Shown here piece by piece: positions 1-64,000 of a stretch of DNA of 64,000 nucleotides (position 1 is its first letter; the number at the start of each line of letters is the position of its first letter). The DNA is from Mesorhizobium sp. M4B.F.Ca.ET.203.01.1.1 (lineage in GTDB: Bacteria; Pseudomonadota; Alphaproteobacteria; Rhizobiales; Rhizobiaceae). The notes below the pieces were generated by a model, which was not told the origin of the DNA, did no database searches, and saw only the letters and a program-made list of their open reading frames with translations. The position numbers and the translations under genes were made by a program. The DNA lies in the NCBI RefSeq assembly GCF_004791025.1, contig NZ_SRUO01000003.1, forward strand, positions 496,001 through 560,000, read 5' to 3'.

Positions 1-732
1 GAGATCGTCGTCGGCCTGCAATGCGGCGGTTCCGACGGCATGTCCGGCATCACCGCCAACCCGGCGCTGGGCGCGGCCGTGGACATCCTCGCCGGCGTCG
101 GCGGCATCGGCATCCTGTCGGAGACGACGGAGATCTACGGCGCCGAGCATCTGCTCGCCTATCGCGCGGCAAGCCCGGAGATCGCGGCCAAGCTCGACGG
201 CTATGTGAAATGGTGGGAAGACCACGTCGCCAAGCACGGCGCCTCGATCGACAACAACCCTTCGCCCGGCAACAAGCGCGGCGGCCTGACCACCATCCTT
301 GAGAAGTCGCTGGGCGCGGTCGCCAAGGGCGGCCAGACGCCGCTCAACGGCGTCTTCGGCTATGCCGAGAAGGTCACCGGCCACGGCCTGGTGTTCATGG
401 ATACGCCCGGCTACGACCCGGTCTCCGCCACCGGCCAGGTGGCGGGCGGCGCCAACGTCATCGTCTTCACCACCGGCCGCGGCTCCTGCTTCGGCTGCCG
501 GCCGACACCGTCGATCAAGGTCGCCACCAACTCGACCATGTACCACCAGATGGAAGAGGACATGGACGTCAATTGCGGCGTCATCGCTTCCGGCGAGAAG
601 ACCATCGCCGGCATGGGCCGCGAGATCTTCGAGCTCATCGTCGAGACGGCGTCCGGCCGCAAGACAAAGAGCGAGGCCTTCGGCTACGGCGACAACGAGT
701 TCGTGCCCTGGCACCTCGGCGCGACGCTCTAG
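1..732 (+). CDS. UxaA-family sugar-acid dehydratase, C-terminal part (5' end outside window)
   Basis: The reading frame is open from base 1, so the N-terminus lies upstream; 243 residues are visible. The Gly/Cys-rich segment GRGSCFGCRPTPS and the ending EFVPWHLGATL are typical of the large (C-terminal) domain of altronate/galactarate dehydratases, which remove water from aldonic or aldaric acids using a metal centre. The gene is followed by an aldo/keto reductase, a sugar importer and a lactonase-like amidohydrolase. The likely job (inference) is therefore dehydration of the aldonate made by that pathway, for example L-fuconate, rather than altronate. The substrate cannot be read from the sequence. 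Confidence 0.85.
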   Translation, partial: EIVVGLQCGGSDGMSGITANPALGAAVDILAGVGGIGILSETTEIYGAEHLLAYRAASPEIAAKLDGYVKWWEDHVAKHGASIDNNPSPGNKRGGLTTILEKSLGAVAKGGQTPLNGVFGYAEKVTGHGLVFMDTPGYDPVSATGQVAGGANVIVFTTGRGSCFGCRPTPSIKVATNSTMYHQMEEDMDVNCGVIASGEKTIAGMGREIFELIVETASGRKTKSEAFGYGDNEFVPWHLGATL

Positions 733-744
733 ACATCAACTCGA

Positions 745-789
745 GCAATTCCAGGAAAAGGCGTGAAGCGGTTTTCCGTCCGGGATTGC
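745..789. repeat. Short palindromic intergenic repeat
   Basis: An imperfect inverted repeat with outer arms GCAATTCC / GGGATTGC and inner arms GGAAAA / TTTTCC. It lies directly after the dehydratase stop. From memory, elements of this form are very common in Rhizobiales intergenic DNA. It could fold in RNA and mark the end of a transcript, but it has no T-run. Confidence 0.6.
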
Positions 790-845
790 GTCAAAACAAA
801 CAAGACATCGGCCGGCTGACGGATAGCCGGCGCGGGAGGCTTTGC

Positions 846-1844
846 ATGAACAAGCGCCGGATCGGCACCACTGCGCTCGAAGTCAGCGAGATCAGCTTCG
901 GCGGCGCCGCGATCGGCGGGCTCTACCGGGCCTGTCCGCGCGAAGCGGCGATGGAAACGCTGCAGACGGCCTGGGACGGTGGCCTGCGCTATTTCGACAC
1001 CGCGCCCTTCTACGGCTTCGGCCTGTCGGAGCGCCGGACCGGCGATTTCCTGCGCCAGAAGCCGCGCTCGTCCTACGTGCTGTCGACCAAGGTCGGACGC
1101 CTGTTCCGCCCCGTTCCGGCCGACCAGGTCCCCGACCATTCCTACGTCGATCCGCTGCCCTTCGCGCTCGACTACGACTATTCCTATGACGGCATCATGC
1201 GCTCGGTCGAGTTCAGCTATGCGCGGCTTGGGCTGAACAGGATAGACATCCTGTTTGTCCACGACATCGGCACCTACACGCATGGCGTCGAGCAGACGAA
1301 GCTGCATTTCCGCCAGTTCATGGATGGCGGGTTGAAGGCGCTGGAGGAGCTGAAGTCGTCCGGCACGATTTCCGCCTACGGGCTTGGCGTCAACGAGGTG
1401 CGCATCTGCCTCGATGTGCTGAGCCGGGCACCGCTCGACTGCATCCTGCTCGCCAGCCGCTATTCGCTGCTCGACCGCAGCGCCGAGGCCGAACTGCTGC
1501 CGCTCTGTCGGCGGCGCCAGACGTCCCTGATCATCGGCGGTGTCTTCAACTCCGGCATATTGGCGACCGGTCCGGTGCATGGCGCGCATTTCGACTACCA
1601 GCCGGCGAGCAAGGATATCCTCGACCGCGTCGGCGCCATGGAGCGGATCGCGGCCGATGGCGGCTATCCGCTGGCGGCCGCCGCCTTCCAGTTTCCGCTG
1701 CATGAACCGGTCGTGGCCTCGGTCCTGACCGGCACGGCCAAGCCGGCCAACCTGACGCGCAATCTGGAACTGCTCGACGTCGAGGTGGCGCCGGCGGAAT
1801 ACGCCAAATACGATCCCTATACGGTGGTCCAGGAACTCGGCTGA
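846..1844 (+). CDS. Aldo/keto reductase, aldose 1-dehydrogenase (L-fucose dehydrogenase-like)
   Basis: A 332-residue TIM-barrel oxidoreductase. The AKR catalytic tetrad is visible as Asp51 and Tyr56 (in FDTAPFYGFGLSERR), Lys82 (STKVG) and His139 (LFVHD). This AKR branch includes D-threo-aldose 1-dehydrogenase/L-fucose dehydrogenase, which oxidises the sugar C1 to a lactone. The start is the ATG with GGGAGG about six bases upstream. The lactonase-like gene at 6907 would hydrolyse such a lactone and the UxaA-type enzyme would dehydrate the acid, so the neighbourhood fits. The exact sugar is inferred, not shown. Confidence 0.8.
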   Translation: MNKRRIGTTALEVSEISFGGAAIGGLYRACPREAAMETLQTAWDGGLRYFDTAPFYGFGLSERRTGDFLRQKPRSSYVLSTKVGRLFRPVPADQVPDHSYVDPLPFALDYDYSYDGIMRSVEFSYARLGLNRIDILFVHDIGTYTHGVEQTKLHFRQFMDGGLKALEELKSSGTISAYGLGVNEVRICLDVLSRAPLDCILLASRYSLLDRSAEAELLPLCRRRQTSLIIGGVFNSGILATGPVHGAHFDYQPASKDILDRVGAMERIAADGGYPLAAAAFQFPLHEPVVASVLTGTAKPANLTRNLELLDVEVAPAEYAKYDPYTVVQELG

Positions 1845-1914
1845 TAGGCGGAGCTCCTGCCCGGCTCCGTGCGCTACATGGGCCGGGGGAGTTCACGATC
1901 GAGAGAGAACATAT

Positions 1915-1950
1915 ATTCCATATTGACACATGAGTGGAATTAATATTCCA
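1915..1950 (+). promoter_or_regulatory. Operator-like inverted repeat over a TTGACA box
   Basis: TGGAAT (1935-1940) and ATTCCA (1945-1950) form a perfect 6-bp inverted repeat around TAAT. A third ATTCCA half-site is at 1915-1920 and a consensus TTGACA at 1923-1928 lies between them. No strong -10 box follows. It sits in the 318-bp gap before the sugar-binding protein gene and is probably the operator/promoter for the importer; the regulator is not in the window. Elsewhere in this gap, weak arms TATCAA (2057-2062) and TTGATA (2083-2088) flank an AT-rich stretch. Nothing else was seen. Confidence 0.5.
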
Positions 1951-2162
1951 TCTCAAATTCGGGAGGATCGGAAGCGTTCGAACGCAGCGACGGCAAACGC
2001 AAAGGCCGTCGCGCAGACGTGACGAAACAGCACTTGCGTCGACGGGGTCGATGCACTATCAACAAATGGCAAATGTTTTTTATTGATAAAGTTCTGTTTG
2101 GGCCGCGCCTATCCGAACGGAGCTTCCGTAACCTTCACCGGGCGATCTAGGGAGGAACCCTC

Positions 2163-3158
2163 ATGAAATTCGTGACCAGCATTCTCAACCGCCGCGCTTT
2201 CGTCGCGCTCGCCGCCGCCTCGATGCTCGCTGGCGCGCTGCACACGGCGCCGGCCTCGGCGGCGGACGTGACCATTCCGATCATCGTCAAGGACACCACG
2301 TCCTTCTACTGGCAGATCGTGCTCGCCGGCGCCCGCAAGGCCGGCAAGGACCTCGGCATCAACGTGCCGGAGCTTGGCGCCCAGGCCGAGACCGACGTCA
2401 ACGGCCAGATCTCGATCCTCGAGAATGCCGTCGCCGGCAATCCGGCCGCCGTCGTCATCGCGCCGACCGAAGCCAAGGCGCTCGGCAAGCCGATCGACGA
2501 GGCCGCCACCAAGGTCAAGGTCATCGGCATCGACTCCGGCGCCGACTCCAAGGCCTTCACCTCGTTCCTGACCACCGACAACGTCCAGGGCGGCCGCGTC
2601 GCCGCTGACGGACTTGCCGCGGCCATCGGCGAGGCTAATGGCGGCAAGGTAGAAGGCAAGGTTGCGCTGATCACCGCACTGCCGGGCGCCGGCTCGCTCG
2701 AGCAGCGCGCGCAGGGCTTCAAGGAACAGCTCAAGGCGAAATATCCCGGCCTTGAGCTGATCGCCGACAAGTATGCTGACGGCCAGGCCACCACCGGCCT
2801 CAACATCGCCACCGACCTGATCACCGCCAACCCGGACCTGAAGGGCATCTTCGCTTCCAACCTGATCATGGCGCAGGGCGTCGGTCAGGCGATTGCCGAG
2901 AACAACCTGGCTGGCAAGGTCGGGCTGATCGGCTTCGACAGCGACGAGAAGCTGATCAAGTTCCTCAACGACGGTGTCATTTCCGGCCTCGTCGTCCAGG
3001 ATCCGTACCGGATGGGCTATGACGGCATCAAGACCGCGCTCGCCGCCTCGAAGGGCGAGAAGGTCGAGGCCAATGTCGACACCGGCGCCAACCTGGTCAC
3101 CAAGGCCAACATGAAAGAGCCGAAGATCGACGCGCTGCTCAATCCGAAGCTCGACTAA
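2163..3158 (+). CDS. CUT2-type sugar ABC transporter, periplasmic binding protein (RbsB-like)
   Basis: 331 residues with a signal peptide: basic start, hydrophobic stretch, cleavage near ASA|AD at about residue 33. The mature protein has the periplasmic-binding-protein type 1 pattern of the ribose/xylose family (FYWQIVLAGARKAG near the start, VIGIDSGAD and IGFDSD strands, repeated Gly-rich turns). A strong GGAGGAA site lies six bases before the ATG. It heads an importer operon (binding protein, ATPase, permease) inside a sugar-oxidation locus, so it most likely delivers the aldose oxidised by the neighbouring reductase. The ligand cannot be assigned from motifs. Confidence 0.88.
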   Translation: MKFVTSILNRRAFVALAAASMLAGALHTAPASAADVTIPIIVKDTTSFYWQIVLAGARKAGKDLGINVPELGAQAETDVNGQISILENAVAGNPAAVVIAPTEAKALGKPIDEAATKVKVIGIDSGADSKAFTSFLTTDNVQGGRVAADGLAAAIGEANGGKVEGKVALITALPGAGSLEQRAQGFKEQLKAKYPGLELIADKYADGQATTGLNIATDLITANPDLKGIFASNLIMAQGVGQAIAENNLAGKVGLIGFDSDEKLIKFLNDGVISGLVVQDPYRMGYDGIKTALAASKGEKVEANVDTGANLVTKANMKEPKIDALLNPKLD

Positions 3159-3177
3159 GCATCGCGATAGGCGCACT

Positions 3178-3205
3178 GTTTCCGGGGCCTCGCAGCCCCG
3201 GAAAC
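3178..3205 (+). terminator. Intercistronic stem-loop after the binding-protein gene
   Basis: A perfect 11-bp inverted repeat, GTTTCCGGGGC / GCCCCGGAAAC, around a 6-base loop. There is no T-run after it, so it is more likely a partial terminator or 3' RNA stabiliser than a full stop. Such hairpins between binding-protein and ATPase genes commonly raise binding-protein levels. Confidence 0.65.
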
Positions 3206-3303
3206 ACCAGCACATCCGGGATCCGCTGGCTTGAACTATCTTGACGATACGGCTGCGCCGCATCGTTGCGTGCCAATCTTGAGGCCAATCTGGGAGGATT
3301 GTC

Positions 3304-4857
3304 ATGACGTCGACGGCGCAGGACCTGCACCCCGCCCCCACGCTGGAGCCCGGCAGGACGATCCTCGAACTGCATGGGCTTGAAAAGCGATATCCCGGCA
3401 CGCACGCGCTGAAGCCGGTCAACCTCGCCTTCAAGTCCGGCGAGATCCACGCCATCGTCGGCGAGAACGGCGCCGGCAAATCCACCCTCATCAAGCTTCT
3501 CACCGGTGTCATGCCGCGCACCTCCGGCGACGTCATCTGGGAGGGCAAGCCAGCGGCGCTGGCGACCCCGCACGAGGCGATGGCGCTCGGCATCAATGCC
3601 GTGCACCAGGAGGTCGTGCTCTGCCGCCACCTCACCGTCGCCGCCAACATGTTCCTCGGCGAAGAGGATTCCCGCTTCGGCATCCTGCAGCAGCGGGCCA
3701 TGGTCAAGGAAGCGCAGAAGATCATCGACGGTCTTGGCTTCGACCTGCCGGCGCATGTCGTGCTCGGCGATCTCACCATCGGCCAGCAGCAGCTGATCGC
3801 CGCCGCCCGCGCCACCGTGCGCGGCACCAAGTTCCTGATCTTCGACGAGCCGACCGCCTACCTCACCCGCAAGGAGGCCGACCAGCTTTTCAAGCTGATC
3901 CGCCGGCTGAAGGGCGAAGGCGTCACCATCATTTACATCAGCCACCGCATGGAGGAGGTGTTCGAGCTCGCCGACCGTGTCTCGGTGCTTCGCGACGGCA
4001 CCCTGGTCGGCACCCGCAACATCGCCGAGACCAGCGAGCCGGAGCTGGTCAAGCTGATGATCAACCGCTCGATCGAGCAGATCTACCACAAGGAACATTT
4101 TACGCCGGGCGCGACCATCGTCGAGACACGCAACCTCTCCGGCAAGGGCTTTGAGAATGTCTCGTTGACCGTCCGCGCCGGCGAGATCGTCGGTCTCTAC
4201 GGCCTGATCGGCGCCGGTCGCAGCGAGTTCGTCACCACCCTTTACGGCCGCCACCGGAAGTCAGCAGGCCAGATCCTGTGGGAAGGCAAGGAGGTGCAGG
4301 TCAACTCCGAGCACGATGCGATCCGGCTCGGCATGGCGCTGGCCCCGGAAAGCCGCCGCGACCAGGGCCTCTGCCTCAACCTGCCGGTCGGCCTCAACCT
4401 CAACCTGCCGATCTACAAGCGCATCTCGAACAATCTCCTGATCTCCAACACGCAGGAGAAGGTCGAGGCCGATCGCCAGATCGCCGGCCTGAGGATCAAG
4501 ACGCCGACGCGCAACGCGCTCGCCTCCAGCCTGTCGGGCGGCAACCAGCAGAAGATCGTCATCGGCAAATGGCTGGCGCATGGCGCCAAGCTGTTCATCT
4601 TCGACGAGCCGACGGTCGGCGTCGATGTGGGCACCAAGGCCGAGATCTACCGCCTGTTCTCGACGCTGTTGTCCAACGGCGCCGGCATCATCCTGATCTC
4701 CTCCTATCTGCCGGAGGTCTATGAGCTCGCCGACACGCTGCATGTGTTCCGGCGCGGCAAGCTTGTCGCCACGCACGGCTTCCGCACCGCCGACCACGAA
4801 GACATTCTCTCTCAGGCGCTCGCCGAGAAACAAGAAAAACAGGGAGGACAGAAATGA
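3304..4857 (+). CDS. CUT2-type sugar ABC transporter, double ATPase (RbsA/XylG-like)
   Basis: 517 residues with two ABC domains, as usual for this family. Domain 1 has Walker A GENGAGKST (residues 53-61), a degenerate signature LTIGQQQLIAAAR and Walker B FLIFDEPTAYLTR. Domain 2 has a degenerate P-loop (GLIGAGRSEF), a full signature LSGGNQQKIVIGK and Walker B LFIFDEPTVGVDVG. This asymmetry is normal for RbsA/MglA proteins. GGGAGGA precedes the ATG. The end overlaps the permease gene by 4 bp (ATGA), which implies translational coupling. It energises uptake of the sugar bound by the preceding gene product. Confidence 0.92.
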   Translation: MTSTAQDLHPAPTLEPGRTILELHGLEKRYPGTHALKPVNLAFKSGEIHAIVGENGAGKSTLIKLLTGVMPRTSGDVIWEGKPAALATPHEAMALGINAVHQEVVLCRHLTVAANMFLGEEDSRFGILQQRAMVKEAQKIIDGLGFDLPAHVVLGDLTIGQQQLIAAARATVRGTKFLIFDEPTAYLTRKEADQLFKLIRRLKGEGVTIIYISHRMEEVFELADRVSVLRDGTLVGTRNIAETSEPELVKLMINRSIEQIYHKEHFTPGATIVETRNLSGKGFENVSLTVRAGEIVGLYGLIGAGRSEFVTTLYGRHRKSAGQILWEGKEVQVNSEHDAIRLGMALAPESRRDQGLCLNLPVGLNLNLPIYKRISNNLLISNTQEKVEADRQIAGLRIKTPTRNALASSLSGGNQQKIVIGKWLAHGAKLFIFDEPTVGVDVGTKAEIYRLFSTLLSNGAGIILISSYLPEVYELADTLHVFRRGKLVATHGFRTADHEDILSQALAEKQEKQGGQK

Positions 4858-5819
4858 GCACCGAGGCGATCGCGGCCGAAAAGCCGAAGCGCAACTACAA
4901 CGCCCTGTTCGGGCTGACGCTGCTGGCGCTGCTGGTTCTGTTGTGGGTCATCCTGTCGGTGTCGACGCAGAGCTTCGCCTCGGCCAACAACATCTCCAAC
5001 CTGCTGCGCCAGGGCTCGATGATCGCCATCCTGGCGGTCGGCCAGACCTTCGTCATCATCACCGGCGGCATCGATCTTTCGGTCGGTGCCGTGGTCGGCT
5101 TCGCCACCGTCATCACGGCGATGCTGATCAATGCCGGCGTGCCGGTCTTCGCCGCCATCCTGATCACCTTGCTGGTCGGTGTCGCCATCGGCCTGTTCCA
5201 CGGTTTCGGCATCGTCAGGATGGGCCTGCCGCCCTTCATCATCACGCTGGCGACGCTGACCTCGCTGCGCGGCATCGGCCTGTTGATGACCAACGGCAAT
5301 TCGATCTCGATCAACAACGACGCCTTCCAGGAATTCTCCCGCAATTCCTTCGTCGGCATCCCCAACCTGTTCTGGATGGTGATCCTGGTTGGCATCCCTG
5401 CCTACATCTTCCTCCACCACAGCCGCTGGGGCCGCTACCTGTTCTCGGTCGGCTCCAACGCCGAGGCCTCGCGCCTGTCCGGCGTCAATGTCCAGCGCAC
5501 CATCTACATGGCCTATACGCTGTCCGGCCTGTGCGCCGCCTTTGTCGGCGTGTTGCTCGCTTCGCGCATCGGCATCGGCAATCCGACCCAGGCCGAGGGC
5601 TGGGAACTGCAGGCGATCGCCTCGTCGGTGATCGGCGGCACCTCGCTGTTCGGCGCGGTCGGCTCCGTGCACGGCCCGCTGCTTGGCGCCTTCATCCTCG
5701 CCACCATCAACAACGGCGCCAATCTTTTGAACGTCAACGCCTTCTGGCAGCGCATCATCACCGGCGTGCTGATCATCGTCATCGTCTATTTCGACGGGCT
5801 GCGCCGCCGCGGCAAGTAA
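4854..5819 (+). CDS. CUT2-type sugar ABC transporter, permease (RbsC-like)
   Basis: 321 residues, mostly hydrophobic, with about eight to ten membrane segments. The family motif TGGIDLSVGAVVGF near residue 70 and the Gly-rich loop SSVIGGTSLFGAVGS match RbsC/AraH-type permeases. It overlaps the ATPase gene by 4 bp and forms the inner-membrane channel (probably a homodimer) of the same importer. Confidence 0.9.
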   Translation: MSTEAIAAEKPKRNYNALFGLTLLALLVLLWVILSVSTQSFASANNISNLLRQGSMIAILAVGQTFVIITGGIDLSVGAVVGFATVITAMLINAGVPVFAAILITLLVGVAIGLFHGFGIVRMGLPPFIITLATLTSLRGIGLLMTNGNSISINNDAFQEFSRNSFVGIPNLFWMVILVGIPAYIFLHHSRWGRYLFSVGSNAEASRLSGVNVQRTIYMAYTLSGLCAAFVGVLLASRIGIGNPTQAEGWELQAIASSVIGGTSLFGAVGSVHGPLLGAFILATINNGANLLNVNAFWQRIITGVLIIVIVYFDGLRRRGK

Positions 5820-5838
5820 GTTCCCTCCCAGTGCCTCT

Positions 5839-5859
5839 GGCCCCGCGAAAGCGAGGGCC
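5839..5859 (+). other. Small GAAA-capped hairpin between permease and dehydrogenase genes
   Basis: GGCCCCGC and GCGAGGGCC pair around a GAAA tetraloop with one bulged base, in the 66-bp gap after the permease stop. There is no T-run. It may be an RNA processing or stability element within the operon; the assignment is tentative. Confidence 0.35.
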
Positions 5860-5885
5860 GGCGGCATAAACAATTGGATTGAAGC

Positions 5886-6902
5886 ATGAAAGCAGTCGTC
5901 TGCCGATCGCCCGGCGAGCTTGTCCTCGAAGACCGCGCCGAGCCCGGCGCGCCGCCCGCCGGCTGGGTGCGGGTGGCGGTCAGCCATGTCGGCATCTGCG
6001 GCACCGACTACCACATCTTCGAGGGCAAGCACCCGTTCCTCGCCTACCCGCGCATCATGGGCCACGAGGTCTCCGGCACGGTTGCCGAAACCGGCGAGGG
6101 CGTCGCCCTGAGCGTCGGCGAGGCCGTCATCATCAACCCCTATCTGGCTTGCGGCAAATGCATCGCCTGCCGGAAAGGCAAGCCGAATTGCTGCGTCAGG
6201 ATCGAGGTGCTCGGCGTCCATCGCGACGGCGCCATGTGCGAGGAGATCCTGGTGCCGGCGCAGAATCTTTACCCGGCAAACGGCCTGTCGCTGGCCGATG
6301 CCGCCGCCGTCGAATTCCTGGCGATCGGCGCGCATGCGGTGCGCCGCGCGCTGACCGAACCCGGCGCCCGCGCGCTGGTCATCGGCGCCGGCCCGATCGG
6401 ACTTGGCACGGCGCTGTTTGCCCGCATCGCCGGCCTCGACGTCAGCCTGCTCGACATGAGCAGCGAGCGCCTTGGCTTTGCCGAAAGCGAGCTTGGTTTC
6501 GCCGCGCTCGACGGCTCGCGGCAGGCGGCGGCCGATCTGGTGCGGAACGCGACCGATGGCGAGGGCTTCGACGTGGTCTTCGACGCCACCGGCAACACGC
6601 AGTCGGTGCAATCGGCCTTCGCCCATGTCGCGCATGGCGGCGGCCTCGTCCTGGTCAGTGTCGTCAAGGACGACATCACCTTCTCCGACCCGGAATTCCA
6701 CAAGCGCGAGATGACGCTGATCGGCAGCCGCAATGCGCTCCGCGCCGATTTCGACCATGTCGCCGCCTCGATCCGCAACGGTGCGGTGCCCATGGCAAAG
6801 CTCGTCACCCACCGCACGAGCCTTGCGGGCACGCCGCGTGATCTCGCAAGATGGGCGCATGAGAAATCCGGTCTGATCAAGGCCGTCATCGAGATCGGGT
6901 AG
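5886..6902 (+). CDS. Zinc-dependent medium-chain alcohol/sugar dehydrogenase
   Basis: 338 residues of the MDR superfamily. Catalytic zinc ligands are visible as Cys38 (GICGTD) and His60-Glu61 (GHE). A structural-zinc cysteine cluster follows in ACGKCIACRKGKPNC, and a Rossmann nucleotide-binding turn in VIGAGPIGLG. The family includes L-galactonate, L-idonate, threonine and sorbitol dehydrogenases. It lies between the sugar importer and the lactonase-like gene, so it probably oxidises a hydroxyl of a pathway intermediate such as a 2-keto-3-deoxy acid. That role is inference. Confidence 0.82.
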   Translation: MKAVVCRSPGELVLEDRAEPGAPPAGWVRVAVSHVGICGTDYHIFEGKHPFLAYPRIMGHEVSGTVAETGEGVALSVGEAVIINPYLACGKCIACRKGKPNCCVRIEVLGVHRDGAMCEEILVPAQNLYPANGLSLADAAAVEFLAIGAHAVRRALTEPGARALVIGAGPIGLGTALFARIAGLDVSLLDMSSERLGFAESELGFAALDGSRQAAADLVRNATDGEGFDVVFDATGNTQSVQSAFAHVAHGGGLVLVSVVKDDITFSDPEFHKREMTLIGSRNALRADFDHVAASIRNGAVPMAKLVTHRTSLAGTPRDLARWAHEKSGLIKAVIEIG

Positions 6903-6906
6903 GACG

Positions 6907-7737
6907 ATGCAGAGGATCGACGCGCACCAGCATTATTGGCAGATCGCGCGCGGCGACTATTTCTGGATGGGGCCGCACGTCGCGCCGATCATGCGCGACG
7001 TCTTCCCGGCCGACCTGGCGCCGCACCTCCAGGCCGCAGGCATCGCCCGCACCGTCGTCGTCCAGGCGGCGGCGACCGTCGCCGAAACCGAATTCATGCT
7101 CGACCTCGCCGACAGGGACGACAGCATCGCGGCCGTGGTCGGCTGGGTCGATCTCGAAGCCGACGATGTCGAGGCGACGCTGCGACGGCTGGCGGCGCGG
7201 CCGAAGTTCCGCGGCATAAGGCCGATGCTGCAGGATATCGACGACACTTTCGACATTTTGAAGCCGAAGCAGCTCGCCGCGCTGAAGCTTTTGCCGAAAC
7301 TCGGCCTGCGTTTCGACGCTCTGGCGCAGCCGCGCCATTTGCCGGTGGTCGCCGCACTCGCCGACCACATGCCTGACCTGCCGATCGTCGTTGACCACGC
7401 GGCAAAACCCTTCATCGCCAAGGGCATCCTAGAGCCCTGGGCGAGCGACATGGCGGCGCTGGCGAAGCGGCCATCGGTCGTCTGCAAATTCTCCGGCCTG
7501 GTCACTGAGGCCGGGCCGAACTGGTCGGTCGCCGGCCTCAAACCCTATGCCGATCATCTCGTCGCCTGCTTCGGGCCGGACCGGCTGATGTTCGGCAGCG
7601 ACTGGCCGGTGTGCGAGCTCGCCGCCACCTACGAGAATTGGCTGGCCGCCGCGAAGGAGCTTTTGGCAGGCCTTTCGCCGGCGGAGCATGACGCCGTCTT
7701 CGGCGGCACCGCCGCACGCTTCTACGGCATCGGCTAG
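6907..7737 (+). CDS. Amidohydrolase, sugar lactonase-like (L-fuconolactonase family)
   Basis: 276 residues. The N-terminal metal motif DAHQHYW (His7, His9), the later VDHAAKP and the C-terminal GSDWPV segment match amidohydrolase-2 (COG3618) proteins, which include L-fucono-1,5-lactonase and L-rhamnono-lactonase. It starts four bases after the dehydrogenase stop, in the same operon. The expected role is hydrolysis of the aldonolactone made by the aldo/keto reductase. Its TAG stop shares the palindrome CTAG with the stop of the convergent phnF gene, a 4-bp tail overlap. Confidence 0.82.
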   Translation: MQRIDAHQHYWQIARGDYFWMGPHVAPIMRDVFPADLAPHLQAAGIARTVVVQAAATVAETEFMLDLADRDDSIAAVVGWVDLEADDVEATLRRLAARPKFRGIRPMLQDIDDTFDILKPKQLAALKLLPKLGLRFDALAQPRHLPVVAALADHMPDLPIVVDHAAKPFIAKGILEPWASDMAALAKRPSVVCKFSGLVTEAGPNWSVAGLKPYADHLVACFGPDRLMFGSDWPVCELAATYENWLAAAKELLAGLSPAEHDAVFGGTAARFYGIG

Positions 7738-8483
7738 TCATTGGCCGACAGTTTGAGCTCCACCCGCTCCGCCGGAAACCGCGACTCGGAGAACTGGATC
7801 GGCTGACCGTCGAGCGTGACGTTGACCGCGACCGTCACCAGCACGATGGCGCCGGGCTGCAGGTCGAGATCGGCAAGATCGGCGGCATCGCCATGGCGCG
7901 CCGACAGCACCGTCGATTGCCTGAGATAATCGTTTATGCCGAAGCGCCTGAGCGATGCGGTGACCGATCCCGTCTCCGCCATGGCGGCATCGATGCCGGC
8001 GAAGCGCCTGGCGTCGAACCAGGCGGTGGCGCGCGACACCGGATGGCCATCGGCTTCGCCGCGCGTCTCCAGGCGGAGCACGGCGGCTCCCCTGGCGAGC
8101 TTCAAGGCATCGGCGATGCGCCGGCTGGCCGGCTCGACCGATGAGGCGAGCAGCGCGATATGCCGCTCGCTCGTCTGCCCCTGCAGGCCCGTCGAAAAGC
8201 GCGTGCGGGCGCCGATCGGGTAGGAGAGCCGCTTGCGCGACAAGACGAAGGTGCCGCGCCCCTGCTCGGCCCTCAGCACGCCCTCCTGAACCAGCGCTGC
8301 GATTGCGCTGCGCACCGTATGGCGATTGACGCCATAACGTTCGGCAAGCGCCATTTCCGGCGGCAGGGCCGCGTTCTCGGCAAAGTCGCCGGCCGCGATC
8401 CCCTGCAGGATCCGGTCGGCGATCTGCCGCCACAGCGAAACGCCGCTGCGCCGCTCGATGCTGGCTGCCTGCTGCCCACTCAT
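7734..8483 (-). CDS. phnF: PhnF, GntR-family regulator of phosphonate metabolism
   Basis: About 249 residues: an N-terminal GntR winged helix (SLWRQIADRI, then NRHTVRSAIAALVQEGVLRA) and a C-terminal UTRA-type effector domain. I chose the ATG at 8483 because GGGGG lies just upstream and homologues start shortly before a xGVSLWRQIAD segment. An in-frame ATG at 8525 would add 14 residues. It is divergent from phnG, and the gap between them holds an inverted repeat that probably is its operator. PhnF proteins repress C-P lyase genes in known systems. Confidence 0.88.
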   Translation of the reverse strand: MSGQQAASIERRSGVSLWRQIADRILQGIAAGDFAENAALPPEMALAERYGVNRHTVRSAIAALVQEGVLRAEQGRGTFVLSRKRLSYPIGARTRFSTGLQGQTSERHIALLASSVEPASRRIADALKLARGAAVLRLETRGEADGHPVSRATAWFDARRFAGIDAAMAETGSVTASLRRFGINDYLRQSTVLSARHGDAADLADLDLQPGAIVLVTVAVNVTLDGQPIQFSESRFPAERVELKLSAND

Positions 8484-8557
8484 GTCAGCCCCCGGTTCAC
8501 CGCCCAGACTTTTCGCCGATGTCATCCAGCTGTCATGGACTCGCGCTAGCTAATGCG

Positions 8558-8591
8558 TATAATTTGTATAGTTGTCTATATCAATAGACAA
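8558..8591 (+). promoter_or_regulatory. phnG promoter with PhnF-like operator
   Basis: A perfect TATAAT box is at 8558-8563. TATAG / CTATA (8567-8571 and 8576-8580) and TTGTCTA / TAGACAA (8572-8578 and 8585-8591) form two overlapping inverted repeats just downstream. HutC/PhnF-type GntR regulators bind TAGAC-containing palindromes, so this is a likely PhnF operator placed to block phnG transcription and perhaps phnF itself. Confidence 0.6.
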
Positions 8592-8617
8592 ATTTACGCA
8601 ATCGACGGAGTGCTGCC

Positions 8618-9079
8618 ATGCGAGGACAGGAAGCGCGCGAGCAGGCCGGGCGCAAGGCGGCGATGGCGACGCTGGCGCAGTCCGGCGGCGACGAGCTCGC
8701 CCGGCTTTGGAACGAGGCCGGCCTGCCCCTGGAGGCCGAACTCTTGCGCGGCCCCGAAACCGGCCTGGTGACGGTGCGCGGCCGCATCGGCGGCGGCGGC
8801 GCGCCCTTCAATGTCGGCGAGGCGACGGTCACCCGCGCCACGGTGCGCCTGCCCTCCGGCCAGGTCGGCCATAGCTATGCGCTCGGACGCGACAGGCAGA
8901 AGGCGAAGCTGGCCGCGATCGCCGACGCGCTCTGGCAGGACCCGGCCCATCGCGACGTTGTCGAGACCAGGGTGATCGCGCCGCTGCGTACGGTGCTTGC
9001 CGAGGCGCACGAAAAACGTCGCGCCGAGACAGCGGCTACGAAAGTGGATTTCTTCACCATGGTGCGCGGAGAGGACTGA
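8618..9079 (+). CDS. phnG: Phosphonate C-P lyase system protein PhnG
   Basis: 153 residues, the family's usual size. Characteristic segments include GLVTVRGRIGGGGAPFNVGEATVTRA and GHSYALGRDRQKAKLAAIADAL. PhnG is part of the PhnGHIJ core complex that couples phosphonate to ATP-derived ribose before C-P bond cleavage. It is the first gene of the operon and its TGA overlaps the phnH ATG by one base. Confidence 0.95.
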   Translation: MRGQEAREQAGRKAAMATLAQSGGDELARLWNEAGLPLEAELLRGPETGLVTVRGRIGGGGAPFNVGEATVTRATVRLPSGQVGHSYALGRDRQKAKLAAIADALWQDPAHRDVVETRVIAPLRTVLAEAHEKRRAETAATKVDFFTMVRGED

Positions 9080-9684
9080 TGGAGACGCAAGCGATCGAGG
9101 GCGGCTTCGCCGATCCGGTCTTCAATGCCCAGACCGTGTTTCGCGCCGTCATGGACGCCATGGCGCGGCCGGGCAGCGTGCAGCCGCTGCCGGCCCTCGC
9201 CCGCCCGCCGGCGCCGCTGTCGGCGACATCGGGCGCCGTGGCGCTGGCGCTCTGCGACAACGACACGCCGCTCTGGCTCGATCCAGCCCTGCAGGCCGAG
9301 GCGCCGGTCAGATCCTGGCTCGGCTTCCACACCGGCGCGCCGCTCGCCAACACGCCGGCCGACGCGCATTTCGCCATTATAGCCAGGCCGGCCGAGATGA
9401 TGGCGCTGGATGGCTTTTCGCAAGGCACGCAGGAATATCCCGACCGCTCGACGACGCTGATCCTCGTCGTCAGCGATCTCGCCTCGGGCGTTCCCCTGCT
9501 GCTCGAAGGCCCGGGCATCGAGAAGATGGCGATGCTCGCGCCGGCCGAGATGCCGCGCCACTTCATCGAGCAGTGGAAGCAGAACAGCCAGCGCTTTCCG
9601 CGCGGCGTCGACATCATCCTGGCAGCACCGGACGGGGTCGCCTGCCTGCCGCGCACCACGCGCATCAAGACGATGGAGGCCTGA
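9079..9684 (+). CDS. phnH: Phosphonate C-P lyase system protein PhnH
   Basis: 201 residues, matching PhnH length. It has the opening GFADPVFNAQTVFRAVMDAMARPG and an Ala/Pro-rich middle typical of the family. PhnH is a subunit of the C-P lyase core complex. Translational coupling to phnG (TGATG) and a 1-bp gap to phnI show a single operon. Confidence 0.95.
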   Translation: METQAIEGGFADPVFNAQTVFRAVMDAMARPGSVQPLPALARPPAPLSATSGAVALALCDNDTPLWLDPALQAEAPVRSWLGFHTGAPLANTPADAHFAIIARPAEMMALDGFSQGTQEYPDRSTTLILVVSDLASGVPLLLEGPGIEKMAMLAPAEMPRHFIEQWKQNSQRFPRGVDIILAAPDGVACLPRTTRIKTMEA

Positions 9685-9685
9685 C

Positions 9686-10798
9686 ATGTATGTCGCGGTG
9701 AAAGGCGGCGAGGCCGCGATTGCCAATGCGCACCGCCTGCTCGCCGATCGCCGTCGCGGCGACCGCACGGTGCCGGCGCTGCGCCTCGACCAGGTCGTCG
9801 AGCAGCTGGCGCTCGGCGTCGACAGGGTGATGAGCGAGGGTTCGCTCTACGACCGCGAGCTGGCAGCACTTGCCATCGTCCAGGCGCGCGGCGACATGAT
9901 CGAGGCGATCTTTCTCATCCGCGCCTATCGCACCACGCTGCCGCGCTTCGGCTACACCAGGCCGGCCGATACCGCCGCTATGCTGATCGAGCGGCGCGTG
10001 TCGGCAACCTACAAGGACCTGCCCGGCGGCCAGCTGCTCGGCCCGACCTTCGACTACACCCACCGGCTGCTCGATCCCGAGCTTGCCGCCGGCGGCGACG
10101 TCGCCGAGCCCATGCAACGTGCCACCGAGGCCGAGCCCATGCCGCGCGTCTCGGCGATCCTCGCCCGCGAGGGCCTGATCGAGGCCGATGGCGACATGCC
10201 CGGCGAGCATGTTCCCGGCGACATCACCCGCGAGCCGCTGCAGTTCCCGATGGCGCGTGACGTCCGCTTGCAGGCGCTGTCGCGCGGCGACGAGGGTTTT
10301 CTGCTGGCGCTCGGCTATTCCACCCAGCGCGGCTATGCCCGCAACCACCCCTTTGTCGGCGAGGTCCGTGTCGGCGAGGTCGAGCTGGAGCTCGACGTGC
10401 CGGAACTGCCTTTCGCCGTGCCGCTCGGCGCGATCCGCGTCACCGAATGCCAGATGGTCAACCAGTTCAAGGGCTCGGCCAAGGCGCCGCCGCAATTCAC
10501 CCGCGGCTACGGCCTGGTCTTCGGCCAGAGCGAGCGCAAGGCGATGGCGATGGCGCTCTGCGACCGTGCCTTGCGGGCCAGCGAACTCGGCGAGGACGTC
10601 GTCGCCGCCGCGCAGGACGAGGAGTTCATCATCTCGCATTCCGACAATGTCCAGGCGACCGGCTTCGTCGAGCATCTGAAGCTGCCGCACTATGTCGACT
10701 TCCAGGCCGAACTCGATCTGGTGCGCCGCATGCGCGCCGAGCACGACGCGCGTGAAAATCACCGCACTGGCGATGAGAAGCGCGAGGCCGCCGAATGA
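9686..10798 (+). CDS. phnI: Phosphonate C-P lyase system protein PhnI
   Basis: 370 residues. The start MYVAVKGGEAAIANAH and the internal LREG-like and TRGYGLVFGQSERKAMAMAL stretches are PhnI hallmarks. PhnI displaces adenine from ATP to join phosphonate to ribose triphosphate, assisted by PhnG, PhnH and PhnL. The end overlaps the fosX start by 4 bp. Confidence 0.95.
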   Translation: MYVAVKGGEAAIANAHRLLADRRRGDRTVPALRLDQVVEQLALGVDRVMSEGSLYDRELAALAIVQARGDMIEAIFLIRAYRTTLPRFGYTRPADTAAMLIERRVSATYKDLPGGQLLGPTFDYTHRLLDPELAAGGDVAEPMQRATEAEPMPRVSAILAREGLIEADGDMPGEHVPGDITREPLQFPMARDVRLQALSRGDEGFLLALGYSTQRGYARNHPFVGEVRVGEVELELDVPELPFAVPLGAIRVTECQMVNQFKGSAKAPPQFTRGYGLVFGQSERKAMAMALCDRALRASELGEDVVAAAQDEEFIISHSDNVQATGFVEHLKLPHYVDFQAELDLVRRMRAEHDARENHRTGDEKREAAE

Positions 10799-11214
10799 TC
10801 GAGGGCCTCTCCCACATGACCTTCGTCGTGCGCGACCTCGACCGCATGGGCGAGATCCTGACCGGCGTCTTCGGCGCGCGCGAGGTCTATGACAGCGGCG
10901 CCCGGCAGTTCTCGCTATCGCGCGAGAAATTCTTCCTGATCGGCGATCTCTGGATCGCCATCATGCAAGGCGAGCCACTCAACGATCGGAGCTACAACCA
11001 CGTCGGCTTCAAGATCGACGAGAGCGATTTCGACCGCTACGTCGACCGTGTCAGAAAGCTCGGGCTCGACATGCGCCCGCCGCGCCCGCGTGTCGAGGGC
11101 GAAGGCCGCTCGATCTATTTCCACGACCATGACAACCATCTGTTCGAGCTGCACACCGGCACGCTGGCCGAGCGGCTGACGCGCTACGCCAGGGAATTGG
11201 AGGTCGTGCAATGA
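10795..11214 (+). CDS. fosX: FosX-type fosfomycin epoxide hydrolase in the C-P lyase operon
   Basis: 139 residues, vicinal-oxygen-chelate fold. The metal ligands of the FosX family are all present at the expected positions: His7, His69 and Glu118, with the general base Glu44. In Mesorhizobium loti a FosX gene is known inside the phn operon and the enzyme is a poor fosfomycin hydrolase, so a role in phosphonate catabolism has been proposed. The 4-bp overlap with phnI means it is translated with the C-P lyase proteins, which supports the catabolic reading. Confidence 0.88.
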   Translation: MIEGLSHMTFVVRDLDRMGEILTGVFGAREVYDSGARQFSLSREKFFLIGDLWIAIMQGEPLNDRSYNHVGFKIDESDFDRYVDRVRKLGLDMRPPRPRVEGEGRSIYFHDHDNHLFELHTGTLAERLTRYARELEVVQ

Positions 11215-11216
11215 GC

Positions 11217-11423
11217 TCAGCTGTCTCCGCCACCGTGACCGGCGTGCCCACCGCCATCGTGTCCACTGTGGCCCTCGTAGCCACCACCGCCGCCGTACCA
11301 ACCTTCGGAATTGTTGGAACCTTCCCTTGGCGCCGGAAAAATCGTGCGCCGAAGAAAAAAGACGACCGCGCCGGCGAACGCCAGCAACACGATCCCGAGG
11401 TGCATCCAGCCGGCAGAGTTCAT
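11217..11423 (-). CDS. Small Gly/His-rich single-span membrane protein, antisense within the phn operon
   Basis: 68 residues from the ATG at 11423. There is one clear membrane segment (HLGIVLLAFAGAVVFFL) followed by RR, then a Gly/His-rich tail ending GHAGHGGGDS. Length, amino-acid bias and the positive-inside RR pattern argue for a real gene rather than a shadow. It fills the gap between fosX and phnJ on the opposite strand. A longer frame reaches 11537 but runs into phnJ. The His/Gly tail could bind metal; function is unknown. The competing plus-strand frame has no recognisable features. Confidence 0.5.
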   Translation of the reverse strand: MNSAGWMHLGIVLLAFAGAVVFFLRRTIFPAPREGSNNSEGWYGGGGGYEGHSGHDGGGHAGHGGGDS

Positions 11424-11488
11424 GTCGATCCAGTCCGGTTTCCACGCCTTGCAAGTCAATTCGGTAGCACGGAGCGGATGGTATAGCC

Positions 11489-12388
11489 ATGACCGACATC
11501 GCCACCTACAACTTCGCCTATCTCGACGAACAGACAAAGCGGATGATCCGCCGCGCCATCCTCAAGGGCATCGCCATCCCCGGCTACCAGGTGCCCTTCG
11601 CCTCGCGCGAGATGCCGATGCCCTATGGCTGGGGCACCGGCGGCGTTCAGGTCACCGCTTCGATCATCGGCCCGGACGACGTGCTGAAGGTCATCGACCA
11701 GGGCGCCGACGACACCACCAATGCCGTCTCGATCCGCGCCTTCTTCAAGAAGGTCGCCAATGTCGCGGTGACTACCGACACCGCCAGCGCCACCATCATC
11801 CAGACCCGACATCGCATCCCCGAGCATCCGCTCAACGCAGGCCAAATTCTGGTCTATCAGGTGCCGATCCCCGAGCCGCTGCGCTTCCTGGAGCCGCGCG
11901 AGACCGAAACGCGCAAGATGCATGCGCTTGAGGAATACGGCCTGATGCATGTCAAACTCTACGAGGACATCGCCAGGCACGGCCGCATCGCCACCACCTA
12001 CGCCTATCCGGTCAAGGTCGAGGGCCGTTATGTGATGGACCCGTCGCCGACGCCGAAATTCGACAATCCGAAAATGCATCGGTCGCCGGCTTTGCAGTTG
12101 TTCGGCGCCGGCCGCGAAAAGCGCATCTATGCCGTGCCGCCATTCACCGACGTGGTCAGCCTCGACTTCGAGGACCATCCGTTCGAGGTGCAGACCTTCG
12201 ACCAGCCCTGCGCGCTCTGCGCGGCGGAGAATGTCTATCTCGACGAGGTCATCCTCGACGACCGTGGCGGCCACATGTTCGTCTGCTCCGACACCGACCA
12301 CTGCGAGAAGCGGCGTGAGGAAGGCCATCGCGGCCACCTAGCGCCTGACGCCCAACTTGCTCTCGAAAGAACGGAGCCGGCCGAATGA
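11489..12388 (+). CDS. phnJ: Alpha-D-ribose 1-methylphosphonate 5-phosphate C-P lyase PhnJ
   Basis: 299 residues. The radical-SAM/iron-sulfur cysteines fall at Cys241, Cys244, Cys266 and Cys272, the same numbering as the well-studied enteric PhnJ, within CALCAAEN and CSDTDHC. PhnJ breaks the carbon-phosphorus bond, releasing the alkane. It is separated from fosX by a 274-bp gap that contains the antisense small gene, and it overlaps phnK by 4 bp. Confidence 0.96.
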   Translation: MTDIATYNFAYLDEQTKRMIRRAILKGIAIPGYQVPFASREMPMPYGWGTGGVQVTASIIGPDDVLKVIDQGADDTTNAVSIRAFFKKVANVAVTTDTASATIIQTRHRIPEHPLNAGQILVYQVPIPEPLRFLEPRETETRKMHALEEYGLMHVKLYEDIARHGRIATTYAYPVKVEGRYVMDPSPTPKFDNPKMHRSPALQLFGAGREKRIYAVPPFTDVVSLDFEDHPFEVQTFDQPCALCAAENVYLDEVILDDRGGHMFVCSDTDHCEKRREEGHRGHLAPDAQLALERTEPAE

Positions 12389-13161
12389 CCGACGAACCGC
12401 TGCTGCGCGTCTCGGCGCTGTCCAAATTCTACGGCTCGCGCGTCGGCTGCGAGACTGTCAGTTTCGACCTCTGGCCGGGCGAGGTGCTGGCGGTGGTCGG
12501 TGAATCCGGCTCCGGCAAAACGACGCTGCTCAACTGCCTGTCGACCCGGCTGCTGCCCTCTTCCGGCACCGCCAGCTACCGCATGCGTGACGGCCAATGG
12601 CGCGAGCTTTACCGCATGAGCGAGGCCGAGCGTCGTTTCCTGATGCGCACCGACTGGGGTTTTGTCCACCAGAACCCGGCCGATGGGCTGCGCATGACGG
12701 TGTCTGCCGGCGCCAATGTCGGCGAGCGGCTGATGGCCGTCGGCGACCGCCACTACGGAAAAATCCGCGCCACTGCCGTCGACTGGCTGTCGCGCGTCGA
12801 GATCGACGAGGACCGCATCGACGACGAGCCGCGCGCCTTTTCCGGCGGCATGCGCCAGCGCCTGCAGATCGCCCGCAACTTAGTGACTGGGCCGCGCCTG
12901 GTGTTCATGGACGAGCCGACCGGTGGCCTCGACGTCTCGGTGCAGGCGCGCCTGCTCGACCTGCTGCGCGGGCTGGTTACCGACCTTGGCCTGGCGGCCA
13001 TCGTCGTCACCCACGACCTCGCCGTGGCGCGACTTCTGTCGCAGCGCATGATGGTGATGAAGGACGGCCATGTCGTCGAAAGCGGCCTCACCGACCGCGT
13101 GCTGGACGACCCGCGTGCGCCCTATACGCAGTTGCTTGTTTCTTCGATTTTGCAGGTGTGA
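12385..13161 (+). CDS. phnK: Phosphonate C-P lyase system ATPase PhnK
   Basis: 258 residues, one ABC domain. Walker A GESGSGKTT, signature FSGGMRQRLQIARN, Walker B LVFMDEPTGGLDV and the H-loop VTHD are intact. PhnK binds the PhnGHIJ core rather than a membrane permease. It is coupled to phnJ by ATGA. Confidence 0.94.
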   Translation: MTDEPLLRVSALSKFYGSRVGCETVSFDLWPGEVLAVVGESGSGKTTLLNCLSTRLLPSSGTASYRMRDGQWRELYRMSEAERRFLMRTDWGFVHQNPADGLRMTVSAGANVGERLMAVGDRHYGKIRATAVDWLSRVEIDEDRIDDEPRAFSGGMRQRLQIARNLVTGPRLVFMDEPTGGLDVSVQARLLDLLRGLVTDLGLAAIVVTHDLAVARLLSQRMMVMKDGHVVESGLTDRVLDDPRAPYTQLLVSSILQV

Positions 13162-13165
13162 TGAT

Positions 13166-13266
13166 GGCGCCAAGCCACCCCCCTCTGTCACGGGCTATCT
13201 GCAACGTTGGAGATTGGCGAAACCGCACGAGGCCGCCCCTTCTCCCCGTCACTATACGGGGAGAAG
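13166..13266. repeat. Truncated/composite palindromic repeat between phnK and phnL
   Basis: The left part resembles one end of the 160-bp repeats seen at 20209 and 47575 (GGCGCC...CCCCCCTCTGTC). The right part is a perfect 11-bp hairpin, CTTCTCCCCGT / ACGGGGAGAAG (13239-13249 and 13256-13266), as in the second repeat class at 44176 and 59081. It fills most of the 149-bp gap and could lower transcription into phnL. Confidence 0.6.
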
Positions 13267-13310
13267 TGCCATATTCTCCCGCCGATCGGCGACAATAGGA
13301 GAATCTTCTG

Positions 13311-14018
13311 ATGCCCACCCCTCTCGTTGTCTCCGACGTCGCCAAAAGCTTCACCATGCATCTGCGCGATGGCATCCGCTTGCCTGTCGTCGCCGGCGTG
13401 TCGTTCTCGATCCGCGCCGGCGAATGCGCCGTGCTCGGCGGCCCGTCCGGCGCGGGAAAAAGCTCGATCCTGAAGATGCTCTACGGCAACTACGCCGCCG
13501 ACGAAGGCCAGATCATCGTCCAGCACGAGGACGGCCTGATCGATCTCGCCAGCGCCAGCCCGCGCACGGTGCTTGCCGTGCGCCGGCAAACGATCGGCTA
13601 TGTCAGCCAGTTCCTGCGCACCGTGCCGCGCGTCTCGGCCCTCGACGTCGTCGCCGAGCCGCTGGTCGAGCGCGGTGAGGAACGCGAGGCAGCACGAGAC
13701 AAGGCACGCACCTTGCTTACCCACCTCAACCTGCCCGAAAAGCTCTGGACCTTGCCGCCGGCGACCTTCTCCGGCGGCGAACAGCAGCGAGTCAACATCG
13801 CGCGCGGCTTCATCACCGAGCATCCGATCCTGCTGCTCGACGAGCCGACCGCCTCGCTCGATGCCAGGAACCGCGACGTGGTGGTCGAGTTGATCGCCGC
13901 CAAGAAGGCGGCCGGCGTCGCCCTGCTCGGCATCTTCCACGATCAAGACGTGCGCGAGGCGGTCGCCGACCGCGTCATCGACGTCACCGCTTTCGCCGCA
14001 GGCAGGATTGCCGCATGA
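13311..14018 (+). CDS. phnL: Phosphonate C-P lyase system ATPase PhnL
   Basis: 235 residues, one ABC domain with Walker [11 protein letters not shown], signature [14 protein letters not shown] and Walker [19 protein letters not shown] precedes the ATG by seven bases. PhnL acts with PhnI and the core complex. It overlaps the next gene by 4 bp. Confidence 0.93.
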
Positions 14019-14629
14019 CAAGGAAATTGTCGGAGACGCCGCTGGTTCACCCGACCGCGCAGGTCGAGAACTCGACGCTCGGCCGCTGGACCGAGATCGC
14101 CGACCGCAGCCGGGTTTCGGAAAGCGAGCTCGGCGACTATTCCTATATGATGCAGGACTGCGCCGTCTGGTGCGCGACCATAGGCAAGTTTTCCAACATC
14201 GCGGCCAGCGTGCGCATCAACGCCACCAACCATCCGACCTGGCGGCCGACGCTGCACCACTTCACCTACCGCGCCTCCGACTACTGGGACGATGCCGAGC
14301 ACGAGAACGAGTTTTTCGCGCAGCGCCGCGCCAAGCGCGTCACCATCGGCCATGACACCTGGCTCGGGCATGGCTCCACAATCCTGCCCGGCGTCACCGT
14401 CGGCGACGGCGCGGCGGTCGGCGCGGGCGCCGTGGTGTCGAAGGATGTCGCGCCCTACACCATCGTCGGCGGCGTGCCGGCGAAGCCGATCCGCGAGCGC
14501 TTCGACCGTCGCACCGCCGAGCGCTACCAGGCGCTCGCCTGGTGGGACTGGGACCATGCCCGGTTGCGCGCGTCGCTCGACGATTTTCGCGCGCTTTCGG
14601 CAGAGGCTTTCCTGGAGAGGTATGGTTGA
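14015..14629 (+). CDS. Hexapeptide-repeat acetyltransferase of the phosphonate operon
   Basis: 204 residues with left-handed beta-helix hexad repeats ([22 protein letters not shown] and following) and the terminal [14 protein letters not shown] of xenobiotic/chloramphenicol acetyltransferase-like proteins. A member of this family is common directly after phnL in Rhizobiales. Its substrate is uncertain; detoxifying aminoalkylphosphonates by N-acetylation is a known role for PhnO-type enzymes, so a similar role is plausible. It is coupled to phnL by an ATGA overlap. Confidence 0.85.
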
Positions 14630-14719
14630 CATTCACGGGAACGTGGTGTGGTCGTACAGTAATTTAATCTCGCTATATCAAACATCTCCTAGGCCAGTCG
14701 TGTGGAAGGAGATCATTTC

Positions 14720-14911
14720 GTGGCTATACTGTTTATACCGGCGTGCATTGGGTTGGCGCTGGTTGTATTGGGGATTTGGGTCGTTCGGAGCCAGGTAAAC
14801 CGCTGGAGTCGGTCCGACCGAGTCTCGTCCATTGTCTTGACCATCTTGGGCTTGGGCCTGGCAGCGGTAGGGGTGCTAATTCTCTTCGTGTTGGCGCCCA
14901 TCTCCCGGTAG
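14720..14911 (+). CDS. Small two-helix membrane protein
   Basis: 63 residues from the GTG at 14720, chosen because AAGGAG (14706-14711) lies eight bases upstream. Two hydrophobic helices (ILFIPACIGLALVVLGIWVV and IVLTILGLGLAAVGVLILFV) flank a short basic loop (RSQVNRWSRSDR). The surrounding 400 bp is visibly less GC-rich than the phn genes on either side and is probably an insertion relative to the operon. No function can be assigned. Confidence 0.5.
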   Translation: MAILFIPACIGLALVVLGIWVVRSQVNRWSRSDRVSSIVLTILGLGLAAVGVLILFVLAPISR

Positions 14912-15030
14912 AACTGCCTCAACTGCTAGTGAGACCGCTAGCTTCGATACCTATGCCCAGGACGACGCCCCTAGATTCACATCTTTGACATACGAGTCGG
15001 ACAAGAGGCGATCTCGCCAGGGAGATCGCC

Positions 15031-15740
15031 ATGCTCGACAAAGCCAGACCCTCGCTCGCCGGCTTCTTCGAAGGCACCAACCCCGCGCCGCCGGTGCATC
15101 TCGGCACCCGCTACGACACGGCGGGCAATTCCTGTTCGAGCCTGGCAACACCGTTGTCTCCCATCTCGTAGCCGGCTCACCCTCCGAAGCCGCTGTAGTC
15201 GCAGTGCGCGAGCGCATGCGCGCCATGCCCGACGCCGACCGGCTTGTCTTCACCCCGGTCTCCAGCCTGCATATGACGCTGTTCCAGGGCATCATCGAGC
15301 GCCGCCGCCGGCTCCCCTATTGGCCTCGGGATGTGCCGCTCGACACCAGCATCGACGACATGACCCGCCTTTATCTGGAGCGCCTGAAGGGCTTCGCGGG
15401 GAGCGGCGCGTTCAGGGTCAAGGCCATCGGTATCACCCCGAACGGCCTCACCGTCGCCGGCGCCTCGGAGGAAGACCGGCGCATCCTCCAGGCCTGGCGC
15501 GACGCGCTGTCGGTGCCCTTCGGCTATCGCCATCCCGACCATGACACCTACGTCTTCCACATCACCTTCGCCTACCAGATCCGCCGCCTTGCCGACGAGC
15601 GGGCGGCGGCGTGGCAGGATCTGTTCGATGACTGCCTGTCCTTCCTCGACCGCGAGGCGCCGGTCATCGAACTCCACCCGGCGGCCTTTTGCAGCTTCCG
15701 TGACATGGAGCATTTCGAGGAGCTCCTGGTCCTCGGCTGA
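15031..15740 (+). pseudogene. DUF1868-family 2H phosphoesterase-like protein, frameshifted
   Basis: From the ATG at 15031 (GGAG seven to ten bases upstream) the protein reads LAGFFEGTNPAPPVHLGTRY, then loses frame near 15129. The rest of the family sequence (FLFEPGNTVVSHL onward) continues in another frame to 15740. One missing T in the AATTCC at 15127-15132 would restore a full-length protein. Both H-x-T motifs of 2H phosphoesterases are present (HMTLF, HITFA). Either a true frameshift or a sequencing error explains it. It closes the phn operon segment before phnC. Confidence 0.75.
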
Positions 15741-15775
15741 TGACTGCTACCGCGCAGCTGTGGGCGGTAACAAAA

Positions 15776-15792
15776 CTGACATCAATCCGACA
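15776..15792 (+). promoter_or_regulatory. Pho box upstream of phnC
   Basis: CTGACAT - CAAT - CCGACA gives two 7-bp direct half-sites four bases apart, close to the PhoB consensus (CTGTCAT-n4-CTGTCAT). It lies 72 bp before the phnC ATG. It suggests phosphate-starvation control of phosphonate/phosphate uptake, as known for phoCDET of Sinorhizobium. Confidence 0.6.
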
Positions 15793-15863
15793 CCGCAGGT
15801 TCATGGGGCTGCGCTAGCCAAGGTTAACAGACCCTGTAACCGACTGGACTGGAGCCTAGCCCC

Positions 15864-16721
15864 ATGTCAGCAGCCTCTGCCACGCTCGAAATCCGCGGTG
15901 TCAGCCGACGATTCGGCAAGAACACCGCCGTCAGCGCCGTCGACCTGTCGATCCCGCAGGGCCAGATGGTCGGCATCATCGGCCGTTCCGGCGCCGGCAA
16001 GTCGACGCTTCTGCGCATGATCAACCGTCTCATCGACCCCAGCCAGGGGTCGATTTTTTTTGACGGCGCCGAAGTCTCGGCGCTGCAGGGCTCGCCGCTT
16101 AGGCGCTGGCAGCGCGACTGCGCCATGATCTTCCAGCAGTTCAACCTGGTGCCGCGCCTCGACGTGCTGACCAACGTGCTGCTTGGCCGGCTAAACCACC
16201 GCTCGACGCTGTCCAATCTGTTCGGCATTTTCTCGCGCACCGAATGCGCCGAGGCGGTTGCGGCGCTTGAACGCCTCGACATCGCCCGCACCGCGCTGCA
16301 GCCGGCTGGCACGCTGTCCGGCGGCCAGCAGCAGCGCGTGGCGATCGCGCGCGCCATGATGCAACAGCCGAGGGTGCTGCTCGCCGACGAGCCGATCGCC
16401 TCGCTCGACCCGCTCAACGCCAAGGTGGTGATGGACTCGCTGCAGGACATCAACCTACGCGAAGGCATCACCGTCATCACCAATCTGCACACGCTGGACA
16501 CGGCGCGGGCCTATTGCAACCGCATCATCGGGATGGCCGCCGGCAAGGTCGTGTTCGATGGCGCGCCCGAGGACCTCGACCGCGACGCCGTGCGCCTCGT
16601 CTATGGCGCGGATGCGAATGGCGCCGATATCTCCGAGGCCATCACGTCGACCAGCGTCACCTTCAAGCCGAAGATCACCGCATCCGCCGGACCGCTCGAG
16701 CCCGCATTCCCCGGCTACTAG
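15864..16721 (+). CDS. phnC: Phosphonate ABC transporter ATPase PhnC
   Basis: 285 residues, one ABC domain: Walker [10 protein letters not shown], signature [14 protein letters not shown], Walker [13 protein letters not shown] and NLHT at the H-loop (the usual PhnC variant). The C-terminal extension of about 30 residues has no recognised function. It energises uptake with PhnD and the two PhnE permeases. Confidence 0.93.
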
Positions 16722-16883
16722 TCGATGCTTTCGAACCGTCCACGCTGACGAAGAGCGGCAACCGGTTCGGCAAGGATCATGGCCAAGCAAACGAGCAACC
16801 CGGATCGCCCGCCCGCGTCAAAGGCAGCTGTCAAAATTCGAACGTCGCCGGCGCGAGGCCGGAACAACAGGAGAGAGATCCAA

Positions 16884-17792
16884 ATGTTTAGGAAGATGGT
16901 TTTTGGCGCCGTATCACTGCTCGCCATCGCGACGAGCGCCGCTCATGCCGCCGACGTCAAGGAATTCCGCGTCGGCATCCTCGGTGGCGAGAACGAGACG
17001 GACCGGCTGCGCAACTACCAGTGCCTGGCCGACCATTTGAAGGCCGAATTCGGCTTCGAGAAGGTCTCGCTGTTCCCGGCCGCCGACTATGACGGCGTCA
17101 TCCAGGGCCTGCTCGGCGGCACGCTCGACTTCGCCGAGCTCGGCGCTTCCGGCTATGCCAGCGTCTACATCAAGGACCCGAAGGCGGTCACCCCGATCCT
17201 CACCACCCAGCAGACCGACGGCGCCACCGGCTATTATTCGATCGGCCTGGCGTTGAAGTCGTCGGGGATCACCGACATCAAGTCGGCCAAGGGCAAGAAG
17301 CTCGGCTATGCCGATCCGGACTCGACCTCCGGCTACCTGATCCCGCTGACCCAGATCCCTAAGGACACCGGCCAGTCGAACGAAGCCTTCTTCGCCTCGA
17401 CCCAGTTCAATGGCGGCCACGAGAACAACGTTCTCGCCGTCCGCGACGGCAAGGTCGACGTCGCGGTGGACGATTCCTCCGGCATCGGCGATTTCAAGAA
17501 CGGCTACACCTCCGGCACCTTCCACAAGGAAGTCGCCAAGGGCGCCGTCGACCCGAACGACTTCGTCGAGGTCTGGCGCTCCGGCCTGATCCCGAACGGC
17601 CCGCTGGTCGTGCGCACCGCGCTCGGCGACGACATGAAGGCCAAGCTGACCGCGTTCTTCACCGCGCTGCCGACGAAGGACAAGCCCTGCTTCGAGGGCG
17701 TCGAGGGCGGCGACTTCACCGGCTACGTTCCGGTCAAGCCGGACTTCTACAACGTCATCGTCGAAGCCCGCAAAGCCGCCATCGGCGGCTGA
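16884..17792 (+). CDS. phnD: Phosphonate ABC transporter substrate-binding protein PhnD
   Basis: 302 residues starting at the ATG preceded by AGGAG. Signal peptide of about 22 residues ending SAAHA|AD. The mature protein opens FRVGILGGENETDRLRNYQC and contains the phosphate-oxygen-binding SGYASVYI and DSTSGYLIP segments typical of PhnD/PhoD. It is the periplasmic binder of alkylphosphonate, and phosphate in some rhizobia. Confidence 0.93.
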   Translation: MFRKMVFGAVSLLAIATSAAHAADVKEFRVGILGGENETDRLRNYQCLADHLKAEFGFEKVSLFPAADYDGVIQGLLGGTLDFAELGASGYASVYIKDPKAVTPILTTQQTDGATGYYSIGLALKSSGITDIKSAKGKKLGYADPDSTSGYLIPLTQIPKDTGQSNEAFFASTQFNGGHENNVLAVRDGKVDVAVDDSSGIGDFKNGYTSGTFHKEVAKGAVDPNDFVEVWRSGLIPNGPLVVRTALGDDMKAKLTAFFTALPTKDKPCFEGVEGGDFTGYVPVKPDFYNVIVEARKAAIGG

Positions 17793-17802
17793 CGGCATCA
17801 GG

Positions 17803-17836
17803 AAAAGGGGCGGCGCCAAAAAACGCCGCCCCTTTT
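17803..17836 (+). terminator. Strong stem-loop with T-tail after phnD
   Basis: A perfect 13-bp inverted repeat, AAAAGGGGCGGCG / CGCCGCCCCTTTT, around an 8-base loop, with the 3' arm ending in TTTT. It can act as an intrinsic terminator. As phnE follows only 14 bp later, it is probably leaky and keeps PhnD more abundant than the permeases. Confidence 0.75.
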
Positions 17837-17849
17837 GCATCTCCCGATC

Positions 17850-18803
17850 ATGACCTCAGCGACAATCCACTCTGACGCGACGCGCCTGGCGGCCGATGCC
17901 TGGCGGCGCCAGACGTCCTTGCGCCGGCTTTACACCGGCCTCGGTGTCGGCCTGCTTTTTGTCGCCATGTGCGCGACCATGTGGTTCGCCGACGAGGCCA
18001 ATGCCGGCCATTTCCTCGACCGGCTGCCGCACATACTGGACTTCCTGAGCTGGCTGATTCCCAAGGACTGGAACGACGTCTGGCGCGCCCTGTTCGACGT
18101 CGCCTCGCCGCATGACACCGGCACCCAGGAATTCAACTTCCCGCTCGGCCGCGTCCCTGTCTGGGGCGGATTCTACATCCCCGAATATTTCGAGCTGATG
18201 CTGACCACGGTCAACGTGGCGCTGGTCTCGACCTTCGTCGGCTTCGTCTTCGCCGTGCCCTTCTCCTTCATCGCCGCGCGCAACCTGACGCCGAGCCCGG
18301 CGCTCAGGCTCGTCGTCAAGCGCTTCATGGAACTGCTGCGCGCCTTCCCCGAGATCGTCATTGCCGGCCTGTTCGCGGCCATCGTCTCGATCGGCCCGGT
18401 CGCCGCCATCATCGCCATCGGCCTGCATTCGATCGGCGCGCTGGGCAAGCTGTTCTACGAGATCAACGAGAACATCGACATGCGCGCCGAGGAGGGCTTG
18501 CGGGCGGTCGGCGCCAACTGGTTCGAGCGCATCCGCTTCGCCGCCCTGCCGCAGGTGCTGCCCAATTTCATGTCCTACACGCTGCTCAGGATCGAGATCA
18601 ACGTGCGCATCTCGACGATCATGGGCGCGGTCGGCGGCGGCGGCATCGGCGAGGAGCTGAAGCTCTCCATCTCGCGCGGCTTCGGCGCCAAAACGCTGGC
18701 GCTAGTGCTGCTCTTGTTCACCACCATCTTCATCGTCGACCAGTTCTCCGCCTGGCTGCGCCGCAAGCTCGTCGGCGAGCAGGCCTTCCTGATGAGCGCC
18801 TGA
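17850..18803 (+). CDS. phnE: Phosphonate ABC transporter permease PhnE (first)
   Basis: 317 residues with about six membrane segments. The EAA loop is visible as EGLRAVGANWFERIRFAALP, followed by GGGGIGEEL. The ATG at 17850 was chosen because the earlier TTG in frame lies inside the phnD stem-loop. It forms the inner-membrane channel with the second PhnE. A single base separates the two permease genes. Confidence 0.9.
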   Translation: MTSATIHSDATRLAADAWRRQTSLRRLYTGLGVGLLFVAMCATMWFADEANAGHFLDRLPHILDFLSWLIPKDWNDVWRALFDVASPHDTGTQEFNFPLGRVPVWGGFYIPEYFELMLTTVNVALVSTFVGFVFAVPFSFIAARNLTPSPALRLVVKRFMELLRAFPEIVIAGLFAAIVSIGPVAAIIAIGLHSIGALGKLFYEINENIDMRAEEGLRAVGANWFERIRFAALPQVLPNFMSYTLLRIEINVRISTIMGAVGGGGIGEELKLSISRGFGAKTLALVLLLFTTIFIVDQFSAWLRRKLVGEQAFLMSA

Positions 18804-18804
18804 T

Positions 18805-20169
18805 ATGGCCATAACCGCCGACGACATTCTGTCGATCGAGGCGCGCTACCCGCACGTCTTCCGCCGGCCGCTTTACCAGCGTTTCGGCCCGCTGTTCCTG
18901 GTCGCTGGAACTGTCCTGTATCTCGCTTACGCCCTGTGGTTCTTCAGCATGCCGCAGGTGCTGCGCGAGTCGCACTGGGAGCGCCTGCCGCTCTTTCTGG
19001 CGCAATGGATCAGCTACGACCTGCAGCCGGAGTTTCGCCTCGACCAGCCGGAGATCACGCCGAAATATCCGCGCTTCTCAGCGCTTGGCGAGAACCCCAA
19101 TCCTGACTGGGTGATCAGGAACCCGGACGGCACCTTCACCGTGCTGATCGACGGACCGGCCAAATCCGTCACCTTCGACAAGACCAAAGCCGTGATTGTC
19201 GCCAACGGCCAGACGGTGCCCGTGTCGCTGACCGGCGGCAAGCCGGTGATCTCGGGCCCGGTGCCCGACTGGATCACCGCGCATGACGACGAAATTGTCG
19301 CCAGGATGGGCTTCGTCGGCGAGGTGCGCGTCACCGTCGACCGCGTCAAGGTGCGCAAGCGCTTCCTCGGCTGGGCGAATTTCGTCTTCGACACGCGCTC
19401 GCCCTTCTTCGGCAAGCCGGCCGGCGAAGTGGCTTCGCTGCTGGTTTCCGGCCCGGAGCTCAAGCCCGGAACATCGAACATCGCGCTTGCCGCCGACAAC
19501 ATCTGGAACAACGCCCAATGGCAGCATGGCGATGTCTGGACGAAACTGCTGCAGACCATCGTCATGGCCTTCCTCGGCACGCTGCTCGGCGGCATCGTCG
19601 CCTTCCCGCTCGCCTTCTTCGCCGCCCGCAACATCACGCCGAGCGGGCTGCTCAGCCAGGTCTTGGAACGCTTCTTCGATTTCATGCGCTCGGTCGACAT
19701 GCTGATCTGGGCGCTGTTCTTCACCCGCGCCTTCGGACCCGGCCCGTTGGCGGGAAGTGCCGCGATCTTCTTCACCGAGATCGGCACGCTCGGCAAAACC
19801 TATTCCGAGGCGCTGGAGAACATCGACGACAAGCCGCGCGAAGGCGTGCAGTCGACCGGCGCCAATGGCTTGCTGGTGCAGCGCTACGGCGTGCTGCCGG
19901 AAGTGCTGCCGGTCTTCATCAGCCAGACGCTCTACCAGTGGGAATCCAACACCAGAGGCGCCACCATCATCGGCGCCGTCGGCGCCGGCGGCATCGGCCT
20001 GAAGCTCTGGGAAGCGATGCGCACCAATTCCAACTGGGCCAACGTCTTCTACATGGTGCTGCTGACGCTGGCCGTCGTCTTCGTCTTCGACAACATCTCG
20101 AACTTCCTGCGTCGCCGGCTCAGCCGCACGCTGCATGATTATAATAGGCTGCAGGCTGAGCGGGGTTAG
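18805..20169 (+). CDS. phnE: Phosphonate ABC transporter permease PhnE (second, with large N-terminal domain)
   Basis: 454 residues, far longer than the first PhnE. The permease core (DVWTKLLQTIVMAFLGTLLG onward, with EGVQSTGANGLLVQRYGVLP as the EAA loop) begins only near residue 245. Residues 26-48 are a membrane anchor. The stretch from about 50 to 240 is polar with beta-like repeats (FTVLIDGPAKSVTF, VRVTVDRVKV) and should lie in the periplasm. PhoT-like permeases of rhizobia share this layout. It is the last gene of the uptake operon. Confidence 0.88.
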   Translation: MAITADDILSIEARYPHVFRRPLYQRFGPLFLVAGTVLYLAYALWFFSMPQVLRESHWERLPLFLAQWISYDLQPEFRLDQPEITPKYPRFSALGENPNPDWVIRNPDGTFTVLIDGPAKSVTFDKTKAVIVANGQTVPVSLTGGKPVISGPVPDWITAHDDEIVARMGFVGEVRVTVDRVKVRKRFLGWANFVFDTRSPFFGKPAGEVASLLVSGPELKPGTSNIALAADNIWNNAQWQHGDVWTKLLQTIVMAFLGTLLGGIVAFPLAFFAARNITPSGLLSQVLERFFDFMRSVDMLIWALFFTRAFGPGPLAGSAAIFFTEIGTLGKTYSEALENIDDKPREGVQSTGANGLLVQRYGVLPEVLPVFISQTLYQWESNTRGATIIGAVGAGGIGLKLWEAMRTNSNWANVFYMVLLTLAVVFVFDNISNFLRRRLSRTLHDYNRLQAERG

Positions 20170-20208
20170 TCCTCGCTAGCAGAATCTTGCGAGAGGTCGA
20201 CGGGACAG

Positions 20209-20368
20209 CGCCCCCCTCTGCCCTACCGGGCATCTCCCCCACTTGGGGGGAGATCAGCCACGACCACGGCTTTCGCCAATCTCCTACGTTGCCGAATTGA
20301 GCTAAGCGCCGCAGCCGCCAATCTCCCCCCTTGTGGGGGAGATGTCCGGCAGGACAGAGGGGGGCGCG
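20209..20368. repeat. 160-bp palindromic repeat (class A)
   Basis: Terminal arms GCGCCCCCCTCTG and CAGAGGGGGGCGC, then CATCTCCCCC-type inner arms on both sides, with a less conserved centre. The same element occurs at 47575-47734 and, inside a coding gene, at 49832-49992. It lies between the convergent phnE and epimerase genes and could terminate both. The rest of 20170-20398 holds nothing else recognisable. Confidence 0.85.
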
Positions 20369-20398
20369 AAGGATCGCGGCGCTCGTCGGACGGCCATT

Positions 20399-21250
20399 CT
20401 AAGCCGCCTTCTTCCACCCATCCCTGATATGCTGGTACCCCTCCCGATACACAGCCTCCGGCGTCTCGGCAAAATCCCGCCAAACCTTGGTCGCCGCAGC
20501 CAGGTCCTTCAGCGAACGCCCGAAGGATTCGATGGTCAGCCAGTCGTCGTAACCGCTCTTGCGGATGGCCGAGAACGTCTCCTTCCAGGGAATATTGCCC
20601 CGGCCCGGCACGCCGCGATCATTCTCTGAAATGTGGATGTGGACGACCTTCCGGCGATTGCGCGTATAGGCGCCGATCGGATCGGCCTCCTCGATGTTGG
20701 CGTGGAACGTGTCGTACATCGCCTTGATGTGCGGCCGGTCGATCGCGTCGATATGCTCGGACAGATCGTCCATCGTGTTGAACAGATAGCATTCGAAGCG
20801 GTTGAGCGCCTCTAACCCGATGGTCACCCCCGTCTTGCCGGCATGGTCGCCGATGGCGCGCTGGGAAGCGACGGAGCGCTTCTTCTCTGCGGCCGTCGGC
20901 CCGCTGCCGGAAAAGGCGCCGAGCGTCGAATGAAGCGGCCCGCTCAGCCTGTCGGCGCCAAGGGCGGCGCTGCAGTCGATCGCCCATTTCATGTAGTCGA
21001 TGCCGGCCTTGCGCGTCGCGGCGTCCGTCGAGATCAGGTTCATCGCCGGATCGCCCATTGCCGAGACCGCGGTGCGCTCCAGGCCGATGCGATCGAGCAG
21101 GTCGCCAAGTTTCTTGTAGTCGTCGGGCGCGCCGGAAAACACCGGGATCTCGACGCCGTCGAAGCCGGTCGACTTGATGTCTCTCAGCAGCGCCTCATGC
21201 TTCTTCGAGACGCTGGTCGTCCATAGGAACATGCACATGCCGATTTTCAT
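20399..21250 (-). CDS. Xylose-isomerase-like TIM barrel, ketose 3-epimerase type
   Basis: 283 residues from the ATG with GGAGG upstream. Metal/substrate segments follow the D-tagatose/D-psicose 3-epimerase pattern: ALNRFECYLFN, MYDTFHANIEE, HIHISENDRG followed by GNIPW, and TIESFG. Such enzymes epimerise C3 of ketoses or isomerise hydroxypyruvate-like sugars using Mn or Co. It is downstream of, and co-oriented with, the Gfo/Idh/MocA and TIM-barrel genes, suggesting one catabolic operon. The natural substrate is unknown. Confidence 0.82.
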   Translation of the reverse strand: MKIGMCMFLWTTSVSKKHEALLRDIKSTGFDGVEIPVFSGAPDDYKKLGDLLDRIGLERTAVSAMGDPAMNLISTDAATRKAGIDYMKWAIDCSAALGADRLSGPLHSTLGAFSGSGPTAAEKKRSVASQRAIGDHAGKTGVTIGLEALNRFECYLFNTMDDLSEHIDAIDRPHIKAMYDTFHANIEEADPIGAYTRNRRKVVHIHISENDRGVPGRGNIPWKETFSAIRKSGYDDWLTIESFGRSLKDLAAATKVWRDFAETPEAVYREGYQHIRDGWKKAA

Positions 21251-21288
21251 CGACCCCTCCCCATCACCTTCGATCAAGGGGGGATGAG

Positions 21289-21405
21289 ATTCAGGTCAGG
21301 CCGAGTCGAGAACGGTGGCTTCCGAGAACCGGAGCGGAGCGCACTTAAGTACGCGAGCACCGGAAGCGCAGGAAGCCGCCGTTCGCAGACCGGCCTCACC
21401 TGAAT
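21289..21405. repeat. RIME-like long palindrome
   Basis: A 117-bp imperfect palindrome with outer arms ATTCAGGT / ACCTGAAT and centre TTAAGT, and paired inner blocks such as GGCTTCC / GGAAGCC. It resembles the Rhizobium-specific intergenic mosaic elements (from memory, not searched). It lies between two co-oriented minus-strand genes. Confidence 0.65.
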
Positions 21406-21415
21406 ATCGACACCC

Positions 21416-22603
21416 CTAGAGCTTCGTCCACGCCCCATTCTTCTTCGACGACTTCACGCAGGCCTCGATGAAGGCCATGCCTTCGACGCCGTCGGCAATC
21501 GTCGGGAAGACGACATCCTTTGCCGGCTTGCCGCCCTTCCTGCGCGCCGCGCGGATGGCGCGGGCCGCTTCCTGGTAGATGTTGGCGAAGCCTTCGAGAT
21601 AGCCCTCCGGATGGCCCGAGGGAACACGGGTGACACGCCCGGCGGACGGCAGCGCGCCGGCGCCGGCGCGGGTCAGCAGCTGCTTCGGCTGGCCGAACGG
21701 CGTATACCACAGATAGTTCGGATCGGCCTGCACCCATTCCAGCCCGCCCTTCGACCCGTAGATGCGCAGTTTCAGCCCGTTCTCATGGCCGGGCGCCACC
21801 TGGCTTGCCCAGATCATGCCCTTGGCCGGATGCGTCTTGCCGACCGGCTTGAAGCGCAGCATGACGTTGACGTTGTCGTCGAGCTGCCGCCCCGGCACGA
21901 AGGCGTCGAGATCGGCCGACAGCGTATCGAGCTCCAGCCCGGAGACGAAGCGCGCCAGGTTGTAGGCATGGGTGCCGATGTCGCCGAGCGCGCCGCCGGC
22001 GCCGGCCTGCTTCGGGTCGGAGCGCCACGCAGCCTGCTTCTGGCCGGTGGCGGCGAGATCCTCGGTCAGCCAGTCCTGCGGATATTCCGACTGCACGATG
22101 CGGATGTCGCCGAGCTGGCCCTTGGCCACCATCTCGCGCGCCTGCCTGATCATCGGATAGGCGGTGTAGTTGTGGGTGAGCACGAACACCTTGCCGGTCT
22201 TCTCGACCAGGGCGGCAAGCTTCTTCGCCTCGGCCAGCGTGGTCGCCAGCGGCTTGTCGCAGATGACGTGGATGCCGGCCTCGAGAAACGCCTTGGCCGC
22301 CGGCACATGCACGTTGTTGGGGGTGACGATCGCCACCGCCTCGATGCCGTCGGGCCGCTTCGCCTCGGCCTTGGCCATTTCGGCGTAGGAGCCGTAGCTG
22401 CGCGCCGGATCGAGCCCGAGCTCGGCGGCCGATGCCTTTGCGCGTTCCGGGTTGGCAGACAGCGCGCCGGCCACCAGGACGAAGTCGTTGTCCAGCCTGG
22501 CCGCGATCCGGTGCACCGCGCCGATGAAGGCGCCTTGCCCGCCGCCGACCATGCCATAGCGGATCGGGCCGCCTCCCGTTTCCGACTTCGATGCGCCGAC
22601 CAT
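21416..22603 (-). CDS. Gfo/Idh/MocA-family oxidoreductase
   Basis: 395 residues. The N-terminal Rossmann fold has MVGGGQGAFIGAVHR; the family signature is CDKPLATTLAEAK with the catalytic Lys. The second half carries GDIGTHAYNL, the catalytic His motif. These NAD(P)-dependent enzymes oxidise inositols, sugars or sugar acids, often paired with xylose-isomerase-like epimerases as here on both sides. Length and co-orientation point to the inositol/sugar-type subgroup. The start ATG has GAGGAGACAGGA upstream. Confidence 0.85.
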   Translation of the reverse strand: MVGASKSETGGGPIRYGMVGGGQGAFIGAVHRIAARLDNDFVLVAGALSANPERAKASAAELGLDPARSYGSYAEMAKAEAKRPDGIEAVAIVTPNNVHVPAAKAFLEAGIHVICDKPLATTLAEAKKLAALVEKTGKVFVLTHNYTAYPMIRQAREMVAKGQLGDIRIVQSEYPQDWLTEDLAATGQKQAAWRSDPKQAGAGGALGDIGTHAYNLARFVSGLELDTLSADLDAFVPGRQLDDNVNVMLRFKPVGKTHPAKGMIWASQVAPGHENGLKLRIYGSKGGLEWVQADPNYLWYTPFGQPKQLLTRAGAGALPSAGRVTRVPSGHPEGYLEGFANIYQEAARAIRAARRKGGKPAKDVVFPTIADGVEGMAFIEACVKSSKKNGAWTKL

Positions 22604-22626
22604 TCCTGTCTCCTCGTTGGTGCTTG

Positions 22627-22743
22627 CCTCCCCTCGAGGGGAGGTCGATCCGGGCAGCGGATCGGGTGGGGTTGCCGAGCGTGAAGCTCGGCATGAGCCG
22701 ACCCCGCCCGGCCCTTTGGGCCACCCTCCCCTCGAGGGGAGGG
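22627..22743. repeat. Palindromic repeat (class C) between oxidoreductase and TIM-barrel genes
   Basis: Bounded by CCTCCCCTCGAGGGGAGG (22627-22644) and CCCTCCCCTCGAGGGGAGGG (22724-22743), each self-complementary, with a central hairpin TGCCGAGC / GCTCGGCA (22673-22680 and 22686-22693). It fills the gap between co-oriented genes and could tune the downstream genes by partial termination or RNA processing. Confidence 0.75.
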
Positions 22744-22753
22744 AAAAGCGGTA

Positions 22754-23809
22754 TTAGATTCCCATCATCGCGCGCAGCGCCTTCTTGTCGGTCGCGCCAC
22801 CGGCGAAGTCGTCGAACGCCTTCTCCGTCACCCGGATGATGTGATGCTGGATGAAGGGCGCGCCTTCGGCGGCGCCATCCTCCGGATGCTTCAGGCAGCA
22901 TTCCCATTCCAGCACCGCCCAGGAATCGTAGCCGTACTGGGTGAGCTTGGAAAAGATGCCGCCGAAATCGACCTGCCCGTCGCCGAGCGAACGGAACCGC
23001 CCGGCCCGGTTGGTCCAGCCCTGATAGCCGGAATAGACGCCTTGCCGCCCCGTCGGATTGAACTCCGCGTCCTTGGCGTGAAACGCCTTAATGCGCTCGT
23101 GGTAAATGTCGATGAATTCGAGATAGTCGAGCTGCTGCAAGAGGAAGTGCGACGGGTCGTAGTTGATGTTGCAGCGCTTGTGGCCGCCCACCGCGTCGAG
23201 GAACATCTCGAAGGTGGCGCCGTCGAACACGTCCTCGCCCGGATGGATCTCGTAACCGATATCGACGCCGTTCTCGTCATAGACGTCGAGGATCGGCTTC
23301 CAGCGTTTGCCGAGTTCGGCGAAAGCCTCCTCGATCAGCCCGGCCGGGCGCTGCGGCCATGGGTAGAGGTAGGGGAAGGCCAGCGCTCCGGAGAATGAGA
23401 CCGAGGCCTTCAGCCCCAGGTTCTTCGACGCCTTGGCACCGAACTTCATCTGCTCCACCGCCCATTGTTGCCTGGCCTTCGGATTGTTGTGCACCGAAGC
23501 AGGCGCGAAGCCGTCGAACTGCGCGTCATAGGCCGGATGCACCGCCACCAGTTGCCCTTGCAGATGCGTCGACAGTTCGGTGATCTCGACGCCGGCATCG
23601 GCGCAGATGCCTTTCACCTCGTCGCAATAGGCCTTGGAGGTCGCCGCCTTTTCCAGGTCGAACAGCCGTGCGTCCCAGGTCGGGATCTGCACGCCCTTGT
23701 AGCCCAGACCGGCGGCCCATTTGGTGATCGACGGCAACGAATTGAACGGCGCGGCATCGCCCGCGAACTGCGCCAGAAACAGACCGGGACCCTTCATCGT
23801 CGACGGCAT
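22754..23809 (-). CDS. Xylose-isomerase-like TIM-barrel sugar isomerase/epimerase
   Basis: 351 residues. Metal-site regions are visible: GYEIHPGEDVFDG, NINYDPSHFLLQQ, KAFHAKDAEFNPTG and VLEWECC. This is the larger AP-endonuclease-2/IolE-like subgroup frequently paired with Gfo/Idh/MocA oxidoreductases. The start was chosen as the second of two ATGs six bases apart, because GGAGG lies six bases before it and abuts the first. It is the first gene of the minus-strand operon and is divergent from the isomerase at 24210. Confidence 0.82.
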   Translation of the reverse strand: MPSTMKGPGLFLAQFAGDAAPFNSLPSITKWAAGLGYKGVQIPTWDARLFDLEKAATSKAYCDEVKGICADAGVEITELSTHLQGQLVAVHPAYDAQFDGFAPASVHNNPKARQQWAVEQMKFGAKASKNLGLKASVSFSGALAFPYLYPWPQRPAGLIEEAFAELGKRWKPILDVYDENGVDIGYEIHPGEDVFDGATFEMFLDAVGGHKRCNINYDPSHFLLQQLDYLEFIDIYHERIKAFHAKDAEFNPTGRQGVYSGYQGWTNRAGRFRSLGDGQVDFGGIFSKLTQYGYDSWAVLEWECCLKHPEDGAAEGAPFIQHHIIRVTEKAFDDFAGGATDKKALRAMMGI

Positions 23810-23913
23810 CGGCATCCTCCCTCTTTTTTCATCGCGACCGAGCATAGCGCCGATTGCGGACGGGGCCAGTCTCTTTGGTCTTTCATGTCGGCGATTTGAA
23901 CACGCCGCAATTC

Positions 23914-23924
23914 TGGTATTACCA
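23914..23924. promoter_or_regulatory. GntR/FadR-type operator TGGTATTACCA
   Basis: A perfect palindrome, TGGTA-T-TACCA, 105 bp upstream of the minus-strand TIM-barrel gene. The identical core with the same flanks (TCTGGTATTACCAA) occurs at 40694. FCD-type GntR regulators bind TGGTnnnACCA; the FCD regulator at 26326 is the obvious candidate. It lies in the 400-bp divergent gap 23810-24209. Confidence 0.55.
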
Positions 23925-24093
23925 AATAATGTTGTTTGGTCAAGCGGCCGAGCATGGCAAAACGGCGCCGCCGGCAATCCGTCGCGGTGGGAAAATTACA
24001 TATTATTCAATATGGTAACTTCGTAAACGGGCGGCGTTGGTCGACTTCTTGCCGTCCATCCGAAATTGCTGTAGACCATCAAAAAGGCCCAAT

Positions 24094-24104
24094 TGGTCGA
24101 ACCA
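24094..24104. promoter_or_regulatory. Second TGGTnnnACCA operator (TGGTCGAACCA)
   Basis: A palindrome with perfect 4-bp arms and centre CGA, 106 bp upstream of the plus-strand isomerase gene. With the site at 23914 it flanks the divergent promoter region almost symmetrically. No other feature beyond these two sites was found in 23810-24209. Confidence 0.5.
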
Positions 24105-24209
24105 GTTTGCCAAAAAATGCTGGAACGCCTTGGGGAGGAAACTGGCGGCGGGCTCCGCGGGAGAGCGCCGCGGGAGAACGTGACAGGCGAATTCTGGGAA
24201 GGATAGACC

Positions 24210-25097
24210 ATGCATCTTTCGACGCACAACTGGATGCGGGCGGAGCCGCTGGAGGTGACGCTGAAGCGCATCAAGAAATTCGGCTATGAGTCGATCGAGA
24301 TTTCCGGCGAGCCCGAGCAGTACAAGACCAAGGAGACGCGCGCGCTCTTGAAGGAGCACGGCATCCGCTGCTGGGGCTCGGTGACGCTGATGCTGGGCGA
24401 ACGCAACCTCGCCGCCAAGGACCAGGGCCAGCGCGAGCGCTCGGTGCGATACGTCAAGGACGTGCTGACCATGGTGAGCGAGCTCGAGGGCGAGATCATC
24501 ACGCTGGTTCCCGCCACCGTCGGCAAGGTGGTGCCCGACGGCACCGAGGCGGAGGAATGGGGCTGGGTGGTCGACGCCACCCGCGAGTGCTTCGCGCACG
24601 CCAAGAAAGTCGGCGTCAAGGTCGCGGTCGAGCCGCTCAACCGCTTCGAGACCTATCTATTCAACCGCGGCGCGCAGGCGCTCGCGCTTGCCGACGCGGT
24701 CAGCCCGGAATGCGGCGTCTGCCTCGACGCCTATCACATCCACATGGAGGAATTTAACGTCTATGACGCCATCCGCCAGGTTGGCAAACGCCTGTTCGAC
24801 TTCCACGTCGCCGACAACAACCGCTTCGCCGCCGGCCTCGGCCAGATCGACTGGCCGCGGATCGTGCGCACGCTGAAGGAGATCGGCTACGACGGCGCGC
24901 TGACCAACGAGTTCGTGGCCCCCGTCGACCGCACGCCGGCCGCGCCCTATCCCGACATGGTCGAGCGCCATCCGGTCGACATCTCGCCCGAGCAGCTGAA
25001 GTTCATCCAGGATCACGGCTCCAGCGTGCTGACGGAGAAGTTCTACACCGACCAGATGCGCATCACCGCCGAAACGCTGCTGCCGCTGATCAAATAG
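24210..25097 (+). CDS. Xylose-isomerase-like TIM-barrel epimerase (plus-strand operon)
   Basis: 295 residues. It has the ketose 3-epimerase-type EPLNRFETYLFN segment, CLDAYHIHMEE, FDFHVADNNR and TNEFVAP, so the Glu-Asp-His-Glu metal site is complete. GGAAGGA lies upstream of the ATG. It starts an operon with an enolase-superfamily enzyme and the GntR regulator. It is likely to interconvert an unusual ketose or keto acid; the substrate is unknown. Confidence 0.82.
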   Translation: MHLSTHNWMRAEPLEVTLKRIKKFGYESIEISGEPEQYKTKETRALLKEHGIRCWGSVTLMLGERNLAAKDQGQRERSVRYVKDVLTMVSELEGEIITLVPATVGKVVPDGTEAEEWGWVVDATRECFAHAKKVGVKVAVEPLNRFETYLFNRGAQALALADAVSPECGVCLDAYHIHMEEFNVYDAIRQVGKRLFDFHVADNNRFAAGLGQIDWPRIVRTLKEIGYDGALTNEFVAPVDRTPAAPYPDMVERHPVDISPEQLKFIQDHGSSVLTEKFYTDQMRITAETLLPLIK

Positions 25098-25147
25098 CCG
25101 GTCGAAAGGAAGACGCCCTTCCGCCCGAACGGGCGGCGGGGCCGGGG

Positions 25148-26323
25148 ATGGCCATGCGCATCAAGACGGTCCAAGCCTGGTGGGTTCGCATACCGATCGC
25201 AGCGGCGAAGCAGCACCGCAGCGATTTCGGTCAGGTGACGACGTTCGACGCCGCCATCCTGCGCGTCGAAACCGATGACGGCCTGGTCGGCTGGGGCGAG
25301 GGTAAGAACGCCGCCGGCAGCGCCGGCAGCTATGGCGCACTGGTCCATATGCTGAACCACGAGGTCGGGCCGCAGCTCGTCGGCCGCGACCCGGCCGACA
25401 TCGGCGTCATCTGGGAAATGCTCTACAACGGCGTGCGCCACCACACCGCGGCCCATGCCGGACACGCCATGCCGCAGCTGGCGCGGCGCGGCATGAGCGT
25501 TGCCGCCATCAGCGCCGTCGACATCGCGCTCTGGGACATCCTCGGCAAGTCGCTTGGCCAGCCTGTCTGGCGACTGCTCGGCGGCCGCAAGGTCGAGCGC
25601 ATGCAGGCCTACGCTTCCGGCGGCTGGGCGCCGGCCGAGACCATCGGCGAGCAGCTCCAATCCTACATCGCCAAGGGCGGCTTCAAGGCGCTGAAGATGC
25701 GCATCGGCGCCATGGATGGCGCCCCGCATACTTCCGCCGCCCGCGTCCGCGCGGCAAGGGAGGCGCTTGGCCCCGAGGTCGAGCTGATGGTCGACGCGCA
25801 TGGCACCTATACGGTGGCCGAGGCAAAGCGCTTCATCCAGCTCGCCGGCGACCTCGACCTCGCCTGGTTCGAGGAGCCGGTGATCGCCGACGACAAGCCG
25901 GGCTTGGCCGAAGTCCGAGCCTCGTCCACCATCCCGATCGCTACCGGCGAGAGCGAGGCGACCCGCTACGCCTTCCGCGATCTCGCCGTTCTGAAGTCGG
26001 CCGACATTTTCCAGCCGGACCCCGCATTCTGCGGCGGCATCAGCGAGGCGATGAAGATCGGCACCATCGCCAGCGCCTTCAACCTGCGTTTTGCGCCGCA
26101 TCTGTGGGCCGGCGCGCCCTGCTTCTTTGCCGGTCTGCATGTCTGCGCGGCGTCGCCGGCGAGCTTCACCGTCGAATATTCGCTCGGCGCCAACCCCATG
26201 ATCCACGATCTTGTCGAAGAGACTGTCGAAGCGAAGGACGGTATGATAGCGATCCCTGAAAAGCCCGGATTGGGATTCACAATTTCGGAACGGTTCCTGG
26301 AGGCGCACGCGCAACGCTGCTGA
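25148..26323 (+). CDS. Mandelate racemase/muconate lactonizing-type enolase-superfamily enzyme
   Basis: 391 residues. Capping domain first, then the barrel with Lys in LKMRIGA, metal ligands Asp (VDAHGTY), Glu (WFEEPV) and Glu (TGESE), and the catalytic His in FAPHLWAG. Family members dehydrate or epimerise sugar acids, including L-fuconate, D-galactonate and L-rhamnonate. The Lys/His pair suggests an acid-sugar dehydratase (inference). An ATG six bases further in is an alternative start. It sits two bases before the GntR gene. Confidence 0.85.
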   Translation: MAMRIKTVQAWWVRIPIAAAKQHRSDFGQVTTFDAAILRVETDDGLVGWGEGKNAAGSAGSYGALVHMLNHEVGPQLVGRDPADIGVIWEMLYNGVRHHTAAHAGHAMPQLARRGMSVAAISAVDIALWDILGKSLGQPVWRLLGGRKVERMQAYASGGWAPAETIGEQLQSYIAKGGFKALKMRIGAMDGAPHTSAARVRAAREALGPEVELMVDAHGTYTVAEAKRFIQLAGDLDLAWFEEPVIADDKPGLAEVRASSTIPIATGESEATRYAFRDLAVLKSADIFQPDPAFCGGISEAMKIGTIASAFNLRFAPHLWAGAPCFFAGLHVCAASPASFTVEYSLGANPMIHDLVEETVEAKDGMIAIPEKPGLGFTISERFLEAHAQRC

Positions 26324-26325
26324 CG

Positions 26326-27042
26326 ATGAAAGAAAAGAACCTTCTCGCGGAACTCGCCGCCTTTCTGTTCTCCAGCTCGGACAAGGAGACGGGCCGCACG
26401 CCGTCGGAGCGTGAACTGGCCGAGCATTTCTCGGTCAGCCGCGGCCAGATCCGCGAGGCGCTGGCCATTCTCGAGGCCATGCGCATCGTCGAGCGCCGCG
26501 CCAAATCCGGCATCTATGTCGACACCAAGCAGGCGAGCGTCGAAGCCTTGGCTCTGTTCGCCCGCGCCGGCCTGCCGCTCGATCCGATCCAGATCTACGA
26601 AACGGTCGAGCTGCGCAAGATCCACGAGATCAAGGCCGCCGAGCTTGCCTGCTCGCGCGCCACCGAGGAGAATTTCGAGCGGCTGCGCGAGATCCTGAAA
26701 GCCTCGGAGGAGCGCATCGCCGCCGGCGAGGGCCTGGCCAAGGAAGACCGCGAGTTCCACCTCGAGATCGTGCGCGCCACCAAGAACGGCATCTTCCACA
26801 ACATCTGCAGCGTCTACTACCTGATGGGCGAGCAGCGCCTGCCGATCTATTTCAACGACCCCGAACGCAGCGTGCGCTCGCATGCCGAGCACATCCAGAT
26901 CTACGAGGCGCTGCTGCGCCGCGACGGCAACCTCGCTCAGGCGCTGATGAACGCCCATCTGCAGGGCGCCGAAAGCTATTGGAAAGGCCTGATCGAGGGC
27001 CACGGGACGGAGCCGACGAGCCCGGCGCTCGAAAAGGCCTAG
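26326..27042 (+). CDS. FCD-domain GntR transcriptional regulator
   Basis: 238 residues. Winged helix PSERELAEHFSVSRGQIREA, then an all-helical FCD domain with the metal/ligand pattern EFHLEIV...HAEHIQIYEAL. It lies two bases after the enolase-superfamily gene, so it is in the operon it likely controls. Palindromes TGGTATTACCA and TGGTCGAACCA in the divergent promoter upstream are fitting operators. An identical site upstream of the sugar importer at 40532 suggests that it also controls that uptake system. Confidence 0.88.
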   Translation: MKEKNLLAELAAFLFSSSDKETGRTPSERELAEHFSVSRGQIREALAILEAMRIVERRAKSGIYVDTKQASVEALALFARAGLPLDPIQIYETVELRKIHEIKAAELACSRATEENFERLREILKASEERIAAGEGLAKEDREFHLEIVRATKNGIFHNICSVYYLMGEQRLPIYFNDPERSVRSHAEHIQIYEALLRRDGNLAQALMNAHLQGAESYWKGLIEGHGTEPTSPALEKA

Positions 27043-27053
27043 AGCATTTTGCA

Positions 27054-27073
27054 GCCAGGCGGCATCGCCTGGC
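27054..27073. repeat. Short palindromic repeat (perfect 8-bp hairpin)
   Basis: GCCAGGCG / CGCCTGGC with a GCAT loop, 12 bases after the GntR stop. Its form matches another common Rhizobiales intergenic palindrome (from memory). It may help end or process the upstream transcript. Confidence 0.5.
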
Positions 27074-27106
27074 GTCGCGGAAATGCGGCAAACAAACGGG
27101 AGCCAC

Positions 27107-28087
27107 ATGCCCAGAATCCTGTCGACGCATCCGCTGCATCCGCGCGCCTCCGCCATGCTGGCCGGGGCGGGCAGGCTGGTCGTCGCTTCCGCCCTCGATG
27201 GCAGGACGCTTGCCGCCGAAGCGAAGGATGCCGATATCGTCATCGTCCGTGCGCCGCTGCCGGCAGAGCTTTTCGATGGCGCCGCGAAGCTGCGCGCCGC
27301 GATCCGGCATGGCGCCGGGCTGGACATGATCCCGGTCGAGGCGGCGACCGCGGCCGGCGTGCTTGTGGCGAACGTGCCGGCGGTCAATGCGCGCTCGGTC
27401 GCCGAGCACGTGATGTTCGTGACGCTGGCCTTGCTTCGGCGTTTTCGCATGGTCGACCGCGACCTGCGCGCCAAGGGTTGGCTCGCCGGCCGCGACCACG
27501 CCAACGCCAACACCGAGCTCGCCGGCAAGACCATCGGCATTGTCGGCCTCGGCGCGGTCGGCCAGGCGGTCGGCCATATCGCCGCCCACGGCTTCGACCT
27601 CAATGTGGTGGCGACGACGCGCAGCATGCGCCCGGCGCCCGACAAGGTCGGCTTCCTATCGATCGACGCCCTGGTCGAGCAGAGCGACATCGTCGTGCTT
27701 TGCTGCCCGCTGACACCGGAGACACGCGGCCTGATCAGCCGCGAGCGCATTTCGCGCATGAAGCCCAACGCGCTGCTGATCAATGTCTCGCGCGGGCCCG
27801 TGGTCGACGACGACGCGCTGATCGAGGCCTTGCGCAAGGGCAGCATCGGCGGTGCCGCGCTCGATGTCTTTGCAACGCATCCGCTGCCGCCGAACCATCC
27901 CTATTTCGGCTTCGACAATGTCATCGTCACCCCGCACATGGCGGGGATCACCGAGGAATCGATGATGCGCATGGGCGTCGGCGCCGCCGGCGAAGCGCTG
28001 CAGGTGCTCGCCAACAAATTGCCTGTCAATCTGCGCAACCCGGAAGTGACCGCTCACTACCGGCGGCGCTTCCCGGTCGACCTGTAG
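27107..28087 (+). CDS. D-isomer-specific 2-hydroxyacid dehydrogenase
   Basis: 326 residues from the ATG preceded by GGGAG. Nucleotide fold GIVGLGAVGQAVG, and catalytic residues in the family motifs NVSRGPVVDDDAL (Arg) and TPHMAG (His). The family includes glyoxylate/hydroxypyruvate reductases and phosphoglycerate dehydrogenases. Its place after the sugar-acid operon suggests reduction or oxidation of a 2-keto acid product. It starts 64 bp after the GntR gene and may be cotranscribed. Confidence 0.85.
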   Translation: MPRILSTHPLHPRASAMLAGAGRLVVASALDGRTLAAEAKDADIVIVRAPLPAELFDGAAKLRAAIRHGAGLDMIPVEAATAAGVLVANVPAVNARSVAEHVMFVTLALLRRFRMVDRDLRAKGWLAGRDHANANTELAGKTIGIVGLGAVGQAVGHIAAHGFDLNVVATTRSMRPAPDKVGFLSIDALVEQSDIVVLCCPLTPETRGLISRERISRMKPNALLINVSRGPVVDDDALIEALRKGSIGGAALDVFATHPLPPNHPYFGFDNVIVTPHMAGITEESMMRMGVGAAGEALQVLANKLPVNLRNPEVTAHYRRRFPVDL

Positions 28088-28140
28088 CTCGTCACCGGCG
28101 GCGCCTCAATTTTCACGGATTCGACGGGGACATTGCCGCC

Positions 28141-28524
28141 ATGTTCATCGCCCGCCTTTCCCTTCTAGCCGCGAGCCTCTGCGCCACGGCCGTACAGGCC
28201 TTGGCTGACGGGCAGGACGGCTATGTGTTCTGCGACAACGGCCTGCGCTGCATCGCGGCGCCCTGCCCTTCCAACAGTGCGCTCGAGCTCGCCACCGGCG
28301 AGATCATCAGGGGCGTCGTGATTGACATCGACGGCCTGCCGCAGGAAGACAAGGCGCTCGATCTCCAGGACAAGCTCTACGCCGGCACGATCGTGATTGC
28401 CGGCTCGATCGAGACCAGGACCCAGACCATCAACGGCAAGCGGCAGATCGTGCGGACGCTGGTCGCGACCGGCATCGAACGGACCGCGAGGCCAAGCGAG
28501 CGCCGGCACTGTTCGTCGCGCTGA
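28141..28524 (+). CDS. Small secreted protein of unknown function
   Basis: 127 residues with a signal peptide (MFIARLSLLAASLCATAVQALA, cleavage near residue 22). The mature part has three early cysteines (FCDNGLRCIAAPC), suggesting disulfides, then a beta-rich segment (GVVIDIDGLP, GTIVIAGSIETRTQT). It starts 53 bp after the dehydrogenase stop with little sign of a strong ribosome site. I do not recognise the family. Confidence 0.65.
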   Translation: MFIARLSLLAASLCATAVQALADGQDGYVFCDNGLRCIAAPCPSNSALELATGEIIRGVVIDIDGLPQEDKALDLQDKLYAGTIVIAGSIETRTQTINGKRQIVRTLVATGIERTARPSERRHCSSR

Positions 28525-28540
28525 CACGGCGCGCCGGTCA

Positions 28541-29836
28541 TCAACCGAGCAGCCGCTCCACTTCTGCCGCGATGCGCAGCAGATGCCGGTCTTGGCCGTT
28601 GCGCGCCACCAGCATCAGCCCGGCCGGGCGTGCCGTTCCAGGCATCGGCAGCGAGATCGCGCAGAGATCGAACTGGTTGGCGACCTGGGTGTTGCGCAGC
28701 AGCAGGCCTTCGATCCGGTCACGCAACGCCACGTCGCTTGCCATCGAAGCGATGGTCGGCGCGGTCACCGGCGTCGTCGGCAGGCCCAGCACGTCGACGC
28801 TGGCCAGGCGCTCGTCCATCGCGGCGGCCAGCGCCGCGCGGCGGCGTAGTGTCCGGATATAGACCGATGCGGGGATAGCCAGGGCGCGCGATAACGGCCC
28901 GCTGACATGCGGATCGACCGGCACGGATGCGCCCGTCGCCAGCCAGTCGGCATGGACCTCGGCGCCCTCCATCGACGCGATCGTGGCGCGCCTGGTCGCC
29001 GCGCGCATGTCGGCAAGCAGGTCCTCGACCGACAGGTCCGCGATCCGCGCGCCGGCCTGCTCGACCTTGCCCAGGCATCGATCGAACGCGGTCGCCACCT
29101 CGCTTTCGGTGTCGTCGAAAAGAACACCGCGCGGGATCCCGACACGAAGACCGGCAAGCGGCAACGGCAGGTGCAGGGGCGGCATCTCCTCGCCGGCCAT
29201 CGCGGCGTCGGCGACGGCGCATGCGGCGACACTCAGCGCCAGTGGCCCGATCGAATCCAGCGTCGCGGATAGTGGATAGGCACCGGCCAATGGTATGCGC
29301 CGCGCCGTGGGCTTGAAACCGACCACGCCATTCAGCGATGCCGGGATGCGGACCGAGCCGCCGGTGTCGGAGCCGATGGCGACGTCGCAGGTTCCTTCAC
29401 CCACCGACACCCCGGCGCCCGATGACGAGCCGCCCGGTATCAGGCTGGCGTCGGTAGCATTGCCGGGCGTGCCGTAGTGCTGGTTGTCGCCGATCGCGGT
29501 GAAGGCGAATTCGGTCATGTTGGTCTTGCCGAGGATGACCGCGCCGGCTTGGCGCAGCCGGCCGACGATCGCGGCATCGCGCAAGGCGGGGGCCGCTGTC
29601 CTGAGCATCAGCGAGCCGGCCGTGGTCGGCTCGCCGGCGACGTCGAACAGATCCTTGATCGAGACGATCGTGCCATCGAGCGGCCCGAGCGTCACGCCGG
29701 CCTTACGCCGCGCATCACTGGCGTCGGCGGCGGCTCGCGCTGCTTCCGGGTAGAGCCGCACGAACACGCTCTCGTTGCTCGCGCGGGCCGCCAGACGCGA
29801 CAGCAGAATTTCGAGATGATCGCGGACTGGGTGCAT
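28541..29836 (-). CDS. Amidase-signature family hydrolase
   Basis: 431 residues from the ATG at 29836. The Ser-cisSer-Lys triad is visible: Lys in VSIKDLFDV, Ser in GGSSSGAG, Ser in GSDTGGSVRIP. Such enzymes hydrolyse amides such as indoleacetamide, malonamide or allophanate, and GatA is a relative. The shorter C-terminus and single-gene context argue against GatA. The frame stays open well upstream but without coding character. It is convergent with the secreted-protein gene. Confidence 0.85.
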   Translation of the reverse strand: MHPVRDHLEILLSRLAARASNESVFVRLYPEAARAAADASDARRKAGVTLGPLDGTIVSIKDLFDVAGEPTTAGSLMLRTAAPALRDAAIVGRLRQAGAVILGKTNMTEFAFTAIGDNQHYGTPGNATDASLIPGGSSSGAGVSVGEGTCDVAIGSDTGGSVRIPASLNGVVGFKPTARRIPLAGAYPLSATLDSIGPLALSVAACAVADAAMAGEEMPPLHLPLPLAGLRVGIPRGVLFDDTESEVATAFDRCLGKVEQAGARIADLSVEDLLADMRAATRRATIASMEGAEVHADWLATGASVPVDPHVSGPLSRALAIPASVYIRTLRRRAALAAAMDERLASVDVLGLPTTPVTAPTIASMASDVALRDRIEGLLLRNTQVANQFDLCAISLPMPGTARPAGLMLVARNGQDRHLLRIAAEVERLLG

Positions 29837-29872
29837 GTTCGGTGTCGGACTCCGCAAGGCTGCAACGTCTTT

Positions 29873-29922
29873 AGAGCATGATCCCGAAAAGCGGGAACCG
29901 GTTTTCGGAAAGATCATGCTCC
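29873..29922. repeat. Rhizobiales palindrome (GAGCATGATC type)
   Basis: Outer arms AGAGCATGATC / GATCATGCTC and inner CCGAAAA / TTTTCGG around GGGAACCGG. This palindrome is, from memory, one of the most frequent intergenic repeats in Mesorhizobium and relatives. It lies in the divergent gap between the amidase and GFA-family genes. Confidence 0.65.
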
Positions 29923-29976
29923 AACAAGTTGGATCAGGCATATTTGCACTGCCGGGCCGAAGGGAGAGAAGCAACG

Positions 29977-30324
29977 ATGCTCTACAAAGGCGGCTGCCAC
30001 TGCGGCAAGGTGGCGTACGAGGTCGAGGGCGAGATCGGCGGGGTCGTGCGCTGCAACTGCTCGATCTGCGCCCGCAAGGCTGCATTGCTCTGGGCGGTGC
30101 CGCATCGGAACCTGCGGCTGCTCGCCTGGGGCGACGACCTCGGCCGCTACACCTTTGGCAAGGGCGCCATCGCCCATCGCTTCTGCCGCTCCTGCGGCAT
30201 CCATCCCTTCGCCGAGGACGTCGGCGACGGCAGCGAACGCAGCGCCTATGTCAACATCAATTGCCTCGACGGCATCGACCTTGCCGCGGTCCAGATCTTC
30301 GACTTCGACGGTCGCTCGGCCTAG
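29977..30324 (+). CDS. GFA-family (glutathione-dependent formaldehyde-activating-like) zinc protein
   Basis: 115 residues from the ATG with GGGAGAG upstream. Zinc-ligand cysteines are seen as GGCHCGKVAYEV, CNCSIC and FCRSCGIHPF, the complete CENP-V/GFA pattern. The fold binds two zincs; only some members act on S-hydroxymethyl-glutathione, so the activity is uncertain. It appears to be a single gene, convergent with the SDR gene. Confidence 0.85.
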   Translation: MLYKGGCHCGKVAYEVEGEIGGVVRCNCSICARKAALLWAVPHRNLRLLAWGDDLGRYTFGKGAIAHRFCRSCGIHPFAEDVGDGSERSAYVNINCLDGIDLAAVQIFDFDGRSA

Positions 30325-30331
30325 CGCAATT

Positions 30332-31240
30332 CTAGCGATACCCGGTCGCATCGGCCGGCTTGCCGGCATCCTGGACCTCCGGGACATAGCGCCAGGCATC
30401 CGGGCGCGAACCATCGAGATCGGTGAAGCCATAGACCTGCGCCAGCCCGCCGCTGGACAGCGACTGCCCGTTCCAGCGCGACCGCTCCGGATCCGCGGCC
30501 AGCGCCGCGATGGCGCGGCCGACGAAGCGCGGCGTCTCGGAAATGACGAAATGCGGTACCTTGGCGGTCGCGTCGCGCCAGTTCGCCTCGCTGACGCCGA
30601 AGGCCTCCAGCATCATTTCGGAACGCAGCCAGCCGGGCGTCAGCGAGACCGACGTGGCGCCATGTGGCGCGAGGTCCTTGGCGTGCGCCCATGCCATGCG
30701 CGTCGCCGCCACCTTGGCGAGGTCGTAGAACGGCGACAGCCGGTAGTGGTCGGCATTGTATTCGGCCGTGCCGTCGGTGACTTCGACATGCAGCCCGCCC
30801 GGCCGCTCGATCATCAGCGGCAGCGCGTGGTGCGCGGTGATCAGATGCGTGTCGATGGCGAGGCGCAGCAGGCGCAAGCCGTTCTCGAGATCATGGTCCC
30901 AGACCGGCTTGTTCCATTCGAACAGCCTTTCGCCGCCCCACAGGTCGTTGACCAGGACATCGAGACGGCCCTGCTCGGCACGGATACGCTCGACCAGTGC
31001 GCGCACATCGTCGGCAATCAGATGATCGACCTGGACGGCAATGCCCTTGCCGCCTTGCGCCGTGACCAGCTCAGCCGTTTCCTCGATCGTCTCCGGACGG
31101 CCATAGGGCGACTGCTGCGTCCGCGTCGTGCGCCCGGTGACATAGACGGTGGCGCCGGCGGCGCCGAGCTCGACCGCGATGCCACGGCCGGCACCGCGCG
31201 TGGCGCCGGCGACAAGGGCGACCTTTCCTTCAAGCATCAT
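30332..31240 (-). CDS. Short-chain dehydrogenase/reductase
   Basis: 302 residues from the first of two adjacent ATGs, with GGGAGG five bases upstream. The nucleotide motif is GATRGAGRGIA and the catalytic YDLAK (Y-x3-K) is present, preceded by the VEVTDGTAEY strand where the Ser is replaced or shifted. It is longer than classical SDRs by about 50 residues at the C-terminus. It is divergent from a TetR gene across 80-90 bp with a repeated operator, so it is probably the regulator's target. Confidence 0.82.
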   Translation of the reverse strand: MMLEGKVALVAGATRGAGRGIAVELGAAGATVYVTGRTTRTQQSPYGRPETIEETAELVTAQGGKGIAVQVDHLIADDVRALVERIRAEQGRLDVLVNDLWGGERLFEWNKPVWDHDLENGLRLLRLAIDTHLITAHHALPLMIERPGGLHVEVTDGTAEYNADHYRLSPFYDLAKVAATRMAWAHAKDLAPHGATSVSLTPGWLRSEMMLEAFGVSEANWRDATAKVPHFVISETPRFVGRAIAALAADPERSRWNGQSLSSGGLAQVYGFTDLDGSRPDAWRYVPEVQDAGKPADATGYR

Positions 31241-31294
31241 CGCAACCTCCCGAACCAAAACACCACAACGAGGGCTGGCGCTTGCCACGCTCCT

Positions 31295-31324
31295 CGTTTA
31301 TAAATGATCATTCGTTTATAAATG
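31295..31324. promoter_or_regulatory. Repeated operator between SDR and TetR genes
   Basis: CGTTTATAAATG occurs twice as a direct repeat (31295-31306 and 31313-31324) with an 18-bp period. AATGATCATT between them is palindromic. The arrangement suits a TetR-family dimer pair controlling both divergent genes. The second copy covers the upstream candidate ATG of the TetR gene. Confidence 0.6.
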
Positions 31325-31333
31325 GATGTCAAG

Positions 31334-31924
31334 ATGACCCGGCCGAAAACGCAGCCCGACGAGCAGGTGCTGGAGGTCGCCTACCGGCTGATGCACGCCG
31401 AAGGCCCGGAGGCGCTGACCTTCGAGCGGCTGGCGCGGGCATGCGGCCTATCGGGGTCGACGCTGGTGCAGCGCTTCGGGAGCAAGGCGCAGCTGAAGCA
31501 ACGCACGCTGCTTTATGCCTGGGATGGGCTCGACCGGAAAACCAAAGCGCTGTCCGCCTCGACGCCGAGGACCCCGGCCGGGGCGATCCAGTTGTTGGGT
31601 GGTCTATCCAGCGGCTATGGCGACATCGAATCCTATGCCGAAGGTTTGCTGGTGCTGCGCGAGGACCTGCGCGATCCCGTGCTGCGGGCGCGCGGCGGCG
31701 CCTGGAAAGCGGCGCTGAGCAAGGTGCTCGTCGACTGTTTCGCAGGTATGCCGGGCATGCCCCAGGACATCGGCCTGCTGATGGCGTCGCACTGGCAGGG
31801 CTCGCTGCTGTGGTGGAGCTTCGATCCCGAAATGGAGCTGACCGCCTATGTCGAGCACAGCCTGAAGCGCTTCGTGGCGGCGATCACGGCGACATCGGCC
31901 CGGACGGCTGCCGGGCCGATGTAG
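31334..31924 (+). CDS. TetR-family transcriptional regulator
   Basis: 196 residues from the ATG at 31334; an ATG at 31322 would add four residues but lies in the operator repeat. Helix-turn-helix LTFERLARACGLSGSTLVQRF is at the N-terminus and the ligand domain follows. It probably represses the divergent SDR gene and itself through the repeated site upstream. The ligand is unknown. It converges on the MFS gene with a 20-bp gap. Confidence 0.82.
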   Translation: MTRPKTQPDEQVLEVAYRLMHAEGPEALTFERLARACGLSGSTLVQRFGSKAQLKQRTLLYAWDGLDRKTKALSASTPRTPAGAIQLLGGLSSGYGDIESYAEGLLVLREDLRDPVLRARGGAWKAALSKVLVDCFAGMPGMPQDIGLLMASHWQGSLLWWSFDPEMELTAYVEHSLKRFVAAITATSARTAAGPM

Positions 31925-31944
31925 GATGATCGCGCGGGGGCCGG

Positions 31945-33159
31945 CTAGCCCGCGCGCTTCGGCCCCATTAGCACCGCCGCCAGGGCCGCCAGCAGCGTTG
32001 CGATGCCGCAATAGGCGAAGGCGCTGGCGCCGCCGGCATGGTCGACCAGCAGGCCGCCGAAGACGGCGCCGAGCGCGATCGCCACCTGGAACGTGGCGAC
32101 CATCAGCCCGCCGGCGCTTTCGGCCTCGTCTGGCGCCGCGCGCACCAGCCAGGTCTGCAGCCCGACCGGCACCGCGCCGAAGGCGAAGCCCCAGGCGGCG
32201 ACGGCGATCGCCGCCGTCACCGGCGATGCGCCAAGCGTCAGCAGCACCAGCGCCGACAGGGCAATCAGCAGCGGCGCCAGGGCGACCGCGGCCTTCAGGT
32301 TGCGCTCGGCCATGAAGCCGCCGGCGAAGTTGCCGAAGAAGCCGCCGATGCCATAGCCGAGCAGCACCAGCGAGATCGTCTCGATCGGCAGCACCGGAAC
32401 CACTTCCAGATACGGGCGCACATAGGTGAAGCCGGCAAAGTGACCCGAGGCGACCAGCAGCACGACCAGCAGCGCCGCCCTGATCATCGGCCGCTTCAAG
32501 ACCTCCAGCAAGGTGCGCACGCTGGCCACGCCGGCCGGCGGCAGCCGCGGGATGGTGGCAAGCTGCACCAAGAGCGCCAGTGCGCCGACGACGGCCGCGA
32601 TCATGAAGGCGGTGCGCCAGCCCCAGACGTCGCCGACATAGGCGCCGACCGGCGCGGCGGTGACGGTGGCGACCGAAACGCCGGTGAGGATGATCGACAT
32701 GGCGCGCGGCATCAGCCGCATCGGCACGAGCCTGAGCGCCATCGCCGCCGACATCGACCAGAAGCCGCCGAGCGCGACGCCGAGAACCACCCGGGCCAGA
32801 AGCAGCATGGTCAGCGAGGAAGCAAAGGCTGCGAGCAGATTGGAGACGATGAGCAGAACCGTCAGCATCCACATCACCAGCCGGCGGTCCAGCCGCTTGG
32901 TGACGATGGCCATGGTCGGCGCCGCGATCGCGCCGACCACCGCCGTCGCCGTCACCGCTTGCCCGGCAGCGCCCTCGCTGACGCCGAGGTCCTGCGCCAG
33001 CCGCGTCAGCAGGCTGGCCGGCAGGAATTCCGCCGTCACCAGGCCGAACACGCCCAGCGCCAGCGACACCACCGCGCCCCAGGCAGGCTCAGATCGTTCT
33101 TGAGAGTCGGGGCTGTCCAGAACAGCGGCGTCGATGACGCCCGTGGCGGGTTCGGTCAT
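31945..33159 (-). CDS. MFS transporter, DHA1/YdhP-NepI-like efflux family
   Basis: 404 residues with about twelve hydrophobic segments. The sequence includes LARVVLGVALGGFWSMSAAMALRLVP, typical of drug/sugar/purine efflux carriers of the DHA1 family, and PVGAYVGDVWGWRTAF. GGAG lies eight bases before the chosen ATG. It is divergent from an AraC regulator, which probably controls it. Export of nucleosides, arabinose-like sugars or drugs are all possible. Confidence 0.85.
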   Translation of the reverse strand: MTEPATGVIDAAVLDSPDSQERSEPAWGAVVSLALGVFGLVTAEFLPASLLTRLAQDLGVSEGAAGQAVTATAVVGAIAAPTMAIVTKRLDRRLVMWMLTVLLIVSNLLAAFASSLTMLLLARVVLGVALGGFWSMSAAMALRLVPMRLMPRAMSIILTGVSVATVTAAPVGAYVGDVWGWRTAFMIAAVVGALALLVQLATIPRLPPAGVASVRTLLEVLKRPMIRAALLVVLLVASGHFAGFTYVRPYLEVVPVLPIETISLVLLGYGIGGFFGNFAGGFMAERNLKAAVALAPLLIALSALVLLTLGASPVTAAIAVAAWGFAFGAVPVGLQTWLVRAAPDEAESAGGLMVATFQVAIALGAVFGGLLVDHAGGASAFAYCGIATLLAALAAVLMGPKRAG

Positions 33160-33265
33160 GGCAAGATCTCCGATCTGTTTGCGCGCCACTTAGGAAATGA
33201 CCGGCTCGGCCTCCACCCGCTACATGCTTCGCGGGCGCGCTCCGTCAGTCCGATTTGTTTGCGGC

Positions 33266-33290
33266 GCAACATTTGGCTGCAATGCAACAT
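33266..33290. promoter_or_regulatory. Direct repeat, possible AraC operator
   Basis: GCAACAT occurs at 33266-33272 and 33284-33290, an 18-bp period, in the 172-bp gap between the divergent MFS and AraC genes. Two half-sites in direct repeat near one or two turns apart are usual for AraC-type activators. Confidence 0.4.
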
Positions 33291-33331
33291 AGGAAGTGAC
33301 CAGATGGAGTTTCCATGCTAGAAACGCCGAA

Positions 33332-34309
33332 ATGAATTACAATTCGTCCAAAACCGCACTGCCGGCTTCCGGCGATCCCTTGACCGACATGCTGCGCGGA
33401 CTGCGCCTCGATGGCGTCGACTATGGCCGCTGCGTGCTGGGGGAACCCTGGGCGGTGTCCTTTCCCGCGCAGAAGGCGGCGCGCTTCCACTTCATCGGCC
33501 AGCAGGGATGCTGGCTGTTCTCGCCGGCGAAGGAATGGATCGAGCTGTCGGTCGGCGACGCGCTATTGATCCCGCGCGGCGACGAGCACGTTCTGGCCAG
33601 CGCGCCGGGCGTGCCTGCTGTGCCGATCGGCCGCTACAGCATCGAGCCGGTTTGCGAGAACATCTACGACGTCTCCAATGGCTGCGATGGCTGCAAGACC
33701 CTGCTGTTCTGCGGCAGCATGCATTTCAACCTCGACGGCTCGCATCCGCTGCTCGACATGATGCCGGACCTGATGCAGGCGCATAAGCTGATGGCGAACG
33801 CGCCGGGCATCCAGCACCTGCTCGATGCGATGGCCGGCGAGGTGACGATGGACCGGGTCGGTTCCGGCGGCATCCTGGCGCGCCTCGCCGATGTGCTGGC
33901 CGCCACCATCATCCGCTCGTGGGTGGAGAACGGCTGCGGCGACGCCACCGGCTGGATCGCCGCCGTCCGCAATCCCGATGTCGGCAAGGTGCTTGCCGCC
34001 ATCCACCTGAACCCGGACCGCGACTGGACGGTCGAGTCGCTGGCGCGGATGATGGGAGCCTCGCGTTCCGCCTTCGCCCAGCGCTTCGCCACCGTGGTCG
34101 GCGAGACGCCGGCCAAATATGTGCTCAGCGTTCGCATGCACCAGGCGCGGCAATGGCTGGCCCGCGACGGCATGCGGGTTTCGGTGGCCGCGAGCAGGCT
34201 GGGCTATGATTCCGAGGCGTCCTTCAGCCGCGCCTTCAAGCGCGTCATGGGCGTGGCGCCGAGCCATCTGCGCAACACCGGCGACGGCGACGACAGCCCG
34301 GTCGCCTGA
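33332..34309 (+). CDS. AraC-family transcriptional regulator (cupin_6 type)
   Basis: 325 residues from the ATG at 33332; an in-frame GTG at 33296 is the alternative. The N-terminal cupin-like ligand domain has a cysteine-bearing loop (CDGCKTLLFCGSMHF) typical of the AraC-cupin_6 group. The C-terminal double helix-turn-helix includes WTVESLARMMGASRSAFAQRF and VSVAASRLGYDSEASFSRAFK. The Cys-x2-Cys motif suggests a redox- or electrophile-sensing role. It probably activates the divergent MFS exporter. Confidence 0.87.
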   Translation: MNYNSSKTALPASGDPLTDMLRGLRLDGVDYGRCVLGEPWAVSFPAQKAARFHFIGQQGCWLFSPAKEWIELSVGDALLIPRGDEHVLASAPGVPAVPIGRYSIEPVCENIYDVSNGCDGCKTLLFCGSMHFNLDGSHPLLDMMPDLMQAHKLMANAPGIQHLLDAMAGEVTMDRVGSGGILARLADVLAATIIRSWVENGCGDATGWIAAVRNPDVGKVLAAIHLNPDRDWTVESLARMMGASRSAFAQRFATVVGETPAKYVLSVRMHQARQWLARDGMRVSVAASRLGYDSEASFSRAFKRVMGVAPSHLRNTGDGDDSPVA

Positions 34310-34414
34310 ACGCGGGTCGGCTCCTGTCGCCTGGAGGAATTGCCAAGTGTTTTGGACGCAGCGTCATTCCCTGCCGGCGGGGGCGGCTTAAGCTGGCCGG
34401 CGGAGGAACCCGCC

Positions 34415-34843
34415 ATGGCCAATCACCCAGCCTTGCTTGCGCTCGCCGCGCTCACCGTCTTTCCGGGGCGGGCATTCGCCCTCGAAGACAGCTACCTGCC
34501 GGCGAACAAGATCCCTTACGCTGTCGAAGCGCCGGACCAGCCGCAGCGCCTCGGCCCGCTAGGCGAGCGTGCAAAGGGCCCGGCGGGAACCTTGCTCAAA
34601 GTTCCCGGCAACTGGCGCGCGCCTGTCCACGCGCATACCGCGGACTATCGCGCCGTGGTCATTGAGGGGCTGTGGGCGCACTGGCAGATGGATGGCGGCG
34701 AGGCGAACAGGGTCGAGTTGCCGCCAGGGTCCTACTGGACCCAGAAGGCCAATGAGATGCATGACGATGCCTGCCTGTCGGACACGGAGTGCGTGATCCT
34801 GCTGATCAACGACACGCCCTACGAGACCTATCTGCCGAAGTAG
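34415..34843 (+). CDS. Secreted cupin-domain protein (DUF4437-like)
   Basis: 142 residues from the ATG with GGAGGAA upstream. Signal peptide of about 22 residues (ending GRAFA|LED). The cupin core shows PVHAHTADYRAVVIEG with two His, GSYWTQKANEMHDDACLSD, and a Cys pair that may form a disulfide. It follows the AraC gene by about 100 bp. No catalytic role can be inferred. Confidence 0.7.
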   Translation: MANHPALLALAALTVFPGRAFALEDSYLPANKIPYAVEAPDQPQRLGPLGERAKGPAGTLLKVPGNWRAPVHAHTADYRAVVIEGLWAHWQMDGGEANRVELPPGSYWTQKANEMHDDACLSDTECVILLINDTPYETYLPK

Positions 34844-34888
34844 CCAGACGATGCGCCTGCCAGCCCCGGTTGCTTGAAAATCGTCAGG

Positions 34889-35965
34889 CTAGCTGGCGTG
34901 CCGCAGGCTGACCCCGCTGCCCTTGTCGAACAGCACCACCTTGTCCGGGTTCCAGGCGAAGCGGACCGGCTGCTCGATCTCGACATCGGTTCTCGCCGGC
35001 ACCGTGGCGCGCAGCATGGTGTCGCCGACCCTGAGCGTCAGGATCTTCTCGACGCCGTGGTTTTCGACATCGTGGACGTGGGCCTCCACCGGCGCGCCGC
35101 TCTCCAGATAGACATCCTCCGGACGAATGCCGAAGACGAGCGGACGACCGTCGGCCGCATTGCCGGCTCCTGAAAGCGGCAGTTCGAAATTCATCGGCGC
35201 CATCACCGCGCGATTGTCGACGAGCTTGCCGTCGATGAGGTTCATCGGCGGCGAGCCGACGAAGCTCGCCACATAGGTGTCGCGCGGGTTGTTGTAGATC
35301 TCCTGCGGCGTGCCGGTCTGGACGATGCGGCCATGATTGAGCACGCCGACCTTGTCGCCCATCGACATCGCCTCGATCTGGTCGTGGGTGACGAACAGGA
35401 AGGTGGCGCCGAGCTGCATCTGCAGGTTCTTCAGTTCCGTGCGCAGCGCCTCGCGCAGCTTTGCGTCGAGCGCCGACAGCGGCTCGTCCATCAGGAACAC
35501 GCGCGGCTTGCGCACGATGGCCCGGCCGATCGAGACGCGCTGCATCTCGCCGCCGGACAGCCGGTCGGTCTTGCGGTCGAGCAGATGCTCGATCCGGAGC
35601 GTGCGGGCGGCGCGGGCGACGCGATCCTTGATCTCGGCGTCCGGCAGCCGGCGGATCTTCGGCTTCAACGGGAATTCGAGGTTCTCGCGCACCGTGTAGC
35701 GCGGGTAGAGCGAATATTGCTGCAGCACCAGCGCCACGTCGCGCTCGGCCGCGCCCCAGTCGGCGACATCGACGCCGTCGATGAAAACCTGGCCTTCGGT
35801 AGGCTTCTCGAGCCCGGCAATGAGCCGCAGCGTCGTCGTCTTGCCGGCGCCGGTCTCGCCGAGCAGCACGAAGAACTCGCCGTCGGCGATTTCGAGGTTG
35901 AGGCTCGTCAGCGCGGTGTGGCCACCGAACTTCTTGGTGATGTTCTTCAGTTCGATATGGGCCAT
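34889..35965 (-). CDS. CUT1-type sugar ABC transporter ATPase (second, MalK/UgpC-like)
   Basis: 358 residues. ABC domain with Walker A GETGAGKTT, signature LSGGEMQRVSIGRA and Walker B VFLMDEPLSALDA, then a C-terminal regulatory beta-domain (FGIRPEDVYLES). The start ATG overlaps the stop of the first ATPase gene (TAATG). The operon has two different ATPases, so a heterodimer is expected, as in the glycerol (GlpST) and some polyol importers. Confidence 0.9.
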   Translation of the reverse strand: MAHIELKNITKKFGGHTALTSLNLEIADGEFFVLLGETGAGKTTTLRLIAGLEKPTEGQVFIDGVDVADWGAAERDVALVLQQYSLYPRYTVRENLEFPLKPKIRRLPDAEIKDRVARAARTLRIEHLLDRKTDRLSGGEMQRVSIGRAIVRKPRVFLMDEPLSALDAKLREALRTELKNLQMQLGATFLFVTHDQIEAMSMGDKVGVLNHGRIVQTGTPQEIYNNPRDTYVASFVGSPPMNLIDGKLVDNRAVMAPMNFELPLSGAGNAADGRPLVFGIRPEDVYLESGAPVEAHVHDVENHGVEKILTLRVGDTMLRATVPARTDVEIEQPVRFAWNPDKVVLFDKGSGVSLRHAS

Positions 35966-37071
35966 TACAGCCTCACCCCCAATGACTTGCCGCTTGCCGT
36001 ATCGAAGAAATGCGCCTGCTCGGGATCGATGCGGACATGCACCTTCTCGCCGGGGCCGGCGACGTAGCCGGCCTTGGTGCGGGCGCGCAGCATCTTGGAG
36101 CCGACCTTGAGGTCGACAATGTCGAAGGAGCCGAGCGGTTCGATGATATGCGCCTCCACCGGCAAGTAGCCCGGCGCGGCCTCGCGCCGGACGAGCACGC
36201 CTTCGGGCCGGATACCCAGCGTCAGGCCGCCATTGGCAGCGTGGCCATTGAGCTTCGACAAGAGCGCGCTCGGGAACTCGAACCCCGCGGGCGCATCGCC
36301 GACCGTGACGGTGGCGAGGCTGGCCGCTTCGGCAACGCTGGCCTCGGTGATGTTCATCACCGGACTGCCAACGAATTGGGCGACGAACAAATTGGCCGGG
36401 TGCGAATAAACTTCGTCCGGCGTGCCGACCTGCTGGATGAAGCCCTCATGCATGATGACGATACGGTCGGCGAGGCTCATCGCCTCGATCTGGTCGTGGG
36501 TGACATAGATCGTGGTCGAACCCTGCTTGATGTGCAGCCGTTTGATCTCGGCCCGCATCTCCTCGCGCAGCTTGGCGTCGAGCGCGCCGATCGGCTCGTC
36601 CATCAGCATCGCCTTTGGACGCCGCACCAGCGCGCGGCCGATCGCCACGCGCTGCATGTCGCCGCCGGACAGCGCCGACGGCTTCTTGCCGAGCAGTTCG
36701 GTGATGCGCAGGACCCGGGCGACCTCGCGAACCGATTTGTCGACCTCGCCGCTGTCCATGCGCGTCGCGCGCAACGGAAAGGCGATGTTCTCGAACACCG
36801 TCATATGCGGGTAGAGCGAAAACGACTGGAACACCATGGCGATGTCGCGGTCCGCCGCCTTCAGGTGCTGCACCGCCTTGCCGTCGATCAGGATGTCGCC
36901 CTGGTCGATCGTCTCGAGCCCCGCTATCGCACGCAGCGTCGTCGTCTTGCCGCAGCCCGACTGGCCGAGCAGCACGATGAACTCGTTGTCGGCGATGGCG
37001 AGGTTCAGATTGTGGATGACCTGGACGGCACCGAAGAATTTCTCGATGCCGCGAAGTTCGATCTGCGTCAC
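35965..37071 (-). CDS. CUT1-type sugar ABC transporter ATPase (first, MalK/UgpC-like)
   Basis: 368 residues. I chose GTG at 37071 because it overlaps the TGA of the small membrane-protein gene (GTGA) and starts the domain at TQIELRGIEKFFG. Walker A GQSGCGKTT, signature LSGGDMQRVAIGRA, Walker B AMLMDEPIGALDA, and a C-terminal regulatory domain with LGIRPEGVLV. It is distinct from the following ATPase, implying a heterodimeric motor. Confidence 0.9.
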   Translation of the reverse strand: MTQIELRGIEKFFGAVQVIHNLNLAIADNEFIVLLGQSGCGKTTTLRAIAGLETIDQGDILIDGKAVQHLKAADRDIAMVFQSFSLYPHMTVFENIAFPLRATRMDSGEVDKSVREVARVLRITELLGKKPSALSGGDMQRVAIGRALVRRPKAMLMDEPIGALDAKLREEMRAEIKRLHIKQGSTTIYVTHDQIEAMSLADRIVIMHEGFIQQVGTPDEVYSHPANLFVAQFVGSPVMNITEASVAEAASLATVTVGDAPAGFEFPSALLSKLNGHAANGGLTLGIRPEGVLVRREAAPGYLPVEAHIIEPLGSFDIVDLKVGSKMLRARTKAGYVAGPGEKVHVRIDPEQAHFFDTASGKSLGVRL

Positions 37072-37289
37072 TGCCGGGCCCCCTCGTGCATTGCGGCGCC
37101 GGTTTCCTCCGGGCGCTCCGGCGCTATCTTCGACGTGATGTTGAAGCCGATCAGCCCGATCAGGATGATCGTCACGCCATAGGAATGCAGGCTGAGGCTC
37201 CATGGCTGGCAGAGCGCGATGATGCCCAGCACCATGAGGATCTGCGAGGCCGGCAAAAGGTACTTCTCGTTGACCGCGCGAAAGCTCAT
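37068..37289 (-). CDS. Small two-helix membrane protein of the sugar importer operon
   Basis: 73 residues with two hydrophobic segments (ASQILMVLGIIALCQPW and YGVTIILIGLIGFNI) and a charged C-terminal tail. It overlaps the permease stop (ATGA) and the ATPase start (GTGA), so it is translationally locked into the transporter operon. Glycerol-type rhizobial importers also carry a small membrane protein here (DUF2160), but I cannot show that this is the same family. It is probably an accessory subunit. Confidence 0.75.
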   Translation of the reverse strand: MSFRAVNEKYLLPASQILMVLGIIALCQPWSLSLHSYGVTIILIGLIGFNITSKIAPERPEETGAAMHEGARQ

Positions 37290-38242
37290 TTGCGGATCGC
37301 TCCGAAAGTCACGCCGCGAAGCAGGTGGTTGCGCAGCAGGAAGGTGAAGATCGCGACCGGCAGCAGGAACAGGAACGTGCCCGCCGCGATCGTCGTCCAG
37401 TCCGGCAGGCCGGAGCCGATCTGGCTGGGAATGAACGGCGGCGCGGTCTGGGCGCGCCGGTTGGTCATGATCAGCGCGAAGGCGTACTCGTTCCAGGCGG
37501 TGATGAAGCAGAACACCGCGGTGGCGGCAATGCCGGTCGCCGCTTCCGGCAGCACGATCTTGAAGAAAGCCTGCATGCGCGTGTAGCCGTCGACCAGCGC
37601 AGCCTCCTCGTACTCCTTCGGGATCTCGTCCATGAAGCCCTTCATCAGCCAGACCGAGAAGGACAGGTTGAAGGCGACGTAGAGGATGATCAGGCCGATA
37701 TGCGAGTCGTTGAGGCCGACCATCCGGTACATCAGGAACATCGGGATCGCCACGACCACCGGCGGCAGCATGCGCGTCGACAGGATGAAGAAGAGAAGGT
37801 CAGCCTCGCCCGCGACCTTGAAGCGCGAGAAGCCGTAGGCGGTGAAGGTTCCCATGCCGACGGCGAGCACCGTGCTGATGACCGCCACGATCAGGCTGTT
37901 CATGAAGCGGTTGGGATACTGCGAAAGCTGCACGTCCTTGCCGACCTTCAGCACCCGCTCGCCGCCGTCATAGATGCGCTTCTCCCACCAGGGCGCGGCT
38001 TCGTAGACTTGCGGGTCGACCGGCTTCTGCATCTGCACGCGCTTGGTGAACAGACGGATGAAGGGCGTGACTTCCGGCTGGAAAAGGACGGTGGGCGGCA
38101 CGCTGACCGCCAGTTCCTTCGGCTTGAACGCCGTGGAGGCGATCCAGTAGATCGGCGCGAGGAAGATCAGCGTCGCGACCAGCACCGCGACGATTGCCGC
38201 GCGGTTGAGGGCGACCTCGGAAGAAGTGCGGACGGCGGCCAT
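37286..38242 (-). CDS. CUT1-type sugar ABC transporter permease (MalG-like)
   Basis: 318 residues with six expected membrane segments and an unusually long periplasmic loop after the first (residues about 35-100, rich in charged residues). The EAA loop is EYEEAALVDGYTRMQAFFKIVLP. It starts one base after the stop of the MalF-like permease gene, and the pair form the channel. Confidence 0.9.
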   Translation of the reverse strand: MAAVRTSSEVALNRAAIVAVLVATLIFLAPIYWIASTAFKPKELAVSVPPTVLFQPEVTPFIRLFTKRVQMQKPVDPQVYEAAPWWEKRIYDGGERVLKVGKDVQLSQYPNRFMNSLIVAVISTVLAVGMGTFTAYGFSRFKVAGEADLLFFILSTRMLPPVVVAIPMFLMYRMVGLNDSHIGLIILYVAFNLSFSVWLMKGFMDEIPKEYEEAALVDGYTRMQAFFKIVLPEAATGIAATAVFCFITAWNEYAFALIMTNRRAQTAPPFIPSQIGSGLPDWTTIAAGTFLFLLPVAIFTFLLRNHLLRGVTFGAIRK

Positions 38243-38243
38243 C

Positions 38244-39149
38244 TCAGCGCTCCTTCACCTTGTTGAGGTACTTCACGTAGAGGTTGGTGATAGCCAGCAC
38301 CATGATCAGCACGATGTAGGCCAGCGCGCAGGACTTGCCGGTATCCCACTGCTGGAACGCCTGCTTGTAGAGCCGGATCGCAATCAGTTCGGCGGTCGGC
38401 TGGGTCGTCATCGTGTAGGCGATGTCGAAGGTCTTGAAGGCTTCCATGGTGCGGAAGATCAGCGCGATCAAAAGGATCGGCGAGACCAGCGGCAAGGTGA
38501 TGCGGGTGAAGGTGTACCACCAGCCGGCGCGGTCGATCGCCGCGGCCTCGTAGAGATGCTGCGGCACGGCCGACAGGCCGGCGAGCGAAAGCAGCATGAC
38601 GAAGGGCGACCACATCCAGATATCGGTGATCGCGACGGCGTAGAGCGCGCTGTCCGGGTTGGACAGCCAGGCGAAATCGCCGAGGCCGAAGACGTAGTTG
38701 ATCGGGCCCCAGGACGGGCTGTAGAGCAGCTGCCAGAACAGGCCGACGACCGCGGCCGACATCATCATCGGCAACAGCAGCAGCGTGGTGATCAGGCCCT
38801 TCATCGGAAAGCTGCGGTTGAGCAGCAGCGCAAGGCCGAAGCCAACGATCATCTGGCCGGCCACCGAAACGATGACGTATTTCGCCGTGATGATGAAGTT
38901 CGACCAGATGTGATCGTCGCTGAGCAGCTCACGGTAATTCTGCAGGCCGACGAATTGCCAGGGCTCGCTCCGGTTGGCCGCGAAGTTGGTGAAGGAATAG
39001 CCCAGCGAATAGATCAGCGGGAAGATGTTGAAGATGATCAGGAACACCAGCGTCGGGATGATGAACAGATTGCGGATGGTCAGATCCGACCAGCCGCGCG
39101 CCGCGGCCCTTGAGGCAGGATCGAGATGTGTGAGGGCTACCGAAGCCAA
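38244..39149 (-). CDS. CUT1-type sugar ABC transporter permease (MalF-like)
   Basis: 301 residues with six membrane segments and the EAA loop HLYEAAAIDRAGWWYTFTRITLP. The start is TTG, chosen for the AGGGAG seven bases upstream and the family length. It follows the binding-protein gene after a stem-loop. Confidence 0.88.
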   Translation of the reverse strand: MASVALTHLDPASRAAARGWSDLTIRNLFIIPTLVFLIIFNIFPLIYSLGYSFTNFAANRSEPWQFVGLQNYRELLSDDHIWSNFIITAKYVIVSVAGQMIVGFGLALLLNRSFPMKGLITTLLLLPMMMSAAVVGLFWQLLYSPSWGPINYVFGLGDFAWLSNPDSALYAVAITDIWMWSPFVMLLSLAGLSAVPQHLYEAAAIDRAGWWYTFTRITLPLVSPILLIALIFRTMEAFKTFDIAYTMTTQPTAELIAIRLYKQAFQQWDTGKSCALAYIVLIMVLAITNLYVKYLNKVKER

Positions 39150-39169
39150 CGAGCGTCTCCCTGAAACAG

Positions 39170-39203
39170 GAATGCCGGAGGGGAAAACCCTCCTCCGGCA
39201 TTC
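39170..39203 (-). terminator. Intercistronic stem-loop after the sugar-binding protein gene
   Basis: An 11-bp perfect inverted repeat, GAATGCCGGAG / CTCCGGCATTC, with an inner GGG-AAAA-CCC pairing. It lies between the binding-protein stop and the first permease start and has no T-run. A 3'-stabilising or attenuating role, as at 3178 and 17803, is likely. Confidence 0.65.
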
Positions 39204-39215
39204 TGAATGTGATGC

Positions 39216-40532
39216 TTACTTGTAGCGATTGTACTTGGTGAACGTCGCCTTCCATTCGGCGGCGGTCTTGTCGAGCGCTTCCTGGGCGGTGCCTTTGCCG
39301 CCGACCACGAACGGATAGATGTTCTGGTTCAGCTGATCGAGCACCTCGGCGTATTCCGGTGTCGCCCAGAAATCCTTGACCATGAACATCGTGTCATAGA
39401 ACGCCTTGTTGTAAGGCGTGGCGTTCTGGAACGCTTCCGATTTCAGCACGGCCTGGCTGCAGGTGTAGCCACCGAGGTCGGCCCACTTCTTCTGGGTCTC
39501 GTCCTTGATGAACCACTCCAGGAACTTCGTCGCCTCTTCCTGGTTCTTCGAGTACGAGACGATTGAAATTCCCTGGCCACCGAGAGCGGCGAAGCGCTTG
39601 CCGTCCGGGCCGGCCGGATTGGCGAAGAAGCCGGTCGCGTCGGCGAATGGGTTGGTGGCCTTGTTTACCAGCGGCGGGAAGAAGGCGAAGAAGTTCATGC
39701 TCATCGCGGCGAGGCCGCCGGTGATCGCCTGGTTGTCTTCCACGAAGAAGGTCTTGCCCCAACCCGGAGGCGTGAACTTGTAGAGTTCCTTGTACATGTC
39801 GAGGCCGGCGGCGGCCTCCTTCGAATTGGTGATGCCGTCGACCTTGTAGGTTGCGTAGTCGCCGAGGTCGCCGCCATAGCTGAAGATTGCGCTTTCGACG
39901 CCCATCGCCATCGCGTCATAGGAATTGTCGGTGTAGATGGCGACGCCGTACCGCTTCTGGTCCGGACGGTGGAAGAACTCGGCGATGTCGCGCAGCTGCG
40001 CATACGTCTTCGGCACGTCGAGGTCGTAATTGTACTTCGCCTTGAAGGCTTCCTTCTCCTTCGGATCCTCGAACCAGTCCTTGCGATAGGACCAGCCGAT
40101 CGCATCGCCTTCGAGCGGGATCGCCCAGTATTTGCCGGAACCGCCAGGGTATTCGGCATAGTACTTGACTGTGGCGGGCGCCATCACGTCGCCAAGCTTG
40201 TGCTTGTTGAAGAAGTCGGTGAGGTCGACATAGTGGCCTTGCGTCGAACCGGCGCCGAGCCATTGCGAGTCGCCGACCACCATGTCGTAGGCGTCGCCGT
40301 GCGCGTTGAACTCGGTGAAAGCCTTGGTCTGGAAATCCGGCCATGGCGTCGTCTGCACCGTGACCTTCACGCCGGTCTCGGCTGTGTAGTCGTTGACGAG
40401 TTCCTGCAGATAGTTGGCCGGATCCCATTCCGCCCAGAAGATGGTGAGTTCCTTTTCCTGCGCGTAGACGGACGTTCCGCAGGCAAGCGTCAGGCCGATA
40501 CCAGCAAGCACGCTGGTCACTAACTTGCGCAT
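39216..40532 (-). CDS. CUT1-type sugar ABC transporter, periplasmic binding protein
   Basis: 438 residues. Signal peptide of about 24 residues (ending SVYA|QEKE). The type-1 extracellular solute-binding pattern follows: LTIFWAEWDPANYLQELVNDY, YDMVVGDSQWLG, and GGQGISIVSYSKNQEEATKFLEW. GGGAGGAA precedes the ATG. It heads an operon with two permeases, a small membrane protein and two ATPases. Operator-like palindromes upstream link it to GntR control. The sugar or polyol ligand is unknown. Confidence 0.9.
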   Translation of the reverse strand: MRKLVTSVLAGIGLTLACGTSVYAQEKELTIFWAEWDPANYLQELVNDYTAETGVKVTVQTTPWPDFQTKAFTEFNAHGDAYDMVVGDSQWLGAGSTQGHYVDLTDFFNKHKLGDVMAPATVKYYAEYPGGSGKYWAIPLEGDAIGWSYRKDWFEDPKEKEAFKAKYNYDLDVPKTYAQLRDIAEFFHRPDQKRYGVAIYTDNSYDAMAMGVESAIFSYGGDLGDYATYKVDGITNSKEAAAGLDMYKELYKFTPPGWGKTFFVEDNQAITGGLAAMSMNFFAFFPPLVNKATNPFADATGFFANPAGPDGKRFAALGGQGISIVSYSKNQEEATKFLEWFIKDETQKKWADLGGYTCSQAVLKSEAFQNATPYNKAFYDTMFMVKDFWATPEYAEVLDQLNQNIYPFVVGGKGTAQEALDKTAAEWKATFTKYNRYK

Positions 40533-40693
40533 AATGTTTCCTCCCTTGTGCGCATTCTACCGTGTCATGCGAGCCGCCAACGAGGCCGGCCCTGGTAGTT
40601 CCTCCCGTGATGGCACTTTCCGGTTTGGGCCTCCTCGCCCGGCCGAAAATGGATCGCCACCTTCACTTTCGATCCGCTTCGACTATTCTGATC

Positions 40694-40704
40694 TGGTATT
40701 ACCA
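40694..40704. promoter_or_regulatory. GntR-type operator TGGTATTACCA upstream of the sugar importer
   Basis: Identical to the site at 23914, including flanks (TCTGGTATTACCAA). It lies 162 bp upstream of the binding-protein ATG in the 356-bp gap 40533-40888. It suggests shared control with the epimerase/enolase-superfamily operons by the FCD regulator. Confidence 0.55.
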
Positions 40705-40866
40705 ATTTCGGACGGACGTCAAGCCCTTTCTTGAGCGATCAAGAATCGCCGGACAGGCCATTTGCAGCGGTATCTGCCTGTTTTCCCTTAATTTTCCTAC
40801 TCCTTGATACGTATGCACCTTGTTCCGGTCACCTCATCGGGCCTATTATGCACAACTGGTCACGCC

Positions 40867-40883
40867 ATCTGGTCCAACCAGAT
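40867..40883. promoter_or_regulatory. Palindromic operator ATCTGGT-CCA-ACCAGAT
   Basis: Perfect 7-bp arms around CCA, just after the TetR stop and about 335 bp before the importer start. Closely related copies are at 45624 and 45699 in the M24/dipeptide-importer promoter region. Their form, TGGTCCnACCA, is that of GntR/FadR-type sites. Nothing else recognisable was seen in 40533-40888. Confidence 0.55.
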
Positions 40884-40888
40884 TTGCT

Positions 40889-41575
40889 TTATTTGGCCAT
40901 TACCGCCGACGCGCCGCCACCTTCCGATTCCGCCAGGGCAGCCCGCACCAGCGCGCCCGCCGCCCATTGCGCGACCGTCATCATCCGGCGGCTGTCCAGC
41001 CCCCATATGTCCTTCAGCACGATCAGCACCTCGACGCCGAACATCAGCGACAGCGCCTGCGCCAGACGCTTGAATTCGCGCGGCGGCAACTGACCCTTGA
41101 GCGGCGCGATCGCGTCCTTCAGCAGGTCGACGCGATGGCCGCGCGTGAAGGCGGGCTCGCTGCCCAGCGTGCCGGCCTGCCGCCTGGCCCATTGATCGAG
41201 CGACAGTTTCAGCGCCGCCTTGAACGTCGCCTCGAAGGCCTCGATGCGCGGCATGGCGTCGGCGAAGAGTTCGGCGACCCGACGCTCCGCATCGTCGGAA
41301 GTCGATTTCCAGGTGAGGATCGGGCCAAGCCCCTCGTCGACCACCGCCTGCACCAGTGCCGCCTGGCTTGGGAAATAGCGATAGGCGGTCGCTCGCGACA
41401 CTTCGGCCGCCTCCGCCACCTCGCTGACGGAAGGCGTCGCGCCGGCCTGCATCAGCCTGGTTGCCGTCTCCAGCATAAGCCGCCTGGTGCGGGCGCGCGC
41501 GCCGCGCTCGGCCGCGCGACCTGCCCCCTGTCCGGTGTCGTCGTTCGGCGCGGCTTGTTGACGTGAGACATCCAT
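40889..41575 (-). CDS. TetR-family transcriptional regulator
   Basis: 228 residues from the ATG at 41575. Helix-turn-helix PSVSEVAEAAEVSRATAYRYFPSQ and a helical effector domain. It is divergent from the Tm-1-like gene across 92 bp, so it is a likely repressor of that operon. A run of about 20 Arg/Ala-rich residues precedes the DNA-binding domain. Confidence 0.85.
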   Translation of the reverse strand: MDVSRQQAAPNDDTGQGAGRAAERGARARTRRLMLETATRLMQAGATPSVSEVAEAAEVSRATAYRYFPSQAALVQAVVDEGLGPILTWKSTSDDAERRVAELFADAMPRIEAFEATFKAALKLSLDQWARRQAGTLGSEPAFTRGHRVDLLKDAIAPLKGQLPPREFKRLAQALSLMFGVEVLIVLKDIWGLDSRRMMTVAQWAAGALVRAALAESEGGGASAVMAK

Positions 41576-41667
41576 GTCAATACGATACGCGCGTCTCAAA
41601 AAATTGCAATGGTCTTGACGGCCGGCAAGGAGCGGCGGGCGACAACGCCAGGGAGCGGGGAAACGCG

Positions 41668-42864
41668 ATGAAGCGCATCTATGTGGTCGGCACCGCCGAC
41701 ACCAAGGGCGAGGAACTCGCCTTCCTGGCGGACGCGATCGTCGCCACGGGCGCCGCCGTGACCCGCGTCGACGTCGGAACGCGCGCCGCCGCCGTCCCGA
41801 TCGATGTCACGGCCGAGGAGATCGCCGACCACCATCCCCAAGGCCGCAACGCCGTGCTCGGCATCGACGACCGCGGCAGGTCGGTCGCCGCGATGGCCGC
41901 CGCCTTCACCCGCTTCGTCCAGTCGCGCAGCGACATATCCGCAATGATCGGCATTGGCGGCGGCGGCGGCACCTCGATCGTCACCTCTGGCATGCGCGCG
42001 CTGCCGCTCGGCCTGCCCAAGATCATGGTCTCGACGCTTGCCTCCGGCGACACCGCGCCTTACGTCGACGTCTCCGACATCGTCATGATGCCGTCGGTGA
42101 CCGACATGGCTGGTCTCAACCGGCTGTCGCGCGTCGTGCTGCACAATGCCGCCCAGGCGATCTCGGGCATGGCTGCAAAACCCGCACCCGCCTCCGACGG
42201 CAAGCCGTCCCTGGGGCTCACCATGTTCGGCGTGACCACGCCTTGCGTGACCGCGATCGCCGACCAGCTGCGCGCCAGCTATGACTGCATGGTCTTCCAC
42301 GCCACCGGCACAGGCGGCCGCACCATGGAGAAGCTCGCCGATTCGAGGCTGCTCGCCGGCCTCCTCGACATCACCACGACGGAGGTTTGCGATCTACTGT
42401 TCGGCGGCGTGCTGCCGGCGACGGAGGATCGCTTCGGCGCCGTCGCTCGCACGAAGCTGCCCTATGTCGGCTCGGTCGGCGCGCTCGACATGGTCAACTT
42501 CTGGGCGCCGCCGACCATTCCGGAGCGCTATCGCGGGCGCCTGTTCTATGAGCACAATTCCAACGTGACGCTGATGCGCACGACGCCGGCCGAATGCCGC
42601 GCGATCGGCGCATGGATCGGCGAAAGGCTGAGCCGCTGCGAGGGTCCGCTCCACTTCCTGATTCCGGAAAAGGGCGTCTCGGCGCTCGACATCGAAGGCG
42701 GCGCCTTCTTCGACCCGGAAGCCGACGCGGCGCTGTTCGATGCCGTCGAGCGTTCGATCCGCCCCAACGCGACGCGGCACGTGACGCGCCTGCCGCTGCA
42801 CATCAACGATCCCGAATTCGCCAGGGCCGCGACAGCGGCCTTCCTCGATATCGCCAAGAAGTGA
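41668..42864 (+). CDS. Tm-1-like ATP-binding / UPF0261 family protein
   Basis: 398 residues. The opening [20 protein letters not shown] and the Gly-rich loops [19 protein letters not shown] and [17 protein letters not shown] match the family named after tomato Tm-1 (a viral-replication inhibitor), for which bacterial function is unsettled. It is followed after 11 bp by the PEP-hydrolase-family barrel, its usual partner; in plants the two are fused. It probably acts with that protein on a small-molecule substrate (inference). Confidence 0.85.
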
Positions 42865-42875
42865 GACCCGGACGC

Positions 42876-43742
42876 ATGGCCGCCATTCCGCGCAAGAAAA
42901 TCCTGGAGAAATTCCGCAAGATGATCGCCGACGGCGTGCCGATCGTCGGCGGCGGCGCCGGCACCGGCCTGTCGGCCAAGGCCGAGGAAGCCGGCGGCAT
43001 CGACCTCATCATCATCTACAATTCCGGCCGCTATCGCATGGCCGGGCGCGGTTCGGCCGCCGGCCTGCTCGCCTATGGCAATGCCAACGAGATCGTCAAG
43101 GAGATGGCCTATGAGGTGCTGCCGGTGGTCAAGAAGACGCCGGTGCTGGCCGGCGTCAACGGCACCGATCCGTTCGTCATCATGCCGCTGTTCCTGGCCG
43201 AACTGAAGACGATGGGCTTTTCCGGCGTACAGAACTTCCCCACCATCGGCCTGTTCGACGGCACCATGCGGCAAAGCTTCGAGGAAACCGGCATGGGCTT
43301 TGGGCTCGAGGTCGACATGATCGCCGAAGCGCACAAGCTCGACCTCCTGACCACGCCCTACGTCTTCAACCCGGACGAGGCGCGCGCCATGACCAAAGCC
43401 GGCGCCGACATCGTCGTCGCCCATATGGGCGTGACGACGGGCGGCTCGATCGGCGCCACTTCGGCGAAGTCGCTCGACGACTGTGTGAAGGAGATCGATG
43501 CCATCTCGGCGGCCGCGCGCTCGGTGCGCAAGGACGTCATCCTGCTTTGCCACGGCGGGCCGATCTCGATGCCGGACGATGCCCGCTACATCCTCGAGCG
43601 CTGCGAAGGGCTGCATGGCTTCTATGGCGCGAGTTCGATGGAACGGCTGCCGGCGGAGGCCGCAATCGCCAAACAGACGGCTGACTTCAAGGCTGTCGCG
43701 GTCGGCGGCGGCAAGGCGACCATCAAGAAAAAGAAGGGATGA
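42876..43742 (+). CDS. Phosphoenolpyruvate hydrolase-family TIM-barrel protein
   Basis: 288 residues. It has the isocitrate-lyase/PEP-mutase-like TIM-barrel features [39 protein letters not shown] and [18 protein letters not shown] of the family fused to Tm-1 in eukaryotes. The exact reaction is not established. It ends four bases before the cupin gene and forms a three-gene operon with it and the Tm-1-like gene. Confidence 0.85.
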
Positions 43743-43746
43743 GACG

Positions 43747-44163
43747 ATGACCGACAAGAGCAAGGTGTTCGTGTATCCGAAGGACGTCAGCGCCTTCGGC
43801 TTCGACTGGGGCAGGCTGGCCCTAACGGTCGCGCCCGAAGTGAATGGCGCGGAGCGTTTTTCCGGCGGCGTCGTCGACCTGCCCTCCGGCAAGGGCCACA
43901 CCCGCCACAATCATCCCGGCGCCGAAGAAATCATCTTCGTCATCTCCGGTCATGGCGAGCAGATGGTCGAAGACGAAGAAGGCAATCCGGTGGTGGCCAA
44001 GGTCGGCCCCGGCTGCACCATCTACGTGCCTGAAAGCCGCTTCCACTCGACGCTCAACACCGGCGACCAGCCGATGCAGCTTTTTGTCGTCTATTCGCCG
44101 GCCGGACCGGAGCTTGTGCTGCGCGACCTGCCGGATTTCAGGCTGGTTCCGGCAGGGGAGTGA
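43747..44163 (+). CDS. Small cupin-domain protein
   Basis: 138 residues, one cupin barrel with metal-type motif GKGHTRHNHPGAEEIIFVISGHG (His-x-His and Glu present) and a second motif ESRFHSTLNTGDQPMQLF. The complete metal site suggests an enzyme such as an isomerase or dioxygenase rather than a pure binding protein. Third gene of the Tm-1-like operon, four bases after the barrel gene. Confidence 0.82.
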   Translation: MTDKSKVFVYPKDVSAFGFDWGRLALTVAPEVNGAERFSGGVVDLPSGKGHTRHNHPGAEEIIFVISGHGEQMVEDEEGNPVVAKVGPGCTIYVPESRFHSTLNTGDQPMQLFVVYSPAGPELVLRDLPDFRLVPAGE

Positions 44164-44175
44164 ACCTTCGAGGCT

Positions 44176-44325
44176 GGCGCCGCCCCTCATTGTCCTGCCG
44201 GACATTTCTCCCAGTAGAACGGGGAGAAAGATGCCTTCGTCAACGATTTCGCAAATGGCCGAAGCTGCCTTCTTCTCCCCGTTTTACGGGGAGAAGGTGC
44301 CGGCAGGCGGATGAGGGGCGGCGCC
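44176..44325. repeat. 150-bp palindromic repeat (class B) with a class-A-like segment
   Basis: Ends GGCGCCGCCCCTCAT and ATGAGGGGCGGCGCC are perfect inverted arms. Inside are TGTCCTGCCGGACAT (shared with class A) and CTTCTCCCCG / CGGGGAGAAG hairpins (shared with 13239 and 59081). It looks like a mosaic of two families. It lies between the convergent cupin and M24 genes and could terminate both. Confidence 0.8.
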
Positions 44326-44336
44326 GACTTTCAGCC

Positions 44337-45524
44337 TTATGAAACCCCGCCCCTGTTCCACCCCCGCGCCCGGTCGCCGAACATCACATAGCCGGTGTCC
44401 GTCACCGCGACCGTATCCTCCAGCTTGATGAAGCCGCGCGTCGGGTGGAGCATCGTCGTCTCGACCGACAGCACCATGTTCTGTTCCAGCGGCTTCCCGG
44501 CGTAGGTGCCTTCATAGGTGACCGGATGGTTGGTCATAAGGAATGGCGCCTCATGCGTGATCAGCCCCATGCCGTGGGCGAAGAAATCCGTGTAAGGCGC
44601 GACCTTAGAGGCTTTCAGCACGCCCTCGGCATGGGCGATCATATCGCCGCCGAGCGCGCCAGCCCTGACCTTCGAAAACGCCGCCTGCTGGACGGCTTCG
44701 ACCTCGGCCAGCAGATCCTCCAGCTCGGCGTCCGGCTCGCCGAGGATGCCCATTCGGCAGAGATCGCCGATATAGCCGTGATAATTGCCGCCGGAATCGA
44801 TCGACAGCACCTCGCCCTGCTTCCACGCTTGCGGCGAGGCCGCGCGGTTGTGGCTTGAGCCCAGCGTCAGCAGGCAATATTCGAAATGCGCGCCGCGATT
44901 GGTCTCCTCGCGCCGCAACTGCTCGATGATCTCGGTCTTGGTCGTGCCTTCACGCGCCCACTGGATGGTCGCCAGCATGGAATCGGTGATCAGCTCCGAG
45001 GCGATGCGCAGCTTTTCGAGCTCGGCGTCTGTCTTGATGGCGCGCATGCGCTCCAGCATGCCGGTCGCATCGATGAGCTTCGCGTCCGGCAGCGCCTTGC
45101 GGATCAGCGTGTAGGCATCCGACGGCAGGAAGGCCGGCTCGATGCCGATGCGGGCACCGCCCTTGCCGATCTTCTGCACATGCTCGACGGCAAGATTGGC
45201 GGCGTCCAGCGTGCCCCAGCAGGCAGCGTGCAGGGTCGGTGTCCAGAACGGGTTGTTCTGGTGCTCGGCGCCCTCCATGCGGTTGCCGATATAGGCGGCA
45301 CGGTCCGGTCCGCCCTTCTCGTAGACGACGATCGGCAGATAGCGGCTGTGGCCGATCGCATCCATGGCGGCGAAGAAGATGAACTTGTAGCCGCCGAGCA
45401 GATATTGCGTGTTGTGCTTGGAAGTGGCGAGCAGCACGTCGATGCCCGCTTCCTCCATCAGCCCGTCCAACCTGGCTTGGTCGAATGGAATGGCGACCGC
45501 ATTCTTGCCCGGGGCGATGTTCAT
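44337..45524 (-). CDS. M24-family metallopeptidase (Xaa-Pro dipeptidase/creatinase-like)
   Basis: 395 residues from the ATG with AGGGAGA upstream. N-terminal creatinase domain (DGLMEEAGIDVLLATSKHNTQYL) and C-terminal pita-bread domain. All five metal ligands are visible: IDSGGNYHGYIGD (two Asp), HGMG (His), ETTM (Glu) and KLEDT (Glu). A metal-dependent aminopeptidase P/prolidase-type activity is thus likely. Divergent from a dipeptide-type importer, so it may cleave the imported compound. Confidence 0.87.
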   Translation of the reverse strand: MNIAPGKNAVAIPFDQARLDGLMEEAGIDVLLATSKHNTQYLLGGYKFIFFAAMDAIGHSRYLPIVVYEKGGPDRAAYIGNRMEGAEHQNNPFWTPTLHAACWGTLDAANLAVEHVQKIGKGGARIGIEPAFLPSDAYTLIRKALPDAKLIDATGMLERMRAIKTDAELEKLRIASELITDSMLATIQWAREGTTKTEIIEQLRREETNRGAHFEYCLLTLGSSHNRAASPQAWKQGEVLSIDSGGNYHGYIGDLCRMGILGEPDAELEDLLAEVEAVQQAAFSKVRAGALGGDMIAHAEGVLKASKVAPYTDFFAHGMGLITHEAPFLMTNHPVTYEGTYAGKPLEQNMVLSVETTMLHPTRGFIKLEDTVAVTDTGYVMFGDRARGWNRGGVS

Positions 45525-45623
45525 TTTTTCTCTCCCTGAATGTGCCCGCCGATCGGGCCGGCTCGCCGGCTGGTCTTGTGGCTGATCGTCTGGCTGTCGG
45601 CCAAATCTGCACCAGCTCACCAC

Positions 45624-45638
45624 TCTGGTCCAGCCAGA
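45624..45638. promoter_or_regulatory. TCTGGTCCAGCCAGA operator (TGGTCCnnCCA type)
   Basis: TCTGG / CCAGA arms around TCCAG; it differs by one base from the core of the site at 40867. It lies 100 bp upstream of the M24 gene in the 382-bp divergent gap 45525-45906. Confidence 0.5.
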
Positions 45639-45698
45639 AATAGGAGCCCCTGGCCTGCAGAGACTTCTCAAAGCCAAATCTCGCAGCCAATCGCCATA

Positions 45699-45712
45699 TC
45701 TGGTCCTACCAG
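45699..45712. promoter_or_regulatory. TCTGGTCCTACCAG operator (third copy)
   Basis: Core TGGTCCTACCA with flanking TC/G; a weaker partial copy, ACTGGTCCAGC, follows at 45740-45750. Together with 45624 it gives two to three phased sites between the divergent M24 and importer genes. No other feature was seen in 45525-45906. Confidence 0.5.
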
Positions 45713-45906
45713 TCTGGTTGATTGGGCCGCTTCCTGGCTACTGGTCCAGCGGACGAAAATTTCAAAGCCACGCCACCATGCGCCAATTCCGTCTCTGGCG
45801 AAACCCTCGGCAAGGGCCATAATCGCCGCCGCAAGGACGTTCGCGGACCCGCTGGCGTCGAGGGGAATTGGCGCCCGCCGGGTGGCGCGGAGGACGGAGG
45901 TCGATC

Positions 45907-47517
45907 ATGTCAGCTTTCACCATTTCCAGGCGCACCGTGCTTGCCGGCTCGGCGGCGCTGCTCGCCTCCACCGCCATGCCGGTGATCGGTCGCGCGCAGA
46001 CGCCGAAGAGGGGTGGCCGTCTGGTCGTTGCCGCCGATTCCGAGCCGCGCAACCTCAACCCGGCGATCGTCGCCTCCAACGGCGTATTCTTCATCTCCAG
46101 CAAGGTCGTGGAGACGCTGGCCGAGGCTTCCTTCGACGGCAAGGACGGGCTCCAGCCACGCCTGGCGCTGTCCTGGGAAGGTGCTGCCGACGGCCTCTCG
46201 GTGACGTTCAAGCTGCGCGACGGCGTCAAGTGGCATGACGGCAAGCCGTTCAGCTCCGCCGACGTCGCCTTCTCGGCGCTGCAGCTGTGGAAGCCGCTGC
46301 AGAATCTCGGCCGCACCGTGTTCAAGGATCTCAGCACGGTCGAAACGCCGGACGAGCTGACCGCCGTGTTCAAATTCGCCAAGCCGACGCCGTTCCAGCT
46401 GATCCGCAATGCGCTGCCGGCGCTGTCGAGCGTCGTGCCGAAGCATGTCTATGAGAACGGCAAGATCGAGGAGAACCCGGCCAACAACGCGCCCGTCGGC
46501 ACCGGCCCGTACAGATTCGCCGAATACAAGGCCGGCCAGTACTACCGGCTGGCGAAGAACGCCGACTACTGGGGCAAGGACGAGCCCTATCTCGACGAGA
46601 TCGTCTACCAGGTGCTCCCCGATCGCACCTCGGCGGCCGCGGCGCTCGAGGCGGAAGAGATCCAGCTTGCCGCTTTCTCCGCCGTGCCGCTCGCCGATCT
46701 CGACCGCATCTCCAAGGTGCCGGGCCTGAAGGTGATCACCAAGGGCTATGAGGGGCTGACCTACCAGCTCGTGGTCGAGATCAATCATCGGCGCAAGGAA
46801 CTCGCCGACCTCAAGGTGCGCCAGGCGATCGCCCATGCCATCGACAAGGACTTCGTCGTCAAGACGATCTTCCTCGGCTATGCCGCCACCGCGACCGGCC
46901 CGGTGCCGAAGAACGACCCGCAGTTCTACACCGCCGACGTGCCGACCTATGCCTTCGATGTCGCCAAGGCCAATGCTCTTCTCGATGAGGCCGGCTACAA
47001 GAAAGGCCCCGACGGCAATCGCTTCTCGCTGAAGCTCCTGCCGGCGCCCTATTTCAACGAGACCAAGCAGTTCGGCGACTATTTGCGCCAGGCGCTCGCC
47101 GCCGTCGGCATCGACGCCGAACTGGTCAACAACGACTCTCCCGCGCATATCAAGGCCGTCTACACAGACCATGCCTTCGACCTCGCCGTCGGCCCGCCGG
47201 TGTTCCGCGGCGACCCGGCGATCTCGACCACCATCCTGGTGCAGAGCGGCATCCCGGACGGCGTGCCCTTCTCCAACCAGGGCGGCTACAAGAACGCGGA
47301 GCTCGACGCGCTCATCGCCAAGGCATCGGAGACGCTCGACACCACCGCCCGCACCGAGCTCTACAAGGAATTTCAGAAAAAGGTCGCCGCCGACCTGCCG
47401 CTGATCAACGTCGCCGAATGGAGCTTCATCAGCGTCGCGCGCGATACGGTCGGCAACATCGCCAACAACCCGCGCTGGGCGGTATCGAACTGGGCGGACA
47501 CCTATTTGGCGGGCTGA
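45907..47517 (+). CDS. Dipeptide/oligopeptide-type ABC transporter binding protein (family 5), Tat-exported
   Basis: 536 residues. The N-terminus has a twin-arginine signal (SRRTVLAGSAALLASTAMP), so it is probably exported folded. The SBP family 5 core follows: LVVAADSEPRNLNPAIV, VTFKLRDGVKWHDGKPFSSADV, PVGTGPYRFAEYK. GGAGG precedes the ATG. It begins an operon with two permeases, two ATPases and an ATC-hydrolase-like gene. Substrates of this family include peptides, amines, nickel and opines; not assigned. Confidence 0.9.
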   Translation: MSAFTISRRTVLAGSAALLASTAMPVIGRAQTPKRGGRLVVAADSEPRNLNPAIVASNGVFFISSKVVETLAEASFDGKDGLQPRLALSWEGAADGLSVTFKLRDGVKWHDGKPFSSADVAFSALQLWKPLQNLGRTVFKDLSTVETPDELTAVFKFAKPTPFQLIRNALPALSSVVPKHVYENGKIEENPANNAPVGTGPYRFAEYKAGQYYRLAKNADYWGKDEPYLDEIVYQVLPDRTSAAAALEAEEIQLAAFSAVPLADLDRISKVPGLKVITKGYEGLTYQLVVEINHRRKELADLKVRQAIAHAIDKDFVVKTIFLGYAATATGPVPKNDPQFYTADVPTYAFDVAKANALLDEAGYKKGPDGNRFSLKLLPAPYFNETKQFGDYLRQALAAVGIDAELVNNDSPAHIKAVYTDHAFDLAVGPPVFRGDPAISTTILVQSGIPDGVPFSNQGGYKNAELDALIAKASETLDTTARTELYKEFQKKVAADLPLINVAEWSFISVARDTVGNIANNPRWAVSNWADTYLAG

Positions 47518-47574
47518 TCCCATACTTGCGCATCGACAGCTCGGGTGCTCAGCTTCGAGAATGAGAGCTCCTTC

Positions 47575-47734
47575 GCGCCCCCCTCTGTCCTGCCGGACAT
47601 CTCCCCCACAAGGGGGGAGATTGGCGGCTTTGGCGCCTCGCACTTTCCTGCAGCGTTGCAGGTTGGCGAAAGCCGCGGTGCCAGCTGATCTCCCCCCAAG
47701 TGGGGGAGATGTCCGGCAGGACAGAGGGGGGCGC
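47575..47734. repeat. 160-bp palindromic repeat (class A)
   Basis: Almost the same sequence and length as 20209-20368, with terminal arms GCGCCCCCC...GGGGGGCGC and inner CATCTCCCCC/GGGGGAGATG. A TCCTTC stretch and CGTAGA flank it here and at the coding copy 49832, so they belong to the extended element. It separates the binding-protein gene from the permease gene. Confidence 0.85.
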
Positions 47735-47778
47735 CGTAGAACTCGGCGTTCATGGCTTGGCCTTGGAGCGGCTTCGCC

Positions 47779-48765
47779 ATGACCCGCGCCCTCGCCCTCA
47801 TCCGCCGCCGTCTCGTCGGCAGCGTCTTTGTGCTTTCGATCGTCATCATCGGCACATTCCTCCTGCTCGAAGCTGCCCCTGGCGACGCGGTCGACGCCTA
47901 CATCGTCTCGACCGGCGGCGACGCCGGCCTGATCGAGGTGCTGCGCCACCGCTGGGGCCTCGACCAGTCGGAACTGACGCGGCTCGCCAACTATCTTTGG
48001 GCGCTCTGCCATCTCGATCTCGGCCAGTCCGTCACCTTCTCGCGACCTATCCGCGACATCATCCTCGAACGCCTGCCCACCACGCTGATCCTGATGGGCA
48101 GCGCCACCGCGCTCTCCTTCGGCCTCGGCTCGGCGCTCGGCATCTATGCCGGTGCAAAGCCCGGAAGCTTTCGCGACCGCTTCCTGTCGATCGGCTCGCT
48201 GGCACTCTATGCCGTGCCTGGCTTCTGGCTCGGCCTGGTGCTGATCGTCGTCTTCGCCGTCGACCTGCGCTGGCTGCCGATCGGCGGCATCGAGACCATC
48301 GCCTCCGCCAAGACCGGCCTTTCGCGGGCCGCCGACATCGCCACCCATCTCGTGCTGCCGGTTTCGGCGCTCGGCTTCATCTACCTCGCGCTTTACCTGC
48401 GCATGATGCGTGCCGGCATGGCCGAGGCCTGGCGGCAGGACTTTGTCCTCGCCGCCCGCGCCAGGGGGCTGTCGCGCCGACGCATCGTGCTTGCCCATGT
48501 CGCCCGCAACGCGTTGCTGCCGCTCATCACCATGCTCGGCCTGCAGTCGGCGCAGACGCTGGGCGGCAGCGTCGTCATAGAAAGCGTCTTTGCCGTACCC
48601 GGCCTCGGCCGTTTGGCGCAGGAAGCCGTCGCCGGACGCGACACGCCGCTGCTGCTCGGCATCATTCTCACCAGCGCCGTGCTCGTCATCGTGATCAACC
48701 TCCTGGTCGACCTTGCCTACGCCCTGCTCGATCCGCGCGTCGGCGCCAGTGAGGCCGGCGCATGA
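47779..48765 (+). CDS. Dipeptide-type ABC transporter permease (DppB-like)
   Basis: 328 residues. The ATG at 47779 has GGAG ten bases upstream. Six membrane segments are expected. The family loop ARARGLSRRRIVLAHVARNALLP and the ending GRDTPLLLGIIL are present. It overlaps the DppC-like gene by 4 bp. Confidence 0.9.
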   Translation: MTRALALIRRRLVGSVFVLSIVIIGTFLLLEAAPGDAVDAYIVSTGGDAGLIEVLRHRWGLDQSELTRLANYLWALCHLDLGQSVTFSRPIRDIILERLPTTLILMGSATALSFGLGSALGIYAGAKPGSFRDRFLSIGSLALYAVPGFWLGLVLIVVFAVDLRWLPIGGIETIASAKTGLSRAADIATHLVLPVSALGFIYLALYLRMMRAGMAEAWRQDFVLAARARGLSRRRIVLAHVARNALLPLITMLGLQSAQTLGGSVVIESVFAVPGLGRLAQEAVAGRDTPLLLGIILTSAVLVIVINLLVDLAYALLDPRVGASEAGA

Positions 48766-49592
48766 GCCGGCTGCATCGTTTCCTTCGCAGCCCGGAAGCG
48801 ATCGCCGGAACTGCGATCCTCGCCTTGCTATTCGCCATGGCGCTTACCGCGCCGCTGCTCTTTCCCGGCGACCCGCAGGCCATCGCAGGCCCGGCATTGC
48901 TGCCGCCATTCCAAGACTGGTCGCTGCCGCTCGGTACCGACCGGCTCGGCCGCGACGTGCTGGCCGAACTGTTCCACGGTGCCCGCACCTCGCTGGCCGT
49001 CGGGCTGTCGGCGGCGGGCGCAGCACTCCTGATCGGCGCGGTGGTCGGCACGCTGGCCGGTTTTGCCGGCGGCCTGATCGACGAGGTGCTGATGCGCATC
49101 ACCGATGCCTTCCAGACCGTGCCCGGCTTCCTGCTGGCGCTGGCCTTCGTCAGCATCGTCGGCCCTTCGCTTGGCGTGGTCGTTGCCGCCATCGCGCTCG
49201 GTGCCTGGACCGGACCGGCGCGCGTCGCACGCGCCGAGGTGCTGTCGATCCGCGAGCGCGACTATGTCGCCGGCGCCCGCGTCATCGGCATGCATCCGCT
49301 CGAGATCGCCTTTCGCGAAGTGCTGCCCAACGCGCTGCCGCCGGTGCTGGCGCTGTCCTCGGTGATCGTCGCGGCGGCGATCCTGACGGAAGCCGCCCTG
49401 TCCTTTCTCGGCCTGGGCGACCCCAACCGCGTCACCTGGGGCGCCATGATCGCCGAAGGCCGCGCCGTCTTGCGCACCACGCCCTTCCTGTCGATCATTC
49501 CCGGCATCGCCCTGGTGCTGACCGTGCTCGGCGTCTACCTCGCCGGCGAAGGCGTCGTCGAGACGACGGCGGTGCGGAGAAGCCTGTCGTGA
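48762..49592 (+). CDS. Dipeptide-type ABC transporter permease (DppC-like)
   Basis: 276 residues with six membrane segments. The family loops TDRLGRDVLAELFHGARTSL and YVAGARVIGMHPLEIAFREV are clear, as is LSFLGLGDPNRVTWG. It is overlapped at the 3' end by the GTG of the ATPase gene (GTGA), so expression is coupled. Confidence 0.92.
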   Translation: MSRLHRFLRSPEAIAGTAILALLFAMALTAPLLFPGDPQAIAGPALLPPFQDWSLPLGTDRLGRDVLAELFHGARTSLAVGLSAAGAALLIGAVVGTLAGFAGGLIDEVLMRITDAFQTVPGFLLALAFVSIVGPSLGVVVAAIALGAWTGPARVARAEVLSIRERDYVAGARVIGMHPLEIAFREVLPNALPPVLALSSVIVAAAILTEAALSFLGLGDPNRVTWGAMIAEGRAVLRTTPFLSIIPGIALVLTVLGVYLAGEGVVETTAVRRSLS

Positions 49593-50596
49593 CGGCGCTG
49601 CTTTCGATCCGCGATTTGACGGTGAGCTATCGCGGCGATGGCCGCGAGGTGCCGGCGCTGAGGGGCGTGAGCCTTGAGATCGAGGCCGGTGAGCGCCTGG
49701 CGATCATCGGCGAGAGCGGCTCGGGCAAGAGCACCCTGGCGCTGGCGATTGCGGGGTTGTTGGCGAGGGGTGCCAGGATTGGAGGTGCGATCGAATGGGC
49801 GATGCCGAATTTGCAAATGCCTCATTCCTTCGCGCCCCCCTCTGTCCTGCCGGACATCTCCCCCACAAGGGGGGAGATCAGCAGTTCCGTCGCCGGCACT
49901 TCTTTTTCAACGTCGATGATCGGCGAAAGCGGTAATGAGAAGGCAATCTCCCCCCTTGTGGGGGAGATGTCCGGCAGGACAGAGGGGGGCGCCGTAGAGC
50001 GCCGACCTCTTCATCTTGGCAGCGCAGTACCCCGCCTCGGCCGCGACATCGGCTTCGTCTTCCAGGACCCCTCCTCCAGCCTCGACCCGGTCATGCCCGT
50101 CGGCAAGCAGATCGCTGAAGTCGCCCTGACCCATCTCGGCCTCTCCTGGCCGCAAGCCTACGCCCATGCCAAAACCCTGCTCGAACGCGTCCGTCTGCCC
50201 GATCCCGACGCCTCCATGCGCGCCTATCCGCATCAACTCTCGGGTGGCCAGAAGCAGCGCGTCGCCATCGCCGCCGCCATCGCTGCCGGACCAAAACTGC
50301 TAATCGCCGACGAGGCGACCAGCGCGCTCGACACCATCGTGCAGGCCGAGATCGTGTCGCTCATCCGGCGGCTGGTCGCCGAGGACGGCATGACGCTGCT
50401 GTTCATCAGTCATGACATCGCGCTCGCCGCCGAGCTTGCCGAGCGCATCGCCGTGTTCCGCTATGGCGAACTGCTCGAGCTCGGCACGACGGCGCAGATC
50501 GTCAACGCCCCGCGCCACGCCTACACGCGCGCGCTGCTCGACGCTCATCTCGGCCTCGACGCCGGACCGCTGCGGCAGGCCGGAGCGCCGGCATGA
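49589..50596 (+). CDS. Dipeptide-type ABC transporter ATPase (DppD-like) carrying an in-frame repeat insertion
   Basis: 335 residues from the GTG at 49589 (GTGA overlap). Walker A GESGSGKST (residues 41-49), Q-loop Gln159 (GFVFQDPSSSLDP), signature LSGGQKQRVAIA, Walker B LLIADEATSALD and H-loop ISHD are intact. Between GGAIEW (residue 70) and GRDIGF (151) lie about 80 residues where about 20 are usual. This excess matches a class A repeat (49832-49992, residues 82-135), read without a stop. The insert lies in the beta-rich lobe, before the Q-loop. The protein may still fold, or be impaired. Confidence 0.85.
   Translation: MTALLSIRDLTVSYRGDGREVPALRGVSLEIEAGERLAIIGESGSGKSTLALAIAGLLARGARIGGAIEWAMPNLQMPHSFAPPSVLPDISPTRGEISSSVAGTSFSTSMIGESGNEKAISPLVGEMSGRTEGGAVERRPLHLGSAVPRLGRDIGFVFQDPSSSLDPVMPVGKQIAEVALTHLGLSWPQAYAHAKTLLERVRLPDPDASMRAYPHQLSGGQKQRVAIAAAIAAGPKLLIADEATSALDTIVQAEIVSLIRRLVAEDGMTLLFISHDIALAAELAERIAVFRYGELLELGTTAQIVNAPRHAYTRALLDAHLGLDAGPLRQAGAPA
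49832..49992. repeat. 161-bp palindromic repeat (class A) inside the ATPase gene
   Basis: Same ends (GCGCCCCCC...GGGGGGCGC), inner arms CTCCCCCACAAGGGGGGAGAT / ATCTCCCCC...GGGGGAGATG, and flanks as the copy at 47575, 2.3 kb upstream. It is fully translated in the host frame, giving segments such as APPSVLPDISPTRGEI and SPLVGEMSGRTEGGAV. The centre differs from the other copies. Confidence 0.9.
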
Positions 50597-51372
50597 GCCT
50601 GCTCGCCGTCTCCGGTCTCACCAAGCGCTATCGTCGCGGCGGCGGAACCGTCGCCGCCGTCGATGGCGTTGCGTTTGCGATCGAGCCCGGCGAGACGCTG
50701 GCGCTTGCCGGCCCGTCCGGCAGCGGCAAGTCGACCATCGCGCGGCTGGTACTCAGGCTGACCGAGCCGGACGCCGGCACCATCCAGTTCGAGGGCGCAG
50801 ACTTCCGCTCGCTGGGCGGATCTGCCCTGCGTGCGAGGCGCGCGCGCCTGCAGATGGTGTTCCAGGATCCGCTCGCCGCCTTCAATCCGCGCGCCACCGT
50901 GGCGCGTGTCTTGGACGACCCCTTGCGCATTCACGGCATTGCCTCGCGCACAGAGCGCCCGCGCCGCATCGCCGCCCTGCTGGAGCGCGTTGGCCTTGGC
51001 GCCGATCTCGCGCCGCGCGCCATCCACGAGATCTCCGGCGGCCAGCGCCAGCGCGTCGCCATTGCCCGCGCCATCGCCACCAAACCGTCGCTGATCGTGC
51101 TCGATGAGGCCGTGTCGGCGCTCGACGTATCGGTGCGCGGCCGGATCCTGGACTTGTTGCTCGACCTTCAGGCCACGGAACGGATCGCCTACCTTTTCAT
51201 TTCGCACGATCTCGGCGTCGTCCGCGCCGTCGCCCACCGCCTCGTCATCCTCGATGCCGGCCGGGTCGCCGAAAGCGGCGATGCCCGTGCCGTCATCGGC
51301 AATCCGCAATCGGCGATCGGCAGGGCGCTGGTGGCGGCGGCACCGAGATTGAACAGGACCACCGCACCATGA
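50593..51372 (+). CDS. Dipeptide-type ABC transporter ATPase (DppF-like)
   Basis: 259 residues. Walker A GPSGSGKST, Q-loop MVFQDPLAAFNP, signature [14 protein letters not shown], Walker B LIVLDEAVSALDV. It overlaps the first ATPase gene by 4 bp and the next gene by 4 bp. It normally forms a heterodimer with the DppD-type ATPase. No insertion is present here, giving an internal comparison for the interrupted partner. Confidence 0.92.
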   Translation: MSLLAVSGLTKRYRRGGGTVAAVDGVAFAIEPGETLALAGPSGSGKSTIARLVLRLTEPDAGTIQFEGADFRSLGGSALRARRARLQMVFQDPLAAFNPRATVARVLDDPLRIHGIASRTERPRRIAALLERVGLGADLAPRAIHEISGGQRQRVAIARAIATKPSLIVLDEAVSALDVSVRGRILDLLLDLQATERIAYLFISHDLGVVRAVAHRLVILDAGRVAESGDARAVIGNPQSAIGRALVAAAPRLNRTTAP

Positions 51373-51875
51373 CCGACCCCGACGTCAGAGCCGAAAAACT
51401 GTCCCGCGAGCTCGATTCCGCTTTCCGCAACCGGGCCGATCTCTACCGTCTCTTCCTCGACGAACTGACGGCCGAACTCGGCGCCGAGAGAGCCGAGGCT
51501 GTCATGATCCGCACCATCGAGCAGCGCGGCAAGGAAGTCGCAGCCGCGGCTTTCGCCGATTTCGGCCCCAACGATGCGCCGGCGATCGGCGAGGCGTTTC
51601 TGGCCGTCAGCCCGGATGGCGGCCGCATGTACCCGACCGATGTCGAGCGCAACGCGACCCACATCGCCTTCAAGGTGAAGCGCTGTCCGCTGAAGGACGC
51701 CTGGGTCGAGGCCGGCGTCGGCGAGGAGAAGCTCGCCACGCTCTGCCGCATCGCCGGCGCCTTCGACCGCGGCCTGTTCGAGGCGACCGGCGTGCGCTTC
51801 GCCAACGTCACTTGGACGCCAGGCCACGGCTCCGGCTGCTGCCACATCGCGCTGACCAACAGGGATGCCGGTTAG
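51369..51875 (+). CDS. L-2-amino-thiazoline-4-carboxylate (ATC) hydrolase-like protein
   Basis: 168 residues. The conserved FKVKRCPLKDAW, the acidic helix GVGEEKLATLCRIAGAFDRGLF and the C-terminal GHGSGCCHIALT match the ATC-hydrolase family (known from Pseudomonas cysteine synthesis). It overlaps the DppF-like gene by 4 bp. It may thus act on the imported compound, possibly a heterocycle or N-carbamoyl or amine derivative. The family name is assigned by memory of motifs. Confidence 0.7.
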   Translation: MTDPDVRAEKLSRELDSAFRNRADLYRLFLDELTAELGAERAEAVMIRTIEQRGKEVAAAAFADFGPNDAPAIGEAFLAVSPDGGRMYPTDVERNATHIAFKVKRCPLKDAWVEAGVGEEKLATLCRIAGAFDRGLFEATGVRFANVTWTPGHGSGCCHIALTNRDAG

Positions 51876-51899
51876 CCAGCTTGCCGTCGTCCCGCGCGC

Positions 51900-53201
51900 T
51901 CAGTGCTTGATGCGGTCGCGCATCGCATACCAAAGCATGCCGAGCACATAGAGCGGACCGCGCAGCGCCGTGCCGCCGGGGAACGGCAGCGGGCTAAGCG
52001 TCGAGAACAGGTCGAGCCGCGAGGCGTCTCCCGTGATCGCCTCGGCCAGCAGCTTGCCCGACAGCGTCGACAGGATGACGCCCTTGCCGGAATAGCCATG
52101 CGCGAAATAGACCTCGCCATAGTGCCCGACATGCGGCAGGCGCGACGTCGTCACGGACACCAGCCCGCCCCAGGCATGGTCGATGCGGCAGCCCTTCAGT
52201 TGCGGGAAGGTCTGTTCCATATGCGGCCGCACGAAGCCGGCAATGTCGGCCGGCGGCGACGGCGTGTAGCGCTCGCCGCCGCCGAACAGCAGCCGCCCAT
52301 CCGCCGACATCCGGTAGTAGTTGACCACGAAGCGCGTGTCGGACACCGCGACGTTGGCCGGGATCACATTGCGCTTGCCCTCCAGCGGCTCGGTGGCGAC
52401 GATGTAGTTGCCGACCGGCATGATGCGGCTGTTGACGCGCGGCTCCAGTCCTTGCAGCAGCGCGTCGCCCGCCAGTACGACATGCTTCGCCCGCACCGAT
52501 CCTGTCGCCGTCGAGACCCTGATCGAAGGCTCCCGCTCCAGCCGCGCGGCGACCGAATTCTCGTGGATGGTGACACCGGCCGCGACGGCCGCGCGCGCAA
52601 GCCCAAGCGTGTAGTTCAGCGGATGCATATGGCCGCCGAGCGGCTCGTACATGGCGCCGTGATAGGGCGTGTCGACTTTGCCGCGCGCTTCCGCCGCCGA
52701 CAGGATCTCGACGTCGCGGAAATTCATCACGCGGGCCAGGCACTCGGCCTCATCTTCCAGGTCCTTGAGGTCGGAACTGTTCACCGCGCCGACCAGATGG
52801 CCGCTGAGCCTGAGGTCGCAGTCGATGGCGTGCCGCTCGATGATGTCGAGCACCAGCCCGCGCGCCTCGAAGGCGAGGTCGAACAGCGCCTTCGCCCGTT
52901 CCGGTCCGAAGGCCTTGACCAGGCCCTTGGCGCCCTTGCGCAGGCCGGGGATCATCTGGCCGCCATTGCGGCCCGATGCGCCCCAGCCGATCTTGCCGCC
53001 TTCGAGCAGCACCACCTTCAGCCCGCGCTGCGCGGCGTGGAGCGCCGCCGACAGCCCGGTGCAGCCGCCGCCGACCACCACAAGGTCGGCCTCGATATCG
53101 CCGATGAGCGCCGGATGATCCGGCGCCGGATTGGCGGTGGCGACATAGTAGGATTTGCCGATATCGAGACCGGAATTGAAACCTGTCGAACTGGAAACCA
53201 T
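51900..53201 (-). CDS. FAD-dependent amine oxidoreductase (DAO/PuuB-like)
   Basis: 433 residues. FAD Rossmann motif DLVVVGGGCTGLSAALHAAQRG, the GWGASGRNGGQ signature of DAO-type gamma-glutamylputrescine oxidoreductases, and a C-terminal GGLVSVTTSRLPHVG. It is read two bases after the glutamine-synthetase-like gene. The likely reaction is oxidation of a gamma-glutamylated amine to the aldehyde, with peroxide as by-product. The polyamine substrate is unproven. Confidence 0.87.
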   Translation of the reverse strand: MVSSSTGFNSGLDIGKSYYVATANPAPDHPALIGDIEADLVVVGGGCTGLSAALHAAQRGLKVVLLEGGKIGWGASGRNGGQMIPGLRKGAKGLVKAFGPERAKALFDLAFEARGLVLDIIERHAIDCDLRLSGHLVGAVNSSDLKDLEDEAECLARVMNFRDVEILSAAEARGKVDTPYHGAMYEPLGGHMHPLNYTLGLARAAVAAGVTIHENSVAARLEREPSIRVSTATGSVRAKHVVLAGDALLQGLEPRVNSRIMPVGNYIVATEPLEGKRNVIPANVAVSDTRFVVNYYRMSADGRLLFGGGERYTPSPPADIAGFVRPHMEQTFPQLKGCRIDHAWGGLVSVTTSRLPHVGHYGEVYFAHGYSGKGVILSTLSGKLLAEAITGDASRLDLFSTLSPLPFPGGTALRGPLYVLGMLWYAMRDRIKH

Positions 53202-53203
53202 GG

Positions 53204-54589
53204 TCACACCTTGAGCAAAAGGTGGTCGCGTTCCCAGGACGTCACCACGCTCTGGAACAGGTCGAGCTCGACGCTCTTGACGCGCAGATAGGTCTGGAAG
53301 AAATCCTCGCCGAGCAGCGCCCGCACCGGCGCGCAGGCGGTGAAACGGTCGAGCGCCTCCTCCATGGTCTTCGGCAGCGTGCTCTTGATCTTGTAGGCAT
53401 TGCCCGACGCTTCCGCCGAGCGCGCGATCTTCTCCTCCACGCCGAGATAGCCCGCGAGCAGCGAGCCGGCGATCGCCAGATAGGGATTGGCATCGGCCCC
53501 CGGCAGCCGGTTCTCCACCCGCCGCGCGGCGCGGCCGCCCGCCGGCACGCGCAGGCCGCAGGAGCGGTTGTCGTGCGACCATTCGATATTGGCCGGCGCG
53601 CTGTGGTTCGGACGAATGCGCCGGTACGAATTCACGTTCGGCGCAAACAGCGGCATGATTTCCGGAACATATCTCTGCAAGCCGCCGATGAAGTGGCCGA
53701 ACATCGCGGTGTCGGCATCGTCGCCGCCGGCAAACAGCGTGTTGCCAGCCTCGTCGACAATGGACATGTGCAGATGCATCGAGGAGCCGGCCTGCGCCGC
53801 GATCGGCTTGGCCATGAAGGTGGCGTGCATGCCGCTCGCCTGAGCCGCCTGCCTGGTCAGGCGCTTGAACAACAGCACCTTGTCGGCCAGCGCCAGCGCA
53901 TCGCCATGCAGGAAGTTGATTTCCAGTTGCGCCGTGCCCGACTCATGGATCAGCGTATCGAGCGGCAGCTCCGCGGCCGCCGCATGCGCGTAGATGCGCT
54001 GGATCACCGGCTCGAACTCCTCCAGCGCCGCCATGTCGTAGGGATGCTGCACGCTTTCGGCGCGGCCGTTGCGCCCGGCCGGGGCGGTCAGCGGCTGGTC
54101 CGGATCGGGATTTGGCGCGGTGAGATAGAATTCGAGCTCCGGCGCCACCACCGCCCGCCAGCCGCGCTGGCGATAGAGATCGAGCACCGCCCGCAGGACG
54201 TGACGCGGCGAGGCCATCCACGGGCGGTCGTCCATGTGGAAGGCATCGGCAAAGACATAGGCCTTGCCAGGCCCGCCGCCGGGCGCCAGGCAAAGTGTCG
54301 AGACATCCGGCACCATGCGCATGTCCGGGTCCGAATAGGCGAAGCCTTCGTCGATCGAGCCGGAATAGCGGCCGTCAATGCTGACCAGGAAGGCGCTGCT
54401 CGGCAGATAGAGCGCGCGGTCTTCCAGCGCCTTCAGGAATTTCGCCGCCGGCAGCGCCTTGCCGCGCAGCACGCCGTTCATGTCGGGCACCAGGCATTCG
54501 ACTTCGCTGATCGCGTGCGCGGCCAGCCAGCTTTTCGGATCGTTGGCGCCGCTCGTCGGCGGCAGGGTCGTCAGGTGGTTTTCAGGCAT
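53204..54589 (-). CDS. Glutamine-synthetase-family amine ligase (PuuA-like)
   Basis: 461 residues. Glutamine-synthetase fold with EFYLTAPNPDPD, FMAKPIAAQAGSSMHLHMS, the substrate-site SYRRIRPNHSAP and metal motif NRLPGADANPYLAIA. This subgroup gamma-glutamylates amines such as putrescine, spermidine or ethanolamine. It lies between the UGT-type glycosyltransferase (4 bp) and the FAD oxidoreductase (2 bp), a tight operon. The substrate is inferred from the paired ABC importer and oxidase. Confidence 0.87.
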   Translation of the reverse strand: MPENHLTTLPPTSGANDPKSWLAAHAISEVECLVPDMNGVLRGKALPAAKFLKALEDRALYLPSSAFLVSIDGRYSGSIDEGFAYSDPDMRMVPDVSTLCLAPGGGPGKAYVFADAFHMDDRPWMASPRHVLRAVLDLYRQRGWRAVVAPELEFYLTAPNPDPDQPLTAPAGRNGRAESVQHPYDMAALEEFEPVIQRIYAHAAAAELPLDTLIHESGTAQLEINFLHGDALALADKVLLFKRLTRQAAQASGMHATFMAKPIAAQAGSSMHLHMSIVDEAGNTLFAGGDDADTAMFGHFIGGLQRYVPEIMPLFAPNVNSYRRIRPNHSAPANIEWSHDNRSCGLRVPAGGRAARRVENRLPGADANPYLAIAGSLLAGYLGVEEKIARSAEASGNAYKIKSTLPKTMEEALDRFTACAPVRALLGEDFFQTYLRVKSVELDLFQSVVTSWERDHLLLKV

Positions 54590-54593
54590 TTGG

Positions 54594-55877
54594 TCATGTC
54601 CGTATCAAAGAGAGGATCGCTTCGGCGGCCACATCCGTTCCGGGCTTCAGCGCCATCTGCGCTGCACTGTCCTTCAGGCGGGCGCGCATCGCATCGTCGG
54701 CCAGCAGGCCGAGGATCGCTCGCTCCAGTACTCCTTCGGTCCAGCCATCGCGGCCGATATGGTTGCCGACGCCGGTCTCCTCGGCGCGCCGCGCATTGTC
54801 GTGTCCGTCCCAGCAATAGGGCATGATCAGCGACGGCACGCCGAAGCGAAGCGCCTCGCAGAAACTATTGTTGCCGCCGTGATGGATGAAGAGGTCCGAT
54901 TTCGCCACCACCGAGGGCTGTGGGAACCAGGCGCCGAGATAGACATTGTCGGGCACCGCGCGATAGGCATCGCGCAGGCCGCCGACATTGACGATGAAGC
55001 GTGCCGGCAGCCGGTCGAAGACGGCAAGCATGCGCTGGATCAGCCCGACATCCATGGCGCCCAGGCTGCCGAAGCTGAGATAGACCAGCGGCCCGCCGTT
55101 GCGCGGAAAGACCGGCACCTCGAACGGCCCCTCGGAGCGGACGCAGCCCTCGAGATAGGTGAAGCGCGCGGGGTCGAGCGGCTCGGCGCGTTCGCGGCGC
55201 ACGATGGCCGGCGTCAGCAGCAGGTTGAGATCGGGCGATGCCTCCAGGAACAGGCCCCTCGGCAGCGGCGCGAGGCCTGAATCGGCGCGCAGCCGGTTGA
55301 ACCGTTCATGCGCCGGGGCGACCGCCGCGAGATAGCGCGCCTCGAAGGCGGCGCGCCCGGGGTCGTCGGCCGCAAGGCCGGAAAGATAGGGCGGCACCTC
55401 GGCGTCGGGCAATTCCGTCTCGGCGCAGGAGACGACGCGCACCCACGGGCAGCTTGCGCCGGCGATCGCCGGAAACATGATGACATTGTCGAGCACGACG
55501 GCGTCGGGCTTCAGCCGCGCCAGCAATTGCCTGAGCGGCGCCTCGGCCTGGGCCGCCGTGTCGACGATCGCCTGCCATGTCGGCGCGACATAGGTTTCGA
55601 GCTGGTCGACCGGGCTCAGCCGGAAATGCGGCAGGTGTCGGCGCACGAAAGCCTGCCAGTAGCTCTGCCGCTCGCTGTCGCTCAGCGGGTCGTTGGTCGG
55701 CAGCTGGTATTCCTGAAAGCCGTAATCGGCAAAGACGCCGGAGAAGCCGGCATGGCAGATGAAGACCGGCCGGGCGCCCCTGGCTCGCAAGGCCTGCGCG
55801 ATGCCGACGCAATTGAGCGCCGCGCCGAAGCTCGCTTCGGGAAACAGCGCTATGGTCGGGCTGGCTTTGCGCGTCAC
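54594..55877 (-). CDS. GT1-family (UGT/MGT-type) glycosyltransferase, copy 1
   Basis: 427 residues from a GTG start with GAGGA upstream. N-terminal acceptor domain (FPEASFGAALNCVGIAQAL) and C-terminal nucleotide-sugar domain with LVYLSFGSLGAMD and the donor motif IHHGGNNSFCEAL followed by PYCWDGHDNA. The usual D-Q at the end of the motif is D-N-A in form. A clear paralogue lies at 61122. It is co-transcribed with PuuA/PuuB-like genes, an unusual setting. The acceptor could be the amine or an intermediate. Confidence 0.85.
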   Translation of the reverse strand: MTRKASPTIALFPEASFGAALNCVGIAQALRARGARPVFICHAGFSGVFADYGFQEYQLPTNDPLSDSERQSYWQAFVRRHLPHFRLSPVDQLETYVAPTWQAIVDTAAQAEAPLRQLLARLKPDAVVLDNVIMFPAIAGASCPWVRVVSCAETELPDAEVPPYLSGLAADDPGRAAFEARYLAAVAPAHERFNRLRADSGLAPLPRGLFLEASPDLNLLLTPAIVRRERAEPLDPARFTYLEGCVRSEGPFEVPVFPRNGGPLVYLSFGSLGAMDVGLIQRMLAVFDRLPARFIVNVGGLRDAYRAVPDNVYLGAWFPQPSVVAKSDLFIHHGGNNSFCEALRFGVPSLIMPYCWDGHDNARRAEETGVGNHIGRDGWTEGVLERAILGLLADDAMRARLKDSAAQMALKPGTDVAAEAILSLIRT

Positions 55878-55889
55878 GATGGTCCTCGG

Positions 55890-56828
55890 TCAATCCGGCC
55901 GGCTGATCATGCCGAACAGCGCCGGCGCGCCGCGGCTCGCCGCCCGTGGCCGCTGGCTGCGCGACAGCCTGAGATGCACACGCAACAGATCGGCGGCAAC
56001 CTCATACTGCCAGCTTTCCAGATGGTCGAGTATGGTGAGGTGCTCGCGCAGCGACTGCTTGAGCCGGAACACGTTGACGCCCGCATAGATGCCGGGCAGC
56101 CGGCGTAACCGGAGATGATCGGACAGCGCGTCGGTGATGAACCGGTTGGCCGAGCCGTCGGCGATCATGCCGTGGAACTCGATGTCCAGCCGTTGGAATT
56201 CCCTGGTGTCGAAGGCCGCATCGGGCTGCGCCATCAGCGCCTCCATGCCCTGCCGAAGCGCCGCCGCCCGCGCGCCGTCGAGGCTGAAGCCCGGCGTCAA
56301 TATGGCGGCGGGTTCCAGCAGCAGCCGGAAGTCGTAGCTCTCGCCCTGCGCCTCGGGATCGTCGGGCGCCCGGCGAAACAGCCAGGACTGGCCCGGCGCG
56401 CGGTCGACGAGATTCTCTTCAGTCAGTCTCTGAAGCGCTTTTAGTACCGTCTTGCGTTCCGCATCGTAGCGCCGCATCAGCCCGCTGACGGTTACCGTCT
56501 GGTCCAGCCGCCGCGCCGAGCGGTCGCGCAGGATCGCCTCGGCCAGTTCGTCTTCCTCCGCATTCGGCAATTCGGTGGCGACAGCCCTTTGCGCCGCGAG
56601 GTCGATGGCGAGGCGGTAGCCTGTGGCTGCTTCCCAGCGCACCACGCCCTGTTCGGTGAGCAGGCGCAGCGCCGCCCGCACCGGAGTCCGCGAAACGCTG
56701 CAGAGCGAGGCGATCTGTTGCTCGGGAAGGTGGGCGCCGGGCGCGAAGCCGCGCTGCCTGGCAACGTCCAGGATGCGCTGCGCGAGATCGAGATGGTTGG
56801 TGCGAGGTCGCCTGGCTGCCGCTTGCAT
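55890..56828 (-). CDS. GntR-type regulator with a second winged-helix-like segment
   Basis: 312 residues. N-terminal GntR winged helix (LPEQQIASLCSVSRTPVRAAL), then a second winged-helix-like segment (VSGLMRRYDAERKTVLKALQRLTEENL), then an FCD-like helical effector region (FQRLDIEFHGMIAD, REHLTILDHLESWQ). It is first in the minus operon and divergent from the importer operon, so it probably controls both. The arrangement of two DNA-binding-like segments is not typical. Confidence 0.82.
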   Translation of the reverse strand: MQAAARRPRTNHLDLAQRILDVARQRGFAPGAHLPEQQIASLCSVSRTPVRAALRLLTEQGVVRWEAATGYRLAIDLAAQRAVATELPNAEEDELAEAILRDRSARRLDQTVTVSGLMRRYDAERKTVLKALQRLTEENLVDRAPGQSWLFRRAPDDPEAQGESYDFRLLLEPAAILTPGFSLDGARAAALRQGMEALMAQPDAAFDTREFQRLDIEFHGMIADGSANRFITDALSDHLRLRRLPGIYAGVNVFRLKQSLREHLTILDHLESWQYEVAADLLRVHLRLSRSQRPRAASRGAPALFGMISRPD

Positions 56829-56922
56829 GACTTGTTCTCGTGGATCGGTGCGACCCCGGTTTGGCCGATCGTCCCCGCCGAGGCAATCGGCCAGACTCCG
56901 GAGCCGCCTGCCAAATTATGGA

Positions 56923-56949
56923 TTGACGTACTTTTTTCTGCAATAGTAC
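56923..56949 (+). promoter_or_regulatory. Promoter/operator of the amine-importer operon
   Basis: TTGACG (56923-56928) as a -35 candidate, followed by a GTACT / AGTAC inverted repeat (56928-56932 and 56945-56949) overlapping the expected spacer and -10 zone. It lies in the 228-bp divergent gap 56829-57056 between the GntR gene and the binding-protein gene. It may be the GntR operator; nothing else was recognised in the gap. Confidence 0.4.
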
Positions 56950-57056
56950 TGTCACTGCAATCGGCAACAAAAGACCGGGGAACAGGATCGAGCCGCGGCG
57001 GGAACCGCGAATGCCGGTCCGCCAACGAATTTGACCAACCGGAATGGGAGACTGTC

Positions 57057-58118
57057 ATGACCACCGCCCTGCGGCATCGTTCGTTCAGAACGTCTTCAAT
57101 CGCGCTCGGCTTCGCTCTGGCGCTTTCGGCGCCGGCGGCCGCCGCCGACCTCGTCATCTCCAACTGGGACGGCTACATGGCGCCCGACGCCATGGCCGCC
57201 TTCAAGAGCGCGACCGGTGTTGCCGGCGAGGTCGTGGTCCACGCCACCAATGAGGAGATCATGGGCAAGCTCGTTGCCTCCGGCGGCAAGGGCTATGACG
57301 TGGTCTTCGTCTCCTCGCCCTTCGCCGAGGTGCTGAACAAGCTCGGCCTGACCGAGCCGATCGACCATGCCCAGGTCCCCAACCTCGCCAATCTCTATCC
57401 AGAAGCGACCAAGCTGCCGCACGATGTCGGCAACGCCTTCTCGGTGCCCTACACCTGGGGCACGACCGGCCTCTGCTATCGTTCGGACCTGGTCAAGGCC
57501 GCGCCGACCAGCTGGAGCGACCTGCTGGCGCCTTCCGACGACCTCAAGGGCAAGACCACCATGCTGGCGACCGACCGCTGGCTGCTCGCCGCCGGCCAGC
57601 TCGACAAGGGTTTCTCCGTCAACGAGACCGATCCGGCCAAGATGGCCGAGGTCAAGGACCTGCTGATCTCGGCCAAGAAGACCCTGCTCGCCTATGACGA
57701 CACCACCTTCTATTCGAAGCTGGTGTCCGGCGAGGCGCTGCTGGTGCAGGCCTGGGACGGCTGGTGCAACTACGGCATCGCCGAGAAACCCGAGATCAAA
57801 TACGTCATCCCGAAGGAAGGCTCGGACCTCTGGGTCGACACGATGGTGGTGATGAAGGCTTCCGAGCACAAGGACGCCGCCTTCAAGTTCATCAACTTCA
57901 TGCTCGACGCCAAGAACCACGCATGGGCGGCCCAGAACATCGACTACAAGGTGCCGAACAAGCCGGCGATGGAGAGCCTGCCGGCCGACTTCCTGGCCAA
58001 ATTCCCCAACATGGCGATGCCGGTGGCCGACCTCGTCAAGTTCGAGCAGTTGCGCGACGTCGGTGACGCCCAGCGCGACTATTCCAAGATCGTCAGCGAG
58101 ATCAAGGCCGCGCAGTAG
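57057..58118 (+). CDS. Spermidine/putrescine-type ABC transporter binding protein (PotD-like)
   Basis: 353 residues with a signal peptide of about 30 residues (ending APAAA|ADL). The polyamine-binding family opening LVISNWDGYMAPDAMAAFK and the ligand-pocket segment VPYTWGTTGLCYRSD are clear. GGGAG lies six bases before the ATG. It starts the importer operon with two permeases and one ATPase. Family members bind polyamines, but some bind other amines or opines; the neighbours fit an amine. Confidence 0.9.
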   Translation: MTTALRHRSFRTSSIALGFALALSAPAAAADLVISNWDGYMAPDAMAAFKSATGVAGEVVVHATNEEIMGKLVASGGKGYDVVFVSSPFAEVLNKLGLTEPIDHAQVPNLANLYPEATKLPHDVGNAFSVPYTWGTTGLCYRSDLVKAAPTSWSDLLAPSDDLKGKTTMLATDRWLLAAGQLDKGFSVNETDPAKMAEVKDLLISAKKTLLAYDDTTFYSKLVSGEALLVQAWDGWCNYGIAEKPEIKYVIPKEGSDLWVDTMVVMKASEHKDAAFKFINFMLDAKNHAWAAQNIDYKVPNKPAMESLPADFLAKFPNMAMPVADLVKFEQLRDVGDAQRDYSKIVSEIKAAQ

Positions 58119-58138
58119 GCGCTTGCAGCCCAGAGACA

Positions 58139-59062
58139 ATGGCCGATGGCGGGCTGTCGCCGTCGGCCGCTGAGCGGTATCGAAAATTGTCCCAGACCAG
58201 ACTTCGCTCCAACCTGCTGATGGCGCCGGCTTTGGCCTGGCTGACCGCGCTCATGGTGGTGCCATGCGCGCTGGTGCTGGCGCTCGCCTTCTTCCGGCGC
58301 GGCATCTATGGCGGCATCGAATACACTTTCACGCTGGAGAATTTCAGCCAGGTCCTCGACCCGCTCTATGCCGGCATCTTCCTCAATTCGGCGCGCATCG
58401 CCGGCACCGCAACGCTGATCGCGGTCATCATCGGCTACGCCGCTGCCTATGCGATATCAGCAGCGCCCCGCCGGCTGCAGCCGGTCTTCCTGTTCTTCGC
58501 CGTGCTGCCGTTCTGGTCGAACTATCTGATCCGCACCTATGCCTGGATCGTGCTGCTCAACCGCGAAGGCCTCGTCACCCAGTTGCTGCGCTGGATCGGC
58601 TACACCGGCGAGCCGCCGTCGATGCTCTACACCGAGGGCGCCGTCATCGCCGGCCTGGTCTACAACTACCTGCCCTTCGTCATCCTCGCCTGCTACGCGC
58701 CGCTGTCGCGCCTCAACCCGGAGCTGGCGGAGGCCTCGCGCGACCTCGGCGCTTCGGCGCTGACCACCTTTCGCCGCGTCATCCTGCCCCTGACGGTGCC
58801 GGGCATCGCCGCCGGCGCGGTCTTCGTCTTCGTGCTGTCGATCGGCAATTTCGTCACCCCCGCTCTGCTCGGCGGCGGCCGCTTCCAGATGATCGGCAAC
58901 CTGGTCTACGACCAGTTCCTGACCGCAAATGACTGGCCGTTCGGCGCCGCTCTCGCAATGGCGCTGATCGCCATCATGCTCGCGGTGCTGATGGCGCAGG
59001 CTTTGCTTGCCGACCGCGCCGCCGGCCGAACCAGGGAAGCCGAGGGAGGCGCCGATGGCTGA
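58139..59062 (+). CDS. Spermidine/putrescine-type ABC transporter permease (PotB-like)
   Basis: 307 residues, six membrane segments, EAA loop ELAEASRDLGASALTTFRRV and the family motif PFWSNYLIRTYAW. It starts 20 bp after the binding-protein stop. A repeat element separates it from the next permease gene. Confidence 0.9.
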   Translation: MADGGLSPSAAERYRKLSQTRLRSNLLMAPALAWLTALMVVPCALVLALAFFRRGIYGGIEYTFTLENFSQVLDPLYAGIFLNSARIAGTATLIAVIIGYAAAYAISAAPRRLQPVFLFFAVLPFWSNYLIRTYAWIVLLNREGLVTQLLRWIGYTGEPPSMLYTEGAVIAGLVYNYLPFVILACYAPLSRLNPELAEASRDLGASALTTFRRVILPLTVPGIAAGAVFVFVLSIGNFVTPALLGGGRFQMIGNLVYDQFLTANDWPFGAALAMALIAIMLAVLMAQALLADRAAGRTREAEGGADG

Positions 59063-59080
59063 GCGCTGCCTTGCTTCTGT

Positions 59081-59204
59081 CTCCCCGTTCACGGGGAGAA
59101 GGTGCCCCGAAGGGGCGGATGAGGGGCGGCGCCAGCCTTTGCGACGCTCAGCGCTGCCCCTCATCGGCCTGCCGGCATCTTCTCCTCGTAAACGGGGGGA
59201 AGGA
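59081..59204. repeat. Palindromic repeat (class B) between potB- and potC-like genes
   Basis: Hairpin blocks CTCCCCG / CGGGGAG at the left, GATGAGGGGC / GCCCCTCATC in the middle and TTCTCC...GGGGGGAAGGA at the right. It is the same family as 44176 but with the inner and outer parts in swapped order. Its presence inside an operon should reduce or regulate downstream expression. Confidence 0.75.
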
Positions 59205-59245
59205 GGCTGTCCGGCCACTCGCCTCCTGACCGTCGGAGGGCAGCC

Positions 59246-60037
59246 ATGACGTCATCGCCTGCCCGCCTTCTCGGCCTGCGGACGATCCTCGTCCTCGTCT
59301 TCGCCTTCCTCTACATCCCGATCGCCGTCCTGGTGGCGCTCTCCTTCAATGCGGGCGGACTGCCGACGGCATGGTCCGGGTTTTCGCTGAAATGGTACGC
59401 CTCGCTCGCCGGCAATACGGCGATCCTGCAGGCAGCGCTGAACACCCTGATCGTGGCGCTGGTTTCGACCGCCATCGCCACGCTGCTCGGCACGCTGCTG
59501 GCGATCGGCATCGAGATGCGCCGGCAGTACGGCAAGGGTCTCGAGGCACTGATCTTCGCGCCGATGATCATCCCCGACATCGTGCTCGCCATCGCGCTGC
59601 TGTCGTTCTTCTCCATGCTTGATGTCACCATGGGCCTGCACACCATCATTCTCGCCCATGTCGTCTTCAACCTCGCCTTCGTCTGCTCGGTGGTACGCGC
59701 GCGGCTGAAGAGCTTCGACTGGTCGATCGTCGAGGCCTCCGCCGATCTCGGAGCCTCCGCGCTCACCACCTTCCGGCGGGTGACCTTGCCGGTGATCCTG
59801 CCGGCGGTGGTCGCCGGCGCGCTGCTCGCCTTCACGCTCTCGGTCGACGAGTTCATCATCGCCTTCTTCACCGCCGGGGCCGGGCGCGCCTCGACCACGC
59901 TGCCAATGCAGATCTATTCGATGATCCGCTTCGGCATCACGCCGGAGATCAACGCACTGGCGACCATCGTCATGGCGGTCTCGATCACCGCGCTCACCCT
60001 TTCGCAGCGGCTCAATCGTGGGGTCATCGGCCAATGA
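59246..60037 (+). CDS. Spermidine/putrescine-type ABC transporter permease (PotC-like)
   Basis: 263 residues, six membrane segments, EAA loop IVEASADLGASALTTFRRV and the conserved SVDEFIIAFFTAGAG. It overlaps the ATPase gene by 4 bp. Confidence 0.9.
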   Translation: MTSSPARLLGLRTILVLVFAFLYIPIAVLVALSFNAGGLPTAWSGFSLKWYASLAGNTAILQAALNTLIVALVSTAIATLLGTLLAIGIEMRRQYGKGLEALIFAPMIIPDIVLAIALLSFFSMLDVTMGLHTIILAHVVFNLAFVCSVVRARLKSFDWSIVEASADLGASALTTFRRVTLPVILPAVVAGALLAFTLSVDEFIIAFFTAGAGRASTTLPMQIYSMIRFGITPEINALATIVMAVSITALTLSQRLNRGVIGQ

Positions 60038-61107
60038 GCGAACCGCGCACGCTGCTCCGGATCGATCGCGTGTCGAAGAATTTCGGCCGCGTGAGGGCCG
60101 TCGACGGCATTTCGCTCGACATCCGCGAGAATGAGTTCTTCGCCCTGCTCGGTCCCTCCGGCTGCGGCAAGACAACGCTGCTGCGCATGCTGGCCGGCTT
60201 CGAGACGCCGAGCGACGGCCAGATTCTGCTCGACGGCCGCGACATCGCCCGCACGCCGCCCAACAAGCGGCCGGTCAACCTGATGTTCCAGTCCTATGCG
60301 CTGTTTCCGCATATGAGCGTCAGGGCCAACGTCTCCTACGGCCTCGAAATGGAGCGCCTGCCGGCGGCCGAGATCCGCAGCCGCGTCGACGCCATCCTGG
60401 CGACGACCGAGCTCGTGCCTTTCGCCGACCGCAAGCCGGAGCAATTGTCTGGCGGCCAGAAGCAGCGCGTCGCGCTCGCCCGCGCTCTGGTCAAGCGGCC
60501 GCGCCTGCTGTTGCTCGACGAGCCGCTCGGCGCGCTCGACAAGAAACTGCGCGGCGCCATGCAGCTCGAACTGAAGCGCCTGCAGCACGAGGTCGGCATC
60601 ACCTTTGTCATCGTCACCCACGACCAGGAGGAATCGCTGGTCATGGCCGACCGCATGGCGGTGCTGAAGGATGGCAGGCTGCTGCAATGCGACACGCCGC
60701 ACGCGATCTACGAGCATCCTTCCGACCGCTTCGTCGCCGACTTCATCGGCGTGATGAATTTTGTCCCCGGCCGTGCTGACGCCAACGGCGTCCAGGCGAC
60801 GAATGGCACGAAGATCACCGGTAAGGTTCCGGCGACACTTTCGTCGGGCGCCTCGGCTGTCGCCGCTGTGCGGCCCGAACGCATCCGGCTGTTTCCGTCG
60901 CCCGACACCGCCAACCGCGTTGCCGGCACGGTCGAGGCGCTCGCCTATCAGGGCCTCGACCTGCAGGTGCATGTCCGCACCGCTCTTTCGCAAAAGCCGT
61001 TCCTGGTGCGCGTCACCGCCGATGCCGCCGACCGCCGGCCGGTTGCCGCCGGCGACCGGATCGAGCTCGGCTGGGACGCCGCCGATGTCAGAATTTTCGC
61101 AGATTGA
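60034..61107 (+). CDS. Spermidine/putrescine-type ABC transporter ATPase (PotA-like)
   Basis: 357 residues. Walker A GPSGCGKTT, signature LSGGQKQRVALARA, Walker B LLLLDEPLGALDK, and a C-terminal TOBE regulatory domain (VRPERIRLFPS). It overlaps the permease gene by ATGA. It is the sole ATPase of the importer. Confidence 0.92.
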   Translation: MSEPRTLLRIDRVSKNFGRVRAVDGISLDIRENEFFALLGPSGCGKTTLLRMLAGFETPSDGQILLDGRDIARTPPNKRPVNLMFQSYALFPHMSVRANVSYGLEMERLPAAEIRSRVDAILATTELVPFADRKPEQLSGGQKQRVALARALVKRPRLLLLDEPLGALDKKLRGAMQLELKRLQHEVGITFVIVTHDQEESLVMADRMAVLKDGRLLQCDTPHAIYEHPSDRFVADFIGVMNFVPGRADANGVQATNGTKITGKVPATLSSGASAVAAVRPERIRLFPSPDTANRVAGTVEALAYQGLDLQVHVRTALSQKPFLVRVTADAADRRPVAAGDRIELGWDAADVRIFAD

Positions 61108-61121
61108 TGGAGATTGAAACC

Positions 61122-62396
61122 ATGGGGCAGAAGACCATCGCGTTTTTCCCGGAAGCGGCCTTTGGACCGGCGCTCAATTCCGTCGGCATCGCCCAGGCGG
61201 TCGAGGCGCGCGGCCACAGGGCGGTGTTCCTGTCCGATCCGGGCTTCGTCGACGTCTACAAGGGCTACGGCTTCGAGGCGCATCCGGTGAACCTCTCCGA
61301 GCCGATGCCGCCGGAGCAGATGGCCAAATTCTGGGAGGACTTCATCAACGGCCACATCCCGAACTTCCGCAAGTCGCCCTACGACCAGGTCGACAACTAC
61401 GTGAAGGATTGCTGGACGGCGATCGTCGACAGCGCCAAATGGGCGCAGAAGGATCTGCCCGGCGTGCTCGACAAGATCAAGCCCGACGTCATATCGGTCG
61501 ACAACGTCATCCTGTTTCCGGCGATCAAACAATACGGCAAGCCCTGGGTGCGGGTCATCTCCTGCTCGGAAAACGAGATCGAGGACGAAGACATCCCGCC
61601 GCATCTTTCCGGCTGCGCCGAGAACGACCATGCCGGCCACAAGCGCTACCGCGACCATTTCAACGCGGTGATCAAGCCGATCCATGACGACTTCAACGCC
61701 TTCCTCGCCGCCAATGGCGAGGCGCCCTACCCGATCGGCCAGTTCTTTGAGGCCTCGCCCTATCTCAACCTGCTGCTCTATCCGCAAGCGGCGAAGTTCA
61801 AACGCCGGCACCCGCTCGACCCGGCGAAATTCCAGTATCTCGAGGGCTGCGTGCGGCAAGAAAAGCCCTACGCAATACCGACCTTCGCCAGGAACAATGA
61901 CGGACCACTGCTCTACGTCTCGTTCGGCAGCCTGGGGGCCGGCGACGTCGACCTCCTGAAGCGCATCATCGCTGCGCTCGGCAAGACGCGCTACCGGGCG
62001 CTGGTCAATGTCGGCGGCTACAAGGACCAATACACCGATGTGCCCGGCAACGTCATCGTCGACGGCTGGTTCCCGCAACCTTCGGTGATCCCGCAGGTCG
62101 ACGCGGTGATCCACCATGGCGGCAACAACTCCTTCACCGAGTGCCTCTATTTCGGCAAGCCGGCGATCATCATGCCCTATGTCTGGGACGGTCACGACAA
62201 TGCCACCCGCGTCGGCGAGATCGGCTGCGGCTTCGGCATCCCGCGCTACGACTGGAGCGATGCCGAGCTGATCGCGAAGATCGAGGCCTGCCTCACCGAT
62301 CCGGCGATCAAGGCCACGCTCGCCAAGGCATCGGCGCAGATGCAGTCGCAGAACGGCCCCGAGAAGGCTGCCGGGCTGCTGGAGCAGTTGCTGTGA
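61122..62396 (+). CDS. GT1-family (UGT/MGT-type) glycosyltransferase, copy 2
   Basis: 424 residues, clearly paralogous to copy 1 along its whole length (shared AFFPEAAFGPALNSVGIAQA-type start, LYVSFGSLGAGD, and IHHGGNNSFTECL followed by PYVWDGHDNA). GGAG precedes the ATG at 61122; an ATG at 61107 overlapping the PotA stop would add five residues. It ends in a GTGA overlap with the first cupin gene. Translational coupling between importer ATPase, glycosyltransferase and cupins suggests that they act on the imported amine. Confidence 0.83.
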   Translation: MGQKTIAFFPEAAFGPALNSVGIAQAVEARGHRAVFLSDPGFVDVYKGYGFEAHPVNLSEPMPPEQMAKFWEDFINGHIPNFRKSPYDQVDNYVKDCWTAIVDSAKWAQKDLPGVLDKIKPDVISVDNVILFPAIKQYGKPWVRVISCSENEIEDEDIPPHLSGCAENDHAGHKRYRDHFNAVIKPIHDDFNAFLAANGEAPYPIGQFFEASPYLNLLLYPQAAKFKRRHPLDPAKFQYLEGCVRQEKPYAIPTFARNNDGPLLYVSFGSLGAGDVDLLKRIIAALGKTRYRALVNVGGYKDQYTDVPGNVIVDGWFPQPSVIPQVDAVIHHGGNNSFTECLYFGKPAIIMPYVWDGHDNATRVGEIGCGFGIPRYDWSDAELIAKIEACLTDPAIKATLAKASAQMQSQNGPEKAAGLLEQLL

Positions 62397-62743
62397 CCTC
62401 CTCCGCCCCGCACCTCCACCAGGCCTCGACCCGCGCCGATCTCGTCGACTGGGGCGCGCAGCCTGACGCGCTCGAAGGCGCTTCGCACTCGACCGGCAGG
62501 CTGGTGCACAAGGGTCCGAACAACCAGCCGGAATCCGGCATCTGGGTCTGCACGCCGGGACGCTGGCGGCTCAAGATCCCGCGCGACGAGCTCTGCCACT
62601 TCGTTTCAGGTCGCGCCACCTACAAATCCGACGACAGCGAGGTGCTAGAGGTGACAGCCGGGACGGTGGTGCTGTTCCCGGCCTGCTGGAGCGGCGAATG
62701 CACCGTGCATGAGACCATGCGCAACGTCTACATGCTGGCCTGA
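62393..62743 (+). CDS. Small cupin (DUF861-like), tandem copy 1
   Basis: 116 residues from a GTG overlapping the glycosyltransferase stop. One cupin barrel with VDWGAQPDALEGASHSTGR, GIWVCTPGRWRLKIPRDELCHFVSGRATY and GTVVLFPACWSGECTVHET. The family includes ureidoglycine aminohydrolase-like and sugar-binding cupins. It is one of three paralogues in a row. Confidence 0.78.
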   Translation: MTSSAPHLHQASTRADLVDWGAQPDALEGASHSTGRLVHKGPNNQPESGIWVCTPGRWRLKIPRDELCHFVSGRATYKSDDSEVLEVTAGTVVLFPACWSGECTVHETMRNVYMLA

Positions 62744-62757
62744 GCGAGGAACTTGAC

Positions 62758-63099
62758 ATGCCGACACCGCACTGGCCGAAGGCCTCGACCGTGGAACTGG
62801 ACGACTGGGGCGCCGGCGCCAACTCAATCGCCGGCTCACCGCGTGCGTCGGGCAAGGTCCTGTTCCAGCATGCGGACGGATCGAGCGAATGCGGGCTGTG
62901 GTCCTGCACGCCCGGCACGCGCCACATCACCTTCGCCGTCGACGAGTTCTGTCATTTCCTGTCCGGGCGCGGCAGCTACATCCACGAGAATGGCGAGGCG
63001 ATCCCGGTCGCGGCCGGGACACTGGTCTTCTTCCCAGCCGGCTGGACCGGCACTTCCGAAATCACCGAAACGCTGACCAAGGCCTTCATGTGCCGGTAA
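62758..63099 (+). CDS. Small cupin (DUF861-like), tandem copy 2
   Basis: 113 residues. Same architecture as the flanking copies: DDWGAGANSIAGSPRASGK, GLWSCTPGTRHITFAVDEFCHFLSG and GTLVFFPAGWTGTSEITET. It lacks the Cys/His of the ending ECTVHE seen in copies 1 and 3 (SEITET instead), so it may differ in metal or substrate binding. Confidence 0.78.
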   Translation: MPTPHWPKASTVELDDWGAGANSIAGSPRASGKVLFQHADGSSECGLWSCTPGTRHITFAVDEFCHFLSGRGSYIHENGEAIPVAAGTLVFFPAGWTGTSEITETLTKAFMCR

Positions 63100-63127
63100 G
63101 CAGCCAACGAAATCCAGGATAAGATCG

Positions 63128-63472
63128 ATGACCACGCCGACCATGCAATCGCCGCTCACTATTGTCGACCTCGTCGACTGGGGCGTCATCCCGACGATGA
63201 TCGAGGGCCAGTCCCACACCTCCGGCAAGCTGCTCTACAAGGGGCCGGAAGGCCGCTCGGAATGCGGCCTATGGGTCTGCACGCCGGGCAAATGGCACTG
63301 CCACGTCACCCGCGACGAGTTCTGCCATTTCCTCGAGGGGCGCTGCACCTATGTGCATGAGTCCGGCGAGGTGATCGAGATCGAGCCTGACACGGCGGCG
63401 TTCTTCCCGCAGGACTGGAAAGGCGTCTGCACCGTCCACGAGACGATCAAGAAGGTCTACATGATCCGCTGA
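63128..63472 (+). CDS. Small cupin (DUF861-like), tandem copy 3
   Basis: 114 residues, closest in pattern to copy 1: VDWGVIPTMIEGQSHTSGK, GLWVCTPGKWHCHVTRDEF followed by CHF, and WKGVCTVHETIKKVYMI. It precedes the aldehyde dehydrogenase by 21 bp. The triplication suggests three related substrates or a hetero-oligomer. Confidence 0.78.
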   Translation: MTTPTMQSPLTIVDLVDWGVIPTMIEGQSHTSGKLLYKGPEGRSECGLWVCTPGKWHCHVTRDEFCHFLEGRCTYVHESGEVIEIEPDTAAFFPQDWKGVCTVHETIKKVYMIR

Positions 63473-63493
63473 GCGGACCCGGAGGATTGTTTC

Positions 63494-64000
63494 ATGGAAT
63501 TCTCGCCCGACCGTCCGGTATACTTCGTCAATCCGGACTACCGGCCGACCACCGGTGCGCAAAAACCGGTGATCGATCCGGCAACGCTGGAGACGGTCGG
63601 CGCCATCGCTTCGGCCAGCGACGGCGAGATCGATGCCGCACTGACCGCCGCGACAACGGCGCAGGCGGCGTGGAAAAGACTCGACGCCAAGAGCCGCGCA
63701 AAACATTTGCACGCGGTGGCCAATGCCATCGAGGCGGCGGACTTCACCCGCTGCGCCGAGCTGATGGTGCGCGAGATGGGCAAGCCCTATCCGGAAGCGA
63801 TCGGCGAGATCGCCAATTGCGCGCCGATCTTCCGCTATTATGCCGAGATGGCGCGAGACGAGGCCGGCAAGGTCGCCGGCACGACGCAGGCGGGTTCGTT
63901 CCAGTATGCGCGCTACGAGCCCTACGGCGTCTCGGTCCACATCATGCCCTACAACTTCCCGATCCTGCTGATGTGCTGGACGGTTGCGGCCTCGCTCGCC
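63494..64000 (+). CDS. Aldehyde dehydrogenase, N-terminal part (runs off window end)
   Basis: 169 residues are visible from the ATG preceded by GGAGGA. AAQAAWKRLDAKSRAKHLHAVA, the MVREMGKPYPEAIGEI helix and HIMPYNFPILLMCWTVAASLA are the NAD(P)-binding entry of the ALDH superfamily (usually W-N-F/Y-P region). The catalytic Cys and Glu lie beyond the window. It likely oxidises the aldehyde made by the amine oxidoreductase in the paired operon, as PuuC/GabD-type enzymes do. Confidence 0.87.
   Translation, partial: MEFSPDRPVYFVNPDYRPTTGAQKPVIDPATLETVGAIASASDGEIDAALTAATTAQAAWKRLDAKSRAKHLHAVANAIEAADFTRCAELMVREMGKPYPEAIGEIANCAPIFRYYAEMARDEAGKVAGTTQAGSFQYARYEPYGVSVHIMPYNFPILLMCWTVAASLA

Follow-up and report, generated by a model that had tools for sequence, protein, structure and literature searches.

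In-frame palindromes of the size considered here are best known from Rickettsia, where the Rickettsia palindromic elements (RPEs) were reportedly described by Ogata and Claverie; short REPs within genes are known from various bacteria. In the accounts cited here, RPEs are dispersed palindromes of about 100-150 bp that lie in frame in conserved protein genes and are tolerated there (PMC2229807, PMC10969869). GTAG/CGTC-tagged REPs measure 20-40 bp and occur in bacteria including alphaproteobacteria, some of them within conserved genes of free-living species; the main text of that paper, from which the word Mesorhizobium is absent, also describes REP insertions at about one site of recB in two Xanthomonas species (BMC Genomics 2013, PMC3733652). 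The Correia/NEMIS elements of Neisseria are outlined as small inverted-repeat elements, a 107-bp kind of which is fused to ORFs (PMC2229807), and their inversion has been reported (cited in PMC10969869). In rhizobia, the Rhizobium-specific intergenic mosaic elements (RIMEs) are dispersed palindromic repeats, as summarized from Osteras et al. 1995 (cited in PMC2573895).

Here we analysed a stretch of 64,000 nucleotides (the window) of Mesorhizobium sp. M4B.F.Ca.ET.203.01.1.1, in which a palindromic repeat lies in frame within the ATPase gene of an uptake operon. It is a putative protein-coding palindromic element, RPE-like by its behaviour, since it belongs to a dispersed family and is inserted in frame in a gene with uninterrupted homologues. 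A preliminary description of the window had likened it to the coding palindromes of Rickettsia and Wolbachia, and going by behaviour this appears apt in the sense of "works like": those elements too are described as dispersed, in-frame, tolerated palindromes of similar kind. Unlike RPEs, the Mesorhizobium element is found in Rhizobiales with large genomes, it occupies few host genes (the ATPase, cobN and cobG) in many species, and it has both loop orientations and a loop that fits the frame. It resembles tagged REPs, as characterized in the paper above, in being a palindromic repeat inside ORFs but differs from their 20-40 bp in size, and its own genome is without a Y1/RAYT transposase match. 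Compared by description only, RIMEs are likewise dispersed rhizobial palindromes but are named intergenic, and the inversion of Correia elements, in the source that cites it, is discussed for promoters near genes whereas the Mesorhizobium loop lies inside reading frames. Coding palindromes are already known; what is new is the retention at one site across a genus, the frame-fitting loop and the two readable orientations. We found no report of translated palindromes in Mesorhizobium in the open-access literature, outside which most subscription papers lie.

Results

A palindrome in frame within an uptake ATPase

The uptake operon comprises five genes, for a binding protein, two permeases and two ATPases, one of which carries the insert. 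The features of the window to which we refer are as follows.

20208-20367, minus strand: non-coding copy of the element, 160 bp, loop opposite in orientation
45868-47517, plus strand: solute-binding protein SBP_bac_5, operon member, start codon uncertain
47575-47734, plus strand: non-coding copy, 160 bp, lying between the genes for the operon's solute-binding protein and its first permease
47752-48765, plus strand: permease 1, Opp/Nik B type, operon member
48762-49592, plus strand: permease 2, Opp/Nik C type, operon member
49589-50596, plus strand: OppD/DppD-type ABC transporter ATPase with the insert, from ORF and motifs, 335 aa, GTG start
49799-50038, plus strand: variable region of 240 bp running between two conserved codons, W70 and G151, and containing the element and its outer ends
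49832-49992, plus strand: core of the palindromic element, 161 bp, in frame, about residues 82-135 of the ATPase
49832-49878, plus strand: 5' arm, 47 nt, inverted repeat, 100% complementary to the 3' arm
49879-49945, plus strand: loop, 67 nt, F orientation, length 1 mod 3
49946-49992, plus strand: 3' arm, 47 nt, inverted repeat, 100% complementary to the 5' arm
50593-51372, plus strand: second ATPase, without insert, operon member

PF00005 (ABC_tran) matches the ATPase at 9e-28 in two stretches, and its top PDB matches are named DppD and then OppD. The claim that a class A repeat lies in frame, without a stop and with all ATPase motifs kept, was borne out by an open frame running from the GTG at 49589 to the stop codon ending at 50596; we take the motifs to be Walker A, Q-loop, LSGGQ, Walker B and H-loop. 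The estimate of about 54 codons for the insert fits the palindrome itself (161 bp, or 53.7 codons) but not the gain over the common empty allele, which is larger at 213 bp or 71 codons, Walker A and the Q-loop being 345 bp apart here and 132 bp apart in that allele. Both non-coding copies that had been noted in the window were recovered at 160 bp each. With terminal inverted repeats of 47 bp and a length of 161 bp, too short for a transposase gene, the element is in these respects like a MITE; as to a target-site duplication, the flanks of filled and empty alleles come from different species and do not align to the base. Folded as RNA, 49826-49999 reaches -132.5 kcal/mol, compared with -67.6 in shuffled sequences (n=200, z -12.75), and no Rfam family reached its gathering score within the window. 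In an AlphaFold2 run on the ATPase (49 sequences, mean 76.5, pTM 0.72) residues 74-144 had a pLDDT below 50 and were flanked by two confident strands, with most of the rest confident; the insert is predicted to be a disordered stretch.

The arms form a dispersed family

Searches with a 28-nt arm pattern, allowing up to 3 mismatches, gave 60+57 = 117 matches in the own genome and none with the reversed-pattern control. Forty complete copies were read there. When they are aligned, a weak likeness extends some 20 bp past the palindrome on both sides, with several types of end cassette; as regards the GTAG/CGTC tag, the cassettes differ among the 40 copies and the consensus is without a single tag. 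Arms are present in 80 of 81 same-genus genomes (0 to 113 forward matches each) and in 54 of 121 family-level genomes, our own included. Since 179 of 72,556 plasmid records carry an element match, mostly from Rhizobium (72) and Sinorhizobium (69), the arm family may be, or include, a RIME.

The Y1 transposase model PF01797 found no match in the own genome, while control matches were obtained in 5 of 14 named genomes; among high-copy genomes 4 of 12 have a match, and 1 of 7 within the genus. A RAYT was rejected as the mobiliser, as the own genome is without a match and there is no link to copy number.

Filled, scarred and empty alleles of the ATPase

A protein search with the ATPase found some relative in each of the 81 same-genus genomes. 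We took 70 loci and dropped two, L039 (contig end) and L050 (N run), so that 68 segments were read; 11 genomes were left out, most of them with best matches only of paralogue strength, G013, G054 and G076 with a match to the Q-loop side only and G068 at a contig end. By length and score the segments were classed as 41 filled, 14 scars and 13 empty, where one or two "empties" of odd sequence (L046, L067) may represent old scars. The uninterrupted allele that had been proposed to exist in relatives is thus present in 13 of 68 same-genus segments and in all eight outgroup rows. Orthologues from Aminobacter, Brucella and Rhizobium are empty. That all homologues might carry an unrelated insertion of the same length had been considered; this is not so, as empty alleles exist and same-site copies of the element are found in 41 of the 68 segments, well beyond its own genome. 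From the conserved W to the next conserved motif there are 225-276 bp in filled segments (196 in L040) and 18-27 bp in empty ones. Lengths are multiples of three, with no stop, in 39 of 41 filled segments, the exceptions being L044, which is frameshifted, and L040, whose arms enclose an N run; they are divisible by three in 14/14 scars and 13/13 empties.

In a tree built from the ATPase minus its insert (77 rows, 735 columns) one clade of 66 holds every filled and scar row with support of 99/98. Ten same-genus empties nest within this filled clade, several of them native-looking in sequence, and the other three are basal; empties cluster on the tree (8 changes, shuffled mean 13.2). As empties are nested among filled alleles, a single gain followed by deletions is insufficient by itself, and the history also requires either exchange among species or more than one insertion. 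The median number of arm matches is 58 in the 41 genomes with a filled ATPase, 44 in the 14 with a scar and 20.5 in the 10 core empty ones, filled genomes having more than core empties (Mann-Whitney p 4.5e-5), and the three basal genomes with an empty ATPase have 0-1 forward matches.

In-frame copies in cobN and cobG

A search for translated class A copies among all proteins of the genome had been suggested, and three more were found in frame, two in cobN and one in cobG. These two genes are overlapping neighbours on a contig other than that of the ATPase, and their products pass the NCBIfam cut-offs (CobN 1591 bits against 1235, CobG 455 against 234.8). Counting copies with at least 50 open codons on both sides, 13 spanning ORFs were listed, four of these being the one in the ATPase, the one in CobG and the pair in CobN. 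Eight of the remaining nine are without a Pfam domain; in the last, L089, a TPM domain follows the element, which is probably an upstream copy. In five more genomes (40 loci, by eye) in-frame copies were seen in the ATPase, in cobG and, for G021, G027 and G033, in cobN. CobG matched in 60 of 61 genomes searched: 41 matches are full-length through the insert (one, in G031, with an internal TAG), 16 are in two pieces split at the insert and 3 are otherwise. All 19 parsed CobG loci (of 30) are filled in frame, 13 in F and 6 in R orientation. The cobG copies and those at the second cobN site look the same as the ATPase case. At CobN site 1 of the own genome the loop has 92 nt and the 5' arm is read in a different frame, so the coding copies of this genome are not all in one frame.

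We also noted that in cobN of the own genome (the gene at L108:4485-8243) site 1 is occupied by a class A copy about 190 bp long, and in G021, G033 and G027 (L220, L221, L228) by a different repeat-like in-frame stretch of PTPPGPAGHPPLEGEG-type; the two kinds of insert seem to share one permissive site. Gene conversion among the coding copies of one genome was considered and rejected, loop identity between ATPase and CobG being 0.60-0.67 within genomes (7 pairs) and on average 0.67 between them (158 pairs).

Frame and palindrome are conserved but not the peptide

Every ATPase loop measured has 67 nt (34/34; of the seven other copies four, of F or R orientation, failed the pattern, and L038, L040 and L044 were left out). 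The CobG loops are all 1 mod 3 in length (17/17 measured, with 2 of 19 outside the count): 67 nt in 11, 85 in five and 70 in one. Non-coding loops of the own genome (29 parsed, 7 unparsed) have 66 nt (23) or 65 nt (6) and never 67. A pattern search of the own genome and G033 (38 of 43 places in the latter, diverged copies escaping the pattern and G027 not being in the counts) gave 67 nt in 6/6 copies at the ATPase, cobN site 2 and cobG, and, among the matches listed, in 1/34 other copies of the own genome and 3/35 of G033, or 4/69. Among the matches listed and with CobN site 1 included, the comparison is 6/7 coding against 4/69 other copies (Fisher p 6e-6). The extra base sits at one alignment position in ATPase and CobG loops, so these copies may represent a single lineage of elements whose loop fits the frame, the alignment of such variable loops being no proof. 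Stops occur in 0/51 coding loops and in 34% of non-coding loops padded to 67; after flipping the values are 8/51 and 36%. Given symmetric arms and a loop length of 1 mod 3, both readings of the loop would be mostly open.

The N- and C-parts of the ATPase are under purifying selection, with diversities in the C-part of 0.13/0.08/0.33 at codon positions 1/2/3. Loop variation is without codon periodicity (p 0.34 for the F loops of the ATPase and likewise for the R loops) and pN/pS is 0.5-1.0, compared with 0.6-1.0 in the flipped control; by these two measures no selection on the loop amino acids was seen. The arms vary little at every codon position, third-position diversity being 0.09 against 0.27-0.33 in ATPase codons. 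The two arms of one copy differ by 2.94 mismatches, against 3.99 for arms across species, a value reached in 0/5000 shuffles, which ignore relatedness. With a loop lacking codon periodicity and arms that are alike at the DNA level, it is the frame and the palindrome that are kept and not the peptide.

Two orientations of the loop

The filled ATPase alleles have 25 loops in F and 14 in R orientation, with L038 and L040 having no clear orientation. On the ATPase tree the 14 R rows require 14 changes of state, no fewer than after shuffling (mean 13.0). The F rows are clustered: they require 16 changes where shuffling gives a mean of 21.2, and a value this low came up in 1 of 500 shuffles. Orientation is therefore not wholly independent of descent. 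Over 264 F-R pairs loop identity is 0.70 when one loop is flipped and 0.59 as is, compared with 0.72 for pairs of the same orientation; the F and R labels come from scoring each loop against the one in the window, a procedure that raises the flipped identity. The best pair, L032 F and L071 R, is 0.87 identical flipped and 0.63 as is, with flanks at 0.83 (left) and 0.60 (right). Among 85-nt CobG loops L195 (F) is 0.72-0.73 identical to L198 and L200 (R) when flipped and 0.58-0.62 as is; L204 gives 0.66-0.68 flipped against 0.61, and L194 shows no gain from flipping. Sister rows of opposite orientation (L014/L071) may differ in their flanks too, and allele exchange is thus also part of the history. 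Taken together the two-orientation data favour flipping in place.

Discussion

The insert looks like an old, tolerated and perhaps flippable one rather than a new working domain, and we consider it quite probable that it is a tolerated, translated selfish palindrome, RPE-like in behaviour, whose loop probably flips by way of its arms. A copy of a dispersed, non-autonomous palindromic element would have entered the ATPase between two of its strands, in the interval from Walker A to the Q-loop, early in the core Mesorhizobium radiation and alongside the spread of the family. Its translation would yield some 70 disordered residues, and we infer from the conservation of the frame that it is translated and tolerated, because frame and openness are kept while the loop amino acids drift. 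Recombination or repair between the arms could flip the loop in place; correction from arm to arm, or exchange with other copies, rather than selection on the protein, may maintain the likeness of the arms; and deletion stimulated by the palindrome could account for the loss of the element. Scars, losses, exchange between species and flipping after the insertion would be the simplest course.

Elements with 67-nt loops might instead have inserted repeatedly and independently at a hot spot, the alleles then spreading between species and the orientations reflecting separate insertions without any flipping. Such a history would leave native-looking empties within the filled clade, two types of flank, an R state scattered over the tree as if at random and arms nearly identical everywhere, all of which are seen, and the greater number of arms in filled than in core empty genomes agrees with it as well as with the selfish-palindrome reading. 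Against it, ATPase loops are more alike among themselves (0.71) than to the non-coding copies of the own genome (0.65), and when the own ATPase loop is compared with 34 ATPase, 11 CobG and 29 own non-coding loops, its ten best matches all come from other species, seven from the ATPase and three from CobG. Loop likeness also tracks right-flank likeness (rho 0.29), weakly so across orientations (rho 0.21, the pairs not being independent), and the 85-nt CobG loop too occurs in both orientations; we regard independent insertions as possible though on the whole unlikely.

The element might also be kept in place by a DNA or RNA role, for instance as a hairpin in the mRNA of the operon, in attenuation or in RNase III processing, with translation as a side effect. 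Attenuation or RNase III processing roles have been described for some palindromic repeats, the hairpin is very strong, the arms are conserved at all codon positions and fit each other, and a second copy lies in the same operon between the binding-protein and permease genes. We nevertheless find such a role doubtful, as the element is missing or scarred in 27 of 68 orthologues and likeness of the arms is to be expected in any active repeat family, the arm shuffles having ignored relatedness. The same 27 alleles, three of them basal, speak against an insert turned into a selected segment of the transporter, be it a new domain or a linker, as do the loop without codon periodicity, its pN/pS near that of the flipped control and the predicted disorder; retention in many species and purifying selection on the N- and C-parts of the ATPase would suit such a segment, which we hold to be very improbable, and no function in the host protein is indicated. 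As for an assembly artefact, which had been raised as a way in which two copies might have been joined, or a pseudogene, the identity of the repeats and nothing else speaks for it; the same insert is present in many species, including the single-contig genomes G009, G021, G033, G037 and G048, the frame is open and the motifs are conserved, so that the chance of either is negligible.

Returning to the selfish palindrome, a further step, which we regard as speculative and rather unlikely, is that the arms act as an inversion switch in protein genes, the loop flipping to and fro within living populations. If so, the ATPase, CobN and CobG would each have two readable forms about 22 residues apart, and it would be the 67-nt loop of this element lineage that permits both orientations to be read through. 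At one site this genus provides a natural series, with dozens of species whose alleles are filled, scarred or empty and whose loops lie in either orientation. On it one can measure how a selfish insert in conserved enzymes is tolerated, lost, flipped and fitted to the frame; two of the host genes are vitamin B12 genes, whose product can be assayed.

Several further observations concern individual loci. The ATPase of L048 (G027) has an additional in-frame insertion of about 42 bp within the 3' arm of the element. In G033 a copy lies in frame with the amino end of a membrane protein (L249, G033:C1:622000-625800), a doubtful case with an uncertain start codon in which the element is probably an upstream copy. 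Among the family-level genomes, G130 (same family, genus g51) has the highest number of arm matches (163+158); its Y1 transposase match, with one internal stop, may bear on the mobiliser. In the window itself a diverged palindrome at 44176-44325 has similar arms of 53 nt that are 83% complementary, and perhaps represents a second class of the same superfamily.
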